From the NCBI RefSeq assembly GCF_002752635.1, contig NZ_AYTW01000013.1, positions 1 to 64,000 of the forward strand: a stretch of 64,000 nucleotides of DNA, given 5' to 3'. Position 1 is the stretch's first letter. Each line of letters starts with the position of its first letter. Of this stretch, positions 1 through 64,000 are shown in pieces. Under the pieces are notes generated by a model, which saw only the letters and a list, made by a program, of their open reading frames with translations, was not told the origin of the DNA and ran no database searches. This DNA comes from Mesotoga sp. Brook.08.105.5.1. Its GTDB lineage: Bacteria; Thermotogota; Thermotogae; Petrotogales; Kosmotogaceae. The position numbers and the translations under genes were made by a program.

Positions 1-50
1 TTATTAGTTAGCATCGTAGGCGCTTCCTACAAAACCAAAACGTATTGCAA

Positions 51-82
51 CGTCGGCAGCGTCAGATTTTTATAAGAGACAG
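51..82 (+). other. Illumina Nextera adapter remnant at contig edge
   Basis: The stretch reads CGTCGGCAGCGTCAGAT, then TTT, then TATAAGAGACAG. This matches the Nextera read-1 transposase adapter (which ends in the 19-base mosaic end) over 32 bases except for two substitutions in the central GTG. A natural match of this length is very unlikely. Bases 1-50 therefore come from an unrelated or untrimmed fragment, and genomic sequence probably starts at about 83. This is an artefact, not a mobile element. Confidence 0.9.
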
Positions 83-360
83 GGTATACACACTTCAACC
101 CAGGAGATACAACGAGCGATAAACTCACTCAAAGTGATGAAGTTCAGTCATGGTGAGCAAAGTTACTACATGAAAGCCAAATCACTACCCCTTGCTTCGA
201 AGATTCTTTCATTAATGAAGATAACACAACCCGACAAGGTAACGCCTCAAGAAGAACTCACTCTCTGAATACAGAGTTTGTAGTGGCAAAATTCTTAGTT
301 TCTAAAAATACTTTCGCTTGTTTAGCTGTTTTCAGAAGATTAAGTGATAAACTCAAGAGA
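83..360. other. Non-coding stretch, no gene recognised
   Basis: No convincing reading frame, ribosome binding site or RNA gene is visible. Two partly similar segments occur (around 115-125 and 345-355, both containing gataaactca), but they are too short to interpret. The stretch may be the 3' end of a plus-strand transcript whose gene was lost at the contig edge, because a good plus-strand terminator follows at 361-389. Confidence 0.4.
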
Positions 361-389
361 AGAAGCTACCCAGAGGGTAGCTTCTTTTT
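361..389 (+). terminator. Intrinsic terminator, probably bidirectional
   Basis: An 11-base inverted repeat, agaagctaccc / gggtagcttct, with a 3-base loop is followed by a T-rich tract (cttcttttta) on the plus strand. The minus-strand copy is followed by a weaker TTCTCTT tract. It lies 14 bases beyond the stop codon of the minus-strand gpmA gene, so it may also end that transcript. Confidence 0.8.
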
Positions 390-402
390 ATGTTGAGTGA
401 TG

Positions 403-1149
403 TTACTTTGCTTTCCCCTGATTCGCAACTGCCTGCTGCGCCTTTGCGATTTCTTCCGGATCACCCAGATAATAATGCTTTATTGGTTTTAGATCGTCAT
501 TCAGTTCGTAAACTAGAGGTATTCCAGTCGGAATGTTCAATCCTACGATCTCGTCGTCGGGAATATTGTCCAGATATTTGACCAGTGCCCGAAGGCTGTT
601 TCCGTGGGCTACAATCAGCACTTTCTTTCCAGACTTTATCTCCGAGGATATCTCATTCTTCCATAGTGGCAGGAATCGCGCCACCGTGTCTTTGAGGCAC
701 TCCGTTCTGGGGAGCTCGTCATCCGAGAGAGTCTTGTACTTGGGGTCATGTCCCGGGAATCTTTCATCGCTCTCTTCAAGTGCAGGCGGCCTGATGTCGT
801 AGCTTCTCCTCCAGATCTTCACCTGTTCTTCGCCATGCTTGGCTGCGGTTTCGGCTTTGTTCAAACCCTGAAGGGCGCCGTAGTGCCTCTCGTTAAGTCT
901 CCAGTCCCTAATCACCGGAATCCACATGAGATCCATCTCATCCATTATGTACCATAGCGTTCTTATCGCTCTCTTAAGAACGGAAGTGTATGCTAGATCG
1001 AAGTCGTATCCTTCGGCTTTCAATATCTCGCCAGCTTTCTTCGCTTCCTCACGGCCCTTTTCGGACAGATCAACATCGGTCCAGCCTGTGAAACGGTTCT
1101 CTTTGTTCCATGTGCTTTCTCCGTGTCTTACCAGCACGAGTTTGGTCAT
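403..1149 (-). CDS. gpmA: 2,3-bisphosphoglycerate-dependent phosphoglycerate mutase
   Basis: This glycolytic/gluconeogenic enzyme interconverts 3- and 2-phosphoglycerate in the cytoplasm through a phosphohistidine. The 248-residue product has the usual dPGM length. It shows the N-terminal LVRHGES motif with catalytic His9, the [13 protein letters not shown] segment, the [11 protein letters not shown] block with the catalytic Glu, and the second active-site His in [10 protein letters not shown]. The ATG at 1149 has an AAGGAGGAG ribosome binding site 5 bases upstream. A TATAAT-like -10 box lies on the minus strand at 1178-1183, though its -35 box is poor. The gene stands alone and ends at the terminator at 361-389. 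Confidence 0.97.
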
Positions 1150-1237
1150 ATTACTCCTCCTTCCACATATCTTCTACATTATAAACTATTCCTCAAATTG
1201 GGGCAGATCGGTCTTTCTTTCGAAATAGTCTGTAGTC

Positions 1238-2059
1238 TTACTTTCTGTTCTTAGTCATCCATTCAACCGCGAAATCAACCAGTTCTACTTGAGGGAGAAG
1301 AGTTGATTCGGCGTACCCGATCATTCCCTTGTTTACCTTTGAGGGGAAATCTCTCTCGAAGTCGCTTCCTATGATATAAAAGTCGTCTGAATCAAGGTCG
1401 AAATCGTTGAACTCTTTCCAGACTCTCCTTCCGTTTTCCATAATCGGGGCTCCATCTTTGCACTTCTTTCTGGAGGGAAAGTTGGCCCGGTATTCTGCCA
1501 GATGCAATGAACTGTTGTTCGAATGATCGACACCCAAAAGCAGTATGTGAGCATTCAGGTCGTATAGTCTGGCAAGGGGCGATCCTTCACCCATGCCGAA
1601 CTCCAGTTCGTGGCTATCTACAATGTAAGAGACCTTCTTTCCCCTGGCGGCAAATGAGACCTGAGGATGGTCGCTTCTCACAACACCTTTCATCTTTCTG
1701 AAAGTCTCTGAAATGACTCCCATCCCTCTTGTCGGAGTCTCCGCTCTGTTGAAGGGAGGCATTGTTCTTCTGATCGTGTCAAACCAGGTCGCCGGAACAG
1801 GAGGATTCGACCAGTTTGAGGGCTCGCTGAGATCTCCCGAATGAGCAGGCATTACTAGTGTTCCTTCCTCATCAAGTACTGCTTCAAGCGCCCTAATCAC
1901 TGTAATGGCTCCTCCGCACACCCAGCCTAGACTGCTTAGTGAAGAGTGAACTAGCAGTACCATTCCTTTCCTTACTCCGAGATGCTTGAGATCAGAAATC
2001 ATCCTCTTCATAGTTAGAGGCCCGTTCTTGCTAAGAGCAATTGCATCGGCTTCACTCAT
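1238..2059 (-). CDS. Aminoglycoside N(3)-acetyltransferase family protein
   Basis: The 273-residue product belongs to the AAC(3)/YokD family, which transfers acetyl groups from acetyl-CoA. It shows the conserved HSSLSSLGWVCGG segment near the N terminus, a VMPAHSGDLS block, TPTRGMGVISETFR, and a late segment ILLLGVDHSNNSSLHLAEY with the family His. An upstream frame extends to 2098, but the ATG at 2059 is preceded by a clear GAGGAG site (spacing 7), so I chose it. Many chromosomal members have no shown role in drug resistance, so the substrate is unknown. The preceding gene ends 36 bases upstream on the same strand, so the two are probably co-transcribed. Confidence 0.85.
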   Translation of the reverse strand: MSEADAIALSKNGPLTMKRMISDLKHLGVRKGMVLLVHSSLSSLGWVCGGAITVIRALEAVLDEEGTLVMPAHSGDLSEPSNWSNPPVPATWFDTIRRTMPPFNRAETPTRGMGVISETFRKMKGVVRSDHPQVSFAARGKKVSYIVDSHELEFGMGEGSPLARLYDLNAHILLLGVDHSNNSSLHLAEYRANFPSRKKCKDGAPIMENGRRVWKEFNDFDLDSDDFYIIGSDFERDFPSKVNKGMIGYAESTLLPQVELVDFAVEWMTKNRK

Positions 2060-2094
2060 GTTTGACTCCTCAGTGATCCTACTTGTTAGAAGAA

Positions 2095-2484
2095 TCATTC
2101 GGCGATTAACCAGTAGACTTCTACTTCAGCAAGACGTCTGTCTGCAGAGGGATCTTCGAAGACAACTTTGAGAGAGTACTCCCCTTCTTCTTCGAAGGTC
2201 ATTTCATTTCTTGTCTTTTGCCAGTCTTCTGCAAACCGCTGGATTTCCTCTTCGCCTTTTTCCAGTAAGAGATACACGTTATTGTTCTTCAACACTTTTA
2301 TGTTCAGTCTCACTCTCAGTTGCTGGCCAGGTTGAATAACGAACTTGGCAAAGCTTTCACCTGAGTCTCTTGCATACAGGGTTGTGCTCTCAAAGCCGGA
2401 GGATCCTGCAAGGAACAGTGTGAGAACGACTAGCCCGAGTATCCCGGCAAATGTCAGACAGCGTCCCGCGACAACAAGTCTCAA
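2095..2484 (-). CDS. Small secreted or membrane-anchored protein, function unknown
   Basis: Starting at the TTG at 2484 gives 129 residues. That codon is preceded by GGAGG at a good distance, whereas an open frame extending to 2646 has no such site. Residues about 10-30 form one hydrophobic segment (AGILGLVVLTLFLAGSSG) that looks like a signal peptide or anchor. The rest is a beta-rich domain with FVIQPGQQLRVRLNIKV and a closing EEGEYSLKVVFEDP segment. That pattern resembles the GOLD-type lumenal domain of emp24-like proteins, but the similarity is weak and unproven. It precedes the AAC(3)-family gene on the same strand. Confidence 0.6.
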   Translation of the reverse strand: MRLVVAGRCLTFAGILGLVVLTLFLAGSSGFESTTLYARDSGESFAKFVIQPGQQLRVRLNIKVLKNNNVYLLLEKGEEEIQRFAEDWQKTRNEMTFEEEGEYSLKVVFEDPSADRRLAEVEVYWLIAE

Positions 2485-2764
2485 AGTAAATACCTCCGTA
2501 AGAGTTTTTCGTAAATAGATTATAACCGAATCCAGTGCTGGCGTCGATCTTAAGCCACCAATAGAATAGTTCGAACAAGACAGTAATGCAGAAAACGAGG
2601 CCGATTCAGGTAGATGTATAATTGAGATGGGACATACACCCGACAACTTGTCGATATGGAGTCTGGTTTCATGTGATCTAGTATGAAATCACTATCTTGA
2701 TTTGGATTTAGGCGTGAGAGACTATATTATTGTGATATAGAACGGTGAAAGGGGGTAAACCGCC

Positions 2765-3391
2765 TTGAAGATAATTATCTTTGGTGGCACCGGAAGAGTA
2801 GGGAGGGTCATACTTGATAGGGCCTTGAACGATAATCACATAGTCACAATATTTGTTGGCAACGTCTCGAAATTGACTGTTAGAAAGGAAAACCTCAGGA
2901 TTTTCCAGGGCGATGTCTTCAATAGCCAGAGCGTGAGAGATGCAATAAGAGGGCAAGATGCGATTGTCAGCGCTTTAGGCCCGGATAATTCGGGAAGCGT
3001 GAACGATACTCTGGCAGTCGCTATGAGAAACATAGTGAATGCCGCCAGGGATACCGAAGTGAGTAAGCTCGTTACGATCGCGAATTCGGGTATTCTTCAG
3101 CTATCGCCGAGAGAACTCAGGCTTGATTCCCCCAACTATCCGCAATATCTCAAGAAATCTTCAAGAGAATTCATGGATGCGTTCGAAATCCTCAAGACTT
3201 CGGAGCTTGATTGGGTCGTTGTGTGCCCGCCATTTATGTCCTTTTCAGAAGGCAACCAGAGTTACAGAGTTTCGGCCGACTTCCTTCCAGAAAACGGAGA
3301 GAAGATTTCGATTCAGGACGTTGCCGAGTTTGCTTACAAGCAATTGTTCACGTCCGAATACACTCAGAAGAGAGTTGGCATTGCCTACTAA
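2765..3391 (+). CDS. NAD(P)-binding Rossmann-fold protein (NmrA/SDR-like)
   Basis: The 208-residue product begins with IIIFGGTGRVGRVIL, a GxxGxxG dinucleotide-binding motif at the N terminus. It continues with the atypical-SDR pattern: IFQGDVFNSQSV after strand 3, AIVSALGP after strand 4, and a LDWVVVCPPFM segment. This matches short YwnB/NmrA-type oxidoreductases or redox sensors that act on unknown cytoplasmic substrates. It starts with TTG at 2765 behind a purine-rich AAAGGGGG site. The next gene downstream is a pseudogene, so context gives no functional hint. Confidence 0.8.
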   Translation: MKIIIFGGTGRVGRVILDRALNDNHIVTIFVGNVSKLTVRKENLRIFQGDVFNSQSVRDAIRGQDAIVSALGPDNSGSVNDTLAVAMRNIVNAARDTEVSKLVTIANSGILQLSPRELRLDSPNYPQYLKKSSREFMDAFEILKTSELDWVVVCPPFMSFSEGNQSYRVSADFLPENGEKISIQDVAEFAYKQLFTSEYTQKRVGIAY

Positions 3392-3436
3392 CCGTGAAAG
3401 AACTCGAAAGGTGAAGTTCCCGATCCTGAAATACGT

Positions 3437-4013
3437 GTGAATAGACTGGAGGCACTTACGAATGGTGTGTTTGCCATCGTAATGGCTGTTCTTGTGCTTT
3501 CTCTCGGGGTCCCGGTAAAGGATAAGATTACAGATCAGGGCGCTCAGTAAGGCACGTATTGAGCAAGAACTACGACTTTCTGAGTTACTTCATCTCCTTT
3601 TTCGTGATCGGATCGATCTGGATCTCCACAGTTAGAAGGACAGACATTTTGAAGAAGACTGATTACCGGCATCTTTGGTTGAACTTACTCAATCTCTTCT
3701 TCGTTACAACAGTCCCTTTCACTACCGCACTTCTTGGGGATTATGGTGAATTTGAGTTTGCAGAGCTGCTGTTTCATCTGAATATCCCGATTCTTGAGAT
3801 TATCGCACTTGTTCAATGGCATTATCTGATGAAAAACACCGGTCTGATTCGCAATGAGATCCTGGAGAGCCTTGATATGCATTACTACAGAAAGATCTAT
3901 GTTTCAGCGTATTCATCCCGCTTTTTGAAATCGCGATTTTCATTCTGACACCCTTATGGAGCAACCTTGTGTATCTCGTCATATTTCTCAGGGTGCTCTT
4001 TATACTCAGGTAA
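3437..4013 (+). pseudogene. Broken TMEM175-family (DUF1211) potassium channel-like gene
   Basis: Frame 1 starts at GTG 3437 and gives the family hallmark RLEALTNGVFAIVMAVLVLSLGVP, then stops at 3548. The homologous reading continues in another frame across FLSYFISFFVIGSIWISTVRR to about 3905. It shifts again to give IPLFEIAIFILTPLWSNLVYLVIF, ending at 4011-4013. Two frameshifts (near 3540 and near 3910) thus interrupt what would be a roughly 190-residue, six-helix membrane protein of the bacterial TMEM175 type, a K+-permeable channel family. The pieces are contiguous and recognisable, so decay is recent or the frameshifts are sequence errors. Confidence 0.8.
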
Positions 4014-4072
4014 TACTTAATTATGGTTTTGATTGCTAGAATATATCTATAATCTAGGGGGCGATCGAGATA

Positions 4073-4420
4073 TTGTTCACTATCATTCGTTTTGTTGTTG
4101 CTGTTCTTACGGCAGTCACCGGTGTATATATAGTGTTGAAACCGGAATCCTACGCCAAGCTGGCCGAGTTTTCGGCCGGTAATGCCAGAGGAAAAACGGA
4201 AGTGAAGGCTATCATGGGGGGCACGTTTATAGGGCTTGGAGTTGCTCCAATAGTTCTCTTGGGTGCGCAGATTTCATTCCTTTTTCTGGGGATTGTTTAT
4301 CTGTTTATCGCCGCAACGCGTATAATGTCCATATTTGTGGATAAGTCTTTGACGTTCACTAATCTGATTACTCTTCTCGTTGAAATAGCATTTGGTCTAA
4401 TTATGGTACTCCCTATTTGA
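4073..4420 (+). CDS. Small multi-pass membrane protein (DUF4345-like)
   Basis: The 115-residue product is almost entirely hydrophobic, with about four membrane segments. The central motif KTEVKAIMGGTFIGLGVAPI resembles the RAEIRAMYGG block of DUF4345 proteins, which have no assigned function. It starts with TTG at 4073 behind an AGGGGG ribosome binding site. An intrinsic terminator follows the stop codon directly. The family link is moderate; the membrane location is clear. Confidence 0.7.
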   Translation: MFTIIRFVVAVLTAVTGVYIVLKPESYAKLAEFSAGNARGKTEVKAIMGGTFIGLGVAPIVLLGAQISFLFLGIVYLFIAATRIMSIFVDKSLTFTNLITLLVEIAFGLIMVLPI

Positions 4421-4428
4421 AAGAAAAG

Positions 4429-4453
4429 AAACCGACTTAGGTCGGTTTTTTTA
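4429..4453 (+). terminator. Intrinsic terminator after the DUF4345-like gene
   Basis: A perfect 8-base stem, aaaccgac / gtcggttt, with loop ttag is followed by a run of seven T residues. It lies about 10 bases past the stop codon at 4420. Confidence 0.9.
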
Positions 4454-4506
4454 TACGAGGTACTTCTACCCCTGAGAAGATCATGAAAGAAATGGAGGAA
4501 AGGAAA

Positions 4507-5223
4507 TTGAGAGAGGAAGATCTTAAGAAGGCAATAGAGGAAGCATGGGCAAAACGCCTTCAGGTTCCTGTCGATAGATTTGTCTCGAAAGAGCGGTTTC
4601 TCATAGCAGATGAGGCTAAGAAAGGAAAGGGCGAGATCAGTCATCTGAGTTTTGAAAAGCGAACGGTAATTCTTTATGATCCTAAGCTCGAAACAGTTGT
4701 AAAATCTGCTATTGAAGAAGAGGATAGAGAAAAGTTGGCTCTTGAGAAGTTGCTTCACGAGTCTTTTTCTCTCTGGAAGAAGACATCCATCAAGTACCTT
4801 AACCCTTCGAACTACGTTCCTTACGACCCACCAATGGATTTCGTTGTCAGAAGACTAAATCAGGGCGACAGGACTGCTTTCTATCGGTTCAGAAACCATT
4901 GTACAAGGGAGGATCTCGCCGAAGGATTTGTCGAGCTCGACCACGTAGTTGTTTTCGGAGCCTTTTATGAAGAGGAGATCGTGGCGGTCTCAAGCATTAT
5001 TGAATGGGATAGCATTGCAGATATTGGCATAATAACTATGCCTGATTTCAGAGAGCTTGGCCTGGGAAAGGCGATCGGTTCAAGGGCAAGCGAGTGGGCA
5101 ATCGTCAATAAGAAACTGATTCAGTACAGACATGACGTATTGAACTACGGATCGCTGAAAGTTTCTCGTGCTCTGGGATTCAGAGAGTACATACTCGAGC
5201 AAGAATACACCTATATTGGATGA
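4507..5223 (+). CDS. GNAT-family N-acetyltransferase
   Basis: The 238-residue product has a helical, charged N-terminal part of about 115 residues and a C-terminal GNAT fold. That fold contains VVAVSSIIEWDSIADIGIITM followed by the acetyl-CoA loop FRELGLGKAIG and a closing SLKVSRALGFREY. The substrate is unknown. I chose the TTG at 4507 because GGAGG (4494-4498) lies eight bases upstream. An in-frame ATG at 4483 would add eight residues but has no good site. It follows the terminator at 4429-4453, so it has its own promoter or depends on readthrough. Confidence 0.8.
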   Translation: MREEDLKKAIEEAWAKRLQVPVDRFVSKERFLIADEAKKGKGEISHLSFEKRTVILYDPKLETVVKSAIEEEDREKLALEKLLHESFSLWKKTSIKYLNPSNYVPYDPPMDFVVRRLNQGDRTAFYRFRNHCTREDLAEGFVELDHVVVFGAFYEEEIVAVSSIIEWDSIADIGIITMPDFRELGLGKAIGSRASEWAIVNKKLIQYRHDVLNYGSLKVSRALGFREYILEQEYTYIG

Positions 5224-5341
5224 TCACCTTATCGGAAGAGAAATGCATCTGTTTCTTCAAGTCAAGAACGTATCTCTCTGAGATTGTTACTAGTGCGTAA
5301 GAATCAGTTCAGTTTGTCGGGCGATTTTTGTCTCTTTTGAT

Positions 5342-5371
5342 TTGACATGGTGAGCCACAAAAGTGTAGAAT
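5342..5371 (+). promoter_or_regulatory. Sigma-70 promoter of the aromatic (aro) operon
   Basis: TTGACA at 5342-5347 and TAGAAT at 5366-5371 are separated by 18 bases, close to the consensus. Transcription would start near 5378, about 200 bases before aroF. This leaves room for the leader peptide and terminator that follow. No other consensus promoter is visible between 5224 and 5575. Confidence 0.8.
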
Positions 5372-5400
5372 TCTTTCATAAATAGCGGGGAGATGAATTG

Positions 5401-5466
5401 ATGATAGACTCCAGATTTTCCTGGATAAATGCATATTATTATAACAACAGAAGCATTTGCTTGTGA
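5401..5466 (+). CDS. Aromatic-rich leader peptide of the aro operon (21 codons)
   Basis: ATG at 5401 is preceded by GGGGAG (5387-5392, spacing 8) and opens a 21-codon frame ending in TGA at 5464. Residue 6 is Phe, residue 8 is Trp and residues 12-14 are three consecutive Tyr codons (5434-5442). This enrichment sits in the leader of a DAHP-to-tyrosine operon and matches the logic of amino-acid attenuators. The last codons lie inside a possible RNA stem (5449-5463 with 5477-5491), so a ribosome stalled on the Tyr codons would affect folding. The peptide itself probably has no other function. Confidence 0.75.
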   Translation: MIDSRFSWINAYYYNNRSICL

Positions 5467-5551
5467 GTGATAACTCCGGGTAAGTGCTTCTTGCATTTAC
5501 TCCGGATGAAAGAAAAGAAAGGGTCTCCAATCCGGAGACCCTTTTCTTTTT
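5449..5551 (+). promoter_or_regulatory. Transcription attenuator upstream of aroF
   Basis: The terminator is gggtctcc (5521-5528) / ggagaccc (5534-5541) followed by ttttcttttt, ending only about 25 bases before the aroF start. Competing pairings are visible: 5449-5463 with 5477-5491 (15 pairs including several G-U); 5480-5487 with 5493-5500 (8 pairs); and 5500-5507 (CTCCGGAT) with 5530-5537 (ATCCGGAG), which is perfect and would destroy the terminator. The exact switching order is inferred. The terminator and the leader peptide are directly visible. Confidence 0.75.
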
Positions 5552-5575
5552 CAGACAGGAAGGCGGGGTGGTGAA

Positions 5576-6592
5576 ATGGTAGTCGTTCTTAAGAGAGGTA
5601 CTGGTGAAGAGGAGATTAAGCAAGTAGAGTCTCTTTCAGAGAGTCTGAATCTGAGCTGTCATGTTTCCATGGGGATGGAGAGAGTAGTGATTGGTGTCAT
5701 CGGTGACGACCGTTATATGTCAGTTGAACGATTTGAGGCTCTTGAGTGCGTTGAACAAGTTGTTCGAGTTCTCAAGCCGTTTAAGCTTGTTTCCAGGGAG
5801 TTTCACAGCGAAGATATCTCTGTAGACATTGGCAATGTCTCGGTAGGAGGAGGAAAGTTCGTAGTGATGGCCGGTCCGTGCGCGGTCGAGGATAGGCCTA
5901 TGATAGAAGAGATCGCCGCCTTCCTTTCTGAAATGGGAGTGAAAGTGATTAGAGGAGGGGCTTTCAAGCCAAGAACCTCTCCATACTCTTTTCAAGGTCT
6001 TGGAGAAGTAGGTCTGAGATATTTGAGAGAAGCTGCGGATCGGTACGGCCTCAAGACGGTGACCGAGGTAACTGGCGAAGGGACACTTGAGGCCGTCTAT
6101 GAAATGAGTGACATACTGCAAATTGGGGCAAGAAATTCACAGAACTTCCAGCTAATTCAGAAGGTTGCCGAAAAGGGAAAGCCGATTCTTCTGAAGAAGG
6201 GCTTCATGAATACGGTTGAAGAACTTCTTCTTTCTGCGGAGTATATTGCCTCCAAGGGGAACATGTCGATAATACTTTGCGAAAGGGGTATCAGGACCTT
6301 CGAAACGGCCACGAGAAACACGCTTGATATTTCTGCCGTGCCTCTAATCAAACTTCAATCTCCACTTCCGATTATCGTTGATCCCAGCCACGCAGCAGGG
6401 AGGAGAGACTTGATAATACCACTTTCCAGAGCTGCTCTGGCGGCCGGAGCTAACGGTATCGAAGTTGAAATTCATCCCAGGCCGGAGATGGCTCTTTCCG
6501 ACAGCAAGCAAAGCCTAAGTTTTGGCGAATTTGAGAAACTAATGGATAGCCTTGGAGCACTGGCCGATTCTGCTGAGCTCCTGCTTACATGA
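5576..6592 (+). CDS. aroF: DAHP synthase, type I-beta with N-terminal ACT-like domain
   Basis: This enzyme condenses phosphoenolpyruvate and erythrose 4-phosphate to DAHP, the first step of the shikimate pathway. The 338 residues match the length of the T. maritima enzyme. Residues about 1-70 form a ferredoxin/ACT-like regulatory domain, and the barrel follows with VVMAGPCAVE, IRGGAFKPRTSPYSFQG, KTVTEVTG, LLKKGF, LCERGIRTFE and VDPSHAAGRRD (metal and substrate residues). In the Thermotoga family the ACT-like domain mediates feedback inhibition by Tyr and Phe, so this operon may be controlled at both RNA and enzyme level. It is the first gene of the operon, 25 bases after the attenuator terminator. 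Confidence 0.96.
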   Translation: MVVVLKRGTGEEEIKQVESLSESLNLSCHVSMGMERVVIGVIGDDRYMSVERFEALECVEQVVRVLKPFKLVSREFHSEDISVDIGNVSVGGGKFVVMAGPCAVEDRPMIEEIAAFLSEMGVKVIRGGAFKPRTSPYSFQGLGEVGLRYLREAADRYGLKTVTEVTGEGTLEAVYEMSDILQIGARNSQNFQLIQKVAEKGKPILLKKGFMNTVEELLLSAEYIASKGNMSIILCERGIRTFETATRNTLDISAVPLIKLQSPLPIIVDPSHAAGRRDLIIPLSRAALAAGANGIEVEIHPRPEMALSDSKQSLSFGEFEKLMDSLGALADSAELLLT

Positions 6593-6609
6593 CTGGCAGG
6601 GAGGATAAA

Positions 6610-7872
6610 ATGAGATTGCTGCCTTCAAAGAAAGTTGCCGGTGAAATAGCCGTGCCTCCTGATAAATCAATCTCCCATAGGGCACTAATGATGTGTTCGA
6701 TGTGCAGTGGCGTAAGTGTCGTCCATAACCTGCTTGAAAGCGAGGATACTTTAAGGACTTTCAGGATTATCAGCGAACTTGGAGGAGGTTTCAAGGGAGA
6801 TTTCGACAGACTTGAAATATCTCAGGCGTCGTGGAAAGAGTCATCCGGGCCGCTTTATTGTGGGAATTCCGGAACCACTGCAAGACTGATGGCCGGAGTT
6901 CTTGCGGGCAAGAGAGGAACTCACATCCTTTTCGGCGATGAATCCCTATCGGTGAGACCCATGAGGAGAGTTATCGCCCCGCTGAAAGAGATGGGGGCAA
7001 GGATATCGGCGAGGCAAGAAGATTCGCTTCTTCCAATGTGCATAGCCGGCGGCGAACTGAATGGGTGCGATCATTCTCTTTCAGTGGCAAGTGCTCAGGT
7101 AAAGAGCGCGATCTTGCTGGCAGGCATTCAAGCAGAAGGAGTCACAACTGTTACGGAGCCTCACTGCAGCAGAGATCACACAGAGAGGTTGCTTCAATCC
7201 ATGGGCGCCGAAATAAGCGTACTTGAGAGAAGAGTCGAAGTACGAAAGAGCGAGCTCTCGCCGATTCACTTTTCGATACCCGGTGATATCTCCTCGGCCG
7301 CTTTCCTGATAGCTCTAGCTGTTCTTCACAAGAACGGTGCGGTGACAGTTCGAAATGTCGGACTGAATCATGGAAGGATTGGATTCCTTAAGCTCCTGAC
7401 AAGTATGGGAGCCGAGATCGAGTTAGAAGTTGAAAACAGCTTCCCAGAACCATCGGGAACAATCTTGGCCAGATCTTCTCACTTGAGAGGTATTGAAATC
7501 GAAAGTGCGTTGATTCCTTCAATGATAGATGAGCTACCTCTAATTGCGCTTGCCGGTACCTTTGCAGATGGTGTAACTACAGTCAGGGGAGCTGAGGAAT
7601 TGAGGAAAAAGGAGTCTGACAGGATCTCGGTTACCGTTCAGAACTTTAGAAAGATCGGAGTAGATATCGTTGAACATGAAGATGGTTTTAGCGTAGAGGG
7701 CCCTCAGAGAGTAACCGGAGGCAAGGTTGATTCCTATGGGGATCACAGAATCGCGATGCTTTTTTCAATAGCGGGTTTGCTGAGCGAGGAAGGAGTAGAG
7801 ATAACCAACACAGAGGCGGTTGGTGTGTCCTTCCCCGGGTTCTTCCAGACGCTCGAGGAGGTCTGTCGATGA
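6610..7872 (+). CDS. aroA: 3-phosphoshikimate 1-carboxyvinyltransferase (EPSP synthase)
   Basis: This enzyme transfers the enolpyruvyl group of PEP to shikimate 3-phosphate. The 420-residue product has the expected length. It shows PPDKSISHRALM (PEP/S3P lysine-serine-arginine signature), LYCGNSGTTARLMAGVLAG, the LSVRPMRRVIAPL segment, and late motifs LRKKESDRI and YGDHRIAM. I prefer the ATG at 6610 because AGGGAGG lies 5 bases upstream. An in-frame ATG at 6589 overlaps the aroF stop as ATGA and would add seven residues. Translation is probably coupled to aroF. Confidence 0.96.
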   Translation: MRLLPSKKVAGEIAVPPDKSISHRALMMCSMCSGVSVVHNLLESEDTLRTFRIISELGGGFKGDFDRLEISQASWKESSGPLYCGNSGTTARLMAGVLAGKRGTHILFGDESLSVRPMRRVIAPLKEMGARISARQEDSLLPMCIAGGELNGCDHSLSVASAQVKSAILLAGIQAEGVTTVTEPHCSRDHTERLLQSMGAEISVLERRVEVRKSELSPIHFSIPGDISSAAFLIALAVLHKNGAVTVRNVGLNHGRIGFLKLLTSMGAEIELEVENSFPEPSGTILARSSHLRGIEIESALIPSMIDELPLIALAGTFADGVTTVRGAEELRKKESDRISVTVQNFRKIGVDIVEHEDGFSVEGPQRVTGGKVDSYGDHRIAMLFSIAGLLSEEGVEITNTEAVGVSFPGFFQTLEEVCR

Positions 7873-8651
7873 GGTTATGCATAATAGGACATCCAATTTC
7901 GCACAGCATGTCGCCAAGCATATACGGCCGTTTTTTCGAGGCCATGAACATCGATGCAACCTACGAAGCAGTTGACATCGACCCCAATGAGTTTTCCACG
8001 AAGATAGTCTCGATCATTCAGGACTTCGATGGTTTCAACGTCACGATTCCCTTCAAAGAGAGAATTGTTCCGCACATAGTCAGTCAAGTAGAACCTCCGC
8101 TCCTTGCAGTGAACTGCATCTTCCAAGGAAGGGGGTACAACACCGACTGGATTGGTTTTGGAAAGCCTTTGCAAAGAAGACCGATAGAGGAGCCGGTAAT
8201 GATTATCGGAGCCGGGGGAGCGGCGAGAGCCGTGGTTTTCTATTTGAAAAGGGCAGGCGTGAAGAACATACAAATAGTCAATAGAACACTTTCGAGAGCC
8301 GAGAAAATCAAAGAAGAGTTCGAAGTATCCGGGAATCTGGAAGTCAACGTCTTTCCCTTGGAATCAATAAGAGAAGTTGCAGCAAAGAGCAAGAGCATAG
8401 TAAATGCCTCTTCTCTGGGAATAAATGGAGAGGATACTGGGATCACTGCTGAAGAGCTTTCCGGTAAGAGCCTCGTATACGATCTCATCTACTGGAAGAC
8501 GCCCTTGATCGAGTCTTCCCGCCGCTGTGAAGTGAAAACTGTTCTTGACGGAAGGCACATGTTGCTTCATCAGGCAATGGAGAACCTCAGAATTTGGGGA
8601 GTGCCTTCAGGCGAAAGTTTCGAAAAAACGTTTTGGGAAGTGATGAAGTGA
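7869..8651 (+). CDS. aroE: Shikimate dehydrogenase (NADP)
   Basis: This enzyme reduces 3-dehydroshikimate to shikimate. The 260-residue product shows the substrate motif IIGHPISHSMSPSIY, the FNVTIPFKE segment with the catalytic Lys, NTDWIGF, the dinucleotide loop IIGAGGAARAVVFYL followed by the NRT motif (NADP preference), and a final DGRHMLLHQAMENLRIW block. The start codon overlaps the aroA stop by four bases (ATGA). At 260 residues it is slightly short because the linker near residue 85 is compact, but no key motif is missing. Confidence 0.95.
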   Translation: MRLCIIGHPISHSMSPSIYGRFFEAMNIDATYEAVDIDPNEFSTKIVSIIQDFDGFNVTIPFKERIVPHIVSQVEPPLLAVNCIFQGRGYNTDWIGFGKPLQRRPIEEPVMIIGAGGAARAVVFYLKRAGVKNIQIVNRTLSRAEKIKEEFEVSGNLEVNVFPLESIREVAAKSKSIVNASSLGINGEDTGITAEELSGKSLVYDLIYWKTPLIESSRRCEVKTVLDGRHMLLHQAMENLRIWGVPSGESFEKTFWEVMK

Positions 8652-9775
8652 AGTTCACAGTTGTCGGAGACTCTCATGGTAGCGGGGTTTTTGGACTCAT
8701 TGAAGAACTGCCCTCAGGTGTTTCTCTTTCGATCGAAAGGATAAACCAACAACTCCTCCGCAGACAGAAGGGCTACGGCCGGGGGGAAAGGATGGAACTT
8801 GAGCAGGATAAAGCAGTAGTTAGGTCTGGTCTGTGGAGGGGAGTTACGACTGGAGCCCCGCTCTTAATAGAGATCCCTAATAAGGTTTCCAGTGCAGAGA
8901 AGAGTGTGAGAAGCATCCCGAGACCCGGCCATTCAGATTATGCTGCCTGGACAAGATACAAACTGAATGATCTCGCGGTTTATGCAGAGAGAAGCAGTGC
9001 AAGATGGACTGCAGCTGCAACGGCTGTTGGATCGGTTGCATCGCAGATTCTTCATGAACTGGGCATCGCTTTGTGCAGTTCAGTAATAGCTATCGGAAAT
9101 GTAAGTTGCGGACTGCCCTCAGAGACCGGCTGGATTTCAAATAGAGATGCGTCTCCGGTGTTCTGCCACGACAAGGAAGCTTCTCAAAAAATGGTCGAAG
9201 AAATAGAGGATTCAATCAAAGCGGGAGATACGCTCGGCGGGAGATTTGTGGTTATCGCCGATGGAGTTCCGACGGGAACCGGAGGATACGGGACTCTCTT
9301 TGAAAGGCTTGATTCGAGGATCGGCGAGTACTTTATGGCGATTCCTTCTGTCAAAGGAGTCTTCATTGGAAATCCGGACGTGCGACTTAGGGGTAGTGCG
9401 TATCACGACAAACTGTTCGTTGAGAACGGCATGATCGTGAGAAAGTCAAACAATGCCGGTGGTATTGAGGGTGGAATATCGAATGGCGAGCAGATCGTTG
9501 TTGAGGCAAGCGTAAAGCCGATTCCTTCGTTGAGAAAGGGAATCTCTTCTGTTGACCTGAGCAAAATGAATGAAACGGCAGCTCCTTATGTGCGCGCCGA
9601 TACGACGGCAGTTCCAGCGGCTTCGGTAGTAGGCGAGTCGATGCTTGCGCTCTTGTTGCTTGAAGCGATTCTTGAGAGGTTTGGAAACGGGGATTTTCGC
9701 TCGATAAAAAGGAGGGTGACGGATGAGAGTCTTCCTTATTGGAATGATGGGCTCGGGGAAAAGCACTATAGGTAG
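8648..9775 (+). CDS. aroC: Chorismate synthase
   Basis: This enzyme converts EPSP to chorismate using reduced FMN. The GTG at 8648 overlaps the aroE stop (GTGA) and begins with the family start KFTVVGDSHGSGVFGLIEELP. The open frame upstream to 8594 lies inside aroE and is not used. Visible signatures include RRQKGYGRGERMELEQD, RPGHSDYAAW, ERSSARWTAAATAVG, GGIEGGISNGE and VRADTTAVPAASVVGE. The 375-residue product ends at 9775, 53 bases inside the next gene, so the two reading frames overlap substantially. Such an overlap implies tight translational coupling. Confidence 0.96.
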   Translation: MKFTVVGDSHGSGVFGLIEELPSGVSLSIERINQQLLRRQKGYGRGERMELEQDKAVVRSGLWRGVTTGAPLLIEIPNKVSSAEKSVRSIPRPGHSDYAAWTRYKLNDLAVYAERSSARWTAAATAVGSVASQILHELGIALCSSVIAIGNVSCGLPSETGWISNRDASPVFCHDKEASQKMVEEIEDSIKAGDTLGGRFVVIADGVPTGTGGYGTLFERLDSRIGEYFMAIPSVKGVFIGNPDVRLRGSAYHDKLFVENGMIVRKSNNAGGIEGGISNGEQIVVEASVKPIPSLRKGISSVDLSKMNETAAPYVRADTTAVPAASVVGESMLALLLLEAILERFGNGDFRSIKRRVTDESLPYWNDGLGEKHYR

Positions 9776-11210
9776 AATTCTATCTTCAGTTCTAGACAAG
9801 GAATTCATAGATATGGATTTAGAGATAGAGAAAGCTAAAGGAACTAGCATAAGTGAGATTTTCGAGAAAGAAGGCGAGGAAGAATTCAGAAGACTGGAAA
9901 AGGACCTTCTGAAGAAACTAGTCCACAGGGACGAGATTGTGGTATCGACTGGAGGAGGTATCATACTGGACAAGGAAAACCGCCAGATTTTGAAGGGAGA
10001 GAATGCCGTCTATCTTAGGCTTCCTCCGGCCGATCTTTACAGGAGAGTCACTGTCAAGGGACGACCGCTGCTCAAGGAAGGTAAGGAGAGTATCTTCAGG
10101 ATTTGGGAAGAGCGAAGGGAGCTATACGAGCAGTTTCCGTCTGTTGAAACTTCCAGCCAGTCCCAGTGGGAAACCGTTGCCGCGATATCCATGAAGATAG
10201 CTTCCGGAGAAAGCAGAGTGCTCAATAGCAGCTCACATCCAGTGTCCATATCACCTGGAGGATTCAAGTCAATAGGTAGAATGCCGAACGCGGTGGTGTC
10301 TAGAAGAGTTGAAAGGATCTTTTCCGAGTGGATCCCTTCTTCGGCTCTATCCATTGACGACGGTGAAGAAGCAAAGGGATTTCACACTCTCTTTCAAGTC
10401 TATGAGTACCTCATGGATAGAGGGCTTTCGAGAAGCGATGTCTTGGTTGGCGCGGGGGGAGGAACGGTGACGGATCTAGTCGGATTCGCTTCCTCCACAT
10501 TCAAACGCGGTGTCCCCTTAATTCAGTATCCGACGACTCTGCTTGCACAAGTAGATGCTTCTATTGGCGGGAAGAATGGTCTGAACTTCAAAGGGTGCAA
10601 GAACGTCGTCGGGAACTTCTACATGCCTTCTGAAACAATAATCGATCCGGTTGTAACGCTTTCGATGGACGAGGGACGGTTCGAAGAGGGCCTCGTTGAG
10701 GCCTTCAAGATATTCCTAATAACCGGTCAGTACTATGAGAAGTTCAAGAAGTTGTGCGGTAAATTGAAGGAAAGAAATCTTGCCGCACTGAGTGAGATGC
10801 TGGAAGAAGCGGTGAAGCAAAAGGATAGGATAGTCTCGATGGACATTCGTGAAACAGGACTAAGGAAGGTCCTGAATCTTGGTCACACGCTAGGACATCT
10901 CTACGAACCATTATCGAGAGTCTCACACGGTATGGCCGTGGCCTGGGGGCTGGAACGGGAGATGCATTATTTCGCGGGTCTGGGTGTTATAGATGAACAG
11001 TTGTACAGAGATGTCTCGGATACGCTTTCAGAGATCGTTGGCCTCGATTTTCCGCAACTGCCTGTCGAGGAGGCTCTTAGACTGCTTAGAAACGACAAGA
11101 AAGCAGTTGACTCTGAGAGTGCGGAGATAGAGATTCCTGTGGTCAAGAGACCCGGGGAGTTCGAGTTCTTGAAAGTAAGACTTGATGATTTGCTGGCGGT
11201 GGTTGTATGA
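9723..11210 (+). CDS. aroKB: Bifunctional shikimate kinase / 3-dehydroquinate synthase
   Basis: Two enzymes are fused in 495 residues. Residues about 1-160 are shikimate kinase: P-loop GMMGSGKSTIG, DMDLEIEK, VVSTGGGI and the lid GRPLL. Residues about 175-495 are 3-dehydroquinate synthase: VGAGGGTVTDLVGFASSTFKRG, PTTLLAQVDASIGGK, KNVVGNFYMP, EGLVEAFKI and NLGHTLGH with metal-binding residues. The same fusion is known from Thermotoga and is a strong lineage hint. The start lies behind AAGGAGGGTG inside the end of aroC. The enzymes catalyse non-consecutive pathway steps, so the fusion probably reflects stoichiometry more than channelling. Confidence 0.97.
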   Translation: MRVFLIGMMGSGKSTIGRILSSVLDKEFIDMDLEIEKAKGTSISEIFEKEGEEEFRRLEKDLLKKLVHRDEIVVSTGGGIILDKENRQILKGENAVYLRLPPADLYRRVTVKGRPLLKEGKESIFRIWEERRELYEQFPSVETSSQSQWETVAAISMKIASGESRVLNSSSHPVSISPGGFKSIGRMPNAVVSRRVERIFSEWIPSSALSIDDGEEAKGFHTLFQVYEYLMDRGLSRSDVLVGAGGGTVTDLVGFASSTFKRGVPLIQYPTTLLAQVDASIGGKNGLNFKGCKNVVGNFYMPSETIIDPVVTLSMDEGRFEEGLVEAFKIFLITGQYYEKFKKLCGKLKERNLAALSEMLEEAVKQKDRIVSMDIRETGLRKVLNLGHTLGHLYEPLSRVSHGMAVAWGLEREMHYFAGLGVIDEQLYRDVSDTLSEIVGLDFPQLPVEEALRLLRNDKKAVDSESAEIEIPVVKRPGEFEFLKVRLDDLLAVVV

Positions 11211-11659
11211 AGATACTCGTATTAAATGGACCCAATCTTAATATGCTCGGCTCGAGGGAGAAGAGTATCTATGGGGGTTTCACCTACGACGAACTGCGCG
11301 AGGCAATAGAAAGGAAGTGCCTAGAGAAAGGGGCGGTGGCCGATCTCTTCCAGTCTAACCACGAAGGAGATCTAGTCGATAGAATCCAGCGTATAGACTA
11401 TGATGCAGTCGTAATAAATGCAGGTGCTCTAACTCATTACAGCTACTCGCTTAGAGATGCTCTTGAGCTTTTCAAGGGTCTAAAGATCGAAGTGCATATT
11501 TCAAACATCTTCGCTAGAGAAAAGTTCAGAAGCCGCTCAGTGATTTCCCCCGTATGCAAAGGCACAATCGCGGGATTTGGACTGCAGGGATACCTGCTGG
11601 CCATAGAATATGCGGTTTCAAATCTACACTCGTCGGCGGATTGGGAGGCGGTTGAATGA
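11207..11659 (+). CDS. aroQ: 3-dehydroquinate dehydratase, type II
   Basis: This enzyme dehydrates 3-dehydroquinate to 3-dehydroshikimate by the anti-elimination mechanism of the dodecameric type II enzymes. The 150-residue length is typical. It shows LNGPNLNMLGSREKSIYG (catalytic Tyr), FQSNHEGDLVDRI, VINAGALTHYSYSLRDAL (active-site Asn), VEVHISN-type segment EVHISNIFAREKFR, and SVISPVCKGTIAGFGLQGY. Its ATG overlaps the aroKB stop by four bases. Confidence 0.96.
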   Translation: MKILVLNGPNLNMLGSREKSIYGGFTYDELREAIERKCLEKGAVADLFQSNHEGDLVDRIQRIDYDAVVINAGALTHYSYSLRDALELFKGLKIEVHISNIFAREKFRSRSVISPVCKGTIAGFGLQGYLLAIEYAVSNLHSSADWEAVE

Positions 11660-12015
11660 AGGCTATTAGGGGTGCAACATCTATAGAGTCAGATAATCCC
11701 GAAGAAATCGGAAGTTGTGTTATAGAACTAATGGAGGAGATTTTCGGAAGGAACGAGATCGGTGAACTGCACTCCGTGATATTTACCGTTACAAGCGATA
11801 TAACTTCGTACAATCCGGCAACTGCCTTCAGGAAGGCATTTAACCAGAGTGATGTCGCGTTGCTGTGCCTCTATGAAGCCTCTTTTGAGAACTCGTGTGG
11901 TGGGATAATCAGGGTGCTGATTCACTGCGAGTCAAAGACTAAGAATTTCGTTTATTTGCGACGGGCGAAGAACTTGCGCCCAGATCAGGTGGAGATTGGT
12001 GACTCGAACACATGA
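11656..12015 (+). CDS. aroH: Chorismate mutase, AroH type
   Basis: This enzyme rearranges chorismate to prephenate, committing flux to Phe and Tyr. The 119-residue protein matches the trimeric Bacillus AroH fold. It shows the RGATSIE start with active-site Arg, the conserved glutamate in LCLYEAS, IIRVLIHCE with the catalytic Arg, and the closing VYLRRAKNLRPD block. AroH-type mutases are normally not feedback regulated, consistent with control lying at aroF and at the leader RNA. The start overlaps the aroQ stop (ATGA) and is directly followed by tyrA. Confidence 0.94.
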   Translation: MKAIRGATSIESDNPEEIGSCVIELMEEIFGRNEIGELHSVIFTVTSDITSYNPATAFRKAFNQSDVALLCLYEASFENSCGGIIRVLIHCESKTKNFVYLRRAKNLRPDQVEIGDSNT

Positions 12016-12776
12016 AAATACAGATTATCGGCGCCGGTTCGATTGGGGGTTCGATCGCGATAAGGCTCTCGAAGTGCGGCCACGAAGTTTCGGTTTTTGA
12101 TGAAAGTATAGGCACAACCGAGGCTCTGAAAAGAAAACATCGAGACATTTCGATATCACTCAAAATCTGTGAGAGTGCGGATCTAACAATCTTGGCTGTT
12201 CCCATGAGTTCAGAAGCTCAACTGCTACAATCGGTTGCTTTCGAAGAGACCGTATTAGATGTTGCAAGCGTTATGCAGCCCTTCCAGTTGATCGCCAGAA
12301 AGAGAAAAATCAGGTTCATTAGCGGTCATCCGATGGCTGGTAACGAACACAAAGGTCCGGCCGGTTGGGACGAGTCGATGTTCGACGGCCGCGTCTTTCT
12401 GCTTTCTCCCGCGGAGTTTGCTTCCGCAGAGGATCTGAAAAGTGTTTTAGAGATTATAGGTGATCTGCGTTCGTCTCCGGAATACCTCTCGCCGGAGAGA
12501 CACGATTTAATCGTAAGCAGGGTGAGCCAGGCAGCCTACTTTCTCTCTAGAGCTCTACTTAATCTCGGTAGTGATTTCGAGAAGTACACCGGACCGGGCT
12601 ACGCTTCAACTTCCAGACTGGGAAGACAGAACAGGGATATGGTCATCGACATGGCTAGATTCAACGGAAAGAATATCGCTTCCTCGCTTGAGGAAGCGGA
12701 AATCTATCTGCGCAAGATCAGGGTCGCGATCGAAAATGAAGATCTGAACGAACTTGAAGAACTGATTTCCGAGTGA
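12012..12776 (+). CDS. tyrA: Prephenate dehydrogenase
   Basis: This enzyme oxidatively decarboxylates prephenate to 4-hydroxyphenylpyruvate for tyrosine synthesis. The 254-residue protein has an N-terminal Rossmann motif (IIGAGSIGGSIA), the LDVASVM strand end, the catalytic HPMAGNE motif, and a helical dimerisation domain in the C-terminal half (SPERHDLIVSRVSQAAYF, GPGYASTSRLG). It is shorter than many TyrA proteins and lacks an ACT domain, so it is probably not strongly feedback regulated. It is the last gene of the operon. No prephenate dehydratase (pheA) lies in the window, so Phe synthesis must use a gene elsewhere. Confidence 0.94.
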   Translation: MKIQIIGAGSIGGSIAIRLSKCGHEVSVFDESIGTTEALKRKHRDISISLKICESADLTILAVPMSSEAQLLQSVAFEETVLDVASVMQPFQLIARKRKIRFISGHPMAGNEHKGPAGWDESMFDGRVFLLSPAEFASAEDLKSVLEIIGDLRSSPEYLSPERHDLIVSRVSQAAYFLSRALLNLGSDFEKYTGPGYASTSRLGRQNRDMVIDMARFNGKNIASSLEEAEIYLRKIRVAIENEDLNELEELISE

Positions 12777-12876
12777 CTTATCATATGTTGAATAGAGAAC
12801 TCGACTCTGCCTATCCGCTTGAATTAACCAAGTCTATATCGAAGGGCTTGGAGGAGATCCCTCTGTCGGCATAAAG

Positions 12877-13646
12877 TCACAAATCTCTCGCCAAAAGCAC
12901 AATGTTGTCTATTCCGGAGAGCATAACAACAGATCGAGCTACCGTGCCTAGATTACTGAATCCGTTTTCTACAAAGAAGCTTGTCGTCCCGTTCGGGAAT
13001 GGACTTACTTCACCGGATAATACCTCTACGCGACTGAACCCGAGCTTTCTGCACTCCTCCAGGACAGACTCGATCAATTCCCCGCGATAGTCGTATCGGG
13101 AGTCAGGAGAACTATAGACGCAGGTAATGAAGGCTGTGGACTGGTCCTTTGAGATTGGGTAAGGGGAATTGAGCGAGGGAATAACTTCAACCAGAGCGAC
13201 TAGTTTTCCTTCAGCAAAGGAAACGAAGCCGAAGACGACTCCATTTCTCCTGGAACGCTCGTTCCAGTCGATTTTGTTCTCTGTACCGTAGCCGGTTCCA
13301 TTGGTGCACACAAGACATGCGTGCCTCAAAGACTCTTTCAAAAGGCGTTCTATACCATCGCTTTTCCGGAGGGTTTTCGTTTCGCTTGCTCGAACGGAGC
13401 CGCGATTTTCCGACCCGTCAGTACGTCAACTATGAAACTGGACGAGACCGGCCCCGCAATCTCCAGATCTCCGTGAATAACCGAGAAAGGAAAGAAAATA
13501 CGGATATCGACGCTTTCCTACATTAGATTGCATTCGATGAGGTCAACATCTAGAACCGCCGCGGCCTTTCTAGCTTGCTGCAGTGCTGATGCGTTCCAGG
13601 AGCACTGCTTGCCGAAGTAACAGACTCTAAGTGCTCTGTCGGTCAT
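12877..13646 (-). pseudogene. Broken thioredoxin-like/GNAT fusion gene
   Basis: From ATG at 13646 the minus strand gives a thioredoxin-like N terminus (RVCYFGKQCSWNASALQQA). A TAG stop at 13518-13520 interrupts it. The same frame continues through IRIFFPFSVIHGDLEIAGPVSS. Near 13390 the homologous reading shifts frame into a GNAT domain (GFVSFAEGKLVALVEVIPS, PISKDQSTAFITCVYSSPDSRY, GELIESVLEECRKLGFSRVEV) that ends at 12877. One in-frame stop and one frameshift make the full product impossible. The GNAT part alone (from about 13341) could still be translated, but it lacks a good ribosome binding site. Confidence 0.75.
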
Positions 13647-13657
13647 TGACAACCTCG

Positions 13658-14287
13658 CTATTTCTTCACCAGCGTGTAGACAGTGTTTCCCATTGTCTCA
13701 TCCCTGAGTATGTAGAAGCCGGCGTTTCTTAACCATTGATCGTACCAGCTCTTCAGGGGCTTGAAATTGTATCTTCCTTCTTCATCTAGAAACTCGCCGA
13801 CAACTACAGGGAGTCCGCTTTTCTTAAGAATGTCGTGCCGCTTCTTGGCCTCTTCTTCTTCACTGATTCCCGTTACGATTAGACCCACACCGCTGGTCTT
13901 AACTGACCTGGCGATTCTTAGAAGGGTCTTTGACCATAACTCGGGATGGAGTCTTTGAAGCATCCCAGAAGCGATGAATCCATCAAAGATACCGAGGAAG
14001 TTGAAATCGGAAAGGCTCATATTCATAACCCGGATTCCCATTGACTGCCTGACCGCTTGGTTACAGGAAACCCCCACGACTCTAAGTCTCATATCTCTTA
14101 GGAGAGGCCAAAAATCTGCAGAGCGGCAGCCGAAGTCTGCGACTATGTTCGACTCTTCGAGAAAACCTACCATCCGTAATACGAAATCCTGCAGTTTTCC
14201 TTTGTCTATCTCAATGCCAATAGAAGGTTGCTCTAGCACTCTAGCTCTATGTTGTTCAAGCCAATCTCGTCTTTGCAATCTACTCAC
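13658..14287 (-). CDS. SAM-dependent methyltransferase-like protein
   Basis: The 209-residue product has a class I methyltransferase layout. Motif I is NIVADFGCRSADFWPLL at about residue 50, followed by a VVGVSC strand, DGFIASGMLQRLHPELWSKTLLRIARSVKTSGVGLIVTG (motifs IV-V), and a final strand pair. The canonical GxGxG of motif I is altered to GCRSAD, so activity is not assured. It starts with GTG at 14287; a TTG three codons later is also possible. It lies directly upstream of the broken thioredoxin/GNAT gene with 11 bases between, so they once formed an operon. Confidence 0.65.
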   Translation of the reverse strand: MSRLQRRDWLEQHRARVLEQPSIGIEIDKGKLQDFVLRMVGFLEESNIVADFGCRSADFWPLLRDMRLRVVGVSCNQAVRQSMGIRVMNMSLSDFNFLGIFDGFIASGMLQRLHPELWSKTLLRIARSVKTSGVGLIVTGISEEEEAKKRHDILKKSGLPVVVGEFLDEEGRYNFKPLKSWYDQWLRNAGFYILRDETMGNTVYTLVKK

Positions 14288-14445
14288 CTACTATTAGAGA
14301 TTGTATCGGAGTATGGAGGATAATCAAACAAAAGTCCTGACTCTAGTTGTCAGAAATGGTAATTCATCTTCACTAATTCAGTCTTCGACTCTCCAAATCT
14401 ATAGGCTATTTCTGCTACAAAAGTGAGCGATGCGTCTCTATCGGC

Positions 14446-15147
14446 CTAATAGTAGACTGCTTTTGCTAATTCCTGCGAATTATTGTCTAATGGTAGGAAG
14501 AGAGTCTCTCTCGAATCCTCTCCTTCAACAACCTTTATCACCGCTTCAGAAATTCTAAGCTCTTCATCTCTACAATACTGTGTGTACAGATCAATTGAGT
14601 AGTGGATCTTGTCTGTTTCAAGAAGCCATGCGTGTCCAAGCAATTGATAGTGCTGAATGTTGTACAGATCGTGAGAAATGGCAAATTCTTTGCTCAATGT
14701 CTCTTTGTCGCCATCTCTTAGTCTAACCTGACCGTGATAAGTCTCTTCAGGAAATAGCTCGATCATTGCAGTAAAGACACCGTTCTCAGATTCGAGTTCA
14801 TAAGATCGAACATCTGCATTTTCATCGATCACATTCAGAAATAGCTGACTTCCTTCTGTGAATTCAGAAAAAGTTACAGAGACCTTAAGTACAACTTTTT
14901 CAAGAGAAGTTGTAGGTCTGGTGAAGTGCACCGACTTGGTAATGTCGTCGGATTTCTCGATTTGGTTTCGAATATCGTTAACAACGGAATCAAGAGATGC
15001 AACTCTCGATCTGAGAGTAAAAAGGTCGGTGCGAACTTTCGAAATCTCTTCCAAGAGCTTGTTTGACTTAAAAACGGTTGTTTCGAGATTAACGATTGCA
15101 GCCACCGAAATCAATACAACCAATAACCAAGCGATGCCCCTACTCAT
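14446..15147 (-). CDS. Membrane-anchored coiled-coil protein, function unknown
   Basis: The 233-residue product has one N-terminal membrane helix (GIAWLLVVLISVAAIVNL). It is followed by a predicted coiled coil (about residues 30-70; LLEEISKVRTDLFTLRSRVASLDSVVNDI, heptad-like) and then a beta-rich extracytoplasmic domain. No family is recognised. The ATG at 15147 is preceded by GGAAAGGA. The gene stands alone between a minus-strand methyltransferase and a divergent yggS, with which it shares a roughly 117-base intergenic region. Confidence 0.65.
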   Translation of the reverse strand: MSRGIAWLLVVLISVAAIVNLETTVFKSNKLLEEISKVRTDLFTLRSRVASLDSVVNDIRNQIEKSDDITKSVHFTRPTTSLEKVVLKVSVTFSEFTEGSQLFLNVIDENADVRSYELESENGVFTAMIELFPEETYHGQVRLRDGDKETLSKEFAISHDLYNIQHYQLLGHAWLLETDKIHYSIDLYTQYCRDEELRISEAVIKVVEGEDSRETLFLPLDNNSQELAKAVYY

Positions 15148-15264
15148 AACATCCTTTCCTACTAAGTATTCACCCCGGCAATTTGAATAATATCACGATT
15201 TTCGTCTTTGCTCAAACACAATGGAATTCGATGCAATATAATTTACTAAGAGGGAGGTCTGAAG

Positions 15265-15918
15265 ATGATTGTTGATAACGTGAAAAGACTGAGAAGAGAA
15301 ATACCTGATTATGTGACCATCGTAGCCGCATCGAAAACGAGGACTGCTTCAGAGATTCTAGAGCTTCTGGATAGCGGTTTGAGGGATGTCGGTGAGAACT
15401 ACGTTCAGGAGGCTCAAGAGAAATTCGAGGTGATCGGCAGCAAAGCCAGATGGCACTGTATAGGTCACCTGCAGCGAAACAAAGTCAAGAAGGCCGTTGA
15501 GATATTTGACTTGATCCAGACTGTGGATTCCCTGAAACTGGCCGAGGAAATAGATAAGCGATGCGCTTTCATAAACAGGAGAATGCCGATAATGATAGAA
15601 GTTAACAGCGGCAGGGAGGAAAAAAAGGCCGGGGTCTTTCCCGAGAATGTCTTTGAACTTATTGAATCGATTTCATCCCTCGAGAATATTTCTGTAGTTG
15701 GTCTGATGACTATGGGGCCGTTAACCGATGATCAGGAAGAAATCCGACCTTACTTAAGACTAACTAGAGAGTTGTTTGAAGAGATCTCCATGCATAAGAT
15801 CGAGAGAGTTCAGATGCGTTACCTTTCTATGGGGATGTCCGGCTCATACAAGGTTGCGATTGAGGAAGGATCCAATATGGTGAGACTTGGCACGATAATC
15901 TTCGGCGAAAGACAGTAG
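15265..15918 (+). CDS. YggS-family pyridoxal phosphate homeostasis protein
   Basis: The 217-residue product is a single-domain, alanine-racemase-like TIM barrel of the YggS/PLPBP family, which buffers intracellular PLP and has no known enzymatic reaction. It shows VAASKTRTASEI with the PLP lysine, the family hallmark VGENYVQEAQEKF, WHCIGHLQRNKVKKAV, MIEVNSGREEKKAGV, LMTMGP, LSMGMSGSYKVAIEEGSNMVRLGTIIFG. The ATG at 15265 follows GGGAGG. Many bacteria carry it near cell division genes; here it stands alone. Confidence 0.93.
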   Translation: MIVDNVKRLRREIPDYVTIVAASKTRTASEILELLDSGLRDVGENYVQEAQEKFEVIGSKARWHCIGHLQRNKVKKAVEIFDLIQTVDSLKLAEEIDKRCAFINRRMPIMIEVNSGREEKKAGVFPENVFELIESISSLENISVVGLMTMGPLTDDQEEIRPYLRLTRELFEEISMHKIERVQMRYLSMGMSGSYKVAIEEGSNMVRLGTIIFGERQ

Positions 15919-15938
15919 GACGAGCGCTCCACAAGGGT

Positions 15939-15958
15939 ACCGAGTAAGCATACTCGGT
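15939..15958. terminator. Perfect hairpin downstream of yggS
   Basis: ACCGAGTA / TACTCGGT forms an 8-base perfect stem with loop AGCA, 20 bases past the yggS stop and between it and the convergent tex gene. No true T tract follows on either strand. It may be a weak or factor-assisted bidirectional terminator, or an RNA 3'-end stabiliser. Confidence 0.45.
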
Positions 15959-16032
15959 CGATCTTCGAACAGTTGCTTAGGGTCAAGAGTCCCTATATCG
16001 ATTGAGTTGTGTCCAACGATTTCACGAATTGC

Positions 16033-18192
16033 CTAACTCCGAGATTCGTTGCTGCCGGAAAGCAACTCCAATCCAATCCTCATTCTCTTGGTGTCAACTT
16101 CAAGCACTCTAACTTTCACGATCTGGCCGACGCTCAAGACTTCAAGTGGATCCCTAACTCTTCTTCCCATCTTGCTTTTGTGAATCAGACCGTCCTGTTT
16201 GACTCCAATGTCTACGAAGGCGCCGAAATCTACGACGTTGCGGACGGTTCCTTCAAGTTCCATGCCTTTAGACAGGTCTTCCATCGAAAGCACGTCGGTC
16301 CTCAGAATCGGTTTCTCCAGCTCCCCTCTTGGGTCTAAACCGGGCTTTTTCAGCATCCCTATTACTTCTCTCACAGTGATCTGGTTAAAACTGTTTTCCC
16401 TTGCCAGAGCTTCGGGATCGATTTGATCAAGCAATTCAGTAATCTCATCTTTTCTGTCGAAGAGCTCTTCCGGGAGCAACTCTACGCTTTCAAGAATGAA
16501 TCTGGCGATCTCGTAGCTCTCCGGATGGACAGAGGTTCCGTCAAGAGCTTCGGATCCATTGATTATTCTGCAGAATCCCGCCGCCTGCTCGAAGGCCTTT
16601 GGACCTAGACCGGAGACTTTCAGCAGTTCCTTTCTGTTCCTGAACGCTCCGTTTTCAGCCCTGTGTTTTACAATGTTCAGTGCGGCTCTTGAATTCAATC
16701 CGGATATGTATTTGAGTAAATGCTCCGATGCAGTGTTTAGATTGACGCCTACTAGATTCACGACAGACTCGACCTCTCTGTCGAGGGTCCTTTTCAGTTC
16801 TGACTGATTTACATCGTGCTGATACATACCTACTCCAATAGCTTCAGGCGAAATCTTCACATATTCGGCGAGGGGATCTTGAACTCTTCGGGCGATCGAT
16901 ATAGCCCCCCTTGTTGTTACGTCCTCATCTGGGAATTCCTCAATGGCGACTTTTGAAGCCGAATATACAGATGCGCCCGACTCGGTGACTATCATATACT
17001 TGACAGGAAGATTGTGTTCTCTAATCAGCCTGCTCACGAAGAGTTCGGTTTCCCTTGACCCCGTGCCATTACCTATGGATATAAGCTCGACATTCAACGT
17101 GTTTATCGCCTGAACAACTTTCATCGATGAACCGACGTAGTCATTCTTTGGAGGGGTGGGAAAGATCACGTCATGATAAAGAAGGGAACCGTCCTTTCCG
17201 ATGACTGCAAGCTTGCACCCGGTCCTATAACCGGGGTCAACACCCATGACCACCTTCTCGCCGAGAGGAGGCTGAAGAAACAGGTCTCTCAGATTTCTGG
17301 CAAATACATGGATTGCCCTGCTTTCTGCTTCTTCTCTTATCAGATTTCTCACTTCTCTTTCTATCGAGGGCATGAGAAGTCTGGAGAAGGAATCGACCGA
17401 AGCCTCAATCAACTCTTCATAGTAGGCGAGATAGTCTCTCCATCCCAAGAGATCTCTCAAAGTTGGAAGGATATCGTACGGGAGCTCCAGTTTCAGCGAA
17501 ATAATCTCCTCGCGCTCTCCTCTGAAAAGAGCGAGAATTTGATGGGCTACCAGTCTTGATATTGGCTGAGAGAAGTCGTAGTAATCTCTGTAGACTTCAC
17601 GCTCATCCTCCTTTTCGGTTCGGGAGCTCTTGATTATCCCCTTCTCCTTAAGTAGACTTCTTAGCTTTTCTCTTACTGCCACTTCCTGTGAGAATTCTTC
17701 GGCAAGTATATCTCTGGCTCCTTCGAGTGCATCTTCGAGCTTGAGGATTTCCTGTTCTGCATTTATGAAAGTGAAGACAAAAACCTCATCTTTGATTCTT
17801 GAAGATTTAAGGAAATCCGCTAGAGGCTGGAGCCCTTTCTCCCTTGCCTTGTCGGCTCTGGTCTTCTTCTTTGATTTGAAGGGAAGATAGAGGTCCTCGA
17901 CTAACTGAAGATTCTTTGCTCCTTTGATGCTTGCTTCCAGCTCATCAGTAAGCTTGCCTTTTTCCTCGATTATCCTAAGAACCTCATCTTTTCTAGAACT
18001 CAGTTTTTTCGCATACTCGAGAGCATCGGAAATCTCTCTTAACTGTATCTCATTTAACTCTCCAGTCTTTTCCTTTCTGTATCTAGCGATAAATGGAATC
18101 GTCTTTCCTTCTTCGAGCAGTTCGACTGCGTTTTCTACTTTCCATCTTGGTAAAGCCAGCGAGTTGGCGATGTCCAATATTATCTCATTCAT
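16033..18192 (-). CDS. tex: Tex-family S1 RNA-binding transcription accessory protein
   Basis: The 719-residue product matches the full Tex architecture: N-terminal helix-turn-helix region (KVENAVELLEEGKTIPFIARYRKEKTG), a YqgF-like RNase H fold (VMGVDPGYRTGCKLAVIG), helix-hairpin-helix motifs (YISGLNSRAALNIVKHRAENG and VSGLGPKAFEQAAGFCRI), and a C-terminal S1 domain (GMELEGTVRNVVDFGAFVDIGVKQDGLIHKS). Tex binds nucleic acids and affects transcription and stress fitness. I chose ATG 18192 because GGAGGT lies 8 bases upstream; a longer frame to 18270 lies inside the upstream gene. The start overlaps the pyruvate-kinase-like gene by eight bases. Confidence 0.95.
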   Translation of the reverse strand: MNEIILDIANSLALPRWKVENAVELLEEGKTIPFIARYRKEKTGELNEIQLREISDALEYAKKLSSRKDEVLRIIEEKGKLTDELEASIKGAKNLQLVEDLYLPFKSKKKTRADKAREKGLQPLADFLKSSRIKDEVFVFTFINAEQEILKLEDALEGARDILAEEFSQEVAVREKLRSLLKEKGIIKSSRTEKEDEREVYRDYYDFSQPISRLVAHQILALFRGEREEIISLKLELPYDILPTLRDLLGWRDYLAYYEELIEASVDSFSRLLMPSIEREVRNLIREEAESRAIHVFARNLRDLFLQPPLGEKVVMGVDPGYRTGCKLAVIGKDGSLLYHDVIFPTPPKNDYVGSSMKVVQAINTLNVELISIGNGTGSRETELFVSRLIREHNLPVKYMIVTESGASVYSASKVAIEEFPDEDVTTRGAISIARRVQDPLAEYVKISPEAIGVGMYQHDVNQSELKRTLDREVESVVNLVGVNLNTASEHLLKYISGLNSRAALNIVKHRAENGAFRNRKELLKVSGLGPKAFEQAAGFCRIINGSEALDGTSVHPESYEIARFILESVELLPEELFDRKDEITELLDQIDPEALARENSFNQITVREVIGMLKKPGLDPRGELEKPILRTDVLSMEDLSKGMELEGTVRNVVDFGAFVDIGVKQDGLIHKSKMGRRVRDPLEVLSVGQIVKVRVLEVDTKRMRIGLELLSGSNESRS

Positions 18193-19129
18193 CCGAAGTG
18201 ACCTCCAGAACGGTCTTAATTGTCTCAATAGGGAAGGAACCATAAGCAGTTTCATTCGAGAGGACGACACCTGAAAACCCCTTTCTCTGAACGTCCTTTA
18301 AGTGGCACAGTTCACTCCTCGTAGCGAAAGGGTGTTCTACCATGTGCTCCAGAACCTCCCCTGCCATCAGAACCGGCTTGTAAAGATCATTGATATTCGC
18401 CGAAAAATAGTCATAGAAGTCTACAAGCCCTCTCGGCCCCAGCTGTGCTCCGAGATCTCCGCGGCATAACCAGAGCTCGTCGCTTGAAGCGGAGATTTCC
18501 TCGATTTTCGAGAAGGGTAGCTCCCTTTCGATCTTCGATGCCACAGCTCTTCCGGAAAGATCCTTCAGTTCGATTACTTCACTTGGACTTGAGACGAATG
18601 AAAGAGCGTATCTTATGAAGTCATATTTCTTAGTAGTCAGCACAATTTCTATGTCTCTCGATGAAAGCTCGATCTGATTTATGGGGTGCGGCGAGATGTT
18701 CATTCCTTTGGAAGGTCTTATTGTTCCTCCTCTCAGGACCATAGCTCTTGCGCAATCGGCTTCCGTCTTTAGCACCTGGAGTTCTATTCTGCCATCTTCT
18801 ATGGAGACTTTAATCCCCGGGGAGAGATATGACAAAGATCTCGGGTCTATCAGTATACCCCTGAGTTCCGAACATTTACTACCCAGAATCACCTGTTCTC
18901 CGGCCTTTAGTTCGATTACCCGCTGGCTGCGCGATAGTCTAAGCTTTGCTCCCTGGAGATCAATATACAGTGGAAGCGAGCAGTTTTCCTCGTAGTAAGA
19001 CACGAACTTCTGGAGGTCCTCAAGAGTCACATGTGATGAGTTTATTCTTATCGCCGAAGCCCCGGCCATCTCTACAGACTTGAGGAGTTTCCTGTCACTT
19101 ATTGTAACAACGATCGAAAACGCTCCCAT
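18185..19129 (-). CDS. Truncated pyruvate kinase-like barrel protein
   Basis: The 314-residue product is homologous to the TIM-barrel part of pyruvate kinase. Matches are: AIRINSSHVTLEDL (for RLNFSHG), YIDLQGAKLRLS (for DTKGPEIR), ELKDLSGRAV, SKIERE (for the KIE block), LWLCRGDLGAQLG (for ARGDLG), PVLMAGEVLEHMVEHPFATRSELC (for ATQMLESMI..PTRAE) and GVVLSNETAYGSFPIE (for LSGETAKG). The C-terminal allosteric domain is missing; the family is normally about 470 residues. Several active-site positions have changed, for example GPEIR to GAKLR, so catalysis is doubtful. ATG 19129 with AGAGG upstream is preferred over GTG 19138. It overlaps tex and is co-transcribed with it. Confidence 0.8.
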   Translation of the reverse strand: MGAFSIVVTISDRKLLKSVEMAGASAIRINSSHVTLEDLQKFVSYYEENCSLPLYIDLQGAKLRLSRSQRVIELKAGEQVILGSKCSELRGILIDPRSLSYLSPGIKVSIEDGRIELQVLKTEADCARAMVLRGGTIRPSKGMNISPHPINQIELSSRDIEIVLTTKKYDFIRYALSFVSSPSEVIELKDLSGRAVASKIERELPFSKIEEISASSDELWLCRGDLGAQLGPRGLVDFYDYFSANINDLYKPVLMAGEVLEHMVEHPFATRSELCHLKDVQRKGFSGVVLSNETAYGSFPIETIKTVLEVTSDE

Positions 19130-19300
19130 ACTGATCACCTCTACTGAATTATATCAGTAACACCATTTGAGGCCTCTGCTTTTTGAGGAAGATGAAGCTA
19201 CCGAATCTTTAATAATGATGGCTCTTTCTTACATCAGGTAGGTGGGAAATTGAGGTAGTTATCGGCTAATACGCGATCGTTCAATACGCAAGATATTAGA

Positions 19301-20203
19301 CTAAACAAGTCCTTCCCGAATGCAGCTCTCAAGAGCGTTCACAATCTCGGGATCATATTGGGTGCCCGCCTGGGACTTCAGTTCCTCAAGAGCACCCTTG
19401 CAGCTCATTGCATCTCTGTACGGTCTTCGCGACGTCATTGCGTCAAATGAGTCGGCTACAGCTACTATTCTGGCCTCCAGCGATATTTCATCTCCCTTCA
19501 ATCCGTCGGGATATCCGGAACCATTTACGCGTTCGTGATGATGTCTGATGATGTCGTGAGTATCTTCTAGAAAGCTGTTTTTTACCATCTGACAGCCAAA
19601 CACCGGGTGAAGCTTAATTCTCTCGAACTCCTCTTTGGTTAATCTTGAGGGTTTCTTCAGTATCGAGTCCTCGATTTCGATCTTTCCGATGTCGTGGAAA
19701 AGGGCTCCCATCGCTATGTTCTCTTGCTTCTCGGGAGGGACGCCTAGCTTTCTTGCTATGGCAAGCGATACGTCTCTGACTCTTTTCCCATGTCCGTGGG
19801 TGTATGAGTCCTTTATCTCAACTTGAGAAAGAATACTCTTCATCACCGAGATATTCTTGCTGATGTGCTTGAACAAAGGTCTTGAAGAAATATGTAGAAG
19901 CTTGACATCCGTTTGGGGTTTCAGCTCAACTGGAGCCTTAAGATTGTGGGCGTAGAAGTAGTCGCCATGGCCAAGATGAACTTCTTCATCGGAGAAGTTA
20001 CAGGAAATCCTTCCTTCGATCACATAATAGAATTCAAGAAGATCTCCACCCGCAAAGGTATCCAGAAAAGTGACGACTCCCGACTTGAGTTCATAAACCG
20101 AAATCTCTACTCCGTCGCCGTGAGCCAGAAGAGACAGAGAAGAGTTTTTTTGGACAACCGTTTCGATCGCTTCGTTAGATTTGCAGACTTTGAACCCTTC
20201 CAT
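19301..20203 (-). CDS. Cupin-HD-GYP domain protein, probable cyclic-di-GMP phosphodiesterase
   Basis: The 300-residue product begins with a cupin domain (residues about 15-110; FYYVIEGRISCNFSDEEVHLGHGDYFYAHN), a possible small-ligand sensor. A complete HD-GYP domain follows: HGHGKRVRDVSLAIARKLG, LFHDIGKIEIEDSIL (HD pair), HPVFG, IRHHHERVNGSGYPDGLKGDEI (HHE..GYP signature) and ARIVAVADSFDAMTSRRPYR. HD-GYP domains hydrolyse cyclic di-GMP. No GGDEF domain is encoded in the window, so the cyclase partner is elsewhere. The frame is monocistronic. Confidence 0.9.
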   Translation of the reverse strand: MEGFKVCKSNEAIETVVQKNSSLSLLAHGDGVEISVYELKSGVVTFLDTFAGGDLLEFYYVIEGRISCNFSDEEVHLGHGDYFYAHNLKAPVELKPQTDVKLLHISSRPLFKHISKNISVMKSILSQVEIKDSYTHGHGKRVRDVSLAIARKLGVPPEKQENIAMGALFHDIGKIEIEDSILKKPSRLTKEEFERIKLHPVFGCQMVKNSFLEDTHDIIRHHHERVNGSGYPDGLKGDEISLEARIVAVADSFDAMTSRRPYRDAMSCKGALEELKSQAGTQYDPEIVNALESCIREGLV

Positions 20204-20284
20204 TTATTCCCCCAAAAAGAGCATCACAGTAAAAAGTATAATCTAGTACAGTGTATCACAAAAGACGCATAGTTTGCCTAAAAC

Positions 20285-20312
20285 GAAAAAATGCCGTAGA
20301 TGACTACGGCAT
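20285..20312 (-). terminator. Intrinsic terminator of the secreted-protein gene
   Basis: On the minus strand, ATGCCGTAG / CTACGGCAT forms a 9-base perfect stem with a 4-base loop, followed by six T residues. It lies 30 bases past the stop of the minus-strand gene at 20343. Confidence 0.9.
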
Positions 20313-20342
20313 CTAAAGCTCACTTTAACTTGCATGACTTGA

Positions 20343-20720
20343 TTAGTCATCGATAATCAGTATCGGATCTATTAGAAAGACCTTGTAGCCGAGCTTCACC
20401 GGTACATAGTAACAGATGGCTTTGTAACCAAGCTCTTCGATTCTCGCTATCGCATCCTGAGAAATACTTAGAGCCTTACTGGCGAGTTCATTGCCTAGAT
20501 TGTCTATTAGGGTTTCATATGCGTTTTGTGACATCCCTCTTTCAGTATAATGCACCGTGAATTTCTCGGCCTTCTCTACCGCCACTTCAATCAGCGACTC
20601 AATCTGTTCGTTTGCAGTGTTGGCTATCTCTTGTGCTAGATCAACCGAGGTAGCGATATCCGCAACGGCAAAAACCGAAACAAGAAGAAGCAACAGCGTT
20701 AAGGCAATTCCTTTTCTCAT
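20343..20720 (-). CDS. Small secreted protein with signal peptide, function unknown
   Basis: Starting from the ATG at 20720 (GAGGAGGG site 7 bases upstream), the 125-residue product has a classical signal peptide: RK, then LTLLLLLVSVFAVADIA. The mature part is mainly helical and acidic (SVDLAQEIANTANEQIESLIEVAVEKAEKF), with a conserved-looking beta end YYVPVKLGYKVFLIDPILIIDD. No family is recognised. An envelope location is likely. An in-frame start at 20738 exists but would place the ribosome binding site inside the coding region. Confidence 0.7.
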   Translation of the reverse strand: MRKGIALTLLLLLVSVFAVADIATSVDLAQEIANTANEQIESLIEVAVEKAEKFTVHYTERGMSQNAYETLIDNLGNELASKALSISQDAIARIEELGYKAICYYVPVKLGYKVFLIDPILIIDD

Positions 20721-20794
20721 TGGTGTCCCTCCTCTCAATTTTTTCGAACGTATTAATCATATCATATAATCTATCGATTTCAAATATTCCGATA

Positions 20795-20857
20795 TGCATC
20801 ACAAATAATCTACTTGAAAAGGGTAACGTTGCATCAAAAATGAAACTACTCGAAAGG
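20795..20857 (+). repeat. Left terminal repeat of the IS (two boxes)
   Basis: Box L1 starts TGCATCACAAATAATCTACT at 20795. Box L2 starts TGCATCAAAAATGAAACTAC at 20830. The 35-base spacing puts both on roughly the same face of the helix, as expected for cooperative transposase binding. Confidence 0.8.
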
Positions 20858-20913
20858 TAAGGATGAAGGGGATAATCTTCGCGAATGCCTAGTTGAAAGA
20901 GGTAGGGGCGAAG

Positions 20914-22128
20914 ATGAAGAGAATAGACATGACTGGATTGATTGAGAAATACTCAAAGAAGTACAGGAAGGCTGGAAAGAAGGAGAAGAGTAGAATCCTT
21001 GACGAATTTATTGAATTAACTGAGTACAACCGGAGCTATGCATCACTAAAACTTAGGAGAGGTTATTCTAAGAAGAACAAGAGAAGCAAGTTCACAAAGA
21101 GGCGCGGAAGAAAGAAGAAATATGATTTCGAAGTATTTAGAAAACTAGTTGAGATATGGGAGATCCTGGACTTTCCTTGCGGCAAGAGACTCAAAGCGAT
21201 TATTGAAGAGGCGATAGAGAATCTGATCAAGAATGGTCATTTGTCTTTGAGGGAAGAAGTTAAGCAGAAGCTTTTGGAAATAAGTTCCTCTACAATGGAT
21301 AGACTTCTACGAAGTGAAAGGAAGAAGATGGAACTGAAGGGTAGGTCACATACAAAACCCGGTACTCTCTTGAAGAAACACATAAGGATAAAGACTCATC
21401 ACGAATGGGATGACACAAAACCAGGTTTTGTCGAGGTGGATCTTGTCGGTCATGAAGGAGGTAATAGCTCGGGAGAATTCTGTTATAGCCTGAATATGGT
21501 AGATGTTGCCAGTGGTTGGAGTGTCGTTGCACCAATAAGGAACAAAGCTCAAAGATGGACCCTTGAAGCTATAATCGCATTGAGAGAGTTACTTCCTTTC
21601 CCTCTTTTGGGAATTCATTCTGACAATGGCTCGGAGTTTATTAACGCTCATTTGTATAAGTATTGCTTGGATGAAAGATTGGTCTTTACCAGAACCCGGA
21701 GTTACAACAAGAACGATAATCCCCATGTGGAACAGAAGAATTGGTCTTTGGTCAGAAGGGCCGTTGGCTATTACAGATACGACACTTTGGAGGAACTGAC
21801 TATCTTGAAGGAGCTATATGCAAGCTTGAATCTCTACAACAACCATTTCCAGCCTACTCAAAAGATGATCCAAAAGACCAGAGATGGTACAAGAATAGTG
21901 AAGAAATACGACAAGTTCGCTACTCCCTACGAAAGAGTACTTAACTCTCCCTGGATTGACTACACAAAAAAAGATGAGCTTCGCAAGGTTCACGAAGCCC
22001 TAGATTTATATATACTCAAGAGTAATATAGCACATTCTCAGGAATCACTCGTTGATATACAGATAATGAAGTCTAAATCTAACTCAAAGGGAGGTGTTCT
22101 TAATCTCCTTCAATTCGATTTTGAATAG
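20914..22128 (+). CDS. IS transposase, integrase (rve/DDE) family
   Basis: The 404-residue product has a basic N-terminal helix-turn-helix region (IDMTGLIEKYSKKYRKAGKKEKSRIL, YNRSYASLKLRRGY, KRRGRKKKY). It then has an RNase H-like integrase core with the three acidic residues in FVEVDLVGHEG, GIHSDNGSEFINAH and NPHVEQKNWSLVR. This resembles IS481/ISNCY-like elements with a single open frame and no frameshift, and the gene looks intact. ATG 20914 follows GAGGTAGGGG; a TTG at 20893 is in frame seven codons upstream. All catalytic residues are present, so the element may be active. Confidence 0.9.
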   Translation: MKRIDMTGLIEKYSKKYRKAGKKEKSRILDEFIELTEYNRSYASLKLRRGYSKKNKRSKFTKRRGRKKKYDFEVFRKLVEIWEILDFPCGKRLKAIIEEAIENLIKNGHLSLREEVKQKLLEISSSTMDRLLRSERKKMELKGRSHTKPGTLLKKHIRIKTHHEWDDTKPGFVEVDLVGHEGGNSSGEFCYSLNMVDVASGWSVVAPIRNKAQRWTLEAIIALRELLPFPLLGIHSDNGSEFINAHLYKYCLDERLVFTRTRSYNKNDNPHVEQKNWSLVRRAVGYYRYDTLEELTILKELYASLNLYNNHFQPTQKMIQKTRDGTRIVKKYDKFATPYERVLNSPWIDYTKKDELRKVHEALDLYILKSNIAHSQESLVDIQIMKSKSNSKGGVLNLLQFDFE

Positions 22129-22179
22129 ATTCTATTTTGATGCATTAACTCTCTCTTGAGTAGATTTAATTATGATGCA
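22117..22179 (-). repeat. Right terminal repeat of the IS (two boxes)
   Basis: Read on the minus strand, the outer box starts TGCATCATAATTAAATCTAC at 22179. The inner box starts TGCATCAAAATAGAATCTAT at 22144. Spacing is 35 bases, the mirror of the left end. The inner box slightly overlaps the end of the transposase gene (stop 22126-22128). Confidence 0.8.
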
Positions 22180-22297
22180 TTACGTATTCTCGATATGCTC
22201 AGCATTACTCTCTCGACATCCCCACCTGATTCTTGATCTGCAACCGGCCTGAGATGTGATATTCTCATACTAGCATGTAGTTCGAGAGGTGAGGACT

Positions 22298-22918
22298 GTG
22301 GAGAAATTCTTCGATCTTTCAAGAGCAATTGAACACGGCCAGGCTGTCTATCCAGGCGATGAAGAGACTGAGTTGATCAGATCCAGGCATCTGGCAAAAG
22401 ATGGGTTCAACAATCACAGGCTGAGAATAAGTATGCACTCGGGAACGCACATTGACGGACCCATGCATTTGACAGAGTCTGACACATATATTGACGAGAT
22501 TGATATCGGCAGCTTCATCGGGAAAGGTATTTTACTGGACGTGAGGGGCAAAACGGTGATAAGAATGAAGTCGGAGTATGAAAAAGAAGTACCTCTGGAG
22601 GCGATAGTCTTGTTCTGGACGGGCCGTGACCTGTTTTTTGGAAGTGAGGATTATTTCGTCAACAACCCCTATCTGACGCGGGAGCTCGCAGAGTTTCTGG
22701 TTAAGCGGAGAACCCGGCTTGTTGGTTTCGATTCATCCTCTCCTGACAGGTATCCCTTCGATATTCACAGAATTCTATTCAATGGAGGCTGTTTGATCGC
22801 AGAAAACCTTACGGGGTTTGAAAGAATCGCGAACTATGAGCATATCAAAGTCTTTGCGATTCCCCTTAAGATCCATGCCGACTCCTCTGTAGCGCGAGTC
22901 TTTGCGGTTGCAGAATAA
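22298..22918 (+). CDS. Cyclase-family metal-dependent hydrolase (KynB-like)
   Basis: The 206-residue product belongs to the putative cyclase family that includes bacterial kynurenine formamidase. It shows FDLSRAIEHGQAVYPGDEE, the metal motif HSGTHIDGPMHL (HxGTHxDxPxH), LLDVRGK, VLFWTGRD, LVGFDSSSPD and NGGCLIAENLTGFERI. No kynurenine pathway genes lie nearby, so the substrate (amide, lactone or ester) is unknown. GTG 22298 is preferred because GAGAGGTGAGG lies just upstream; GTG 22289 is in frame. It lies between the IS and a broken MBL hydrolase gene 14 bases downstream. Confidence 0.85.
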   Translation: MEKFFDLSRAIEHGQAVYPGDEETELIRSRHLAKDGFNNHRLRISMHSGTHIDGPMHLTESDTYIDEIDIGSFIGKGILLDVRGKTVIRMKSEYEKEVPLEAIVLFWTGRDLFFGSEDYFVNNPYLTRELAEFLVKRRTRLVGFDSSSPDRYPFDIHRILFNGGCLIAENLTGFERIANYEHIKVFAIPLKIHADSSVARVFAVAE

Positions 22919-22932
22919 AAAAGGGTAGAGCT

Positions 22933-23864
22933 TTGAAGATTCAGCAGATTGGCAGCAGGGGAGTTTTGTTTACCTTTCAGGACGGAGACTCCCCGATGAC
23001 TGGGGAGACATCCGTTTACTTGATAGAAGGCAGATATCGATTCTATTTGTGTGACACGTTTCTGGGGAACAGATCCATGAGTGTTGTCAAGAACTACATC
23101 CAGGAGACTCCCAGAAAGGAGCTTGTAATCTTCAACTCACATTCGGATTATGACCACATCTGGGGAAACGGAGCATTCGAAAGGTGCGAAATCGTGACTC
23201 ATGAATTTGCTAGGAGAAGAAAAGAGAGAGATGGGATTACGATTTCGAAAATCTAGAGAGATTTCGAGACGGAGAAGTTTTGAAAAGACTTCCCGGCATT
23301 ACCTTCAGCGATAGACTAGTCTTTGAAGATGACGACATAGAGTTTCGTTATATGCCTGGACATACGCTGTGTTCTTCAATATGTCTGGATAGAAGAGAGT
23401 CGGTGGTCTTCGTGGGAGATCTTGTGGAAGATCCTCTGCCAGTTACTCTTTGGAACGATCCGATCACGTTCATGGAGAGTTTGAAGACTATACTTGAATC
23501 GTCATGTCAGACAGTTGTTTCCGGACACTCCGGCATCGTCGCTGGGAATCTTATAAGAAGCAATCTAGAGTATCTGAAGGCTCTTTTTCTTGGTGAAGAA
23601 ATAGACGTTGAAGAAGGCGAAGAGACACATTTGTTCAACACGAAGTATCTCGACTTTCTGCATTATGAAGATATCGCAAGAAAAATGCTTGGCGAGAAGT
23701 TTGACTTCGTGCAGTTTAAGAGAGAGTTTTGGCAGATGCTTGGAGTGGAAAGGGAATCTTTGAAATTTGAATCGAGATTGATCCGACAGACTCCTTCTGA
23801 AAGACTTGAAGAGATCTGGCCCCAATATGAAGAGCTGTTGAATAGCAGGAAAGCTTTGGAATGA
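22933..23864 (+). pseudogene. Metallo-beta-lactamase fold hydrolase, frameshifted
   Basis: The first frame gives TSVYLIEGRYRFYLCDTFLG and the metal-binding motif NSHSDYDHIWGN (HxHxDH-like, here HSDYDH), then runs into a TAG at 23254. Near 23232-23236, within GATGGG, the homologous reading moves to another frame (DYDFENLERFRDGEVLKRLPGITFSD). It continues through FRYMPGHTLCSSICL, VVFVGDLVEDPLP and TVVSGHSGIV, ending at 23864. Joined, the product would be a normal MBL enzyme of about 310 residues. The single shift beside a G run may be a true mutation or a base-calling error. All other motifs are intact. Confidence 0.75.
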
Positions 23865-23910
23865 AAGAGAGTAGAATACTGAGCAGCATATGGATTTGAT
23901 GGAGGTGAGA

Positions 23911-23994
23911 ATGTTTGGATTTTCGATTATTCCTTTAATTATCGGTATCACGGTGGTTGTGGGTCTAATTATTTACTTCACGATTGCAAGGTAA
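23911..23994 (+). CDS. 27-residue single-helix membrane microprotein
   Basis: ATG 23911 has a perfect GGAGGTGA ribosome binding site at 23901-23908. The 27 residues are almost all hydrophobic (FSIIPLIIGITVVVGLIIYF) and end in TIAR with one Arg, a typical single-pass small membrane protein. No homologue is recognised. It lies 47 bases downstream of the broken MBL gene on the same strand. From the stop to 24230 no gene is visible, only the palindrome GGTTCATGAACC (24006-24017) and a loose stem CTGCCC/GGGCAG (about 24122-24153) that might end the convergent TRAP gene transcript. Confidence 0.6.
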   Translation: MFGFSIIPLIIGITVVVGLIIYFTIAR

Positions 23995-24230
23995 ACGAAA
24001 GCAAGGGTTCATGAACCAGTAGGGGGTCTAATTTTATGTATCCATATCAACACAACGCTTTTCTTGATTTATTTGCCATGAATGATATCATTCGGGTGCC
24101 TAAGCTTTGTCATCTTAAACTACTGCCCCTCAAACGTTCAAAACGAGTGAAGGGCAGCTTGATCAGATAGTAAAACTACTCTAGAGAGGTATCTCGAATT
24201 TGCAGAGTATCCTCTTCATTGATTACTGAG

Positions 24231-25517
24231 TTACATCCCTTCCGAGGCTGCATGTATTCGGACGTATGCATCTTCGCCCCACACGGCAGAGAAACGATTC
24301 TGGGAGTAGTAGGCTGCCGCCTGTTGGAGCAACCCATCCTTACATGGTACCAAGACCTGGACACCGTATTTCTGAGCGAGTTCTCCGATTATCTCGGCTT
24401 CACGTTCGAGAACTTCCGTTTCCATGTATGATCTCGCAGTGTGCAGCGCCTCCAGAATCCAGTTCTTCTGCCTGTCGTTCAGCATTTTCCATGTAGCCTC
24501 GCCGATTATCGGGTTGATCGATTCGATCTGATGCCCGGTAAGTATTATGGTCTTTATAGAATCGATGCATTCCTCAGCTGTAATGCATTCAAGGAGCATC
24601 TCCGCGCCCTGAACTGAACCACAGCTCATCGCATCTTTGAGAGTGCTCTGACCCATATAGACGGGAGTTGCGCCAAGAGCTTTGCAGGCGTCGAATGAGC
24701 CCTGGTAACAGCTTGAGCAGAGCTTCAGTCCTTCCAGTTGCGAAGGATCTTCGATCCCGCTTATGACTTCGTTCAAGAAGAGATGATGACTTCCGCTGTA
24801 CCAGTTGTCGAGCACCCTTACTCCGGAGTCTGCTGCGGCTCTATCAAGAAGCCCTGACATGATTCCACTGTCCATAGCCTTGTCCATGTGCTCCACATCC
24901 TCGAATAGATAAGCGGCGGAGAAGATCGATAGTTGAGGGAGGAACAGCGAGTCGGCAATTGAGCACAGGCTGCAGTCGAATGCCATCAATTCCGTTCCGT
25001 TGATTACACCGGAAAGAAGTTCTTCGGAACTACGGTTATTAGTATGAAAGATCCTGACGTAGATGTCTCCTTTGCTGAGAGTGTTTACGGTGCTTGCGAA
25101 GACCTTCATCGCTTCAACTTTCACATCATCCACGGGAGCGGAGGTAAAGGCGCTTATGAATACGCTGTACTCCTCTTCTTCCTCCCCTTCTCTGTAGAAC
25201 CCATCGACTTCTTCTACGGGTTCAGATTCTTCCTTAGATGAAGAGGCAGAAGATGCAAAATAGTAGAATGAGGGATCCCCCTCTTCCTCCCGTTCTCTGT
25301 AGAACCCTCTTGCGGCCATATTCTCCAGAGTGATTGGGTCTGTATTGTCTTCTTCATACTTGAAAGAAGGGATCGTTGATGCGAAGTTCAATGAAACAGG
25401 ATTTTCTTCTTCAAAGGGCTCATACATCTCGTCTATTGGTTCTTCGGAAAAAACGGATACACTAAGCAGTATTATTGAGACTAAGAGAAAAACTGATATT
25501 AGCTTCATTCTTCTCAT
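24231..25517 (-). CDS. TRAP-type solute-binding protein (DctP-like), orphan and atypical
   Basis: The 428-residue product starts at ATG 25517 (GGAGGAG, spacing 7) with a signal peptide (LISVFLLVSIILLSVSVFS). An acidic region of about 90 residues follows with two imperfect copies of GFYREREEEGD / GFYREGEEEEE. The C-terminal 300 residues match DctP binding proteins (VEAMKVFASTVNTLSKGDIYVRIFH, LSIFSAAYLFEDVEHMDKAM, VRVLDNWYSGSHHLFL, LKLCSSCYQGSFDACKALGATPVYM, INPIIGEATWKMLNDRQKNWI). Nine cysteines in an exported protein is unusual. No DctQ or DctM membrane partner is nearby. The ligand is unknown, and it may be a sensor-type or surface protein and not a transporter part. Confidence 0.8.
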   Translation of the reverse strand: MRRMKLISVFLLVSIILLSVSVFSEEPIDEMYEPFEEENPVSLNFASTIPSFKYEEDNTDPITLENMAARGFYREREEEGDPSFYYFASSASSSKEESEPVEEVDGFYREGEEEEEYSVFISAFTSAPVDDVKVEAMKVFASTVNTLSKGDIYVRIFHTNNRSSEELLSGVINGTELMAFDCSLCSIADSLFLPQLSIFSAAYLFEDVEHMDKAMDSGIMSGLLDRAAADSGVRVLDNWYSGSHHLFLNEVISGIEDPSQLEGLKLCSSCYQGSFDACKALGATPVYMGQSTLKDAMSCGSVQGAEMLLECITAEECIDSIKTIILTGHQIESINPIIGEATWKMLNDRQKNWILEALHTARSYMETEVLEREAEIIGELAQKYGVQVLVPCKDGLLQQAAAYYSQNRFSAVWGEDAYVRIHAASEGM

Positions 25518-25787
25518 GTAATCTCCTCCTCGGGCCAATGAGGCCTCTTATCGGTTCGATCGCTTTATGTAAGGACGATATATGCCCATCGGTCTTTTCC
25601 TATCGCGACAAGAGTATATAACCCTAATAGGCAACTGAAAGGGTACATTTGCTTCTAAGTTAAGGGGAACACTTCACAAGAAACCCGGCAAATAGGATTC
25701 GTTAGCTATATGTTCCTTGCATGCCTGCCAACTGGACTCGATTAGTGTATTATGATAGCAGGTCGTCTCTGAAATGGAGGGTTTTGC

Positions 25788-27179
25788 TTGAGATTCAGAA
25801 GTTCCCAAGAAAGAGCGAGAGCAATGGGGACGATGAAGATCCCTTCGCTTCTCATAGGTCTTTCGATCCCTTCAATAATTGCAATGTTGACAAATGCTAT
25901 CTACAATCTAGTCGATACTTTCTTCATTGGGCGGATAGGCACAAGCGCCGTAGGCGCAGTTGCAGTCGCTTTTCCGATATTCAATCTGATTGGAGCCGTT
26001 GGTCTGACTTATGGCGTGGGAGCGGCTTCGTATGTCTCGCGTTTGCTTGGCGCAGGAGATAAGCAACAGGCCGACAAAGCGGCATCTACGGCTCTATTTA
26101 CGAGTCTGGCGACCGGGATAGTCTTTACATTCCTTGGATTGATATTCTTGGACCCGCTCCTGGCTGCTTTTGGCGCAACTGAGACAATAATGGAATATGC
26201 TAGGGAATACACAATGATAATCATTATGGGATCGATCTTCACCATGATGAATATGACCATGAACAACCTAGTTAGAGCGGAGGGTAACGCCAAGAGATTC
26301 ATGGTTGCCATGGTATCGGGAGCTCTACTGAATGTCGCTCTCGATCCGGTTTTCATATTTGGCCTTGGAATGGGAATAACTGGGGCGGCCGTCGCAACTG
26401 TAATCTCTCAGTCTGTTTCGACGATTATAATCCTCGAGTACTTCGTTCGTAGGAAGAGTTACACAAACCTATCTATCAGGCTATATCGGTTTTCGCTTCA
26501 CATATACTCCGAGATCTTCAAGATCGGATTGCCAACCTTTTTGAGGCAGTCTCTGTCGAGCTTCTCTGTTGCTCTTCTTAACAATGCTGCAGGGACTTAC
26601 GGAGATCACGCCGTTGCGGCCGTTGGGATAACCATGAGAGTGCTCATGCTTGGAATGATGGTCCTATTTGGCCATGGTCAAGCTTTTCAGCCAGTTGCCG
26701 GCTATAACTATGGTGCAAGAAAATTCTTGAGAGTGTTCGAGGCTCTCAAGTTTTCGATAATCGTCACTACTGTATTTGCGACACTTTTCGCGATTGTAGG
26801 GATGGTCATTCCCGCTTCAATAGTGAGCGTATTCAGCAACGATCCCGAAGTGATAGATGTAGGCTCAAGAGCTTTGAGGGCGGTGAGTATTTTCTTCCCG
26901 ACATTCGGCTTCGTGATAACCTTCACGGTTTTGTTCCAGGCACTTGGAAAAGGTTTCGCGGCTGGCTTGCTTTCGATGTCGAAGCAGGGGTTCTTCTTGA
27001 TTCCCGCAGTTATTGTCTTGCCAAGATTTTTCGGACTCAACGGAGTGATTTATTCTCAAACAGTTGCAGATTTCTTTACACTTTTCATTGCGGCTATTCT
27101 TGCATTCATGATCGTTAGAAAACTCAAGTCGCAGAGTAGAGAGCTTCCCGTGGAAGAACAGGGGGCTAGTTACACCTAG
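25788..27179 (+). CDS. MATE-family multidrug/cation antiporter
   Basis: The 463-residue product has the twelve-helix MATE layout with two homologous halves. Characteristic parts are GLSIPSIIAMLTNAIYNLVDTFFIGRIGTSAVGAVAVAFPI near the N terminus and GHGQAFQPVAGYNYGARKFLRVFEALKFS at the start of the second half. It probably exports toxic organic cations using Na+ or H+. The TTG at 25788 is preceded by GGAGGG. The stop overlaps that of the convergent peptidase gene by four bases. Confidence 0.92.
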   Translation: MRFRSSQERARAMGTMKIPSLLIGLSIPSIIAMLTNAIYNLVDTFFIGRIGTSAVGAVAVAFPIFNLIGAVGLTYGVGAASYVSRLLGAGDKQQADKAASTALFTSLATGIVFTFLGLIFLDPLLAAFGATETIMEYAREYTMIIIMGSIFTMMNMTMNNLVRAEGNAKRFMVAMVSGALLNVALDPVFIFGLGMGITGAAVATVISQSVSTIIILEYFVRRKSYTNLSIRLYRFSLHIYSEIFKIGLPTFLRQSLSSFSVALLNNAAGTYGDHAVAAVGITMRVLMLGMMVLFGHGQAFQPVAGYNYGARKFLRVFEALKFSIIVTTVFATLFAIVGMVIPASIVSVFSNDPEVIDVGSRALRAVSIFFPTFGFVITFTVLFQALGKGFAAGLLSMSKQGFFLIPAVIVLPRFFGLNGVIYSQTVADFFTLFIAAILAFMIVRKLKSQSRELPVEEQGASYT

Positions 27180-28081
27180 AAGATTACAGGTGAATTCCCT
27201 TCTCTTATGAAGGCCCAAGACATATCTTTGGCAGTGTGACCAATTCCGATGTTCCCATATCTGTCGATCGCTATGAGTCCACATTCACAGTTGAAGTATC
27301 TGGCTCTCTCGAGAGCGATGTCTACGGATTTTTGAGCGGGATATTGTTCCATGAAGAAGGCGACCAGCCTGCTCAGTGTGAGCTTCATGATCTTTTCTCC
27401 ATGACCCGTTGCGGAGACTGCACCGAATGAGTCCGCATAGGTTCCTGCTCCCAAAATGGGGCTATCGCCCACTCTACCGAAACTTTTCATCATCATTCCG
27501 CCCGTGGATGTTCCGGCGACCATTCTTCCGTGGTCGTCTAGTGCGACCGCACCGCAGGTAGAGTGATATTTCTCGGCTTGTTTTGCCAGCTTGACGCTCT
27601 TTCCAAATCTAGTCTTCTCGCCTCTGGCGATTTTTTCAAGTTCTTCTTTCCACTGAAGGTGTCTTTTCGGAACGATCAGGTCATCTTCCCTAGGAAACCC
27701 TAGAACTGTAACGAATTCCTCCAGTTCGGCTCCGGCAAGCAAAACATGATCGGTTTGCTCCATGACGGCCCGTGCCACCGTTATGGGATGGAGAATTCTC
27801 TTAAGTCCGGAAATCGCCCCCGCATTTAGGTTGTTGTCCATTATCGCAGCATCCATTTCTATATCGCCGCGATAAGTAAGTGCCGATCCCCTGCCACAGT
27901 TAAAGGTGGGATCTTCTTCCATCACGGACACAGCGGTAACAACGGCTTCTTCTGCGTTGTTCATCTTCTGAAGAGTTGAGAATCCTTGCTTGACAGCCTC
28001 TTCGACTCCTCTTCTGTGTTCATCGGCGTCTATTACGCTACTAAAACTTCCGGTACCGCCGTGTACAATGATGGCCTTCAT
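27176..28081 (-). CDS. Isoaspartyl peptidase / L-asparaginase (Ntn-hydrolase)
   Basis: This family self-cleaves before a Thr that becomes the N-terminal nucleophile, then hydrolyses isoaspartyl dipeptides or asparagine. The 301-residue protein begins AIIVHGGTGSF. It shows FNCGRGSALTYRGDIEMDAAIM, the cleavage segment STCGAVALDDHGRMVAGTSTGGM (Thr nucleophile; Cys replaces the usual Val), VGDSPILGAGTYAD and SATGHGEKIM. ATG 28081 follows CGAGGTG; an upstream frame to 28150 is not supported. The peptide length fits the plant-type (type III) asparaginases. Confidence 0.92.
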   Translation of the reverse strand: MKAIIVHGGTGSFSSVIDADEHRRGVEEAVKQGFSTLQKMNNAEEAVVTAVSVMEEDPTFNCGRGSALTYRGDIEMDAAIMDNNLNAGAISGLKRILHPITVARAVMEQTDHVLLAGAELEEFVTVLGFPREDDLIVPKRHLQWKEELEKIARGEKTRFGKSVKLAKQAEKYHSTCGAVALDDHGRMVAGTSTGGMMMKSFGRVGDSPILGAGTYADSFGAVSATGHGEKIMKLTLSRLVAFFMEQYPAQKSVDIALERARYFNCECGLIAIDRYGNIGIGHTAKDMSWAFIREGNSPVIF

Positions 28082-28239
28082 GCAAACACCTCGTTTCAAG
28101 CAATAGAATCTTCCTTGATGAAAACAAGAACACTCCTCTTTAAAAAGCAATTCAGATGCCGCGGTGGGCTAAGTCAATTCCCCTCTTCGATTCCTTTTTT
28201 CTTTTCACAAATTAGAGCCTTCACAAACAAGCGATGAAA

Positions 28240-29106
28240 CTACTTGCTCTTTCCTTCAGTACTTATTGCCTTGTAACCTCTCTCCTCTACCTCAAACAAC
28301 CTTCTCATCTCCTCCATGCCGGTCTTCTTCTCGCTTAGAATGATGAAGTTCCCTATCATTTCCACTACTGCAACGGGTCCGACGAAGGAATTGCCAAACA
28401 GAAGTGAGTTGTTCTCGCACAAAATCGACGAATAGGCTTTTGAATAGACCGGACAGTCAATGGAATCTGTAACGAGCAGAGTTCTTGCGGTTCTTTCACG
28501 TGCAAAGTCGATCATGTATTCCACTTCTTTTGAGTATGGAGGAAAGGTCATAACTATCAGAGCGTCATTTCTTTCCATAAGCTTTATTTTGAAGGAAAAG
28601 TCGGAGACCGATCCCGACAACAACCAGGTCGGCTTCCGCTGGAGAACGGAGATTGTGTACCGCATCAACGAAACCACGTGTCTTGTAGCGCCAAAGCCCC
28701 CGAAATAGATGTTCCTGGCTGTCCTTATAGTGTCTACCCATTTGTGAAGCTCTTCTTCTCTGATCCCGTGCAGAGTGTTTTTGAGATTGTTGATCTCATT
28801 CTGTCTTAGCAATTTCAACTGGTTTTCCACCGGAGCCATGTCAAGTTCTGTCGTTGCGATCTTTTCATACGGAGATAGCCTTCTTCTAAGTTCGCGCTGG
28901 ATAGCCTTTTTCAGTTCATTGAATCCCGAGAAACCGAGACGCCTAGAGAATCTCACTACAGATGCCTTGCTAGCGCAGGCCATAGAGCTGAGTTCTTCAA
29001 TGGACATGAATCCCACTTGCGAGTATTCTTTGAGAATACAGGTTGCTATCCTTTTGTAAGCTGGCGATAAACCATCTTTAATTTTCGCTATTTCTTCGGA
29101 TACCAT
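28240..29106 (-). CDS. RpiR/MurR-family transcriptional regulator (HTH-SIS)
   Basis: The 288-residue product has an N-terminal HTH_6 domain (residues about 1-75; FMSIEELSSMACASKASVVRFSRRLGFSGFNELKKAIQRE). Its C-terminal SIS domain (NIYFGGFGATRHVVSLMRY, ALIVMTFPPYSKEVEYMIDFARERTARTLLVTDS) usually binds sugar phosphates. ATG 29106 is preceded by GAAAGG. Two operator-like palindromes flank its own -10 box (29151-29196), so it probably represses itself. It is divergent from the AfuABC-like transporter operon, its likely target. Confidence 0.92.
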   Translation of the reverse strand: MVSEEIAKIKDGLSPAYKRIATCILKEYSQVGFMSIEELSSMACASKASVVRFSRRLGFSGFNELKKAIQRELRRRLSPYEKIATTELDMAPVENQLKLLRQNEINNLKNTLHGIREEELHKWVDTIRTARNIYFGGFGATRHVVSLMRYTISVLQRKPTWLLSGSVSDFSFKIKLMERNDALIVMTFPPYSKEVEYMIDFARERTARTLLVTDSIDCPVYSKAYSSILCENNSLLFGNSFVGPVAVVEMIGNFIILSEKKTGMEEMRRLFEVEERGYKAISTEGKSK

Positions 29107-29150
29107 TGTTATCAACCTTTCGGGAAGGAATTAGTTAATCACTTATTTTA

Positions 29151-29196
29151 TGAAACTATCTTTTCACAATAATAGCATAGTGAAACTATATTTTCA
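29151..29196 (-). promoter_or_regulatory. Paired RpiR operators bracketing the regulator's -10 box
   Basis: Two 16-base near-identical pseudopalindromes, TGAAACTATCTTTTCA (29151-29166) and TGAAACTATATTTTCA (29181-29196), have starts 30 bases apart, about three helical turns. Between them, on the minus strand, lies TATTAT (29169-29174), a good -10 box for the regulator gene. Binding at both sites would block that promoter. A separate -10-like TAGAAT for the transporter lies at 29356-29361, about 160 bases away. Confidence 0.75.
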
Positions 29197-29388
29197 TAAC
29201 TGCATTCGCTGATTTTTGGAAAAAACTGAGATGATCGGTGAACTGTCAAAGCTTGATCTCGATGCTCAATTTCGTGAGTGATGATTTGGTAGATTTGATG
29301 TGATCAAGGTCTGTAGGAATTAGTTTGGAAACATTCTACTTAGCAGTTCAGATGATAGAATATAGCTACACTAATAGGAGGTGGATTT

Positions 29389-30369
29389 ATGAAGCGAGTT
29401 CTTATCCTTACGATCTTTCTGATGTTAGTAGCAGCGGCCTTTTCAAACCTGGTGGTTTATTCCAGTGTGGATGAGGCAAATGCAAGGAAGATATTGAACG
29501 CATTTGTAGAGGAGACCGGAGTCAAGGTAGATTTCGTATTTCTTTCATCCGGGCCGGCGCTTGCACGAATCGAAGCAGAATCAAACAATCCACAGGCAGA
29601 TGTTTGGTTTGGGGCTCCTTTGGAAAATCACATTATTGCAAAGGAAAGGGGACTTACGCAGCCTTATAAGACACTGAGCGTGTACGGTGTATCTCCAGAA
29701 TTCTATGATGTTGAGGGCTATTATCACCCGATTTACATGAATCCTCTTGGCGTTGGAGTGAACACTTCAGTTATTGAGCAGATCAAAGCTTCTGTACCGG
29801 AAACATGGGAAGATCTCCTTGATTCTTCATACAGGAGAATGATACAATATCCAAATCCACAGTCTTCAGGAACTGCATACAGTCTGATAACTGGTCTCGT
29901 GAAGATTTACGGTGAAGACGGGGCTTTCGAGTATCTGAAAAACCTCGCTCCAAACATCCAGACCTACACACAGAGCGGAACTGGACCCTCCAAGGCCGTC
30001 GGCCCCGGTCAGGTTGCGCTTGGAATTCAGTTCACCCCTGCTTTCTTCCAGTTCATGGAACAGGGATATCCCGTCACCGTGGTTTTCCCTAAGGAGGGCG
30101 TACCATACGAAGTGGCATCCGTTTCGATTCTAAAGGGTGCCAGGAATCTCACCGATGCCCAGAAGTTAATTGACTGGGTTGTGTCAAAAGCCGGTCAGCA
30201 GCAGGTGGTTGATCAAAAAACCTTCTTCTACCCGATCAGGCCAGATGTTGACTTCGGCAGTCTGCAGCCTCTTTCGACCATTAACCTTGTTTCAGTAGAT
30301 CCATCCTGGGCTGCAGAAAACAAGACCAGACTTATCGAAAGATGGATTAACGAAGTGCTTCCATACTAA
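29389..30369 (+). CDS. ABC transporter substrate-binding protein (AfuA/FbpA-type)
   Basis: The 326-residue product has a signal peptide (RVLILTIFLMLVAAAFS) and the family 1/6 binding-protein fold: LVVYSSVDEANARKILNAFVEETGVKVDFVFLSSGPALARIEAESNNPQADVWFG and later PNPQSSGTAYSLITGL, TQSGTGPSKAVGPGQVALGI. This COG1840 family is often called iron(III)-binding, but some members (AfuA) bind sugar phosphates and others bind aminophosphonates. The diagnostic tyrosine pair for iron is not obvious. A sugar-phosphate-type regulator is divergent and a phospholipase-like gene is downstream, so an organophosphate ligand is plausible. GGAGGTGG precedes the ATG. Confidence 0.85.
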   Translation: MKRVLILTIFLMLVAAAFSNLVVYSSVDEANARKILNAFVEETGVKVDFVFLSSGPALARIEAESNNPQADVWFGAPLENHIIAKERGLTQPYKTLSVYGVSPEFYDVEGYYHPIYMNPLGVGVNTSVIEQIKASVPETWEDLLDSSYRRMIQYPNPQSSGTAYSLITGLVKIYGEDGAFEYLKNLAPNIQTYTQSGTGPSKAVGPGQVALGIQFTPAFFQFMEQGYPVTVVFPKEGVPYEVASVSILKGARNLTDAQKLIDWVVSKAGQQQVVDQKTFFYPIRPDVDFGSLQPLSTINLVSVDPSWAAENKTRLIERWINEVLPY

Positions 30370-30390
30370 CGATCACTTAGATTTGCTTTG

Positions 30391-30413
30391 AGGGGGAGAA
30401 ATCCCCCTTTTTA
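30391..30413 (+). terminator. Attenuating hairpin between binding protein and permease genes
   Basis: GGGGGA / TCCCCC forms a stem around a short loop, followed by a T run (ttttt). It lies just after the binding-protein stop codon. Partial termination here would give the usual excess of binding protein transcript over permease transcript. Confidence 0.6.
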
Positions 30414-30428
30414 ATAGGAGGTCGTCCT

Positions 30429-32123
30429 GTGGCTATAAGGGGAGAAGAAGCAAAAAATAGGTTTCTGAATCTTCTTAGGGATCCAGTTCTGCTTTTGATA
30501 ATACTCCTGATATTCGCTGCCCTGGCAATATTCATTGTCTATCCCCTATTCAGGGTTTTCGCGGTCAGTATGACCGACAAGGAGGGCGGATTTGACCTGA
30601 GCGCGTACAGCCACGCCTTCTCGAATCGATACCTGAGGCAGGGCTTCTTCAACAGCCTTTTGGTGGCTGGCCTTACGGCAATATTCGGAATGCTTGTCGG
30701 GTATCTGTTTGCTTACACTCTTAACAGAACGGATATTCCGCTGAAGGGCTTTTTCAGAACCGTTGCCGTTCTGCCGATAGTCTTTCCACCGTTTATTGGC
30801 GCACTTTCTATCATAATGCTATTCGGATTCAACGGGATCATTACCGCCGGGATATTCGGGATCAGGAATTTCCCGGTGTACGGTTTATGGGGTCTCATGA
30901 TGGCCCAGGTGGTCTGCTTTTTTCCGGTTGCCTTCATCACATTGGACGGCGTTATAGGAACTATCAGTCCGACACTTGAGGATGCCGCCTTCAATCTCGG
31001 TGCCAATCGATGGCAGGCTTTCAGAAAGGTAATTCTTCCGATGTCGGTTCCGGGTATTGCCAGCACAATGCTCGTTCTATTCATAGAATCACTCGCCGAC
31101 TTTGGAAATCCTTTGATTCTTGCAGGCAGCAAATTTCCCGTGCTCTCAGTTCAGGCATACCTGCAAATAACCGGAATGTTTGATACTAGAGGGGGCGCTG
31201 CCCTCGCGGTCTGGTTGCTATTCCCTTCCATAGTGGCATTCGTAATCCAGAAGTACTGGGTGGGGAAGAAGAAGTACGTCACGGTTACAGGGAAACCGAC
31301 GACTTCCGTCCTGAAAAGCGTCAGTAAACCGGTGAAATGGATTCTATTCTCCCTATGTATGTTAATTGCGGTCTTCACGCTGACTATTTATGCAACTATA
31401 TTCTGGGGAGCTTTCGTTAAGGCGTGGGGGATGAACAACACCTTCACCCTCGAGAATTTCAGATACGTCTTTGATGTTGGACTGGAAGCAATCAAGGACA
31501 CTCTCATTATTGCTTTCACATCCACGCCGATATCTGCCGTTCTTGGCATGATAATCGCGTTTCTTCTGGTTCGTAAAGTCTTTCCCGGAAGAAGAGTAAT
31601 GGAATTCACTTCAATGCTAAGTTTCGCAGTTCCGGGAACAGTAATCGGAATAGGTTATATTCTTGCATTCAACAAGCCTCCGTTGCTGCTGACTGGTACT
31701 TTGGCAATACTCGTTCTCAATTTCGTCTTCAGATATATACCCGTTGGAATACAGTCGGGTGTTGCTTTGCTCAACCAGGTAGATCCTGCGATCGAAGAGG
31801 CGGCATATACACTTGGAGCAGATAACAGGCAGGTTTTCAGGAAAGTGACGCTGCCCCTTATTATGCCGGCCTTCTTCTCCGCTCTAGTCTTTGCCTTTGT
31901 AAGGGCGATGACTGCAATCAGCGCGGCGATATTTCTTGTTTCGGCCAGATGGAACCTGATAACAGTTCAGATACTGAGTCAGAGTGATTCCGGACGTCTA
32001 TCGGAAGCATGTGCCTTTTCTGTGCTGTTGATCGGTATGATTATGAGCTTCATTCTTATATTGAAGATCTTCCTGAAGAACAAAATTAGTCTATCCAGCG
32101 GTGGAACGGCGGGACAGGGGTGA
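30429..32123 (+). CDS. ABC transporter permease, fused two-module (AfuB/FbpB-type)
   Basis: The 564-residue product has about twelve membrane segments and two binding-protein-dependent permease modules. Each has an EAA loop: LEDAAFNLGANRWQAFRKVILPMSVPGI and IEEAAYTLGADNRQVFRKVTLPLIMPAF. The fused arrangement is typical of iron(III)/AfuB-type importers. GTG 30429 is preceded by GGAGGTCG and lies 60 bases after the binding-protein gene. The intergenic stretch holds a run gagggggagaaatcccccttttt (30391-30413), a small hairpin that could moderate readthrough and give more binding protein than permease. Confidence 0.92.
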   Translation: MAIRGEEAKNRFLNLLRDPVLLLIILLIFAALAIFIVYPLFRVFAVSMTDKEGGFDLSAYSHAFSNRYLRQGFFNSLLVAGLTAIFGMLVGYLFAYTLNRTDIPLKGFFRTVAVLPIVFPPFIGALSIIMLFGFNGIITAGIFGIRNFPVYGLWGLMMAQVVCFFPVAFITLDGVIGTISPTLEDAAFNLGANRWQAFRKVILPMSVPGIASTMLVLFIESLADFGNPLILAGSKFPVLSVQAYLQITGMFDTRGGAALAVWLLFPSIVAFVIQKYWVGKKKYVTVTGKPTTSVLKSVSKPVKWILFSLCMLIAVFTLTIYATIFWGAFVKAWGMNNTFTLENFRYVFDVGLEAIKDTLIIAFTSTPISAVLGMIIAFLLVRKVFPGRRVMEFTSMLSFAVPGTVIGIGYILAFNKPPLLLTGTLAILVLNFVFRYIPVGIQSGVALLNQVDPAIEEAAYTLGADNRQVFRKVTLPLIMPAFFSALVFAFVRAMTAISAAIFLVSARWNLITVQILSQSDSGRLSEACAFSVLLIGMIMSFILILKIFLKNKISLSSGGTAGQG

Positions 32124-32127
32124 TTAC

Positions 32128-33207
32128 ATGAGTCTGATTCTGAGAAATGTTAGAAAAGTCTTCACGAGTTATGGTACACAAACAGTCGCCGTTGACGACT
32201 TCGATCAAGAAATCGGGAAGGGGCAGCTTGTAACACTCCTGGGTCCTTCGGGATGTGGAAAGACGACCACATTGAGAATCATTGCCGGGTTCGAAGTTCC
32301 GACAAATGGTCGAGTTTTGCTGGATGGAAAGGACGTCACAAACCTGCCTCCCAATAGGAGGAGCATTTCGATGGTCTTCCAGAGTTACGCTCTCTTCCCT
32401 CACCTAACTGTGGAGGAGAATATCGCTTTTGGTCTGAAGCTGAAGAGACTTGATAAGAAAACCATGAAGAAAAAGATACGGGAGATGACAGACCTGGTGG
32501 GTCTTAAGGGTCTTGAAAAGAGACGGCCCGATCAACTGTCCGGCGGTCAACAGCAGAGAGTTGCATTGGCGAGAAGCCTTGTTATGGAGCCGAGCGTTCT
32601 TCTTTTTGATGAGCCGCTCTCGAATCTCGATGCGAAATTAAGGGAATCGATGAGGCTCGAAATCCGTCGAATACAGCAAGAGGTTGACATCACCAGTGTG
32701 TACGTTACTCACGACCAGGTAGAGGCGATGAGTATTTCCGATGTCATTGTGGTAATGAACGACGGAAAAGTAATGCAAATAGGAAGTCCGTTTGATATCT
32801 ACGCCAGACCACAGAACAGTTTTGTAGCAGACTTCATCGGACGGGTCAATTTCATCGACGGGGAAGTGGAATCTGTCGACGGCGACTCAGTGACCGTGTT
32901 GTGCAGCTCTCTGGGAAAGAGGTTTGTAGGCAGTAAGGGAGGTGAATTCGCTGTCGGAGACAGTGTTAGGATAGTATTGAGACCGGAATCCCTTTCTGAC
33001 AGGGAAGAAGACAAGATCAATATTCTTAATGGGAAGGTCTTGAAGTATGTCTTCCTCGGATCGAATGTTGAATATGAGATAGAGCTTCCGGATGGAAAGA
33101 GGTTGAACGCAGTGACTTTCAACCCAATTGAAAGAAAGTTTCCCGTTGTAGGCAAGGAAACCGAACTTTTCTTCTCAAAGAAAAGTGCATGGGTCATAAA
33201 GAGCTGA
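32128..33207 (+). CDS. ABC transporter ATP-binding protein (AfuC/PotA-type)
   Basis: The 359-residue product shows Walker A GPSGCGKTTTLRI, Q-loop MVFQSYALFPHLTV, signature LSGGQQQRVALARSLV, Walker B VLLFDEPLSNLDAKLRESM and the H-loop VYVTHDQVEAMSISD. A C-terminal TOBE-type regulatory region follows (residues about 240-359). ATG 32128 follows GGGGTGATTAC; a GTG at 32101 is in frame but lies inside the permease gene. The gap to the permease stop is four bases, so it is the energising subunit of the same importer. Confidence 0.94.
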   Translation: MSLILRNVRKVFTSYGTQTVAVDDFDQEIGKGQLVTLLGPSGCGKTTTLRIIAGFEVPTNGRVLLDGKDVTNLPPNRRSISMVFQSYALFPHLTVEENIAFGLKLKRLDKKTMKKKIREMTDLVGLKGLEKRRPDQLSGGQQQRVALARSLVMEPSVLLFDEPLSNLDAKLRESMRLEIRRIQQEVDITSVYVTHDQVEAMSISDVIVVMNDGKVMQIGSPFDIYARPQNSFVADFIGRVNFIDGEVESVDGDSVTVLCSSLGKRFVGSKGGEFAVGDSVRIVLRPESLSDREEDKINILNGKVLKYVFLGSNVEYEIELPDGKRLNAVTFNPIERKFPVVGKETELFFSKKSAWVIKS

Positions 33208-33208
33208 T

Positions 33209-34141
33209 ATGGATGGTCATGATGTTCTGACCTATTACTGTCTGGATAGGTGCAAGGGCTTTCTCTCTGAGAAAGTAGAGGTTACGCCTTATACTTATGA
33301 AGAAGAAGACCCAGGCCCTTACAGTCTTTCAGAGAGAGGCTTCGAAGATTATCTGGGGCGACAGTACCTTTCCGATTCGGACGAAGAGCTGCGGTTGGAT
33401 TTCTTCGAGAATTCGTTGCCGATCGAGGGCAAAGCCCCCGCCTGGCAGATAATGACCGTCTACTCTTATGAACCTGATTTTGGAATGGATAGAGACCTAA
33501 AGCTCTCTCCACTGCAAAGGTTTATGGGAAGCAGCGGAATGTGGCGACATGAAGAGTATCACATCATACTTCGCTTTGGCGAAGTGACAAAGAGATTTCT
33601 TCATTTCGATCAAATGAGCGAACTAGCTATGCAAAAGGGTGACAGGTACTGGGCTCTGAGATTTGCGGCCAGAGCAATTCACTATCTTGAAGACTGCGGA
33701 ACCCCGTACCACACCTCTCCGGGGACCCTCTTCGAAGTACTCAAGATTCCTTTTCTTTACAAGAGGCAGTTCAAGAAGATAAGCACATTCCACAAATTCC
33801 ACGACAGGTACTTAGGCTACCGGCTTTGGAGAGAGTACGGTACGTACATTGAAGAGATCAAGACCGCGGAGCCCAACGATCCAAAATCCCTAGAAGTCGT
33901 GGCTAAAACAACGAGAAGGGAAGCATTGCGGCTTCTTCCCGAGACCGAGCGATCAATCAAGACTTTGCTCGACGAGGACCCGCCGATGTTTTCCGGAATA
34001 GAGTGCTCAAAAGATTACTATGACATTCTGGTTGCTTGTAAAGATACAAGCGAACTTGACCGAATGAGCCGTAAAGTGCTGAAGAATACCTCTTCAGCTG
34101 TGAAGACATACCTGAAGCATCTTGACCAGAGGTTCTCTTAG
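33209..34141 (+). CDS. Zinc-dependent phospholipase C / P1 nuclease-like protein
   Basis: The 310-residue product carries the signature HYLEDCGTPYHTSP (HxxxDxxxPxH), which in zinc-dependent phospholipase C and S1/P1 nucleases supplies trinuclear zinc ligands. Further candidate ligands are RHEEYHI, FHKFHDRYLGY and DGHDVLTYYCL near the N terminus. No signal peptide is visible, which is unusual for this superfamily, so the product may be cytoplasmic. The start lies one base after the ABC ATPase stop, so it is the fourth gene of the transport operon. That suggests it acts on what the transporter imports, for example a phosphodiester. Function is inferred. Confidence 0.65.
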   Translation: MDGHDVLTYYCLDRCKGFLSEKVEVTPYTYEEEDPGPYSLSERGFEDYLGRQYLSDSDEELRLDFFENSLPIEGKAPAWQIMTVYSYEPDFGMDRDLKLSPLQRFMGSSGMWRHEEYHIILRFGEVTKRFLHFDQMSELAMQKGDRYWALRFAARAIHYLEDCGTPYHTSPGTLFEVLKIPFLYKRQFKKISTFHKFHDRYLGYRLWREYGTYIEEIKTAEPNDPKSLEVVAKTTRREALRLLPETERSIKTLLDEDPPMFSGIECSKDYYDILVACKDTSELDRMSRKVLKNTSSAVKTYLKHLDQRFS

Positions 34142-34195
34142 AAGATCCTTCGGGGAAAGAGCCAAGGCACAGAAAAGCCTCTGGGGACGCAAAGC

Positions 34196-34331
34196 TGCCT
34201 TCGGCAAGAGGCGAGGCCGACTACGTCGGGAGGTGACGCTTCTGCGCAGGAAGTGATTCTGGAATAAAACTTCAGACGCAAGGCCGGCAAGAACGGCCAG
34301 GTCGGAATGCTGCCTTCGGCAGGTGGCGAGG
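34196..34331. repeat. Intergenic hairpin array between convergent genes
   Basis: Successive short palindromes are joined by similar linkers: TGCC-TTC-GGCA (34196-34206), linker agaggcgagg, CCGAC-TAC-GTCGG (34217-34229), linker gaggtgacg, CTGCGCAG (34242-34249), linker gaagtgatt, a weaker stem, GGCCG...CGGCC (34282-34298), CTGCC-TTC-GGCAG (34310-34322), linker gtggcgagg. Linkers such as gaagtgatt are the reverse complement of the catcacttc linker in the array at 56557-56726, so both belong to one repeat family. It lies between the ends of two convergent genes and could stop transcription from both sides. Confidence 0.65.
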
Positions 34332-34374
34332 AATCAACAACGAACAACTTCATTCTTGAGAGAGTATCAGAGCT

Positions 34375-37300
34375 TTAGGATTTGAACTCAAATCCCTCGT
34401 CGAAGACTTCTAGGCAGACATTAACGACCTTTCTGTCGTAATACTTGCCCGAGTTTTGGATTATCTCTTCAAGGGCCTTGTCCATTCCCAGCGAAGCTCT
34501 GTATGGTCTGTGTGAAGACATAGCTTCAACAACATCGGCTACGGCGATTATTCGGGCTTCAATTCTAATATCGTCTCCCTTAAGTCCTCGAGGGTAACCC
34601 GAGCCGTCAAGCCTTTCATGATGCTGGAACACTATTTCCGCTATAGGCCACGGGAAATAGACTCCCTTAAGTATTTCGTAACCCTTTGCAGAATGCTCTC
34701 TAACAAGGTGATACTCGAGATCGTTAAGTCTCACGGGCTTTGTCAGTATTTCTGTCGGTACCGCACTCTTTCCTATGTCGTGAAGCAACGCGGCAACTCG
34801 AATCGATTCGATAATGTCCTTGTATTCATCATTATCTGAATATAGTCTTCGGGCAATAGCAACTGAAAGCTCACTCACCCGTTTCTGATGGCCGGAAGTG
34901 TATGGATCTCTCGCCTCGACAAGAGATGACAGTGTGTTTATTAGTGATTCAAGGCTTCTTTGAACCGACTCCTCTGATCTCTTTCTTTCGGTAATATCTA
35001 GAACAATCGCGACGAATACACGCTCATATTCGTCTTCATGTAGTTGAAGTCTCACTTCCACGGGATAGGCAGTTCCGTCTTTTCTGACATGCTCGGTCTC
35101 AAAGACTTCATAGGACATCGGGTCTTTTTTGAGTCTGTTCAGAACTTCCTCAAAAACTCCTCTATCCATCTTGAGTTGCAGATCCAGAGGAGTCATTTTA
35201 CGCAGTTCATCAAGAGTGTAACCCGAGTTTTCCGTAGCTCCTCTATTCGCTTGAAGGAAACGCAATGAGTCCGGGTCGAACAAATACATCTCATTGAACG
35301 AGAGATCTATGACACTCCCAAGCCTCTTAAGGGCCATTTCGGCAATCCTTCGACTTGTAATGTCCAGAGCGATAGCGGCGATCATCGGTTTGTCGCCTTC
35401 GGAAGGTATGGGGAATTTCTGTACATAGAGGATCTTCTCCTGACCGTCGGCAGCCATAATCCTTTCTTCCCTCACTATCTGTTCTCCATTCTGAGTTCGC
35501 AGGTCGTCGTCAAGTATATCTCTGCCTAGCTTTCCGGGGTAGTTTTCCTTCGGATCTCTTCCAATCCAGTCGTCCTTGAACCCGAACATCTTGCTTGCAA
35601 AATCGTTGAAGTATGTCATTCTCAAATTGCTGTCCGAAATGAATACCGCTCCGGGAAGTCTATCCATGAACAGAGAGAATCTTCTCTGGAGAAGTTTCTC
35701 GTTCTTCTCAAGCTTGAGCTTGTAGATTGCGTAAGAGATATCGTCGACTATTTCGGAGAAGAGCTCTCTTTCTTCCTTTGAAAGATAGAAACTTGCCTTA
35801 ATGACAACTGCCATGGCCCCCATGCAGTTGTCAGCAACTCTTAAGCCTTTTGCAAACACCGCAAGATCACCGGAGTCGCTAAATGTCAAGCACTTCTCGT
35901 GGTATTCCTTACTTTCGATCGAAATAACGCCTTCCCTTTCCATTGCCTCTCTCAGCATGGGAGGAATATGACCTGATTCTAAACTGGATTCTATTTCCAG
36001 CAGTTGAGATCTGCTGAAGCCCGAGGCGGCCCAGCTTGAAAGGTCCCCATTATTGGTCAACAGAATCATGCATCTCTCAAACCCTCTGGAGCCGGTCATC
36101 AACTCGGCACTCTTCTTTATGAGATCATCGATATCATTTTCGGTAACGATCAGACGATTAACTCTTCTAATTGAGGAAAGAACTCCGCTCTGGTGTTCTA
36201 GCTGAGCTTCAATTCTCATTGATGAAATGCCGAATGAGATGTCTTCAGCAAGCTCCTCCAAGAGTCGAACTTCCTCGCTATCAAAAGCGTCTTCATACTC
36301 CGAGTAAATCACCAGGCTGCCTATTACCCTCTTATCGACTAAAAGAGGGATTGCAACCGAGGCTTTCAGCCCGTACTTCAAAACAGTGTCTTTCCAAGGC
36401 AGATAATCGGGGGAACGATCAATACTCCTGGTAATAATGGTCATTCCGGTCTTAATAGCTTTTCCTATGGCACTTCTGCTCAGTTCGCTTTCATCCCAGG
36501 TAATTGCAACTTCAAACGGATAGTCCTTTGCCTTTCCGCTGACGGCAACCGGGTCAAGAGTCTTTTCTCCGGGCCTCTTAAAAGCTACCCAGGCAAGCGG
36601 GAAATCTCCAATCTTGGCGACGATATCACAAAGTCCATTGAGAAGAGATGCTTCTTCCTTTGCATGAATTAAGAACTCATTTGCCCTGAACATCAGTGTT
36701 AGCAACTTGTTGAGCCTTTGGAGTCTCATTTCGGCCGCTCTGTGCTGTGTTAGATCCGTATGGATCCCGACCATTCTCAAGGGTTCGCCGCTACCGTTCC
36801 TCGATACTACCTTTCCACTGTCGAGAACCCAGACAGACGAGCCGTCCTTCCCAATAAGCCTATACTCCAGCTGATAATTGGGTGTCTTGCCTGTAAGGCA
36901 TTTCTCCAGAAGAGACTCCACTTCAGCGAGATCTTCCGGATGAACTCTCTTCTTCCATTCCTCTACGCTACTGGAGATCTCTTCATCAGAGAAACCCAGC
37001 ATCTCCTTCCATCTTCTTGAGAAGAAAACGTGACCGGTCTTGATATTCCAATCCCACACACCTTCTTCCGAGGCGTCTATTGCAAAAGTCAACCTTTCTA
37101 GACTGTCCTTCATATCGTCCTGAATCGAGATTCTCTCTAGGGTATTTGAAAGAACCGAAGTCGCGGATAAGAGTAGCTTCCTCTCTTCTTTCAGGAAAGG
37201 TTCATCTTTGAAGAGTGATTCGTTGATAAGCGATACACTTACCTCTCCCATCTTCTTTCCATTTACGACTATGTCGGAAGAGATCGCCCTTTCGTTCGAC

Positions 37301-37533
37301 CAATTGTCTCCAGAATTCCAAATACTCCCGTTGAATTCGATTCTTATAGATACTTGATCGGTGAACCTGAATCCTTTGGGAAGCTGATCAATTAACAGAC
37401 CGACCGCTTCATTTGCCGTCGAGGATCCGTGAAGCGCGCTGGAGATCTTGTAGATACAATCCAGTTCTTTCATTTGCTCCTGAAGAGCGAGGATGGATTT
37501 CGCCAGTTTGTCGCTACCTTCTTCAATCGTCAC
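34375..37533 (-). CDS. Multi-domain PAS/GAF sensor with HD-GYP cyclic-di-GMP phosphodiesterase
   Basis: The 1052-residue protein has no obvious membrane segment. From the N terminus it holds a probable degenerate GAF region (about 1-150) and PAS (about 155-275; EEGVWDWNIKTGHVFFSRRWKEMLGFSDEE). GAF (about 300-440; ASVAIPLLVDKRVIGSLVIYSE), a second GAF (about 455-610), PAS (about 620-740) and PAS (about 745-865) follow. The C-terminal HD-GYP (about 880-1052) shows LLHDIGKSAVPTEIL, HHERLDGSGYPRGLKGDDI and ARIIAVADVVEAMSSHRPYR. All catalytic HD-GYP residues are present, so it should hydrolyse cyclic di-GMP in response to cytoplasmic signals. It starts with GTG. Confidence 0.92.
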   Translation of the reverse strand: MTIEEGSDKLAKSILALQEQMKELDCIYKISSALHGSSTANEAVGLLIDQLPKGFRFTDQVSIRIEFNGSIWNSGDNWSNERAISSDIVVNGKKMGEVSVSLINESLFKDEPFLKEERKLLLSATSVLSNTLERISIQDDMKDSLERLTFAIDASEEGVWDWNIKTGHVFFSRRWKEMLGFSDEEISSSVEEWKKRVHPEDLAEVESLLEKCLTGKTPNYQLEYRLIGKDGSSVWVLDSGKVVSRNGSGEPLRMVGIHTDLTQHRAAEMRLQRLNKLLTLMFRANEFLIHAKEEASLLNGLCDIVAKIGDFPLAWVAFKRPGEKTLDPVAVSGKAKDYPFEVAITWDESELSRSAIGKAIKTGMTIITRSIDRSPDYLPWKDTVLKYGLKASVAIPLLVDKRVIGSLVIYSEYEDAFDSEEVRLLEELAEDISFGISSMRIEAQLEHQSGVLSSIRRVNRLIVTENDIDDLIKKSAELMTGSRGFERCMILLTNNGDLSSWAASGFSRSQLLEIESSLESGHIPPMLREAMEREGVISIESKEYHEKCLTFSDSGDLAVFAKGLRVADNCMGAMAVVIKASFYLSKEERELFSEIVDDISYAIYKLKLEKNEKLLQRRFSLFMDRLPGAVFISDSNLRMTYFNDFASKMFGFKDDWIGRDPKENYPGKLGRDILDDDLRTQNGEQIVREERIMAADGQEKILYVQKFPIPSEGDKPMIAAIALDITSRRIAEMALKRLGSVIDLSFNEMYLFDPDSLRFLQANRGATENSGYTLDELRKMTPLDLQLKMDRGVFEEVLNRLKKDPMSYEVFETEHVRKDGTAYPVEVRLQLHEDEYERVFVAIVLDITERKRSEESVQRSLESLINTLSSLVEARDPYTSGHQKRVSELSVAIARRLYSDNDEYKDIIESIRVAALLHDIGKSAVPTEILTKPVRLNDLEYHLVREHSAKGYEILKGVYFPWPIAEIVFQHHERLDGSGYPRGLKGDDIRIEARIIAVADVVEAMSSHRPYRASLGMDKALEEIIQNSGKYYDRKVVNVCLEVFDEGFEFKS

Positions 37534-37684
37534 ATAAACGCCTCGCTCTGCAGTAGTCTAGAATCATTCTAGCATTAAACAGCCAGGCAACAAAAGGTTA
37601 TGATGACAACGAAAATAACCGTCCCGAAGAGTGCGGGACGATGAATAAGTGTTTGCAGAAAGCATCACTACTAAGGGTATTCAA

Positions 37685-38320
37685 TCACTCGGATCTAGAG
37701 TATGTTATTGACAGTTTAGGACACTTTTCCTTGCACTTGAGGCAAACGAGGCACTCTGAATTGTCTATCTTCATTCCATCACTCTCTTTTTCTATGGCGC
37801 TAACGGGGCAGACCTTCTGGCAGATTCCGCAGGATACGCATGAAGGTTTGTCAATCTTCATACCGAAAAACGGTTTCTTCGAGAAAAACGTTAGTAGCGT
37901 CCCAAAGGGACACATGTACCTGTGCCAGAACTCCTCCTCAAATATCAGAGTAACCAATACCGAAAACACTGTGATGTAAAGAAGGAGATTGATCTTGATT
38001 TTGAAAACCCTAACCGCAATCATAAGCACCACAAAGAGTATCAGAATCGTCCATCTGAATACGCCGTTCTTGAATATCGCCGGCGTTCTTAGCCTCTTCA
38101 GCCTCAATTTCGCATACAACCAGTCTATTGGTCTGAACAGGGTCTCCATGGGGCAGATCCATCCACAATAGACTCTCCCCAGAAAGAGAGCTCCCAGAAG
38201 TCCAACGCCGAATATCAAGAACCATCTCTGCAAATCCCTGTTTCGCAGCAAGAATACGAAGAGAGCGAGAAAAAGGACCTCCACGATAACTCTTAGTGTT
38301 GCAGCTTTTTTGCTAGACAT
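37685..38320 (-). CDS. NapH-like membrane ferredoxin (4Fe-4S)
   Basis: The 211-residue product has about five membrane helices with two CxxxCP-type motifs (RVYCGWICPMETLF and HRYMCPFGTLLTFF), as in NapH/NosR/CcoG proteins. The C-terminal dicluster ferredoxin part has CVSCGICQKVCPVSAIE and CLVCLKCKEKCP. It probably moves electrons between membrane carriers and a partner, but no nitrate, nitrous oxide or copper-oxidase genes are adjacent. I chose ATG 38320 because AAAGGAGAG lies 8 bases upstream; alternative ATGs exist at 38326 and 38338. A loose stem CGTCCC/GGGACG near 37620-37641 may end the transcript. Confidence 0.88.
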   Translation of the reverse strand: MSSKKAATLRVIVEVLFLALFVFLLRNRDLQRWFLIFGVGLLGALFLGRVYCGWICPMETLFRPIDWLYAKLRLKRLRTPAIFKNGVFRWTILILFVVLMIAVRVFKIKINLLLYITVFSVLVTLIFEEEFWHRYMCPFGTLLTFFSKKPFFGMKIDKPSCVSCGICQKVCPVSAIEKESDGMKIDNSECLVCLKCKEKCPKLSITYSRSE

Positions 38321-38462
38321 AATCATCTCTCCTTTCATTCAGAGTCTATAGCAAACAGAGAGTCAAGTACGTGACATAAGTCACGAACTCGGTATTGTCA
38401 GTCGAAATCGAATTCAAGCTGGTATAGTCTTCTATATATCCGTAAATGCGGGGGGTGTTTCT

Positions 38463-39242
38463 TTGAAGAAGATCGAAGGAAGTGAATGGAAGAGACTCCT
38501 TCCTTTTCTGTACAGAAACAAGGAGTTCAACATGTTCATTATTGGAGATATCGAGAATACGAGTTCCGATTCAGAGCATATGGAGATATTCCTCGATGGA
38601 GATCTAGACGACCCGAAAGGTGTCCTCCTTCGTTACTACAAGTTCTTCATTCTAGCCGATTCCAGTAGAATGGATTTTCGAGAAGCTGCAGGTATCATAA
38701 AGAGGGATGTTCGGGCAATGATGCTTACCGGAAGCGTATACGGGATAGACAAAATGGTTCCGTATCTTAGTGGGATGTGTGAGGAAGAGGACGCTCTGCG
38801 TTTTGCCGTCATGAAGGAACCCAACCTTGTCGAGTCTGTATTTGAAGTGAGAAGAGCAACGATGAAGGATGCCGCAAAGCTTCTGGAATTTCTTTGCTCA
38901 GTAGAAGAGTTTCATGCTACGGAAGAAGAGTCTTTCATGGCTACACTTAGAGATGGAAGTACCCGTAGATATATAATAGAAGAAGATAGTGAGATCCTGG
39001 CTACGGCTGCCAGTACTTCCGAGAGTTGCGATATGGCGATGATCATTGCAGTTGCAACTAGGAAGGACCATAGAGGGCGAGGCCTGGCATCGGCAGTAGT
39101 ATCCAGACTCTGCGGGGATCTCCTTGCCGAAGGAAAGACTCCCTGTCTGCTCTACGACAATCCTGATACGGGTAGAATCTACAATCGACTTGGATTCAGG
39201 GAGATCGGGGAGTTAAAGACGCTAAGATTTAAGAAACCATAG
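38463..39242 (+). CDS. GNAT-family N-acetyltransferase (FR47-like)
   Basis: The 259-residue product has an unusual N-terminal domain (about 1-125) and a C-terminal GNAT domain: EVRRATMKDAAKLLEFL, MIIAVATRKDHRGRGLASAVVSRLC (acetyl-CoA loop) and LLYDNPDTGRIYNRLGFREIGELKTLRF. The FR47-like layout points to acylation of small molecules or peptides, substrate unknown. The TTG at 38463 follows GGGGGTG. It has its own promoter region (38339-38462) shared divergently with the NapH-like gene. Confidence 0.83.
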   Translation: MKKIEGSEWKRLLPFLYRNKEFNMFIIGDIENTSSDSEHMEIFLDGDLDDPKGVLLRYYKFFILADSSRMDFREAAGIIKRDVRAMMLTGSVYGIDKMVPYLSGMCEEEDALRFAVMKEPNLVESVFEVRRATMKDAAKLLEFLCSVEEFHATEEESFMATLRDGSTRRYIIEEDSEILATAASTSESCDMAMIIAVATRKDHRGRGLASAVVSRLCGDLLAEGKTPCLLYDNPDTGRIYNRLGFREIGELKTLRFKKP

Positions 39243-39248
39243 ATTCAT

Positions 39249-39714
39249 TTAGAAATCGATTACTAGACCTACTTGACCCATCGGGACGAAGCTGGTTTCT
39301 GGAGAAATGATTCTTTGAACTACGTTCAGGTTCAATCCTAGCTGGGATCCGGCCTTAAGTCCAGGTGAGATATTTCATTTCGTTTCCACAAGCACGCCCA
39401 GAACTGCTGCGAGACTAAACGATTCGGAGATGATCGCTTCCAGGCAACCTCTCATAAGCGCTGAAACTTCCATTCTATCCTTTCGTAGCATTATCGATGA
39501 GCAACTGTATCCCCCTGTGAAAGAAAAAGGCCAGGGGCTGCCGGTCCGAATATCGTGATCGGCGGTATGCTCCAAATCCAAAGCAAAGACCAGAATCCAT
39601 CTCAAAGGACAGACCGAATATTGAGAGACCTTCAATCCCCATCCTCAACGTAAGCCCCGGAAGTAACGAAATGAAAAGGAGAATCGCAATAATCGAAGCG
39701 AGAACTTTCCGCAT
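39249..39714 (-). pseudogene. Broken small outer-membrane beta-barrel-like protein
   Basis: ATG 39714 follows a strong GGGAGGTG site and opens with a signal peptide (VLASIIAILLFISLLPG) and RMGIEGLSIFGLSFEMDSGLCFGFG. Homologous reading is then lost by frameshift. A second frame gives FSLAAVLGVLVETK, a TGA at 39375-39377, and then LKAGSQLGLNLNVVQRIISPETSF...GQVGLVIDF ending at 39249. The alternating hydrophobic pattern and terminal Phe are typical of outer-membrane beta barrels. At least one frameshift and one in-frame stop are present. The intact protein would have been about 150 residues. Confidence 0.6.
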
Positions 39715-39840
39715 GATCCACCTCCCTTCTTCGGGAAGATTATATTGTTTTGTCTTTCATAAATAGCCTCATCTTGTACACAGATGATCGGCAGGTTGAT
39801 GATAAAATCTTACTAGTGACAAAGAGTGAGGTGTGAGTTG

Positions 39841-40254
39841 ATGGAGCATGGCAAGATATCGCCTAAGGAAGTAGTTGAGATCTTCTTTGACAGTTATAGA
39901 AATCACGATCTCGAGTCAATCGAATCGCTATGCTGTGCTGATATTACCTATGTGAATCCCGAAGGGCTCGTAAGTAATGGGAAGGGTGAGTTTCTTGAGC
40001 TTCTGGAAAAGGAGTTTGATTCATTTGGGGTTCTCTTTGAGCCGATATCTTGGGAAGTTACAGTTGAAAGAACCTCGTTCTGTTTTGTTTCATGGAAACG
40101 AGGTATGAAAATCGCAAGAAAAGCTGCATTCAGGAGAGTAGAGATATTCGGTTCGGCACTTGTTGTGAAAGCAGATGGCAAGTGGCAACTGATGCACTTC
40201 CAGCATGGCTTCACAAGTTCTTACTCCGGCCTTCTGAAAGCCAAGAAGAAGTGA
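39841..40254 (+). CDS. SnoaL/NTF2-like protein
   Basis: The 137-residue product has the NTF2-like cone fold pattern: VVEIFFDSYRNHDLESIESLCCADITYVNPEG at the start, ELLEKEFDSFG in the middle and strands SWEVTVERTSFCFVSW, GSALVVKADGKWQLMHFQHGF at the end. Such proteins are small ligand-binding or isomerase-like domains with diverse roles, so function cannot be stated. ATG 39841 with a GAGGTG site upstream is preferred over an in-frame GTG-type start at 39826. It stands alone before the MFS pseudogene. Confidence 0.7.
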   Translation: MEHGKISPKEVVEIFFDSYRNHDLESIESLCCADITYVNPEGLVSNGKGEFLELLEKEFDSFGVLFEPISWEVTVERTSFCFVSWKRGMKIARKAAFRRVEIFGSALVVKADGKWQLMHFQHGFTSSYSGLLKAKKK

Positions 40255-40375
40255 CTGCAATCTCACGGATCGCTTTTTCTCGCTAAGGATAGTACATCTA
40301 AGTGATTTTCGGCACTACGAACCGACTAAACAGATCTGCCCGGCAATTAGCATCATTTATCAGGAGGACAAATCT

Positions 40376-41634
40376 GTGGAAAACGACAGGAAAGCCTAAC
40401 TCGTAGTCTTTAGTGGTTTGGGGTCAATTTGACTCTCGGGGTCCTTTATTCGTGGGGAATTATCTCAGCGGCCTTGATAGACGACTTCAACTGGACAGCA
40501 ACGCAGACTCAGATTCCTTATATGCTTGCTTCAGCGGTCTTTGCTTTAAGCATGATTCCAGGAGGAAAGCTGCAGGATAGATTCGGTCCAAAGCCAGTTC
40601 TTTTCGTATCCTCACTTCTTGCGGGGATGGGTTTTATCTTCTCGGGGATGAATCTTACCGTAGCCGGGTTAACCTTCTTTTTCGGGTTCGTGTTCGGGCT
40701 TGCGATGGGATTTGGCTATTCGTAGCCAACACCGGTCGTGGTCAAGTGGTTTCATCCCGATCACAGAGGGCTGATATCAGGTATTGTTGTTAGCGGTTTT
40801 GGATTGGCACCTGTGTATATAGCGCCGCTGACTTCGAGCCTCATTGCTATGTTTGGACTGCCGACGGCTTTGGTGATTCTTGGTGTTCTCTTCTTTCTGA
40901 TTCTGATTGTCTTTTCCTTCACCTTCCTAATCTCCAACCCTTCCGATGGTGTGGAAAAGGTAAAACTTAAGAAGAAGCCTAGAAGAACCCATAGGCTGGC
41001 GACAAAGGATTACTCATTGTCCGAAATGATGAAGACACCGCAGTTCTATATTTAGTGGACCATGTTCTTCTTTGGTACGTTTGCAGGACTGCTCATTATC
41101 GGTCAGATGTCGAAGATAGGGCTAGAGCAGGCATCAATTAGCAATGGATTTCTGCTGGTGGTTGTTTATGCGATTTTCAATTTCATTGGCCGGGTAACTT
41201 GGGGCACGATATCTGATTATATTGGAAGAACGGCCACCCTATTCACTATGTTTGCCATTCAGGCTCTCATATACTTCCTTTTCAGTTCATTCACCAACCC
41301 TGTTGCTCTGTTGATAGGGAAGAGCGTTGTGGGATTCACTTTTGGCGGAATGCTCGCAATCTTTCCGGTTGTAACTGCCGATTTCTACGGTGTGAAGAAT
41401 CTTGGACTGAATTACGGGGTAATGATAACGGCCTGGGGTGTAGGTGGAGTCATCGGCCCTTTGCTAGGTGGGATTGCGCGCGACCTTACGGGTGGATACG
41501 GGATAAGTTACTTGGTCTCAGCGGTTCTGAGTGTTTTGGGTGCAGTGCTAAGTCTTATAATCAGACATCCAGAAGCAGAAGACCGCAAGGGACGTTTGGG
41601 GGAACCGGATGGTAAAACGGGTGGAAGCACTTGA
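40376..41634 (+). pseudogene. Broken MFS transporter (oxalate/formate antiporter family)
   Basis: GTG 40376 has a strong AGGAGG site and begins ENDRKA, then TAA at 40397. The same frame runs LVVFSGLG, after which a frameshift near 40420 leads to NLTLGVLYSWGIISAALIDDFNW. That frame continues to 41634 with two TAG stops (40723-40725 after FGYS and 41053-41055 after PQFYI). Between and after the stops, the twelve-helix OFA-type MFS protein is intact: GGKLQDRFGPKPVLF, VKWFHPDHRGLISGIVV, GRVTWGTISDYIGR. Three stops plus one frameshift make this a genuine pseudogene. The last portion overlaps the next gene. Confidence 0.9.
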
Positions 41635-41959
41635 GAAGATCAGGAAGACTCTGGCCGTCCTATCGGACGACGTTCAGTGGAAACTAGATGACATCGTCCT
41701 AACGATAGGAGATCTCATAGATGCGGAAAGAGAGATAAAGGTGGATTCTCTGAGAAAGATAGCAGCGATGAGTTCCCACAGGAGAAGACTTCTAAGCTAT
41801 TACCTGATGGCTGTCGAAGAGAGAAATTCTTTTCTGAAGCAGAGAATTGAAGACTTATGGCAAGTAGAAGACAATGAGCTTCAGGAGGTTATCGAGGATC
41901 TTCAAGAACTGTTCAGAGATTCTCAAGACATGAAGAACGAACCTCCAGCTGGAGACTAG
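41609..41959 (+). CDS. Small helical protein, function unknown
   Basis: The 116-residue product is acidic and predicted all-helical (EALEKIRKTLAVLSDDVQWKLDDIVLTIGDLIDAE, HRRRLLSYYLMAVEERNSFLKQRIEDLW, DNELQEVIEDLQELFRDSQD). No family is recognised. It starts inside the end of the MFS pseudogene with a GGGGGAA site upstream and ends in a 4-base overlap with the convergent csoR gene. The operon partner is dead, yet this frame is intact, so it may have an independent role. Confidence 0.55.
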   Translation: MVKRVEALEKIRKTLAVLSDDVQWKLDDIVLTIGDLIDAEREIKVDSLRKIAAMSSHRRRLLSYYLMAVEERNSFLKQRIEDLWQVEDNELQEVIEDLQELFRDSQDMKNEPPAGD

Positions 41960-42237
41960 AGGCTCTTCTCTATATATTTCATGAGTGTTTCCAGCTCCGC
42001 TATCTTCTCTTCAATATTGCCGGAAACCACTGCTTCTCTTATGCAGGTTTCGATATGCTTGTTTACAACTGTTGTGTTTGCCTTTTTGAGGAGCGAGATG
42101 ACAGCGAGAAGCTGAGTGGAAATATCTATGCAGTATCTCTCTTCTTCTATCATCTTGATTATGCCGTCTATCTGACCTCTGGCAGTCTTAAGAATCTTGA
42201 GAGCCCCGTCGTGTTTGTGATGAGAATGTGTATTCAT
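41956..42237 (-). CDS. csoR: CsoR-type copper-sensing transcriptional repressor
   Basis: The 93-residue all-helical product belongs to the CsoR/FrmR (DUF156) family. The copper(I) ligands of CsoR are visible as Cys in EERYCIDISTQLLAV and His plus Cys in VVNKHIETCIREAV (C-H-C). This pattern fits copper sensing more than nickel, formaldehyde or persulfide sensing. A His-rich N terminus (HSHHKHDG) may also bind metal. It is the last gene of the copper operon and probably represses it at the GC-rich palindrome at 45118-45141. Confidence 0.9.
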   Translation of the reverse strand: MNTHSHHKHDGALKILKTARGQIDGIIKMIEEERYCIDISTQLLAVISLLKKANTTVVNKHIETCIREAVVSGNIEEKIAELETLMKYIEKSL

Positions 42238-42239
42238 AA

Positions 42240-42446
42240 TTACTCTCTGATTCCCCTAAATGAATAACCTGCATCTTCAATACTCTCTCTCAAGCGGTTC
42301 TCTTCAATATTCTTGGTTGTGAAGATTTCTGCGATTCCTTCATCAATGTCTACCACTGCGTCCTCCACGCCTTCCACAGACTTCAACGCTCTTTCCACTC
42401 GCATTTTGCAGTGATTACAGCTCATTCCTCCAATTTCAAGCTTCAT
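42240..42446 (-). CDS. copZ: Copper chaperone CopZ (heavy-metal-associated domain)
   Basis: The 68-residue product is a single HMA domain with the metal site GMSCNHCKMRVERAL (CxxC). It carries Cu(I) in the cytoplasm and hands it to CopA or CsoR. The gene sits between copA and csoR with gaps of 13 and 2 bases, and an AGGAGG site precedes the ATG. Confidence 0.93.
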   Translation of the reverse strand: MKLEIGGMSCNHCKMRVERALKSVEGVEDAVVDIDEGIAEIFTTKNIEENRLRESIEDAGYSFRGIRE

Positions 42447-42459
42447 AGTATTCCTCCTT

Positions 42460-44901
42460 CTAGATTCGTACTCTCTTCAACCTCAGTGCGTTTGCGACTA
42501 CACTAACACTGGAAAAGGCCATGGCTGCACCGGCTATCATAGGGTTAAGCTTTATTCCGGCCACTTTGTAAAGGAGACCGGCTGCCACTGGTATTCCAAT
42601 AACGTTATAGAAAAAGGCCCAGAAGAGATTCTCTTTGATGTTTCTGATGGTTGCTCTGGATAGCTTTATTGCCTTCGGAACATTATTAAGATTGTCGCTG
42701 ATAAGAACGACGTCTGAAGACTCGATAGCGATGTCGGTTCCCGATCCGACGGCAATGCTTATATCGGCCTCCGCCAGTGCTGGGGAATCGTTTATCCCGT
42801 CGCCAACCATCATGACGGTCTTGCCTTCTTTCTTAAGATCAGCAACCTTTCTCGCCTTGTCTTCGGGCATTACTTCGGCAAGGACATTCTCGATTCCTAC
42901 CTGTTCTGCGATTGCTTTCGCGGTCCTAGTATTGTCTCCCGTCATAATATAGGTATCTATTCCCATTTCTTTCAGCGTTGATACGGCTTCCAAAGAATTT
43001 TCTTTCACAACATCTGCAATTCCAAACACCGCCGCCGGTTTGCCGTCTACGGAGACAGAAACGGGGGTCATTCCCTTGCTGGAAACCTTGTCCACTAACT
43101 CCATCTCTTCCGCAGATAGACCAACAAAATGGTGATTCCCGATTCGTACCTCTCTCCCGTTAACTACTGCGATGATTCCCTTTCCAGGGTAAGCCTCGAA
43201 TGAAGAGACTTGCAGCAATGTGCCGTAATAAGCAATCGAAATAGCCGAGTCTAGAGGATGAGAGCTTCTTCTGGCGATGCTTGCAGACAGTTGTAATACC
43301 TGATCGCGATCTAGAGATCCCATTGTGTGAATGTCTACAAGCTCAGGTCTTCCTCGCGTTATGGTTCCTGTCTTGTCGAATACGATAGCATCAACCTTAT
43401 GGGTTACTTCCAGAGCTTCTCCGTTTCTAAAGAGAATCCCCAACTCTGCTCCCTTTCCTGTGCCGACCATGATTGCTGTAGGAGTAGCGAGTCCCAGGGC
43501 GCAAGGACAGGCAATCACAAGGACTGCGATCATCATTGACATGGAGAACGCGAATCCGTAGCCTAGGAGTATCCAAGTAAGAAAGGTGACTGCAGCAGCA
43601 ATAAGTACAAAGGGCACGAAGTAGCCGCTCACGATATCTGCCATCCTTGCTATCGGAGCCTTAGAAGACTGAGCATCTTCAACGAGCTTTATTATTCTCG
43701 ATAAAACTGTATCGCTCCCTACTACAGTAGCCTTCATCTCAAATATTCCGCTGATGTTTGTTGTGCCGCCGATCACCTTAGCACCCTTCTGAACGTCAAC
43801 GGGGATAGATTCCCCGGTTATTACCGATTGATCGATGGAGCTCGTTCCTTCCAAGATTTCCCCGTCTACCGGAATTCTCATTCCGGGCTTGACAAGGAGA
43901 GTATCTCCAACCTCGGTTTCCTCGATCGCAATTTCTTCGAAGCCGTTGCCCCTCTTCACATAAGCCGTTTCCGGAGATAGACTAATTAACTTCATTATTG
44001 CATCGGAAGTTCTGCCTCTCGAAAGGTTCTCTAGATATTTACCAAGCGAGATCAAAGCAATAATCACTCCTGCCGATTCAAAATAGAGATCTGCTACGTA
44101 AACGTGGTTACCAAGAGCGATTTGAGCCGTTGCAAAGATACCGTACGCAAACGCTGCGCCTGTTCCGAGACCAACAAGACTATCCATATTTGGATTGCCT
44201 CTGAAGAGATTCGGTATTCCCTTAAGATAAAAATCCTTTCCGGCAATTACTATCGGGACTGTTAAGAACAGCTGAATCATAGCGAAGTTCAACGGATTTA
44301 TATGAGGATCTATGATTATGGGCAATCTGAGCCCGACCATATGGCCCATGGCAACTATCAACAAGGGCAGAGCAAAGATTGCGGAGAATACCAGCTTCCT
44401 CTTGTAAGAGAGCGTCGCCGCCTCTTTTCTTAAGCGGCTTGCTGCAAGGTTTTCCGTTATGAGGCCTCCAGCCTTATAGCCTGCCTTTTCGACGGCCGCC
44501 TTAACTTGACCGATTCTAAGAGCGTCGGGATCATACTCAAAGGAAACGGTATCTGAGGATAGATTCACGCTGACGCTCTTGATACCTTCTAGTCTACCGA
44601 TCGCTTTCTCAACAGCTACAGAACATGCTGCGCAGGTCATGCCATCAATTTCCATTACGGCCTTTCTTCCGGACTTCACTTCTTTGAGCGAGTAGCCAGA
44701 GTTTTCCACTGTTTCAAACAGCATTTCTCTATCTATTTTGTTTGCAGCTTCGATAGAAAGTCTTTCCGTTGAAAGATTGACGGTCGCACTCTTCACCCCT
44801 GCGATTTTCAAGGCAGCTCTTTCAACCGCTTTTGCACAGGCTGCGCAGGTCATACCTTCAACGAAATACTCTTCTTTCATATGATTCTTCTCAAAACTCA
44901 T
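42460..44901 (-). CDS. copA: Copper-exporting P1B-type ATPase CopA
   Basis: The 813-residue product has two N-terminal HMA domains, each with GMTCAACxxAVE (residues about 15-80 and 85-150), and eight predicted membrane helices. Further motifs are the TGES loop (VITGESIPV), the transport site VIACPCALGLATPTA (CPC, copper/silver class), phosphorylation motif VFDKTGTITRG, HP motif in SSHPLDSAI and hinge GDGINDSPALAEADISIAVG. It exports Cu(I) from the cytoplasm. ATG 44901 follows GAGGAGAAA. Two intact N-terminal metal domains plus a separate CopZ suggest a Firmicutes-like arrangement. Confidence 0.97.
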   Translation of the reverse strand: MSFEKNHMKEEYFVEGMTCAACAKAVERAALKIAGVKSATVNLSTERLSIEAANKIDREMLFETVENSGYSLKEVKSGRKAVMEIDGMTCAACSVAVEKAIGRLEGIKSVSVNLSSDTVSFEYDPDALRIGQVKAAVEKAGYKAGGLITENLAASRLRKEAATLSYKRKLVFSAIFALPLLIVAMGHMVGLRLPIIIDPHINPLNFAMIQLFLTVPIVIAGKDFYLKGIPNLFRGNPNMDSLVGLGTGAAFAYGIFATAQIALGNHVYVADLYFESAGVIIALISLGKYLENLSRGRTSDAIMKLISLSPETAYVKRGNGFEEIAIEETEVGDTLLVKPGMRIPVDGEILEGTSSIDQSVITGESIPVDVQKGAKVIGGTTNISGIFEMKATVVGSDTVLSRIIKLVEDAQSSKAPIARMADIVSGYFVPFVLIAAAVTFLTWILLGYGFAFSMSMMIAVLVIACPCALGLATPTAIMVGTGKGAELGILFRNGEALEVTHKVDAIVFDKTGTITRGRPELVDIHTMGSLDRDQVLQLSASIARRSSHPLDSAISIAYYGTLLQVSSFEAYPGKGIIAVVNGREVRIGNHHFVGLSAEEMELVDKVSSKGMTPVSVSVDGKPAAVFGIADVVKENSLEAVSTLKEMGIDTYIMTGDNTRTAKAIAEQVGIENVLAEVMPEDKARKVADLKKEGKTVMMVGDGINDSPALAEADISIAVGSGTDIAIESSDVVLISDNLNNVPKAIKLSRATIRNIKENLFWAFFYNVIGIPVAAGLLYKVAGIKLNPMIAGAAMAFSSVSVVANALRLKRVRI

Positions 44902-44902
44902 C

Positions 44903-45097
44903 TTATTTCTCCTCGGACAGTGTTTTTTTCAGTTCCTCGTACTGCTCGATAGAGATCTCTCCGTTAGCCAATCTTTCTCTGAGAACTCTCATTTCTTTAT
45001 CATATGAGGAGGAGACAGCCATTCGACTCTTCAAGATGTCGGGTTTAAGAAAGAATACTATAGCAAAGATTACTATTAGGAATCCAAAGAACATCAT
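44903..45097 (-). CDS. Small membrane protein with SHOCT domain
   Basis: The 64-residue product has one N-terminal membrane helix (MMFFGFLIVIFAIVFFL) and a C-terminal SHOCT motif (LRERLANGEISIEQYEELKKTL), a short helical oligomerisation domain. It is the first gene of the copper operon and ends one base before copA. Similar SHOCT membrane proteins occur beside copper and other transporters, but their role is unknown. GAGGTGAT precedes the ATG. Confidence 0.85.
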   Translation of the reverse strand: MMFFGFLIVIFAIVFFLKPDILKSRMAVSSSYDKEMRVLRERLANGEISIEQYEELKKTLSEEK

Positions 45098-45117
45098 CGT
45101 ATCACCTCTTCTATCGG

Positions 45118-45177
45118 GTACCTCCCCCTCCGGGGGTAGGGTTTTTTAATAATACTATAAATTCTATCGGATTTCAA
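45118..45177 (-). promoter_or_regulatory. Copper operon promoter with CsoR-type operator
   Basis: On the minus strand, TTGAAA (45172-45177) and TATTAT (45149-45154) are 17 bases apart. Directly downstream lies the GC-rich pseudopalindrome CCTACCCCCGGAGGGGGAGG (within 45118-45141), the CCCCC-GGA-GGGGG type seen at CsoR operators. It overlaps the expected start point, so a bound repressor would block initiation or early elongation. The palindrome could form a terminator-like hairpin on the plus strand, which has a T run after it, but no plus-strand gene needs one there. Confidence 0.8.
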
Positions 45178-45319
45178 CCCAATACTTGAGGAATTTGTAT
45201 AGCAGTATTAGGGCAAGGGTTAGAAGCAGAACCAATAGTGAAGAGAGAATGGATAAATTAGATTCTACTCGGCGAACCCGATTGCCGATCTGTTCTTATC
45301 ATGACACCATCTGACTGAG

Positions 45320-45850
45320 TTAACGGATTCCATTTTCTAAAGTTTCGACCAGTTTCCTGCAGAAGTCAGGGATGTCCTTCACAACTCTTCCCCAAACTAG
45401 ATTGCCATCAACCAATGCTGGCTCGTCTACCCAAACTGCACCAGCATTTATTAGGTCATCTTTTATTCCTTCGCTTCCGACAGATTTTGAACCTTCTACG
45501 ATTCCGGCTGAAATGCCGACAAGGCCCGCGTGACATATCATCCCAATAACTTTTCTCCTTTCATGAGCGCTCTTTACTAACTTTTTTACTTCTTCATATC
45601 GTCTCAGTTTGTCGGGAGCCCACCCTCCGGGTATAAGAACTCCATCCAGCCTTGAAACATCTATCGACTCGAAGTCTGAGTCGGATACTGCCTGAAGACA
45701 TCCCTTACCGCTGAATTGCTTGTCTTTTTCTTTGCCAGCTATGATTACTTCTGCCCCTTCCTCTAGAAGACGCATCACGGGGACCCAGAATTCGAGATCC
45801 TCAAATCCATTTTCAACCAAGACCACCACTCTTTTTCCTTTAAGTCTCAC
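45320..45850 (-). CDS. DJ-1/PfpI-family protein
   Basis: The 176-residue product matches the PfpI/DJ-1 fold: KRVVVLVENGFEDLEFWVPVMRLLEEGAEVIIAG, GVLIPGGWAPDKLRR and the nucleophile elbow MICHAGLVGISAGI with the reactive Cys. Proposed roles include intracellular peptidase, deglycase or chaperone; none can be chosen from sequence. GTG 45850 follows GGAGGTGT, so the open frame up to 45889, which would overlap the neighbour, is not used. It lies 17 bases downstream of the hydrolase gene, and the two are co-transcribed. Confidence 0.9.
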   Translation of the reverse strand: MRLKGKRVVVLVENGFEDLEFWVPVMRLLEEGAEVIIAGKEKDKQFSGKGCLQAVSDSDFESIDVSRLDGVLIPGGWAPDKLRRYEEVKKLVKSAHERRKVIGMICHAGLVGISAGIVEGSKSVGSEGIKDDLINAGAVWVDEPALVDGNLVWGRVVKDIPDFCRKLVETLENGIR

Positions 45851-45867
45851 AACACACCTCCTAAATG

Positions 45868-46785
45868 CTAAAGAGTTATTATAAACCATTCCAGAGTAGC
45901 TTCAATGATCTCCCTCACCTTATCTTGCCTGTCGAAAAGATCGAAGATGTGACCGGAGTCCTGTTCAAGCAGTCTGTTTACCCCTTTATGGTACGTAATG
46001 AAAAGTCTAGAGACTTCTGGTTGGGGAAAGACAAGATCATCCTTCAGACCCGAAACGACGAGAAGCGGTCCTGTGTAGGATACAATTTCTGCCACAGGAT
46101 TCACTGAAAACAACTCGTCGAAAAACTCCTTTCTCAGCACAGTAATTCCCCCCCAAGAGATGCTTGCCACTATTTCCTCAAAGGGAGTCGCGTTCGTGGC
46201 TCGCTCGACAGAGTCTACTCCTAGCAGTGCGGAATATGTGTGAATGGGTATAGCAACGGCCGACCAGAGAGCAACACTCCTTACTCTGGAATCGCGGGCG
46301 GCGAGACAAGCTGCCACTAGACCACCTTGACTGAGGCCGACAACTCCGATCCTGTTGCTGTCAGCGTTCTCGAGTGATTGAAGGAAGGAGATCGATGAAA
46401 TTGCGTCAGATACCTGTTTGTTGAAGGTAGTATCCTTCCACTCTCCTTCACTAATCCCGGATCCTCTGAAGTCAAACCTTAGAGATGAGATGCCTCTTTC
46501 GGCGAAGATTCTCGCAGTCATCTCAAAAAGCGATTCTTCTGAATCGTTTACTAATAGATCATCCATATGTCCAAGGAATCCATGAAGAAGAATTATTACA
46601 GGCGCAGGAGTCTGCAGAAGCTCTGGTTCGGTAAGTATTCCATTTATCCTCTGTCCTTCATTGAAAAAGTGGACTGCTGTCTTCGAAATCTCACTGCGAG
46701 AATGGGTCGTGATAGCATGAGAAGAGACTGTCAGGAAGAAGAGAACGACCATTAATAGCACTGTCGATAAAATGTGTTTTTTCAC
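45868..46785 (-). CDS. Secreted alpha/beta hydrolase (esterase-like)
   Basis: The 305-residue product has a signal peptide (HILSTVLLMVVLFFLTVSSHA) and an alpha/beta hydrolase fold. It shows VIILLHGFLGHMDD (oxyanion hole region), LRFDFRGSGISEGEW, nucleophile elbow GVVGLSQGGLVAA (GxSxG), GLKDDLVFPQ with the Asp, and the catalytic His in EQDSGHIFD. This pattern is close to cinnamoyl/feruloyl esterase-type hydrolases, but substrate assignment is tentative. GTG 46785 follows GGAGGTG. Export to the periplasm-like space is expected. Confidence 0.88.
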   Translation of the reverse strand: MKKHILSTVLLMVVLFFLTVSSHAITTHSRSEISKTAVHFFNEGQRINGILTEPELLQTPAPVIILLHGFLGHMDDLLVNDSEESLFEMTARIFAERGISSLRFDFRGSGISEGEWKDTTFNKQVSDAISSISFLQSLENADSNRIGVVGLSQGGLVAACLAARDSRVRSVALWSAVAIPIHTYSALLGVDSVERATNATPFEEIVASISWGGITVLRKEFFDELFSVNPVAEIVSYTGPLLVVSGLKDDLVFPQPEVSRLFITYHKGVNRLLEQDSGHIFDLFDRQDKVREIIEATLEWFIITL

Positions 46786-46966
46786 GCACGCACCTCCGGG
46801 CTTTCCAGATATTCCATATTCAATTCTACGCTTCGAAGTCTGTCAGAAAACCTGGATCAGTGCTCAAAGTCAGCATAGTTCTCTTCCGAGCTAAGAATAG
46901 CGTCCGCGAGGCGCACTGTATTCGGAAGTTGCTTCATGCTAAAATAAACAAATAGAAGGTGGGAGA

Positions 46967-49144
46967 GTGGCCAGAACAGAAATTGATGCTCAGATTCTTC
47001 TGAGCGACCTCGAAAGTATTCTTCAATATCGCCTCAAAAGGAGAGACAAGGAGCGGATTTTCGACGCCTACGAGTTTGCGCGCTTTCATCATCAGGAGCA
47101 AATGAGAGACTCGGGTGAGCCGTTCATAAGTCACCCGGTAGAAGTCGCGAAGATTCTTGCCCAGTTCTCGGCCGACAATGATACTATAGTCGCTGGGATA
47201 CTTCATGACATAGTTGAAGATTGCGATGTGCCGCTTTCCGAGATAGCTGAGAAGTACGGTGATACGGTTGCTCTGATCGTCGATGGTGTGACGAAGATAA
47301 GCAATTTGAAGCTCAACGAAAAGCTTGAGTCGAAGATAGTGAAGTCGAGAATGAAGGTCGAGACTCTACGCAAAATGCTTCTCGCGTTATCAGAAGACCC
47401 GAGGATCATAATCGTCAAACTTGCAGACAGGCTTCACAACATGCGAACTCTTGACTTCCTCAAGGATCCAGAGAAGAAGCGCGACAAGGCCAAAGAGACG
47501 ATCCAAATCTATGCTCCAATAGCTCACAGAATAGGTATGCACAGAATACAGGCAGAGCTTGAAGATCTTGCCTTTAAGTTCGAGTATCCTGAGGAATTCA
47601 AGGAACTGAAGTTCAAGGTCAACAAGAAGCTTAAAGAGCGTCAGGACATAATGGATGAGTATAAGGAGATAGTGCTCAGAGAACTGAGAAAGAACAGGAT
47701 ACCTGCTTTGATAGAAGGCAGAGTGAAACACCTTTATAGCATATGGCAGAAGATGATAAAGAAGAACAGATCCTTCGACGAGGTGTTCGATCTTATTGCC
47801 CTGAGGATAATTACGGGTGACGAAGTGAATTGCTATAAGATTTTGGGCGCAGCACACTCTCTATGGCCTCCGATGCCTGGTAGGTTCAAAGACTACATTG
47901 CCGCACCGAAGTCGAACGGTTATAAGTCGCTTCACACAACCCTGATTACCCACAGAGGAGAGCCTCTTGAGATTCAGATAAGAAGCGAGAGAATGCACAA
48001 GGAGGCCGAATATGGAGTGGCCTCTCACTGGGTCTACAAAGAGGGAATTGATGTAAGGGATAGAACCTGGTTTACACAGCTCGTCGATTGGCAAAAGGAT
48101 TTCATCGAGAGTTTCAAGGACATGGAGTCGATTTCTCGCGAACTTGAGGTCGAAGAGGTGTTTGTCTTCACGCCGAAAGGCGAGGTTGTTCATCTTCCAA
48201 AAGGAGCCACACCGATCGATTTTGCCTACGCAATTCACACGGAAGTGGGCCATCATTACGCGGGTGCGAAGGTTAATGACCGGCTAGTTCCTGTCAATTA
48301 TGAACTAAAGCTCGGAGACAGAGTTGAGGTTGTCGTAAACAAGGCAAGTGAAGGTCCAAGTCTTGACTGGTTGAAGTATGTCAGGGCAAATTCTACAAAG
48401 GCAAAGATAAAGAGATACTTCAAAAATGAGTATTCGGCGAAACTCGTTGAAAGAGGTAAGGAGATATTCAGAAAGATCAGCAGACGGCTCTCCGTATCGA
48501 TGGATGACTTGATAGAGGGAGAGCAGATAAAGTCCCTGATGAGCCGACTGGGGGCGCACAACGAAAACGATCTCTTTAGCAAGCTTGGCGACGGGTCGAT
48601 AACGATGGGAGAGGTACTCAGTCTTCTTGCACCGAAGGAAGAAGAGATAGATGTTCTTCCCGAAGAGACCGAATTGATCAAACAGAAACAGGCGAAGGGG
48701 AACGAAGTCGTTGTTGGCGGCGAGACTGGAATCGCCGTCTACTTTGCCAAATGTTGTACTCCTCTTCCGGGCGACGACATAATCGCGGTGATGAGCAGCA
48801 GGGGTATATCAATTCACAACCGCAACTGCCGAAATCTGAAAGACATAAGTGAGGATAAGCTCGTGGATGCCCACTGGAACCTTGTAACGGGAGGGAGATT
48901 CAGTGCCTGGATTGTTGTGGAGTTTGACAGCACGGATAGAACTCTTATAAATAAGTTTCTTGAGAGACTGGAAAACAAGAATGCAAAAGTAATGAAGTAC
49001 TCCGTTGAAGCAGGAAAGTGGGGATATGATACACTGATTGCGAATATCCTTGTAAAGGATGTTGCCCATCTGACTTTGGTGATGGAGAACCTCAGGGGTA
49101 TGAAGGGTGTTCAAAACGTGAAGAGATTTGGAGGGGTTGCGTGA
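46967..49144 (+). CDS. rel: Bifunctional (p)ppGpp synthetase/hydrolase (Rel)
   Basis: The 725-residue product has the full long-RSH layout: HD hydrolase domain (residues about 35-190; HHQEQMRDSGEPFISHPVEVA, GILHDIVEDCDV, KLADRLHNMRTL) and synthetase domain (about 220-370; HLYSIWQKM, DLIALRIIT, PGRFKDYIAAPKSNGYKSLHTT with the RFKD motif of bifunctional enzymes). TGS (about 395-455; VFVFTPKGEVVHLPKGATPIDFAYAIH), a zinc-finger-like CCTPLPGD segment and a C-terminal ACT domain follow. Both active sites look intact. It starts a long operon with GTG behind GGTGGGAG. Confidence 0.96.
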   Translation: MARTEIDAQILLSDLESILQYRLKRRDKERIFDAYEFARFHHQEQMRDSGEPFISHPVEVAKILAQFSADNDTIVAGILHDIVEDCDVPLSEIAEKYGDTVALIVDGVTKISNLKLNEKLESKIVKSRMKVETLRKMLLALSEDPRIIIVKLADRLHNMRTLDFLKDPEKKRDKAKETIQIYAPIAHRIGMHRIQAELEDLAFKFEYPEEFKELKFKVNKKLKERQDIMDEYKEIVLRELRKNRIPALIEGRVKHLYSIWQKMIKKNRSFDEVFDLIALRIITGDEVNCYKILGAAHSLWPPMPGRFKDYIAAPKSNGYKSLHTTLITHRGEPLEIQIRSERMHKEAEYGVASHWVYKEGIDVRDRTWFTQLVDWQKDFIESFKDMESISRELEVEEVFVFTPKGEVVHLPKGATPIDFAYAIHTEVGHHYAGAKVNDRLVPVNYELKLGDRVEVVVNKASEGPSLDWLKYVRANSTKAKIKRYFKNEYSAKLVERGKEIFRKISRRLSVSMDDLIEGEQIKSLMSRLGAHNENDLFSKLGDGSITMGEVLSLLAPKEEEIDVLPEETELIKQKQAKGNEVVVGGETGIAVYFAKCCTPLPGDDIIAVMSSRGISIHNRNCRNLKDISEDKLVDAHWNLVTGGRFSAWIVVEFDSTDRTLINKFLERLENKNAKVMKYSVEAGKWGYDTLIANILVKDVAHLTLVMENLRGMKGVQNVKRFGGVA

Positions 49145-49587
49145 GGGCCGTAGTTCAAAGAGTTAGCAAGGCCAAGGTAACCGTAAGTGGGAGAATAACT
49201 GGAGAGATTGATAAGGGCCTTCTTGTTCTTGTTGGGATCGGTCGAGACGATGACGGGAGTGACGTGGAATGGCTGGTTGATAAGACACTCAATCTTCGTG
49301 TGTTTGAAGACGAAAATGAGAAGATGAATCTTTCGCTAATAGATGTCTCGGGAGCGCTTCTTGCCATTTCACAATTCACAATAATGGGCGACGCCAGAAA
49401 GGGAAGAAGGCCTTCTTTCACCGAAGCTGCCAAACCGGAAGCGGCCAGAGCGCTTTTCAACGATTTTCTCCAGATGGCGTCTAAGACTGTGAAAGTTGAA
49501 ACAGGGATCTTCCAGGCTCACATGGATGTAGAGCTTGTTAACAGTGGGCCGGTAACGATTCTATTGGATTCAAAGAGAGTATTTTAG
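49141..49587 (+). CDS. dtd: D-aminoacyl-tRNA deacylase
   Basis: The 148-residue product hydrolyses D-aminoacyl-tRNA. It shows MRAVVQRVSKAKVTV, the catalytic cross-subunit motifs ISQFTIMGDARKGRRPSF (SQFT) and ELVNSGPVTILLDS (NxGPVT). Length is standard. The GTG overlaps the rel stop by four bases (GTGA). A rel-dtd pair is common in bacteria and is thought to combine stress response with translation quality control. Confidence 0.96.
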   Translation: MRAVVQRVSKAKVTVSGRITGEIDKGLLVLVGIGRDDDGSDVEWLVDKTLNLRVFEDENEKMNLSLIDVSGALLAISQFTIMGDARKGRRPSFTEAAKPEAARALFNDFLQMASKTVKVETGIFQAHMDVELVNSGPVTILLDSKRVF

Positions 49588-49598
49588 GAGGTGTTCTT

Positions 49599-50096
49599 GT
49601 GAAGAGATCCATGAAATTTATTCTTATCGTAATAATGGTTGCGGCGGTCGGGGCGATTGTTGTCTCTGAGAGCAGTGCGGGGCCTTCCAATCCTGCAAAA
49701 ATCGCGTTTGCAGATATGCAGAAAGTCCTTGAGTCAACGAGAGACTGGGTTACATTGAATACCGACTATCAGAAAGACACTCAGTTTTATCAGGGCCAGT
49801 TGGATAGCTTGAGTAGAGAGTATCAGGACTTGGCGAACTCTGGGGCTAGTCAAGAAGCGCTTCTCCAGAAGCAACAGGAGATTCTTACCAAGAAGAGTCA
49901 GTACGAACAGACACTGGAAACTACTTACAATGCAAAACTGCAGGTCATATTGGAACAGGTTAACAAGAGAATCAGAGATTACGCAACGTTTATTGGTATA
50001 GACATGGTAATATCCGACGAAATAGTTGTATATGGTTCTTCTGCTTACAATATTACTGACGCGATAATCGAGTATATGAAAGGGTTTCAGAATTGA
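49599..50096 (+). CDS. OmpH/Skp-family periplasmic chaperone-like protein
   Basis: The 165-residue product has a signal peptide (FILIVIMVAAVGAIVVSESSA), then KIAFADMQKVLESTRDW (Skp start) and a long coiled coil of about 70 residues (YQGQLDSLSREYQDLANSGASQEALLQKQQEILTKKSQYEQTLE). It ends in a small beta part IGIDMVISDEIVVYGSSAYNIT. Skp-type trimers hold outer-membrane proteins during transit. In Thermotogota such proteins probably serve the toga, an outer envelope without lipopolysaccharide. GTG 49599 follows GGAGGTG. Confidence 0.88.
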   Translation: MKRSMKFILIVIMVAAVGAIVVSESSAGPSNPAKIAFADMQKVLESTRDWVTLNTDYQKDTQFYQGQLDSLSREYQDLANSGASQEALLQKQQEILTKKSQYEQTLETTYNAKLQVILEQVNKRIRDYATFIGIDMVISDEIVVYGSSAYNITDAIIEYMKGFQN

Positions 50097-50815
50097 GTGA
50101 TCCTTCTTATCTGAAATGCGAACATCTTGACAAGCGCTACGGAAGAAGAAGAGTACTGAAGGATGTATCAATAGAGGCATCATCGCTTGAGGTGGTGGGA
50201 CTGCTTGGACCCAACGGTGCAGGCAAGACCACCGCCTTCAAGTCTATTCTCGGAATAGTTATTCCGAACACTGGGAGTATATTTCTCAATGGCGAGAATA
50301 TAACTCATCTTCCAATCCACGAAAGAGCCAAGAGAGGAATAGCTTACCTTCCGCAGGAGACATCGATTTTCAGGGGACTCAAGGTGATTGAAAACCTGAC
50401 GATGGTCATGAGACTTACCGGTCAAGAAGAAAGTCACTATGAGAGGGCGAGCGAGATACTGGATGAGTTCGGAATCCTTTCGTTGAAAGATCAGGTTGCT
50501 TCGTCGATATCGGGTGGGGAGAAGAGAAGACTGGAATTTGCCAGGACGATGACCCTTTCTCCTTCATTCATACTTCTCGATGAGCCTTTCGTGGGAATAG
50601 ATCCTATGACTGTGAAGGATATTCAGAAGATGATCAGAAAGCTTAAGAGCAGGGGAATAGGTGTTATAGTTACGGACCACGATGTCTCTTCTATAGCAAA
50701 AGTTGTTGACAGACTCTATGTGTTGTACAAGGGAGAAGTCATCTCTTCCGGAGACCCGGAAGAGGTCCTTGGAGACAGCCAGGTTGTCGAGAAGTATCTG
50801 GGAAGTGACGATTGA
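50093..50815 (+). CDS. lptB: ABC transporter ATPase of the LptB type
   Basis: The 240-residue product shows Walker A GPNGAGKTTAFKSI, the LptB-typical segment IAYLPQETSIFRGLKVIENL, signature ISGGEKRRLEFARTM, Walker B FILLDEPFVGIDP and switch VTDHDVSSIAKV. In Gram-negative bacteria LptB drives lipopolysaccharide extraction; Thermotogota lack classical lipopolysaccharide. LptF/G membrane partners are not in this window. The real substrate is therefore open, perhaps a toga lipid or polysaccharide. TTG 50093 overlaps the preceding stop (TTGA). Confidence 0.88.
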   Translation: MSDPSYLKCEHLDKRYGRRRVLKDVSIEASSLEVVGLLGPNGAGKTTAFKSILGIVIPNTGSIFLNGENITHLPIHERAKRGIAYLPQETSIFRGLKVIENLTMVMRLTGQEESHYERASEILDEFGILSLKDQVASSISGGEKRRLEFARTMTLSPSFILLDEPFVGIDPMTVKDIQKMIRKLKSRGIGVIVTDHDVSSIAKVVDRLYVLYKGEVISSGDPEEVLGDSQVVEKYLGSDD

Positions 50816-51342
50816 TGCTTCATGTCGCTGTAATTGGTTATTCGGGCCCCACGGACAGAAGTCCCGTGAAGGAGCTTCAAGTAGTCTGTGAAGAAGTTGG
50901 AAGAACTCTTGCAAGGCGTGGTCACGTTGCAATGACAGGTGGGAGAGACGGAGTAATGGAACTTGTTTCAAGATCTATGTCGGAAGAGGGAGGTCGGGTA
51001 GTTGGAGTACTTCCTATCGGAGACGAGGGCAACGAGCACAATGAGATCAGGATAAGAACCGGGATGGATTTTGCTATGAGATCCCTGATACTTACAAAAT
51101 CAGCCGATGTAGTAATCTCTATTGGAGGTCAGGCGGGAACTCTGCTGGAAGTAGTTTCTTCGTACTCATATGGCCGTTCAGTAATCCTAATGGAGGGTAC
51201 CGGCGGCTGGACAGACAGAATCAGATCTGTGTTAATTGACGGCAAGTATCTTGACGAGAGAAAGACTGTAGAAATGAAGCTGGCAAGTAATATAGAAGAT
51301 CTTGAGACGTACCTTGAGGAGGCTGAAAATGGTAAGGTGTAG
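50815..51342 (+). CDS. LOG-like Rossmann protein (TIGR00725 family)
   Basis: The 175-residue product has the LOG/TIGR00725 pattern: VAVIGYSGPTDRS, VAMTGGRDGVMELVSRSMSEEGGRVVGVLP, ADVVISIGGQAGTLLEVVSSYSYGRSVILM. The active-site PGGxGTxxE motif of cytokinin-activating LOG enzymes is changed to IGGQAGTLLE, as in the non-phosphoribohydrolase subfamily. Nucleotide binding is plausible; the reaction is unknown. Its ATG overlaps the lptB stop, and its 3' end overlaps gltX by 14 bases. Confidence 0.82.
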   Translation: MLHVAVIGYSGPTDRSPVKELQVVCEEVGRTLARRGHVAMTGGRDGVMELVSRSMSEEGGRVVGVLPIGDEGNEHNEIRIRTGMDFAMRSLILTKSADVVISIGGQAGTLLEVVSSYSYGRSVILMEGTGGWTDRIRSVLIDGKYLDERKTVEMKLASNIEDLETYLEEAENGKV

Positions 51343-52750
51343 ATTTGCGCCCAGTCCTACCGGCAATCTTCATGTTGGTGGTGTTAGGACGGCGCTGTTC
51401 AACTGGCTCTTTGCGAAAAACCAACATGGAGGTTTTGTGCTGAGAATAGAAGATACGGATATCGAGCGTTCTGAGAAGAGATTTGAGGATCAGATCCTTT
51501 CCTCCATGAAATGGTGTGGACTTGATTGGTCGGAAGGGCCGGATGTAGGCGGGGATTATGGCCCATATAGACAGAGCGAGCGTGTCGCTCTCGGTTTCTA
51601 CGATAAGTTTGCTCAAGAGCTCGTCGAAAGAGGTCGGGCATATTTTGCAGTCTATTCCAAGTCAAATCAGGAAGAGGTTTTACGGATTTCAGAGGAGATT
51701 CCTGAGCTATCTGATGATGAGATATATACAGTGAAGTTCAAGATACCGGACGGTACGACCGGCTTTTCCGATCTGTCTAAAGGAGAGATGAGTTTCGAAA
51801 ACGAGAATTTCTCTGATTTCATAATAATCAAATCGAATGGATTCCCGACCTACAATTTCGCTGTAGTTGTAGATGATCATATGATGGAGATTACTCATGT
51901 TTTCAGAGGAGAAGACCATCTCACAAATACTCCGAGGCAGCTCATGATCTATAGAGCCCTGGAATGGGAACCACCAACATTCATGCATATTCCTCTGATT
52001 CTTGGTAGTGACCGGGCTCCTCTTTCGAAGAGGCATGGTCATACTAGTGTGGATCATTTCAGAAGAGAAGGGTACTTGAGTGTGGGACTGATGAACTACC
52101 TTGCGCTTCTTGGATGGACGGTTGATCAGGAGATCTTTGATTACCACGAAAAGGTCAGGGACTTCGTTCCATCAGATATCTCCAACAAAGGAGTCGTCTT
52201 CGATTACGAGAAGCTTGAGTGGATTAACGGAAAGCACTTGAGGTTATTTGATCCCGACGAACTGGCTGTGCAGTTTGGATTGTGGCTGAAGTTCACTGGA
52301 AGGTTTGACTATTACGCGAACATGGAAGCCGATCAGTTTTACTCGAGAGAAGTCCTAACAATTTGCCGCGAGAAGATCAATACTCTACAGCAGCTGTTCG
52401 ATTTCTCGGCGCCTTTCTTCTGCGAAGAGGTTGATTACCAGGAAGACTACGTTGTCAAGTATCTTAAAAATGACTGGAGCAAAGATCTTGTTTCTGCTGC
52501 TATCAGGCGGTTTGAAGACGCACGCGACTGGTCCGTTGAAGGTGTTGAGAAGACTGTTAGGGAACTTGCGGATGAGAAGATAACATCCAAGAAGAATACT
52601 TTCCAAACTCTAAGAGGGGGGGTAACTGGTAGGCTTGTGACTCCGGGACTCTTTGAGACGATCTCCGTACTTGGTAGAGATAGAGTTCTTGAGAGGTTGG
52701 AGAGCCTGCTCGAGTTGATTGAGTATGAGGAAGGGAATATCGCTGATTGA
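51329..52750 (+). CDS. gltX: Glutamyl-tRNA synthetase
   Basis: The 473-residue class I enzyme begins [27 protein letters not shown] (HIGH-type motif HVGG). It shows [41 protein letters not shown] and the KMSKS equivalent PLSKRHG. The anticodon-binding helical C-terminal domain follows. ATG 51329 follows GAGGAGG; the frame upstream to 51302 is within the LOG gene. Thermotogota often have two GluRS paralogues with different tRNA specificity. Sequence alone does not tell which one this is. Confidence 0.95.
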   Translation: [473 protein letters not shown]

Positions 52751-53141
52751 GATGGTAGTCTCTCTGGCAGTATCTGCTCTCTTGCTGATTTCGATCTTCA
52801 AAATTGTTAACATGTGGCTGGCTATGTCTTCCAGCATAGTTCAGGAAACGAAAACGAACATGTCTTTGTCGAGAACCTTCGACATCGTCGAAAGGGACCT
52901 TAATCGTTCCACGGGAAACTTCTCATGGGGGGTTTCCTTTATAAGCTTCGATGCAATTGTTGATGGGCAAAAGAAAAGGATAAGGTACTACGTGTCTGGA
53001 AACAGGATAATGAGAAGGTCTGGAAATTCATATAATACCGTGACCGAGTTTAGAGAGTCTGCAGGCTTCTTTGAAGAAGAAGGGACAGTCAGATTTGTAA
53101 TCGATAAAAGAGAAATCTTGATAGGGACAAAAGGTGGATAG
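52725..53141 (+). CDS. Prepilin-like protein with type IV N-terminal methylation signal
   Basis: The 138-residue product begins MRKGISLIEMVVSLAVSALLLISIFKIV. This is a type III signal peptide: short basic leader, Gly cleavage site, then a hydrophobic helix with Glu at position +5 of the mature protein. The remainder is beta-rich and similar in layout to PilW/GspJ-type minor pseudopilins. No other pilin or secretion genes lie in the window. It overlaps the end of gltX by 26 bases. Confidence 0.75.
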   Translation: MRKGISLIEMVVSLAVSALLLISIFKIVNMWLAMSSSIVQETKTNMSLSRTFDIVERDLNRSTGNFSWGVSFISFDAIVDGQKKRIRYYVSGNRIMRRSGNSYNTVTEFRESAGFFEEEGTVRFVIDKREILIGTKGG

Positions 53142-53142
53142 G

Positions 53143-54420
53143 ATGAATCCAAAGGATATCAGGAAGATGCTTCAGGCTATAGAAGAGGAGATTCTCTCCA
53201 GAATAGAAATGGATGTAAAAGAGATGCTGGATTCACCTTCGGCATACGTAAGGGCAAGAGCTGTGAAGTCTGCTGCTGATAGAGAGATGAGAATAGAGAA
53301 TATTGAAAGCTTTCTCGAAGACCCTTCACCCGAGGTCAGAAAGAATGCAGTGGTCACTATGGCAAAGTTGAGTGAGAACCGAGATTCTATTCTCAAAGCA
53401 TTGGATGATCCGTCAGATCTTGTCAGAAGCACAACAGCGAAAGAACTCGTGGAATTTGGCTATGAAGACGAGGATCTTGCGAGGCGAATCGCCGCCGACC
53501 CCTCCAAAAAGGTTAGGAAGACTTTTGTTGTCGCTCTGGCTGAAGCCGGGGAGAACGAACTCCTGAAGGAGTTTGACGAAGACCCGAGTAACGATATTCG
53601 GAGTATCCTGGCGGCCTGCAAAGGGCAGCTCAGGCTTGAAGAAGAGGAGCTTTCATCTCTTTCAGGCAAGTTCCAGAAGGTGGCTCTTCTTTCGAGACTG
53701 GGCCAGAGAAACTCAGGCGCCGCTGAAGAGCTTCTAGTTCTCTTGAAGGATTTCCGATCCTCAAAAGTCAAACAGATAATTGTTGAGACTTTCGAGTCCT
53801 TTCCTGATGATATCGCGCTTCCCACTCTCAAGAAATTGATTGATTCCGATGATAGAACAGTTGCTATCTCCGCAATGAAAACTCACAGGAAGATCAAAGG
53901 GTACGATGTTTCGATGCTTCAGTCAGCAGAGAGATTCATGGATTCTGAGGATGAAGAGATGAGATTCGCAGGCGCACAGTATATTAAAGGTCTTGTAGAA
54001 CCGTCTGCAGCAGAGATTTTACACACTGGATTAGAAGATCCTTCTGACAGAGTGAGAGCCGTATGTATGGAGGCGCTGGCAAGTCTTATGGATCATTCTA
54101 TTGCAGATGTTATCGATGAATCTCTTAGATCAACATCATCCCGGCTAAAAAAGGCATCGCTAAGGGCCGTGAAGAAACTTAAGACTATCGATATCGAAGA
54201 TCATATTACTAGAATTCTTTCTAACAGAAAAGAGGACCTTCAGACAAGAGTACTCGCTTCTTCCGTAACGGGACTTCTAAAACTGGAAGGACCTCTTCCT
54301 TATCTTGAAGAAATCGCTCTAAATGCTTCCATTGAAAGCCGCCTAAGAATCTCTGCGGCAAGAGCTATGGCAAGGATAAATCCTTCTCGTCTGGCCGAAC
54401 TTTTCGGCTTCACAGTATGA
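53143..54420 (+). CDS. HEAT-repeat protein
   Basis: The 425-residue product is a run of about ten HEAT-like helical repeats: LDSPSAYVRARAVKSAAD, LEDPSPEVRKNAVVTMAKL, LDDPSDLVRSTTAKELVEFG, ADPSKKVRKTFVVALAEAG, LEDPSDRVRAVCMEALASL and others. Each has the DPSxxVR turn. Such solenoids act as protein-binding scaffolds; no catalytic residues are evident. ATG 53143 lies just after the prepilin-like gene stop and may be coupled to it. The 3' end overlaps the convergent ecfT by 11 bases. It closes the operon that began with rel. Confidence 0.85.
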   Translation: MNPKDIRKMLQAIEEEILSRIEMDVKEMLDSPSAYVRARAVKSAADREMRIENIESFLEDPSPEVRKNAVVTMAKLSENRDSILKALDDPSDLVRSTTAKELVEFGYEDEDLARRIAADPSKKVRKTFVVALAEAGENELLKEFDEDPSNDIRSILAACKGQLRLEEEELSSLSGKFQKVALLSRLGQRNSGAAEELLVLLKDFRSSKVKQIIVETFESFPDDIALPTLKKLIDSDDRTVAISAMKTHRKIKGYDVSMLQSAERFMDSEDEEMRFAGAQYIKGLVEPSAAEILHTGLEDPSDRVRAVCMEALASLMDHSIADVIDESLRSTSSRLKKASLRAVKKLKTIDIEDHITRILSNRKEDLQTRVLASSVTGLLKLEGPLPYLEEIALNASIESRLRISAARAMARINPSRLAELFGFTV

Positions 54421-55195
54421 TGGCGGTCAGAATCGAAAGGATCGTTACTACTAAGAGAATCGAGTCACTCAAAGACCAGCTTTTTTCCTTGAGGCAAGTT
54501 AACTTGTGTCCAGGTCTGTATCCTCTAATTTGAAGGGCGGCAGCAGTGTCCTGAGCCTTCTTCAGCGAGGTTGCAATTACCGGGATCACTACGGAGATTG
54601 AGTTTTTCACTCTTGAGAATATGCTCCCTTTGTCGAACTCTATTCCCCGCACCTTCTGTGCCAAGATTATTCGGTTTGTCTGAAGGGAGATAAGGGGGAT
54701 GAAAGTGAGAGTTAGAGAAAGCGCCATTCCAATTTCAGAAGACCGCTTCTTGCCCCCGGGGAGTTTTCCAATAATCTCTTCCACAGAAAAAGAGATCTCC
54801 AGGGGTGTTGTTGTAAGTGAAAGCATTATACTGAAAAGCACCGCAAGAATCATTCTGGCCGAAAGCACCGCAGCGTTTATCAAACCCTCTTCTGTGATCC
54901 TCAAAACCTTTAAGTCCAGCAAGACTCTTCCGTGAGTAAAAAGGATCTGAAAGACTACGATCAACAGGATTAACAACCTTATCCCCCGTAGCGTCTTCAC
55001 GAACTCCCTGAAAGGAACTGCTGAAAGTGCGGAGAGAACAATCCAGAGTGATAGGAAGACTGTGAAATCTGCAATCCCGCTCAGAAACAGCGAGCCTATT
55101 GAAAGCGAAACAAAGGCTATGGTCTTTGCTATCGGTGACAATTTGTGAATCACCGAGTTCGTTGGAACGAATCGCCCAAAAGGAACTCCTACCAA
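54410..55195 (-). CDS. ecfT: Energy-coupling factor transporter membrane subunit (EcfT)
   Basis: The 261-residue product has about five membrane helices and the two coupling motifs of EcfT, AQKVRGIEFD and ALQIRGYRPG, in the C-terminal cytoplasmic part (A-R-G motifs that contact the ATPases). The start PFGRFVPTNSVIHKLSPIAKTIAF is typical. EcfT pairs with EcfA/A' and a substrate-specific S component to import vitamins. ATPase and S genes are not adjacent. The TTG at 55195 overlaps the queD stop, so the two genes are co-transcribed. Confidence 0.92.
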   Translation of the reverse strand: MVGVPFGRFVPTNSVIHKLSPIAKTIAFVSLSIGSLFLSGIADFTVFLSLWIVLSALSAVPFREFVKTLRGIRLLILLIVVFQILFTHGRVLLDLKVLRITEEGLINAAVLSARMILAVLFSIMLSLTTTPLEISFSVEEIIGKLPGGKKRSSEIGMALSLTLTFIPLISLQTNRIILAQKVRGIEFDKGSIFSRVKNSISVVIPVIATSLKKAQDTAAALQIRGYRPGHKLTCLKEKSWSLSDSILLVVTILSILTAIIL

Positions 55196-55557
55196 ACATC
55201 TCTCTCCCTGTAACGAACAAAACTAGTCGGTGTTTCCCACACCGCCACTTCGTAAAGCTCATAATCGCTTCCTCCAACCCTGGAAGCCAGGCGTTTGAAT
55301 ATCCACTCGGCTATGTTCTCTGCGGTCGGCTGAGGTATAACATCATTTATGTATGCGTGATCGAGCAAGCTCAACACTTCTGACTTGACTATGTCTTTGA
55401 GCCGCAGAAAATCGATGACCATATCTTCTTGATTCTTCTCTCCGGCAACTGTTATCTGAAGCTTATAGGTGTGGCCGTGAAGCTTCTCACACTTTCCGTG
55501 ATAACTGGTCAGATTGTGAGCCGCATCAAATGTGAACTCCTTAGTTAGGAAGAACAT
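55189..55557 (-). CDS. queD: 6-carboxytetrahydropterin synthase (QueD)
   Basis: The 122-residue product is a PTPS-family T-fold enzyme with zinc His residues in FDAAHNLTSYHGKCEKLHGHTYKLQI (H, HxH) and the QueD-type Cys before HGH. DFLRLKDIV, LDHAYIND and the glutamate in YEVAVWETPTSFVRY are also present. QueD makes 6-carboxytetrahydropterin for queuosine synthesis. Coupling with EcfT suggests a transporter linked to queuosine precursors or pterins, but this is an inference. No preQ1 riboswitch is seen upstream. Confidence 0.93.
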   Translation of the reverse strand: MFFLTKEFTFDAAHNLTSYHGKCEKLHGHTYKLQITVAGEKNQEDMVIDFLRLKDIVKSEVLSLLDHAYINDVIPQPTAENIAEWIFKRLASRVGGSDYELYEVAVWETPTSFVRYRERDVW

Positions 55558-55916
55558 GAGTCTCTATCACCATCCTTTTTCACTACCAATACAGACTCTC
55601 CATGAGACTATCATATCGTATTCTCGCTTGTCAGAAGGGTAACACCAAGGAAATGCTGATGATTTGTCCTGCCATTGAGCGGAGGAATCCCTTTAACGGA
55701 TACCAGCATCGGTGTTTCGCTGCACAATGAAGAACGAGAAAGACTAAGAGTGAATAGGTCCTCAAAGTGATTTACTGGCCATAACAGATGCTCAATGTGG
55801 GAAAAGATTAGCAGAGCAAAGAATTTCTGAAGAAGATGTCGATAATTATCAGCTGACAAACCGGTCGAGCTAGCTCACTCTATAGTTAGATAACTGCGGA
55901 ATTTGCATGAATATGT
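55558..55916. other. Intergenic stretch, nothing recognised
   Basis: No reading frame with ribosome binding site or family similarity is visible on either strand. An 82-residue minus-strand frame at 55611-55859 has no recognisable motif and no good start. The stretch contains the upstream promoter region of queD on the minus strand and runs up to the promoter of microgene 1. Confidence 0.4.
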
Positions 55917-55945
55917 TTGACATTCATCTAACTATCTGTCATAAT
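55917..55945 (+). promoter_or_regulatory. Promoter of microgene 1
   Basis: TTGACA (55917-55922) and CATAAT (55940-55945) are 17 bases apart. Five bases later the transcript leader TGTAAGAGATGTATCGAACC (55951-55970) matches 18 of 20 bases of the leader of microgene 2, at the same distance from its -10 box. Confidence 0.85.
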
Positions 55946-55985
55946 AGTACTGTAAGAGATGTATCGAACCGGGGAGGGATGACAG

Positions 55986-56084
55986 GTGTCAGAAAATCAG
56001 ATGAAATCGATGAAGGAAGTTACAGAGCAGATAGAGAAAGTGAGAGTTGAGATTCTCAAGACGAGATCATTCATAACTTTCTGA
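55986..56084 (+). CDS. Microgene 1: 32-residue protein, paralogue of microgene 2
   Basis: GTG 55986 follows GGGAGG (55972-55977, spacing 8). The product has 32 residues with the charged helical centre MKEVTEQIEKVRVEILK and ends SFITF. It aligns without gaps to microgene 2 on the opposite strand at 56941-57039: identical at K10, I16, K18, R20, K25, F29 and F32, with D/E11, I/V12 and D/E17 conserved. Promoter, leader and terminator are present, so the unit is complete. No family is recognised. It could also act mainly as a small RNA. Not a type I toxin by appearance, as it is not hydrophobic. Confidence 0.65.
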   Translation: MSENQMKSMKEVTEQIEKVRVEILKTRSFITF

Positions 56085-56105
56085 GAAAGTGCTGGAAAAT
56101 CACGA

Positions 56106-56129
56106 GAGAGCTTTCGGGCTCTTTTTTTT
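56106..56129 (+). terminator. Terminator of microgene 1
   Basis: AGAGC / GCTCT stem with loop tttcgg, followed by eight T residues, 21 bases past the microgene stop. Confidence 0.9.
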
Positions 56130-56222
56130 GTTGAAACTCCTGGCGTTTGGCGCATGTATGTGAGACCAACCGAGAAAAATCATTGTCGGGAGTTTTGCTT
56201 TGAGAGTGCGAGAAATGATCGT

Positions 56223-56550
56223 CGTTGACCGTTACGGGTCAACCGTCCGAGAACACCGCGAACCAGTCCACCGAAAAGAACAATCGAGAAAGAGCACTTT
56301 CGAGACGTTCGCTGCGCTCACGAGAAGACGAGAAATTCAAAGCCAGTCACCTTCGGTGGCCAGTCTTTGCTTCGCAAAGGCCGGTTCCGCTTCGCGGGCT
56401 AAGAACCGCTGTGCGCTTAAGATCAAGGACCCGCTGATCGCTTGTAAAAGTTCAGTTGCAAGTTCCAAGATGCAAGTTGCCAGAAAAAGCAAGAGACCGG
56501 GGTTGGGGGTAGCGGCTTCGTGGTAGGAAAGAGCACGTTGAACCAAAATA
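56223..56550. repeat. Irregular hairpin-rich stretch next to the array
   Basis: Several separate palindromes are seen: GTTGACC...GGTCAAC (56224-56243), CACC-TTC-GGTG (56348-56358), CTTTGC-TTC-GCAAAG (56365-56379), and CCGCTTCGCGG-like (56386-56397). The TTC loops are the same as in the ordered array downstream, so this may be a degenerate part of the same element. Open frames drawn through it are accidental. Confidence 0.5.
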
Positions 56551-56556
56551 AGCTTC

Positions 56557-56726
56557 CCTGCGAAGCAGGCATTGCTATCACTGATGCTCTTCAGTGCATT
56601 GCGTCCCACCGAAGGTGGCATCACTTCCGCCGATGCTTTTCGGCGCATCACTTCCCCGAACGTTTCTCCGGGCATCACTACCACGCGCCAGCGAGCCTCA
56701 CTTCCTGATGAAGTCGGCATCATTTC
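56557..56726 (+). repeat. Ordered hairpin array with constant 9-base linker
   Basis: Units alternate a variable palindrome with a CATCACTTC-like linker: CCTGC-GAA-GCAGG (56557-56569), linker cattgctat, CACTGA...TCAGTG (56579-56596), cattgcgtc, CCACC-GAA-GGTGG (56606-56618), catcacttc, CGCCGA...TCGGCG (56628-56645), catcacttc, CCCG...CGGG (56655-56672), catcactac, a weaker stem, ctcacttc, CTGA...TCGG (56705-56717), catcatttc. The stems differ in sequence but stay paired, so structure seems selected. It is not CRISPR, since repeats are not identical and there are no spacers. Confidence 0.75.
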
Positions 56727-56847
56727 TGCTTGTCCTCTCTTTTCTCGGAGAACGGAGGATCGTTGACGGCCAACGTGGTTTTCATCAGCGACCAAGGTCT
56801 CTTTGCTTTTGATAGTAGGAGGTCCTTCCCCTACTTTGAAAGGAATG

Positions 56848-56871
56848 AAAAAAGGGCCTCTGCTGAGACCC
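56848..56871 (-). terminator. Terminator of microgene 2
   Basis: On the minus strand, GGGTCTC / GAGGCCC forms an imperfect stem (GGG-CTC with GAG-CCC) and is followed by six T residues. It lies about 70 bases past the stop of microgene 2. Confidence 0.75.
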
Positions 56872-56940
56872 GAAGTCATCTTTCTTTCCGTGGGGGAAAA
56901 GGGGGGTTGCTTGTATGTCGCGATTCTACTGGTAAATTCT

Positions 56941-57039
56941 TCAGAACGCCAGGAAATTACCGTGTTTTGCAGAAGCCGATCTTGCCTTGTCGATTTCTTT
57001 CTGAATGTCTTTTCGTATTCTCTTTGGTTCTCTCTTCAT
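56941..57039 (-). CDS. Microgene 2: 32-residue basic protein, paralogue of microgene 1
   Basis: ATG 57039 has AAGGAGGAG upstream (57045-57053, spacing about 5). The product has exactly 32 residues. It begins with a very basic start MKREPKRIRKDIQKEIDKAR, has helix character throughout and ends FLAF. Gap-free alignment to microgene 1 gives eight identities including M1, K10, I16, K18, R20, K25, F29, F32. The gene has its own promoter (TTGACA at 57109-57114, TAAGAT at 57086-57091, 17-base spacing) and terminator. It converges on the hairpin array from the other side. Confidence 0.65.
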   Translation of the reverse strand: MKREPKRIRKDIQKEIDKARSASAKHGNFLAF

Positions 57040-57060
57040 ATCGACTCCTCCTTTTCGTTG

Positions 57061-57114
57061 CGTTCGATTCATCTCTTACATTTTGATCTTAGCATTGGGT
57101 TTGATAATTGTCAA
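57061..57114 (-). promoter_or_regulatory. Promoter and conserved leader of microgene 2
   Basis: On the minus strand, TTGACA (57109-57114) and TAAGAT (57086-57091) are 17 bases apart, followed five bases later by the leader TGTAAGAGATGAATCGAACG (57061-57080). This leader matches that of microgene 1 at 18 of 20 positions and begins near the expected transcription start. Confidence 0.88.
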
Positions 57115-57332
57115 ACCTTAAATGTTAACGAACAATGAATTTCTAACTATATGTCGTTTAAGGACCTTATATTCTCTGATCGTTGAATGGTAGGGATCAT
57201 AAGCATGAATAGATTCGTGTTGGAGCGAGTTCTGCAAAGCCTAAGAGCTATGTCTAGTCAGAACAGAGAGATCAGTTCTAAATTACTCTAACTGTATCTG
57301 TGCTATAATTCAAGACAAGTCGAACTTGAGAG

Positions 57333-58409
57333 GTGTATTCCTTGAAAATCATTCCGGGATACGTTGAACTTGTAGAGATTTTAATGGCATGTGGGTTTGC
57401 TGATAGAAAGAGTTACTTCGATGCACTCTCGCAAGACCTGGGGTTTGATTTCGAACCAGGAAGAGAACTTGTCGAATTTCTTGATAGAGTTAGAAGTAAT
57501 GATAACTGGTCGATAAGAGTGGCTGTTGAGGTCTTCTCCGAAATAAAGGACAGTGTCATATTCTTCTGTGATTTTCCAAAGGAGCCCGGAGGCGAGCTTC
57601 TTCTTGAAGAGGCCATAGAGAGCCTGGGAAAAAGTTTTGAAGAAAAGGCAAGGTGTGTGGTTGACAGCATCTTGTTGAACAATCTAAATCTCTCTCAAGA
57701 GGACGTGAGGAAGACGCTAGACGGTGACTTGAGCATCGTTTCGGAGGCCGTTGACAAGGCAGAAGACCTTTCTGAGAACACGACTTGGTTCATCACTCAA
57801 CTGATCAAGTTTCCCAAACAGTCTAAGGAGATTCTAATCTTTGCTCTGAGAGAACTTAAGAAGCACTATGAAGAATCAGGGCTCAGAAAGAAGAATCGTG
57901 ACAAGATTGCTGAAAGGCTAAGACTATTCAGAGCCGAAGAGTACGAGGAAGTTGCGGAGGATTTCCTGAAATTCTACGGTATAAGGCCCAGGGAAGATTT
58001 GCCTCTTCACCTTTTATTTCAGAACACTCTCAAGTATTCGGGCCTCAAGTTCGCCAGCGCCTGCGATATCCAACTCATAGTTTTCAGTGAGCACCTGAAA
58101 CAGATTGAAGAGATCATGAATCCTGTGGTAACCGACAACACTCTCAGATTATTTCTTAGAAATCTTTCCGATCAGACAAAGATGCAGATTCTTAAGGCGA
58201 TATCCGACGAGCCGAAATACGTAGATGAGCTTGCGAGAATTGTGGGTTTGTCGAAGTCGACCGTTTCCTACCACCTTTCTACATTGGGTGAGCTGGCTCT
58301 TGTCACGAGTCGTAAGGATCACAGAAGGGTGTACTTTTCGCTTAATAAAGAGCGTCTCGAGAAGATACTTAAGAGATTGGAAACGCTGTACGAAGAGGGT
58401 GAAGAGTAA
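57333..58409 (+). CDS. ArsR-type HTH regulator with large N-terminal domain, paralogue A
   Basis: The 358-residue product has a long N-terminal part (about 1-265) rich in charged helices with no recognised family. The C-terminal winged helix is LSDQTKMQILKAISDEPKYVDELARIVGLSKSTVSYHLSTLGELALVTSRKDHRRVYFSLN. It is paralogous to the next gene in length and layout, for example WSIRVAVEVFSEIK here against WSTRMYITFMNELG there. TTG 57333 follows GAGGTG. No metal-binding Cys pattern is visible in the HTH, so the signal is probably sensed by the N-terminal domain. Confidence 0.8.
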   Translation: MYSLKIIPGYVELVEILMACGFADRKSYFDALSQDLGFDFEPGRELVEFLDRVRSNDNWSIRVAVEVFSEIKDSVIFFCDFPKEPGGELLLEEAIESLGKSFEEKARCVVDSILLNNLNLSQEDVRKTLDGDLSIVSEAVDKAEDLSENTTWFITQLIKFPKQSKEILIFALRELKKHYEESGLRKKNRDKIAERLRLFRAEEYEEVAEDFLKFYGIRPREDLPLHLLFQNTLKYSGLKFASACDIQLIVFSEHLKQIEEIMNPVVTDNTLRLFLRNLSDQTKMQILKAISDEPKYVDELARIVGLSKSTVSYHLSTLGELALVTSRKDHRRVYFSLNKERLEKILKRLETLYEEGEE

Positions 58410-59476
58410 TGGAATTGATTACAGGATACTTCGAGATATACGATCTGACGATGGCCATTCAATTCTCGCTCAACACTGGTCCGGTTGAGAAAGTGCTTAA
58501 GACACTCGGAGTTGATTATGAGCCATCAACGCAGCTGATGGAATTCAGAGAGGATTTGTTGAGAGACACAGAATGGTCAACAAGGATGTATATTACCTTT
58601 ATGAATGAATTAGGTGTGATGGCTCCCATACTCTTTCCAATTAGGCAGAAGCTGCAGGACGGAATGTTCGTAACAATAGAGGAAAGCCTAAACATAGCTG
58701 AGGAAGGCGTAAAGCTGATAAGAGATCGATTCATTCGTGTCTTTGCCGAAAGAAGACTGAAGATTTCACACGATGAACTTAATCTTATGATCCATGAGAA
58801 CCCTCAGAAGGTCTCGCAGGCTATAGAGGCAATCGGCGGAATAAGTGCTGACACAGTATGGTTCATAAACCAGCTGCTTTTCTTCCCGAAGACCGCAATG
58901 GATTTCCTCTCTTCCAATACGCTGAAAATCCTGAATTACTATGAGCGCAGTGGATTGAGGGAGCTTAACATGCGGCTTGTAAAAGGGTACGTGGAGAACA
59001 GTTCTCCTCAGAGGATTAGAGATGCATTCTCGAACTATCTAGACTATTATGGCATAACGCTGGACGAGTCCAAACCCTTGTATATAACACTTCAGAACTC
59101 TGTGCCCCACACAAACTCCGGTGTAATGACCTATCCGACGTTCCACCTCCTTATAATGGGTCTTGAAGAAGTTACTGAAGATTTCTCGGGCAGAATACCT
59201 AAAGAGGTAAGGTTGAGGAGTCTTCTGAAAGTCCTGTCGGATGAAACCCGTTTCAAGATCTTGAAGAAGTTGAATAACGAGCCCGCCCTGCAGAGAGATT
59301 TAGTTGAGTTCACTGGACTTGCAAAGTCGACTATCTCCTATCACATTGGTCTTCTTTTCAAGTCATCGTTGATAGATGTGGACCCATTTAACAGCGTCAT
59401 CTACGTAAGAAAAGAGACCATAAGTAGGGCAGCTGCAGATATTAGAAATCTGTTGAACATAAGGGAGAAAAGATGA
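58409..59476 (+). CDS. ArsR-type HTH regulator with large N-terminal domain, paralogue B
   Basis: The 355-residue product has the same layout as its neighbour: unrecognised N-terminal part of about 265 residues, then LLKVLSDETRFKILKKLNNEPALQRDLVEFTGLAKSTISYHIGLLFKSSLIDVD. The ATG overlaps the stop of paralogue A (TAATG), so the two are co-translated and probably act as a heterodimer or as sensors for related signals. The third gene of the operon is a HAD phosphatase. Confidence 0.8.
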   Translation: MELITGYFEIYDLTMAIQFSLNTGPVEKVLKTLGVDYEPSTQLMEFREDLLRDTEWSTRMYITFMNELGVMAPILFPIRQKLQDGMFVTIEESLNIAEEGVKLIRDRFIRVFAERRLKISHDELNLMIHENPQKVSQAIEAIGGISADTVWFINQLLFFPKTAMDFLSSNTLKILNYYERSGLRELNMRLVKGYVENSSPQRIRDAFSNYLDYYGITLDESKPLYITLQNSVPHTNSGVMTYPTFHLLIMGLEEVTEDFSGRIPKEVRLRSLLKVLSDETRFKILKKLNNEPALQRDLVEFTGLAKSTISYHIGLLFKSSLIDVDPFNSVIYVRKETISRAAADIRNLLNIREKR

Positions 59477-60123
59477 TTAGAGCGGTAGTATTCGATATGG
59501 ACGGGGTCATTATCGATTCGGAAAAAGTCTATAGAAAGGCATGTACGGAACTGGTAACCGAGCTGGGCGGTAAGATAAGTGTTGAGTTGTTTGAAAAGCA
59601 GATGGGTCTGAAGATGACAGAGACCCAGAAGGTCGTTGTAGAAACGGCGGGACTAGATATGAAACCTGAGGACTTTGGCAGAAGATACATGGAAAGGTAC
59701 ATGAAGCTTGCAAGGGAGACTCTAGAACCAAATCCCGGGTTGATCGACCTTCTCGCTTACCTGTCGGAAAAGGTTAAGCTGGCCATAGCTTCATCTACAG
59801 AGAGGGCCGCCATTGAGGAACTTATGAGAAAGATTAACGTACTCGATTACTTCGAGGTAGTTGTGGGTGGTGATGAAGTTCATGAATCTAAACCCTCACC
59901 TATTATCTATCTCAGAGCTGCGGAGCTTCTTGGAGTCAAGCCTGAAGAGTGTGTTGTTGTTGAAGACTCGCCAAATGGAATAAGAAGTGGCGTTAGAGCT
60001 GGAATGGAAGTGCTGGGTGTTAGAAATGAAGAGAATGCCCATCTAGATTTGTCTTTCTCGAAAGATGTTTTCGAAGATCTTTACGGAGTAAAAGAGTATC
60101 TCGAAAAACTTCTTGAGAGTTAG
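59473..60123 (+). CDS. HAD-superfamily phosphatase/phosphomutase (beta-PGM-like)
   Basis: The 216-residue product shows motif I VVFDMDGVIIDSE (DxDGVxxDSE), motif II LAIASSTERAAIEELM, a lysine in HESKPSPIIY and motif III/IV VVEDSPNGIRSGVRAGM. The cap domain fits beta-phosphoglucomutase or sugar-phosphate phosphatases. The ATG overlaps the paralogue B stop by four bases. It converges on the crp-like gene with a four-base overlap. Confidence 0.9.
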   Translation: MIRAVVFDMDGVIIDSEKVYRKACTELVTELGGKISVELFEKQMGLKMTETQKVVVETAGLDMKPEDFGRRYMERYMKLARETLEPNPGLIDLLAYLSEKVKLAIASSTERAAIEELMRKINVLDYFEVVVGGDEVHESKPSPIIYLRAAELLGVKPEECVVVEDSPNGIRSGVRAGMEVLGVRNEENAHLDLSFSKDVFEDLYGVKEYLEKLLES

Positions 60124-60773
60124 TCGAAAAGCAAGTTTTCCAGGCGCTTGAGATTCCTTATCTCCACTGTGTTTCTATCAGGCATGGAAATGATCCCGTC
60201 TCTTTCAAGTTCCGAGAAGTTTCTGGACACCACCTCCCTCGTTGATCCTATTAGACTGGCCAGAGTCTTCTTTGTGCAGGGAAGCTTCAAAGTTTGGGAG
60301 TCCTTTTCAAGAGATAATTCAAGCAGATAGCTGGCGATCTTTTTCTTCACAGTGGATAGTGAAAGAATCTCGATTATGCTTGACAGATTCAAGATCTTCT
60401 CGGAAATGCTTCTGAGATAAGTGAGAAGAAAGCACTGATTCTTGAAAGCATACAGAAGCACTTTCTTGGGGATGTTGAGAATCTCCGAATCCACCTCTGA
60501 AACCACATAAGAAGCATACCTTCTTCCTGCAAAAACCAACGCCTCGCCGAACATCTGCCCCTTTTCCAGACGGTTCATAATCTGTTCCTGGCCTGAAGGC
60601 AAAAACTTCGATATTCGGAGTTTGCCTTCGAGAACAAGACTTAGCGAATCGCACCGATCATCGGGAGTGTACAAGACCTGGTTGCTTGAAGAGTGCATCC
60701 TTCGAGAGCCAACAAGTATTTTTTCTATTTCGCCGGAGGTCAAATCGCTGAAAAGGTCTATGCTTTGCAGCAT
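60120..60773 (-). CDS. Crp/Fnr-family transcriptional regulator
   Basis: The 217-residue product has a cyclic-nucleotide-binding fold (about 10-115; LSLVLEGKLRISKFLPSGQEQIMNRLEKGQMFGEALVFAGRRYASYV), a dimerisation helix (about 115-145) and a C-terminal winged helix (KKIASYLLELS, CTKKTLASLIGSTREVVSRNFSELERDGII). The CAP phosphate-binding RS pair is not present and no iron-sulfur Cys set is seen, so the ligand is unknown. It starts one base after the GNAT gene stop, so the two are co-transcribed. Confidence 0.92.
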   Translation of the reverse strand: MLQSIDLFSDLTSGEIEKILVGSRRMHSSSNQVLYTPDDRCDSLSLVLEGKLRISKFLPSGQEQIMNRLEKGQMFGEALVFAGRRYASYVVSEVDSEILNIPKKVLLYAFKNQCFLLTYLRSISEKILNLSSIIEILSLSTVKKKIASYLLELSLEKDSQTLKLPCTKKTLASLIGSTREVVSRNFSELERDGIISMPDRNTVEIRNLKRLENLLFD

Positions 60774-61511
60774 CTACTTATCAACCCTGTACCAGTACTC
60801 GTATTCCATCTTAAACCCGACTCTTGAATAGAGTCTTATCGCATTTATGTTAGGTTTGTCTACTTGAAGATAGGCGATTCTAGCGCCCCTTTTCTTTCCG
60901 AGTTCCAGCAGTTTCTCGGTTATCTGTATTCCATAACCCTTTCGCCTTTCAGTTTCGAGGACAGCTATTCCGAATAATCCTATATGGTCTCCTTCAATGA
61001 CTGCCAAACCACAACCAACATCGTTTCCCTCCTTCTTGAGTAGCACGAAGAAGCTCTTGGATATTACCATCGAAAGAAGTTTCTTTGCCCAAGACTTATT
61101 ACCCCGTGCTCTCTTGTTAAGTGAGAAAAAGATGTCGAGCCATCTTTCTTCCGGTGTTGGGAAGATATCGAGATCGGAGATATCTAACCTTTTGCTGTCC
61201 AAGGTCTTAGTCATGACGAGAGCCCTGTCTATCTCTTGAAAGCCCATCTCTTCAAGGGTTTTGTCAAGGAAGACCGGCTTAGACTCCTGTGTCAATTTGA
61301 ACATTGGAGGCAGATCCCTGGAACGGTAAAATGATCTGACCTCTTCGATCTTATGAGAAAGAGATTCGTGAGAATCATATAGTGGATATACTGAGTTTGA
61401 CCTGTTTGTGTATCCGCCGGCGTATCTCATTATCCAACCATCCCTCAACCTGCTGTAGGCGGCGGGCCAGGAGTTCAACGTAATCTCTTCAAGCTTCCTG
61501 ATCCTTGACAT
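60774..61511 (-). CDS. GNAT-family N-acetyltransferase
   Basis: The 245-residue product matches a GNAT subfamily that begins with the signature LNSWPAAYSRLRDGWIMRYAGGYTNRSNSVYPL. The catalytic GNAT core is in the C-terminal half (VGCGLAVIEGDHIGLFGIAVLETERRKGYGIQITEKLLELGKKRGARIAYLQVDKPNINAIRLYSRVGFK). The acetyl-CoA loop is RRKGYG. Substrate unknown. The ATG at 61511 follows TTGGAGGTA. It leads the two-gene operon with the Crp/Fnr regulator. Confidence 0.87.
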   Translation of the reverse strand: MSRIRKLEEITLNSWPAAYSRLRDGWIMRYAGGYTNRSNSVYPLYDSHESLSHKIEEVRSFYRSRDLPPMFKLTQESKPVFLDKTLEEMGFQEIDRALVMTKTLDSKRLDISDLDIFPTPEERWLDIFFSLNKRARGNKSWAKKLLSMVISKSFFVLLKKEGNDVGCGLAVIEGDHIGLFGIAVLETERRKGYGIQITEKLLELGKKRGARIAYLQVDKPNINAIRLYSRVGFKMEYEYWYRVDK

Positions 61512-61810
61512 AGTACCTCCAATCTCACCAATTTCAGGTAAATTCTACGTCATAACTGACTAGCCATTTATTGTTGACATGAGTGCGGTAAATCACTGGT
61601 TTCTTGATGAGCTGCTGCCTCTGACATGATACGTTATGACCTATGCAGAAGGCAACTCCACTAAGGAAATTCCAGGCTGATGGGATCGAAAGAAACTCGA
61701 CACAAATACCCCTCCATTGTTGATTTCTGAAGCAAATCTTAGCCAATTCATTTACTGATTCATCCAACAGATTCACGGTGAGCTGATCTTATGCGGCAAA
61801 CCGCTTAGTC
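61512..61810. other. Intergenic stretch, no supported gene
   Basis: An 80-residue minus-strand open frame (61534-61776) has no ribosome binding site and no recognisable motif, so it is not called. No RNA or terminator is obvious beyond scattered weak stems. Confidence 0.4.
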
Positions 61811-62366
61811 TCAAGTGCTTTCTGCCAGATATTCTCGAACACTCTCGACAATTGGTTCGATCGCCTTTCTTTTTGTGAAATCGACGGCCGTTTCATACGC
61901 AGCAAGCATGCCTTTTTCATCGTCGGATAATTCTTGTCCGTGCCTCTTCTTCATCTTAAGCTTTAATCTCAAGAGAGACATGAGGATTTTGTCTTTGATA
62001 TTCAGTTTATTGAAGTCAAAGCCCCCCTTAGGTAATGAAATTCTGCATGGCATATCATTTCAGGAGTTAAGTTCTTGAGCTTAATCTCTTCTAGTACTTC
62101 TGGTCTTGCCGGTGATGCTCCTACCGAGAAGAGAACTACCTTCTTAATTTCTTAGGGTTTCGAAGTTCTCATTTATCACATTTATACCAATAAGCTCGCT
62201 CGCATAGAGAGAGCCGCCGAAGACAACACATTCGTAACTATGAAACTTCTTGGCATCGAAACTATCTGCAGCGAACAGATCTGCCTCCAGTTCTTCTGCA
62301 ATCCACGTCGCATACTTTTCCGAGCTACCATACCGGCTCTTGGATAAAAACAGCTACTCTTGGCAC
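61811..62366 (-). pseudogene. Broken flavodoxin-domain protein (HemG-like)
   Basis: GTG 62366 follows a GGAGGG site and starts PRVAVFI. Frameshift near 62340 leads to KSRYGSSEKYATWIAEELEADLF and HSYECVVFGGSLYASELIG (flavodoxin motif). A second shift near 62145 leads to KKVVLFSVGASPARPEVLEEI. A third, at a run of six G, leads to GGFDFNKLNIKDKILMSLLRLKLKMKKR ending at 61811. The intact protein of about 180 residues would resemble protoporphyrinogen oxidase HemG-type flavodoxins. Three shifts indicate decay, though the G6 one could be an error. Confidence 0.8.
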
Positions 62367-62504
62367 AAGATTTCCCTCCTGTTTTTCTTAACTCTCCTTC
62401 TCATTCTAACAGCAAAGGTAGCGATCTAGTCTTGCCAAGAGAGTTCAGAAGAACTATCTAAAAGGGCCATTCAAGTTCAACTATTCAGAAGATTCCTTTC
62501 AACC

Positions 62505-62533
62505 TTGTTATCTAGATCTTTCTAATGTAGAAT
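62505..62533 (+). promoter_or_regulatory. Promoter of the ABC exporter gene
   Basis: TTGTTA (62505-62510) and TAGAAT (62528-62533) are 17 bases apart, 35 bases before the ATG of the exporter gene. A GGAGG site lies at 62557-62561. Confidence 0.75.
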
Positions 62534-62567
62534 TGAGACGCTTACCTTACTACATAGGAGGCCTACA

Positions 62568-64000
62568 ATGATTCGAAAGTTCATAGCCTATTATCGGCCA
62601 CATTTGAGGCTTTTCATACTTGACATGGCCTGTGCTTTTATGATCGCAGGAATAGATCTGGTGTTTCCCAGATTCACCACATTAGCGCTTGACAACTATA
62701 TACCATCAGGGAATATGAGAGGTATAGTGATCATCTCAGTGATTATGGCGATGCTGTTCATATTGAGGGCCGTCTTCAACTACATTGTCAACTACTGGGG
62801 TCATGTTGTGGGAGTAAGAATGGAATACAACATGAGAAAGGATATCTTCTCCCATCTCCAGACTCTTTCTTTTAGTTATTTTGACAAGGTAAGAACAGGA
62901 AAGATAATGTCGCGAATCGTCAATGACCTAAGAGAGATAACTGAACTCGCTCATCACGGGCCTGAAGATCTTTTCATTTCGGTCGTCACTCTGGTCGGAG
63001 CTTTCGTCATTCTCATGCAAAATGACTGGAGGCTCACTCTTGTGGTCTTTGCTTACATACCTTTCATGATTTGGTACGGAATCAAGAAGAGGCAGAAGAT
63101 GGCAAGGGCATTCAGACTCGTGAGGAAAAAGATTGCCAATGTGAATGCTCAACTGGAAAACAGTATTTCGGGAATAAGGGTTGCACAATCGTTCACCAAC
63201 GAGGAATTCGAAAAGAACAAGTTCGATCTTGGGAATCAGGAGTTCAAAGAGTCGAGACAGTTTGCATTCAAATCAATGGCTGAGATGACAACCGGTATCG
63301 ACCTGATGATGAACATGCTCAAGGTCACCGTGCTCGCTCTTGGAGGTTATTTGACTTACTCAGGCGAGATAACGATTGGCGCCTTTGTCGCCTATTTTCT
63401 ATATGTGGACCTCTTCTTGCAGCCTATAAGAAGACTTATGCAGTTCGCTCAGCAATATGAAGACGGTATGTCTGGATTTGAAAGGTTTGTAGAGATAATG
63501 GAGACAAAATCCAGTATCACCGATTCTCCTGACGCTATTGAACTGACAGATGTCAGGGGAGATGTAAGAGTAGAGGGGGTATCTTTCGCATACGACGGCG
63601 GAGAAAACGTTCTGAAGGATATCAGCCTTCATATTCCAGCAGGAGAAATGGTGGCTCTTGTCGGCCCTTCTGGGGGAGGGAAGACAACGTTATGTCATCT
63701 GATACCGAGGTTCTATGATGTCAATAGCGGAAAGATCACTATAGACGGAATAGATATACGAAATGTGACTCTGCATTCCTTAAGAAGCCATATAGGGATA
63801 GTTCAGCAGGATGTTTTCCTTTTTGCAGGAAGCATTCGTGACAATATCGCGTATGGCAAGGGCGACGCTACAGACGAAGAGATAGTTGAAGCGGCTAAGA
63901 GAGCAAATATCCATGACTTCATTCTGAGCCTGGAAAATGGGTACGATTCGTATGTCGGCGAAAGAGGCGTAATGCTTTCAGGTGGTCAGAAACAGAGAAT
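62568..64000 (+). CDS. ABC exporter half-transporter (membrane + ATPase), cut by window end
   Basis: The frame is open from ATG 62568 to the end of the window, about 477 residues. The N-terminal membrane domain has six helices (residues about 15-300; LFILDMACAFMIAGIDLVFPRFTTLALDNYIP, MEYNMRKDIFSHLQTLSFSYFDK, MSRIVNDLREITE, QLENSISGIRVAQSFTNE). The ATPase domain (from about 325) shows VRVEGVSFAYD, Walker A GPSGGGKTTLC, Q-loop IVQQDVFLFAGSIRDNIAYG and signature LSGGQKQR at the edge. It is a homo- or heterodimeric exporter of lipid or drug type. Walker B lies outside the window. Confidence 0.95.
   Translation, partial: MIRKFIAYYRPHLRLFILDMACAFMIAGIDLVFPRFTTLALDNYIPSGNMRGIVIISVIMAMLFILRAVFNYIVNYWGHVVGVRMEYNMRKDIFSHLQTLSFSYFDKVRTGKIMSRIVNDLREITELAHHGPEDLFISVVTLVGAFVILMQNDWRLTLVVFAYIPFMIWYGIKKRQKMARAFRLVRKKIANVNAQLENSISGIRVAQSFTNEEFEKNKFDLGNQEFKESRQFAFKSMAEMTTGIDLMMNMLKVTVLALGGYLTYSGEITIGAFVAYFLYVDLFLQPIRRLMQFAQQYEDGMSGFERFVEIMETKSSITDSPDAIELTDVRGDVRVEGVSFAYDGGENVLKDISLHIPAGEMVALVGPSGGGKTTLCHLIPRFYDVNSGKITIDGIDIRNVTLHSLRSHIGIVQQDVFLFAGSIRDNIAYGKGDATDEEIVEAAKRANIHDFILSLENGYDSYVGERGVMLSGGQKQR

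Follow-up and report, generated by a model that had tools for sequence, protein, structure and literature searches.

The window, a stretch of 64,000 nucleotides from Mesotoga sp. Brook.08.105.5.1, contains two convergent microgenes of 32 codons each. Microgene A (55986..56084, + strand) has a GTG start and the SD sequence GGGGAGGG and encodes the product MSENQMKSMKEVTEQIEKVRVEILKTRSFITF; microgene B (56941..57039, - strand) has an ATG start, the SD sequence AAGGAGGAG and the product MKREPKRIRKDIQKEIDKARSASAKHGNFLAF. The two products align without gaps, sharing eight identities and F-x-x-F at the end of both. The promoter of A (55917..55945, + strand; kept in 6 genomes) consists of TTGACA (55917-55922), a spacer of 17 nt and CATAAT (55940-55945), and that of B (57086..57114, - strand; aligned in 13 genomes) of TTGACA, again 17 nt, and TAAGAT. 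Each gene ends in an intrinsic terminator composed of a GC hairpin and a T-run, located at 56106..56129 (+ strand) for A, with similar hairpins in related genomes, and at 56848..56871 (- strand) for B (GGGTCTC...GAGGCCC, then the T-run). Between promoter and start codon, A and B match at 18 of 20 bases of a "leader", TGTAAGAGATG[T/A]ATCGAAC. The 32-codon genes with their eight identities and shared ends, the promoters, the match of the leaders and the terminators had been reported in an initial annotation and were reproduced in our sequence check; as a whole the observation is confirmed and exceeds chance, and its interpretation as an undescribed system of small proteins or small RNAs is partly supported. 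Its coordinates were too narrow, clipping the operators and leaving out the regulators R1 and R2 described below. An independent repeat search returned the ends of A and B as one 55-nt inverted repeat with 71% complementarity.

In DNA searches of 17 family genomes, direct matches revealed B in 5 other genomes of the genus and A in 3, and matches to the promoter led to the A/B pair in G006 and G010. When read, each of the loci proved to encode similar products of 32-33 aa. The convergent pair is present in 6 genomes, and A is decayed in 2 more (G011 and G012), where the palindrome of A is still there; because these two species retain B, R1 and R2, the presence of two microproteins is not essential. 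The decayed copies are pseudogenes at L024 8172-8460 and L025 about 15830-16113 (- strand) with a recognisable operator palindrome. In three other genera of the Kosmotogaceae (G001-G005), a single microgene of 32-35 codons lies at the place of B, divergent from R1. The same genes, promoter and order are found in related genomes.

Codon comparisons show strong purifying selection on B, for example between G007 and G014 (pN 0.055, pS 0.864), and third positions account for 27 of 52 variable sites in B. For A, the bias between pS and pN has the same direction and is less sharp, so that the substitution pattern bears out a coding constraint on both genes. A profile built exclusively from the other genera ranked A first (E 6e-4) and B second (E 0.018) among 1841 window ORFs; as the window itself did not enter the profile, this is independent support for common descent. 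The initial proposal of an undescribed small-protein system with paralogous genes is supported. With a profile of all 19 microproteins, 19 matches at E < 1e-9 were obtained in 103 Thermotogota genomes, all at this locus; no further sound member appeared in these genomes, the next best matches (about 1e-3) being mostly pieces of long ORFs. A weak match to B in G009 (E 2.7e-4) was taken as chance. The tree of such short proteins was not resolved, and A leans weakly to the copies of the other genera. The A region (window 55905-56130 vs L018) is 92% identical between G000 and G007, and B there only 83%; G011 and G012 have a B closer to that of G007 and have lost A. As far as sequence comparison can tell, the identity pattern and the losses suggest that A has been exchanged between species.

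The length and the C-terminal end of the microproteins are kept across genera, and conservation spans the helix, not the end alone. This helix was predicted for residues 6-30 with moderate confidence. Neither an export signal nor a transmembrane segment was found in the microproteins, the maximal mean hydrophobicity over 19 residues being ≤0.14. In Pfam, A had no match and B only one to DUF1639 (E 0.083) below the curated cut-off. Neither the microproteins nor the RNA tail of B fall into any family of Pfam, Rfam or the literature searched, and the literature on small RNAs of Kosmotoga and Mesotoga and on ArsR-linked microproteins contained nothing on this locus.

The -35 boxes of both microgenes are overlaid by a palindrome of the form GTTnGA-N6-TCnAAC: GTTTGACATTCATCTAAC at A (55915..55932, + strand; a perfect copy) and GTTTGACAATTATCAAAC at B (57099..57116, - strand; kept in 13 genomes, with one letter off in G002). 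In the 3-Mb genome the perfect pattern occurs at 2 places, both of them microgene promoters. As this count is itself close to chance expectation (a control pattern also matches), the significance lies in the coincidence of both perfect palindromes with the two -35 boxes and not in the number of matches. The GTTTGACAnnnnTCnAAC form (GTTTGACA...) is present at this locus in all 13 genomes, again with a single mismatch in G002; the matches that these genomes have at other places are variable and resemble chance. A matrix built without the sites of this genome scored 27.5 bits for B and 22.3 bits for A, against 11.8 for the next site in the 64 kb and a maximum of 14.5 bits over 20 random control sequences. 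The operator is private to the locus.

A second operator-like site follows at a fixed distance of 37 bp from the first palindrome and corresponds to the "leader": GTAAGAGATGTATCGAAC at A (55952..55969, + strand; layout GTnnGA-N6-TCnAAC, weak alone with 8.4 bits) and, by sequence comparison, GTAAGAGATGAATCGAAC at B (57062..57079, - strand). The initial annotation had taken this stretch for an RNA leader, possibly of an RNA family. Its invariant letters, GTAAGA-N6-TCGAAC, are two half-sites at operator spacing, arranged as in the -35 palindrome, and the B leader of the other genera lacks this stretch; we therefore regard it as a DNA site. The similarity between the promoters and "leaders" of A and B is best read, from the sequences compared, as that of DNA operators. 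Further operator-like sites occur 30-31 bp upstream in several genomes. The possibility of a repeated cassette was also discarded: the genome-wide search for the leader gave just two exact copies, those of A and B, and there is one locus per genome.

A comparable site, ATTCAAGACAAGTCGAAC (57308-57325), directly follows the -10 box TATAAT of the R1 promoter (57304..57325, + strand). It is weaker here than in the other genera, whose R1 promoters have a clearer palindrome after the -10 box (e.g. ATTTGATATATATCGAAC, 10-18 bits). With sites both at the microgene promoters and at the R1 promoter, the locus is laid out like one whose repressor controls the microgenes as well as the operon that encodes it. 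The element that A and B have in common is an operator, and it is shared with the divergent regulator operon that had been missed.

R1 (57333..58409, + strand) is a protein of 358 aa with an ArsR-type winged helix at its C terminus and an N-terminal domain without a known match. R2 (58409..59476, + strand), a paralogue of 355 aa with about 25% identity to R1, is the better conserved regulator, with 47-57% identity between genera compared with 28-29% for R1. Both exceed the gathering score of 22 for the Pfam family HTH_5 (R1 51.1, R2 26.5), whereas the NCBIfam cut-off of 55 for HTH_metalloreg is exceeded by R1 (62.8) and not by R2 (34.4). For R2, the AlphaFold2 model (mean pLDDT 87) adds a match of the helix-turn-helix part to ArsR structures, so both proteins possess DNA-binding domains of the ArsR type by HTH_5 score and R2 also by fold. 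The N-terminal domain of R1 and R2, about 255 residues long and mostly helical, is undescribed; the 255 N-terminal residues of R2 had no Pfam family and no solved structure among the matches listed. No TPR family scored above cut-off in R1 or R2, and the structure matches listed were ArsR-like HTH folds. The window R2 is devoid of cysteine and consequently of a classical cysteine metal site. Outside the family, relatives of R1 and R2 mostly match the HTH part only. A partial relative in G055 (E 3e-35) aligns over residues 179-347. In G001, the aligned stretch of R1 (L068 6962-7936) contains a TGA, by which R1 of this draft genome may be shortened or frameshifted.

The tandem pair R1-R2 is present in 14 family genomes and lies directly upstream of B, in divergent orientation. 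This arrangement with B is found in 13 of the 13 genomes, from 4 genera, whose assembly extends upstream of R1; the G009 contig stops 16 bases short of R1. B, R1 and R2 persist among genomes in which the left flank (QueD, EcfT) and even the HAD gene vary. In G006 and G010 the left flank differs and the microgenes, R1 and R2 are still together, and in G003-G005 no HAD gene, the one that follows in the operon, was detected adjacent to R2, which leaves B, R1 and R2 as the common core. Apart from these, no neighbouring gene keeps its linkage in all genera, and no microprotein without the regulators was found in the genomes searched. The linkage is hence strict, and from proximity and co-occurrence we infer that R1 and R2 are the putative binders of the palindrome.

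Between the stop codon and the terminator of B, the 3' UTR contains a C-rich element, CAACCCCCCTTTTCCCCCACGGA (56887..56909, - strand), with one copy per genome. Its pattern was found in 10 of the 103 Thermotogota genomes, once in each and always in B, and slight variants are present in G006, G010 and G001. Between genera, the identity of this RNA tail (0.70) lies between those of the operator (0.86) and the coding part of B (0.45). Rfam gave no match in the window at the gathering score and nothing convincing at a relaxed threshold. The whole transcript of B folds no better than shuffled sequences (z 0.76). Duplexes of the element with the ribosome-binding sites of A, R2, B and R1 were calculated at -17.6, -13.9, -12.4 and -5.8 kcal/mol, respectively, values that do not stand out from the background of 34 ORF starts in the window (mean -12.1 kcal/mol, with 4 unrelated starts below -20). 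Since the local duplex energies fall within this background, we name no target, and with neither special duplexes nor excess folding it is conservation that argues for an RNA function. The B transcript may act as a C-rich base-pairing RNA, and as its coding function is under selection, it has one of the two sides of a dual-function RNA. A small-RNA role had been suggested initially; such a function is probable in the 3' UTR of B, the leader not being its place.

A and B are indeed separated by a hairpin array, at about 56200-56800, which is REP-like (e.g. 56617-56727 with GGCATCACTTCC repeats). As a component of the cassette it was rejected: REP sequences are spread genome-wide in Mesotoga prima, where 1,814 are listed (PMC12306157), and G008 and G014 have no such array between the genes, the two terminators nearly abutting there. 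The array is a REP-like feature of the lineage and lies outside the cassette.

The locus looks like a small self-contained control circuit of one bacterial family, and the explanation that we tentatively favour is a closed, autoregulated module of repressor and microprotein. R1 and/or R2 would bind the observed palindrome GTTnGA-N6-TCnAAC; binding over the -35 box and the flanking sites would shut the microgene promoters, and binding just past the -10 box of R1 would repress their own operon. Once the N-terminal domain of R1/R2 senses a signal, the microgenes would fire. Their products of 32-35 aa, short, basic and predicted to be helical, with a C-terminal end that is fixed and hydrophobic, would stay cytoplasmic and most likely feed back on R1/R2 as partners, two microproteins probably facing two regulators in this genus. 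The C-rich stretch of the B transcript would most likely pair in trans with G-rich ribosome-binding sites, which would make it a dual-function RNA. It is rather unlikely that all of this applies at once, so that tandem ArsR-type regulators, equipped with an undescribed sensor domain, would read a private operator and have the microprotein as their ligand inside the cell, while its transcript of about 230 nt would also contain a C-rich RNA acting in trans, and a duplication in one genus would have given two microproteins to match the two regulators.

Many stress-induced small proteins of bacteria act as induced output on other targets. The microproteins could likewise act on an enzyme, the ribosome or the membrane, switched on by R1 and R2 in response to a small molecule or stress without direct contact between them. 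The large N-terminal domain of the regulators suits another ligand, and control through an operator requires no feedback; yet the co-occurrence is strict and private, no other neighbourhood gene is linked across all genera, and the searches gave no case of the microprotein apart from the regulators. We consider this alternative possible, if doubtful. Less probable still is a B that serves chiefly as a regulatory RNA with a secondary or vestigial ORF: no part of the transcript is indeed better conserved between genera than the C-rich element, but clear purifying selection acts on the ORF at the protein level, and the ORF keeps its length and C-terminal end from genus to genus.

A secreted peptide signal sensed by R1 and R2, similar to SHP/Rgg or leaderless systems and with the hydrophobic C-terminal residues as the signal, would account for a tiny gene divergent from its own regulator and for the conserved C-terminal end, and leaderless signals do exist (PMC10518010). 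It is very unlikely given microproteins that lack a signal or transmembrane segment, conservation that covers the helix and not only the end, regulators without a TPR domain, and the fact that no transporter or protease was seen linked across genera. Small ORFs, short transcripts and the convergent layout also recall type I toxin-antitoxin pairs, in which small toxic proteins are under RNA control. With charged peptides instead of hydrophobic, membrane-spanning ones, and a single microgene in the other genera, this interpretation is extremely unlikely. Finally, the ORFs are very short and near a REP-like array, as chance ORFs of a repeat-rich intergenic region might be; this reading is already refuted by conservation in 4 genera, codon bias, the profile test and the private operator, and its remaining probability is negligible.

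The proposed repressor-microprotein module somewhat resembles peptide-regulator pairs and dual-function RNAs; the RRNPP-defining features that we tested are absent, and the RNA function is putative. R1 and R2 share the C-terminal HTH_5 winged helix with regulators of the ArsR/SmtB and SdpR type, but they comprise about 355 residues instead of about 100, with an undescribed N-terminal domain, and the metal-binding cysteines of the metalloregulators are absent from the window R2. SdpR is an autorepressor. As in the SHP/Rgg and leaderless peptide/RopB pairs (RRNPP) of Firmicutes, a tiny gene lies divergent from a DNA-binding regulator of its own. Unlike in these, secretion features and a TPR receptor are lacking here, and instead there are a C-terminal ArsR-type winged helix, two tandem regulators and a charged helical product. 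RRNPP propeptides have a secretion segment or, if leaderless, yield a signal of about 8 aa, whereas the microproteins have 32-35 aa and no hydrophobic segment. Among dual-function RNAs, SR1 of Bacillus subtilis encodes the 39-aa protein SR1P (PMC7430163) and is comparable in being a short transcript under repressor control that codes for a small protein and may also base-pair; no sequence relation was seen, and here the candidate pairing element is in the 3' UTR. The B. subtilis sRNA FsrA has a C-rich single strand proposed to act on ribosome-binding sites (PMC7430163), and the C-rich stretch of B would be suited to the same pairing; repressor control is established for FsrA and predicted here. 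FsrA does not encode a protein and has small basic proteins as separate partners (PMC7430163), whereas the B transcript is coding and without an Rfam match.

This one small locus adds a family of microproteins that had escaped annotation, a regulator domain not described before and a conserved element that resembles an sRNA. Should the microprotein be the ligand of the regulator, the two would form a peptide-regulator pair that belongs neither to the RRNPP class nor to Firmicutes. Such genes are missed where RNA isolation selects against RNAs < 200 nt, as in a transcriptome study of K. olearia (PMC5674127).

Genes for a CRP/FNR-like regulator (60120-60773) and a GNAT acetyltransferase (N-acetylglutamate synthase-like, 60774-61511), both on the - strand, adjoin the operon and are its neighbours in most genomes of the genus. 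In 3 genomes of other genera, the DNA just past the microgene terminator encodes, in the same direction, a protein of about 145 aa that has a hydrophobic segment near its N terminus (L065 8181-8618, L066 6270-6716 and L064 7860-8303), and control of this gene by read-through from the microgene is conceivable.
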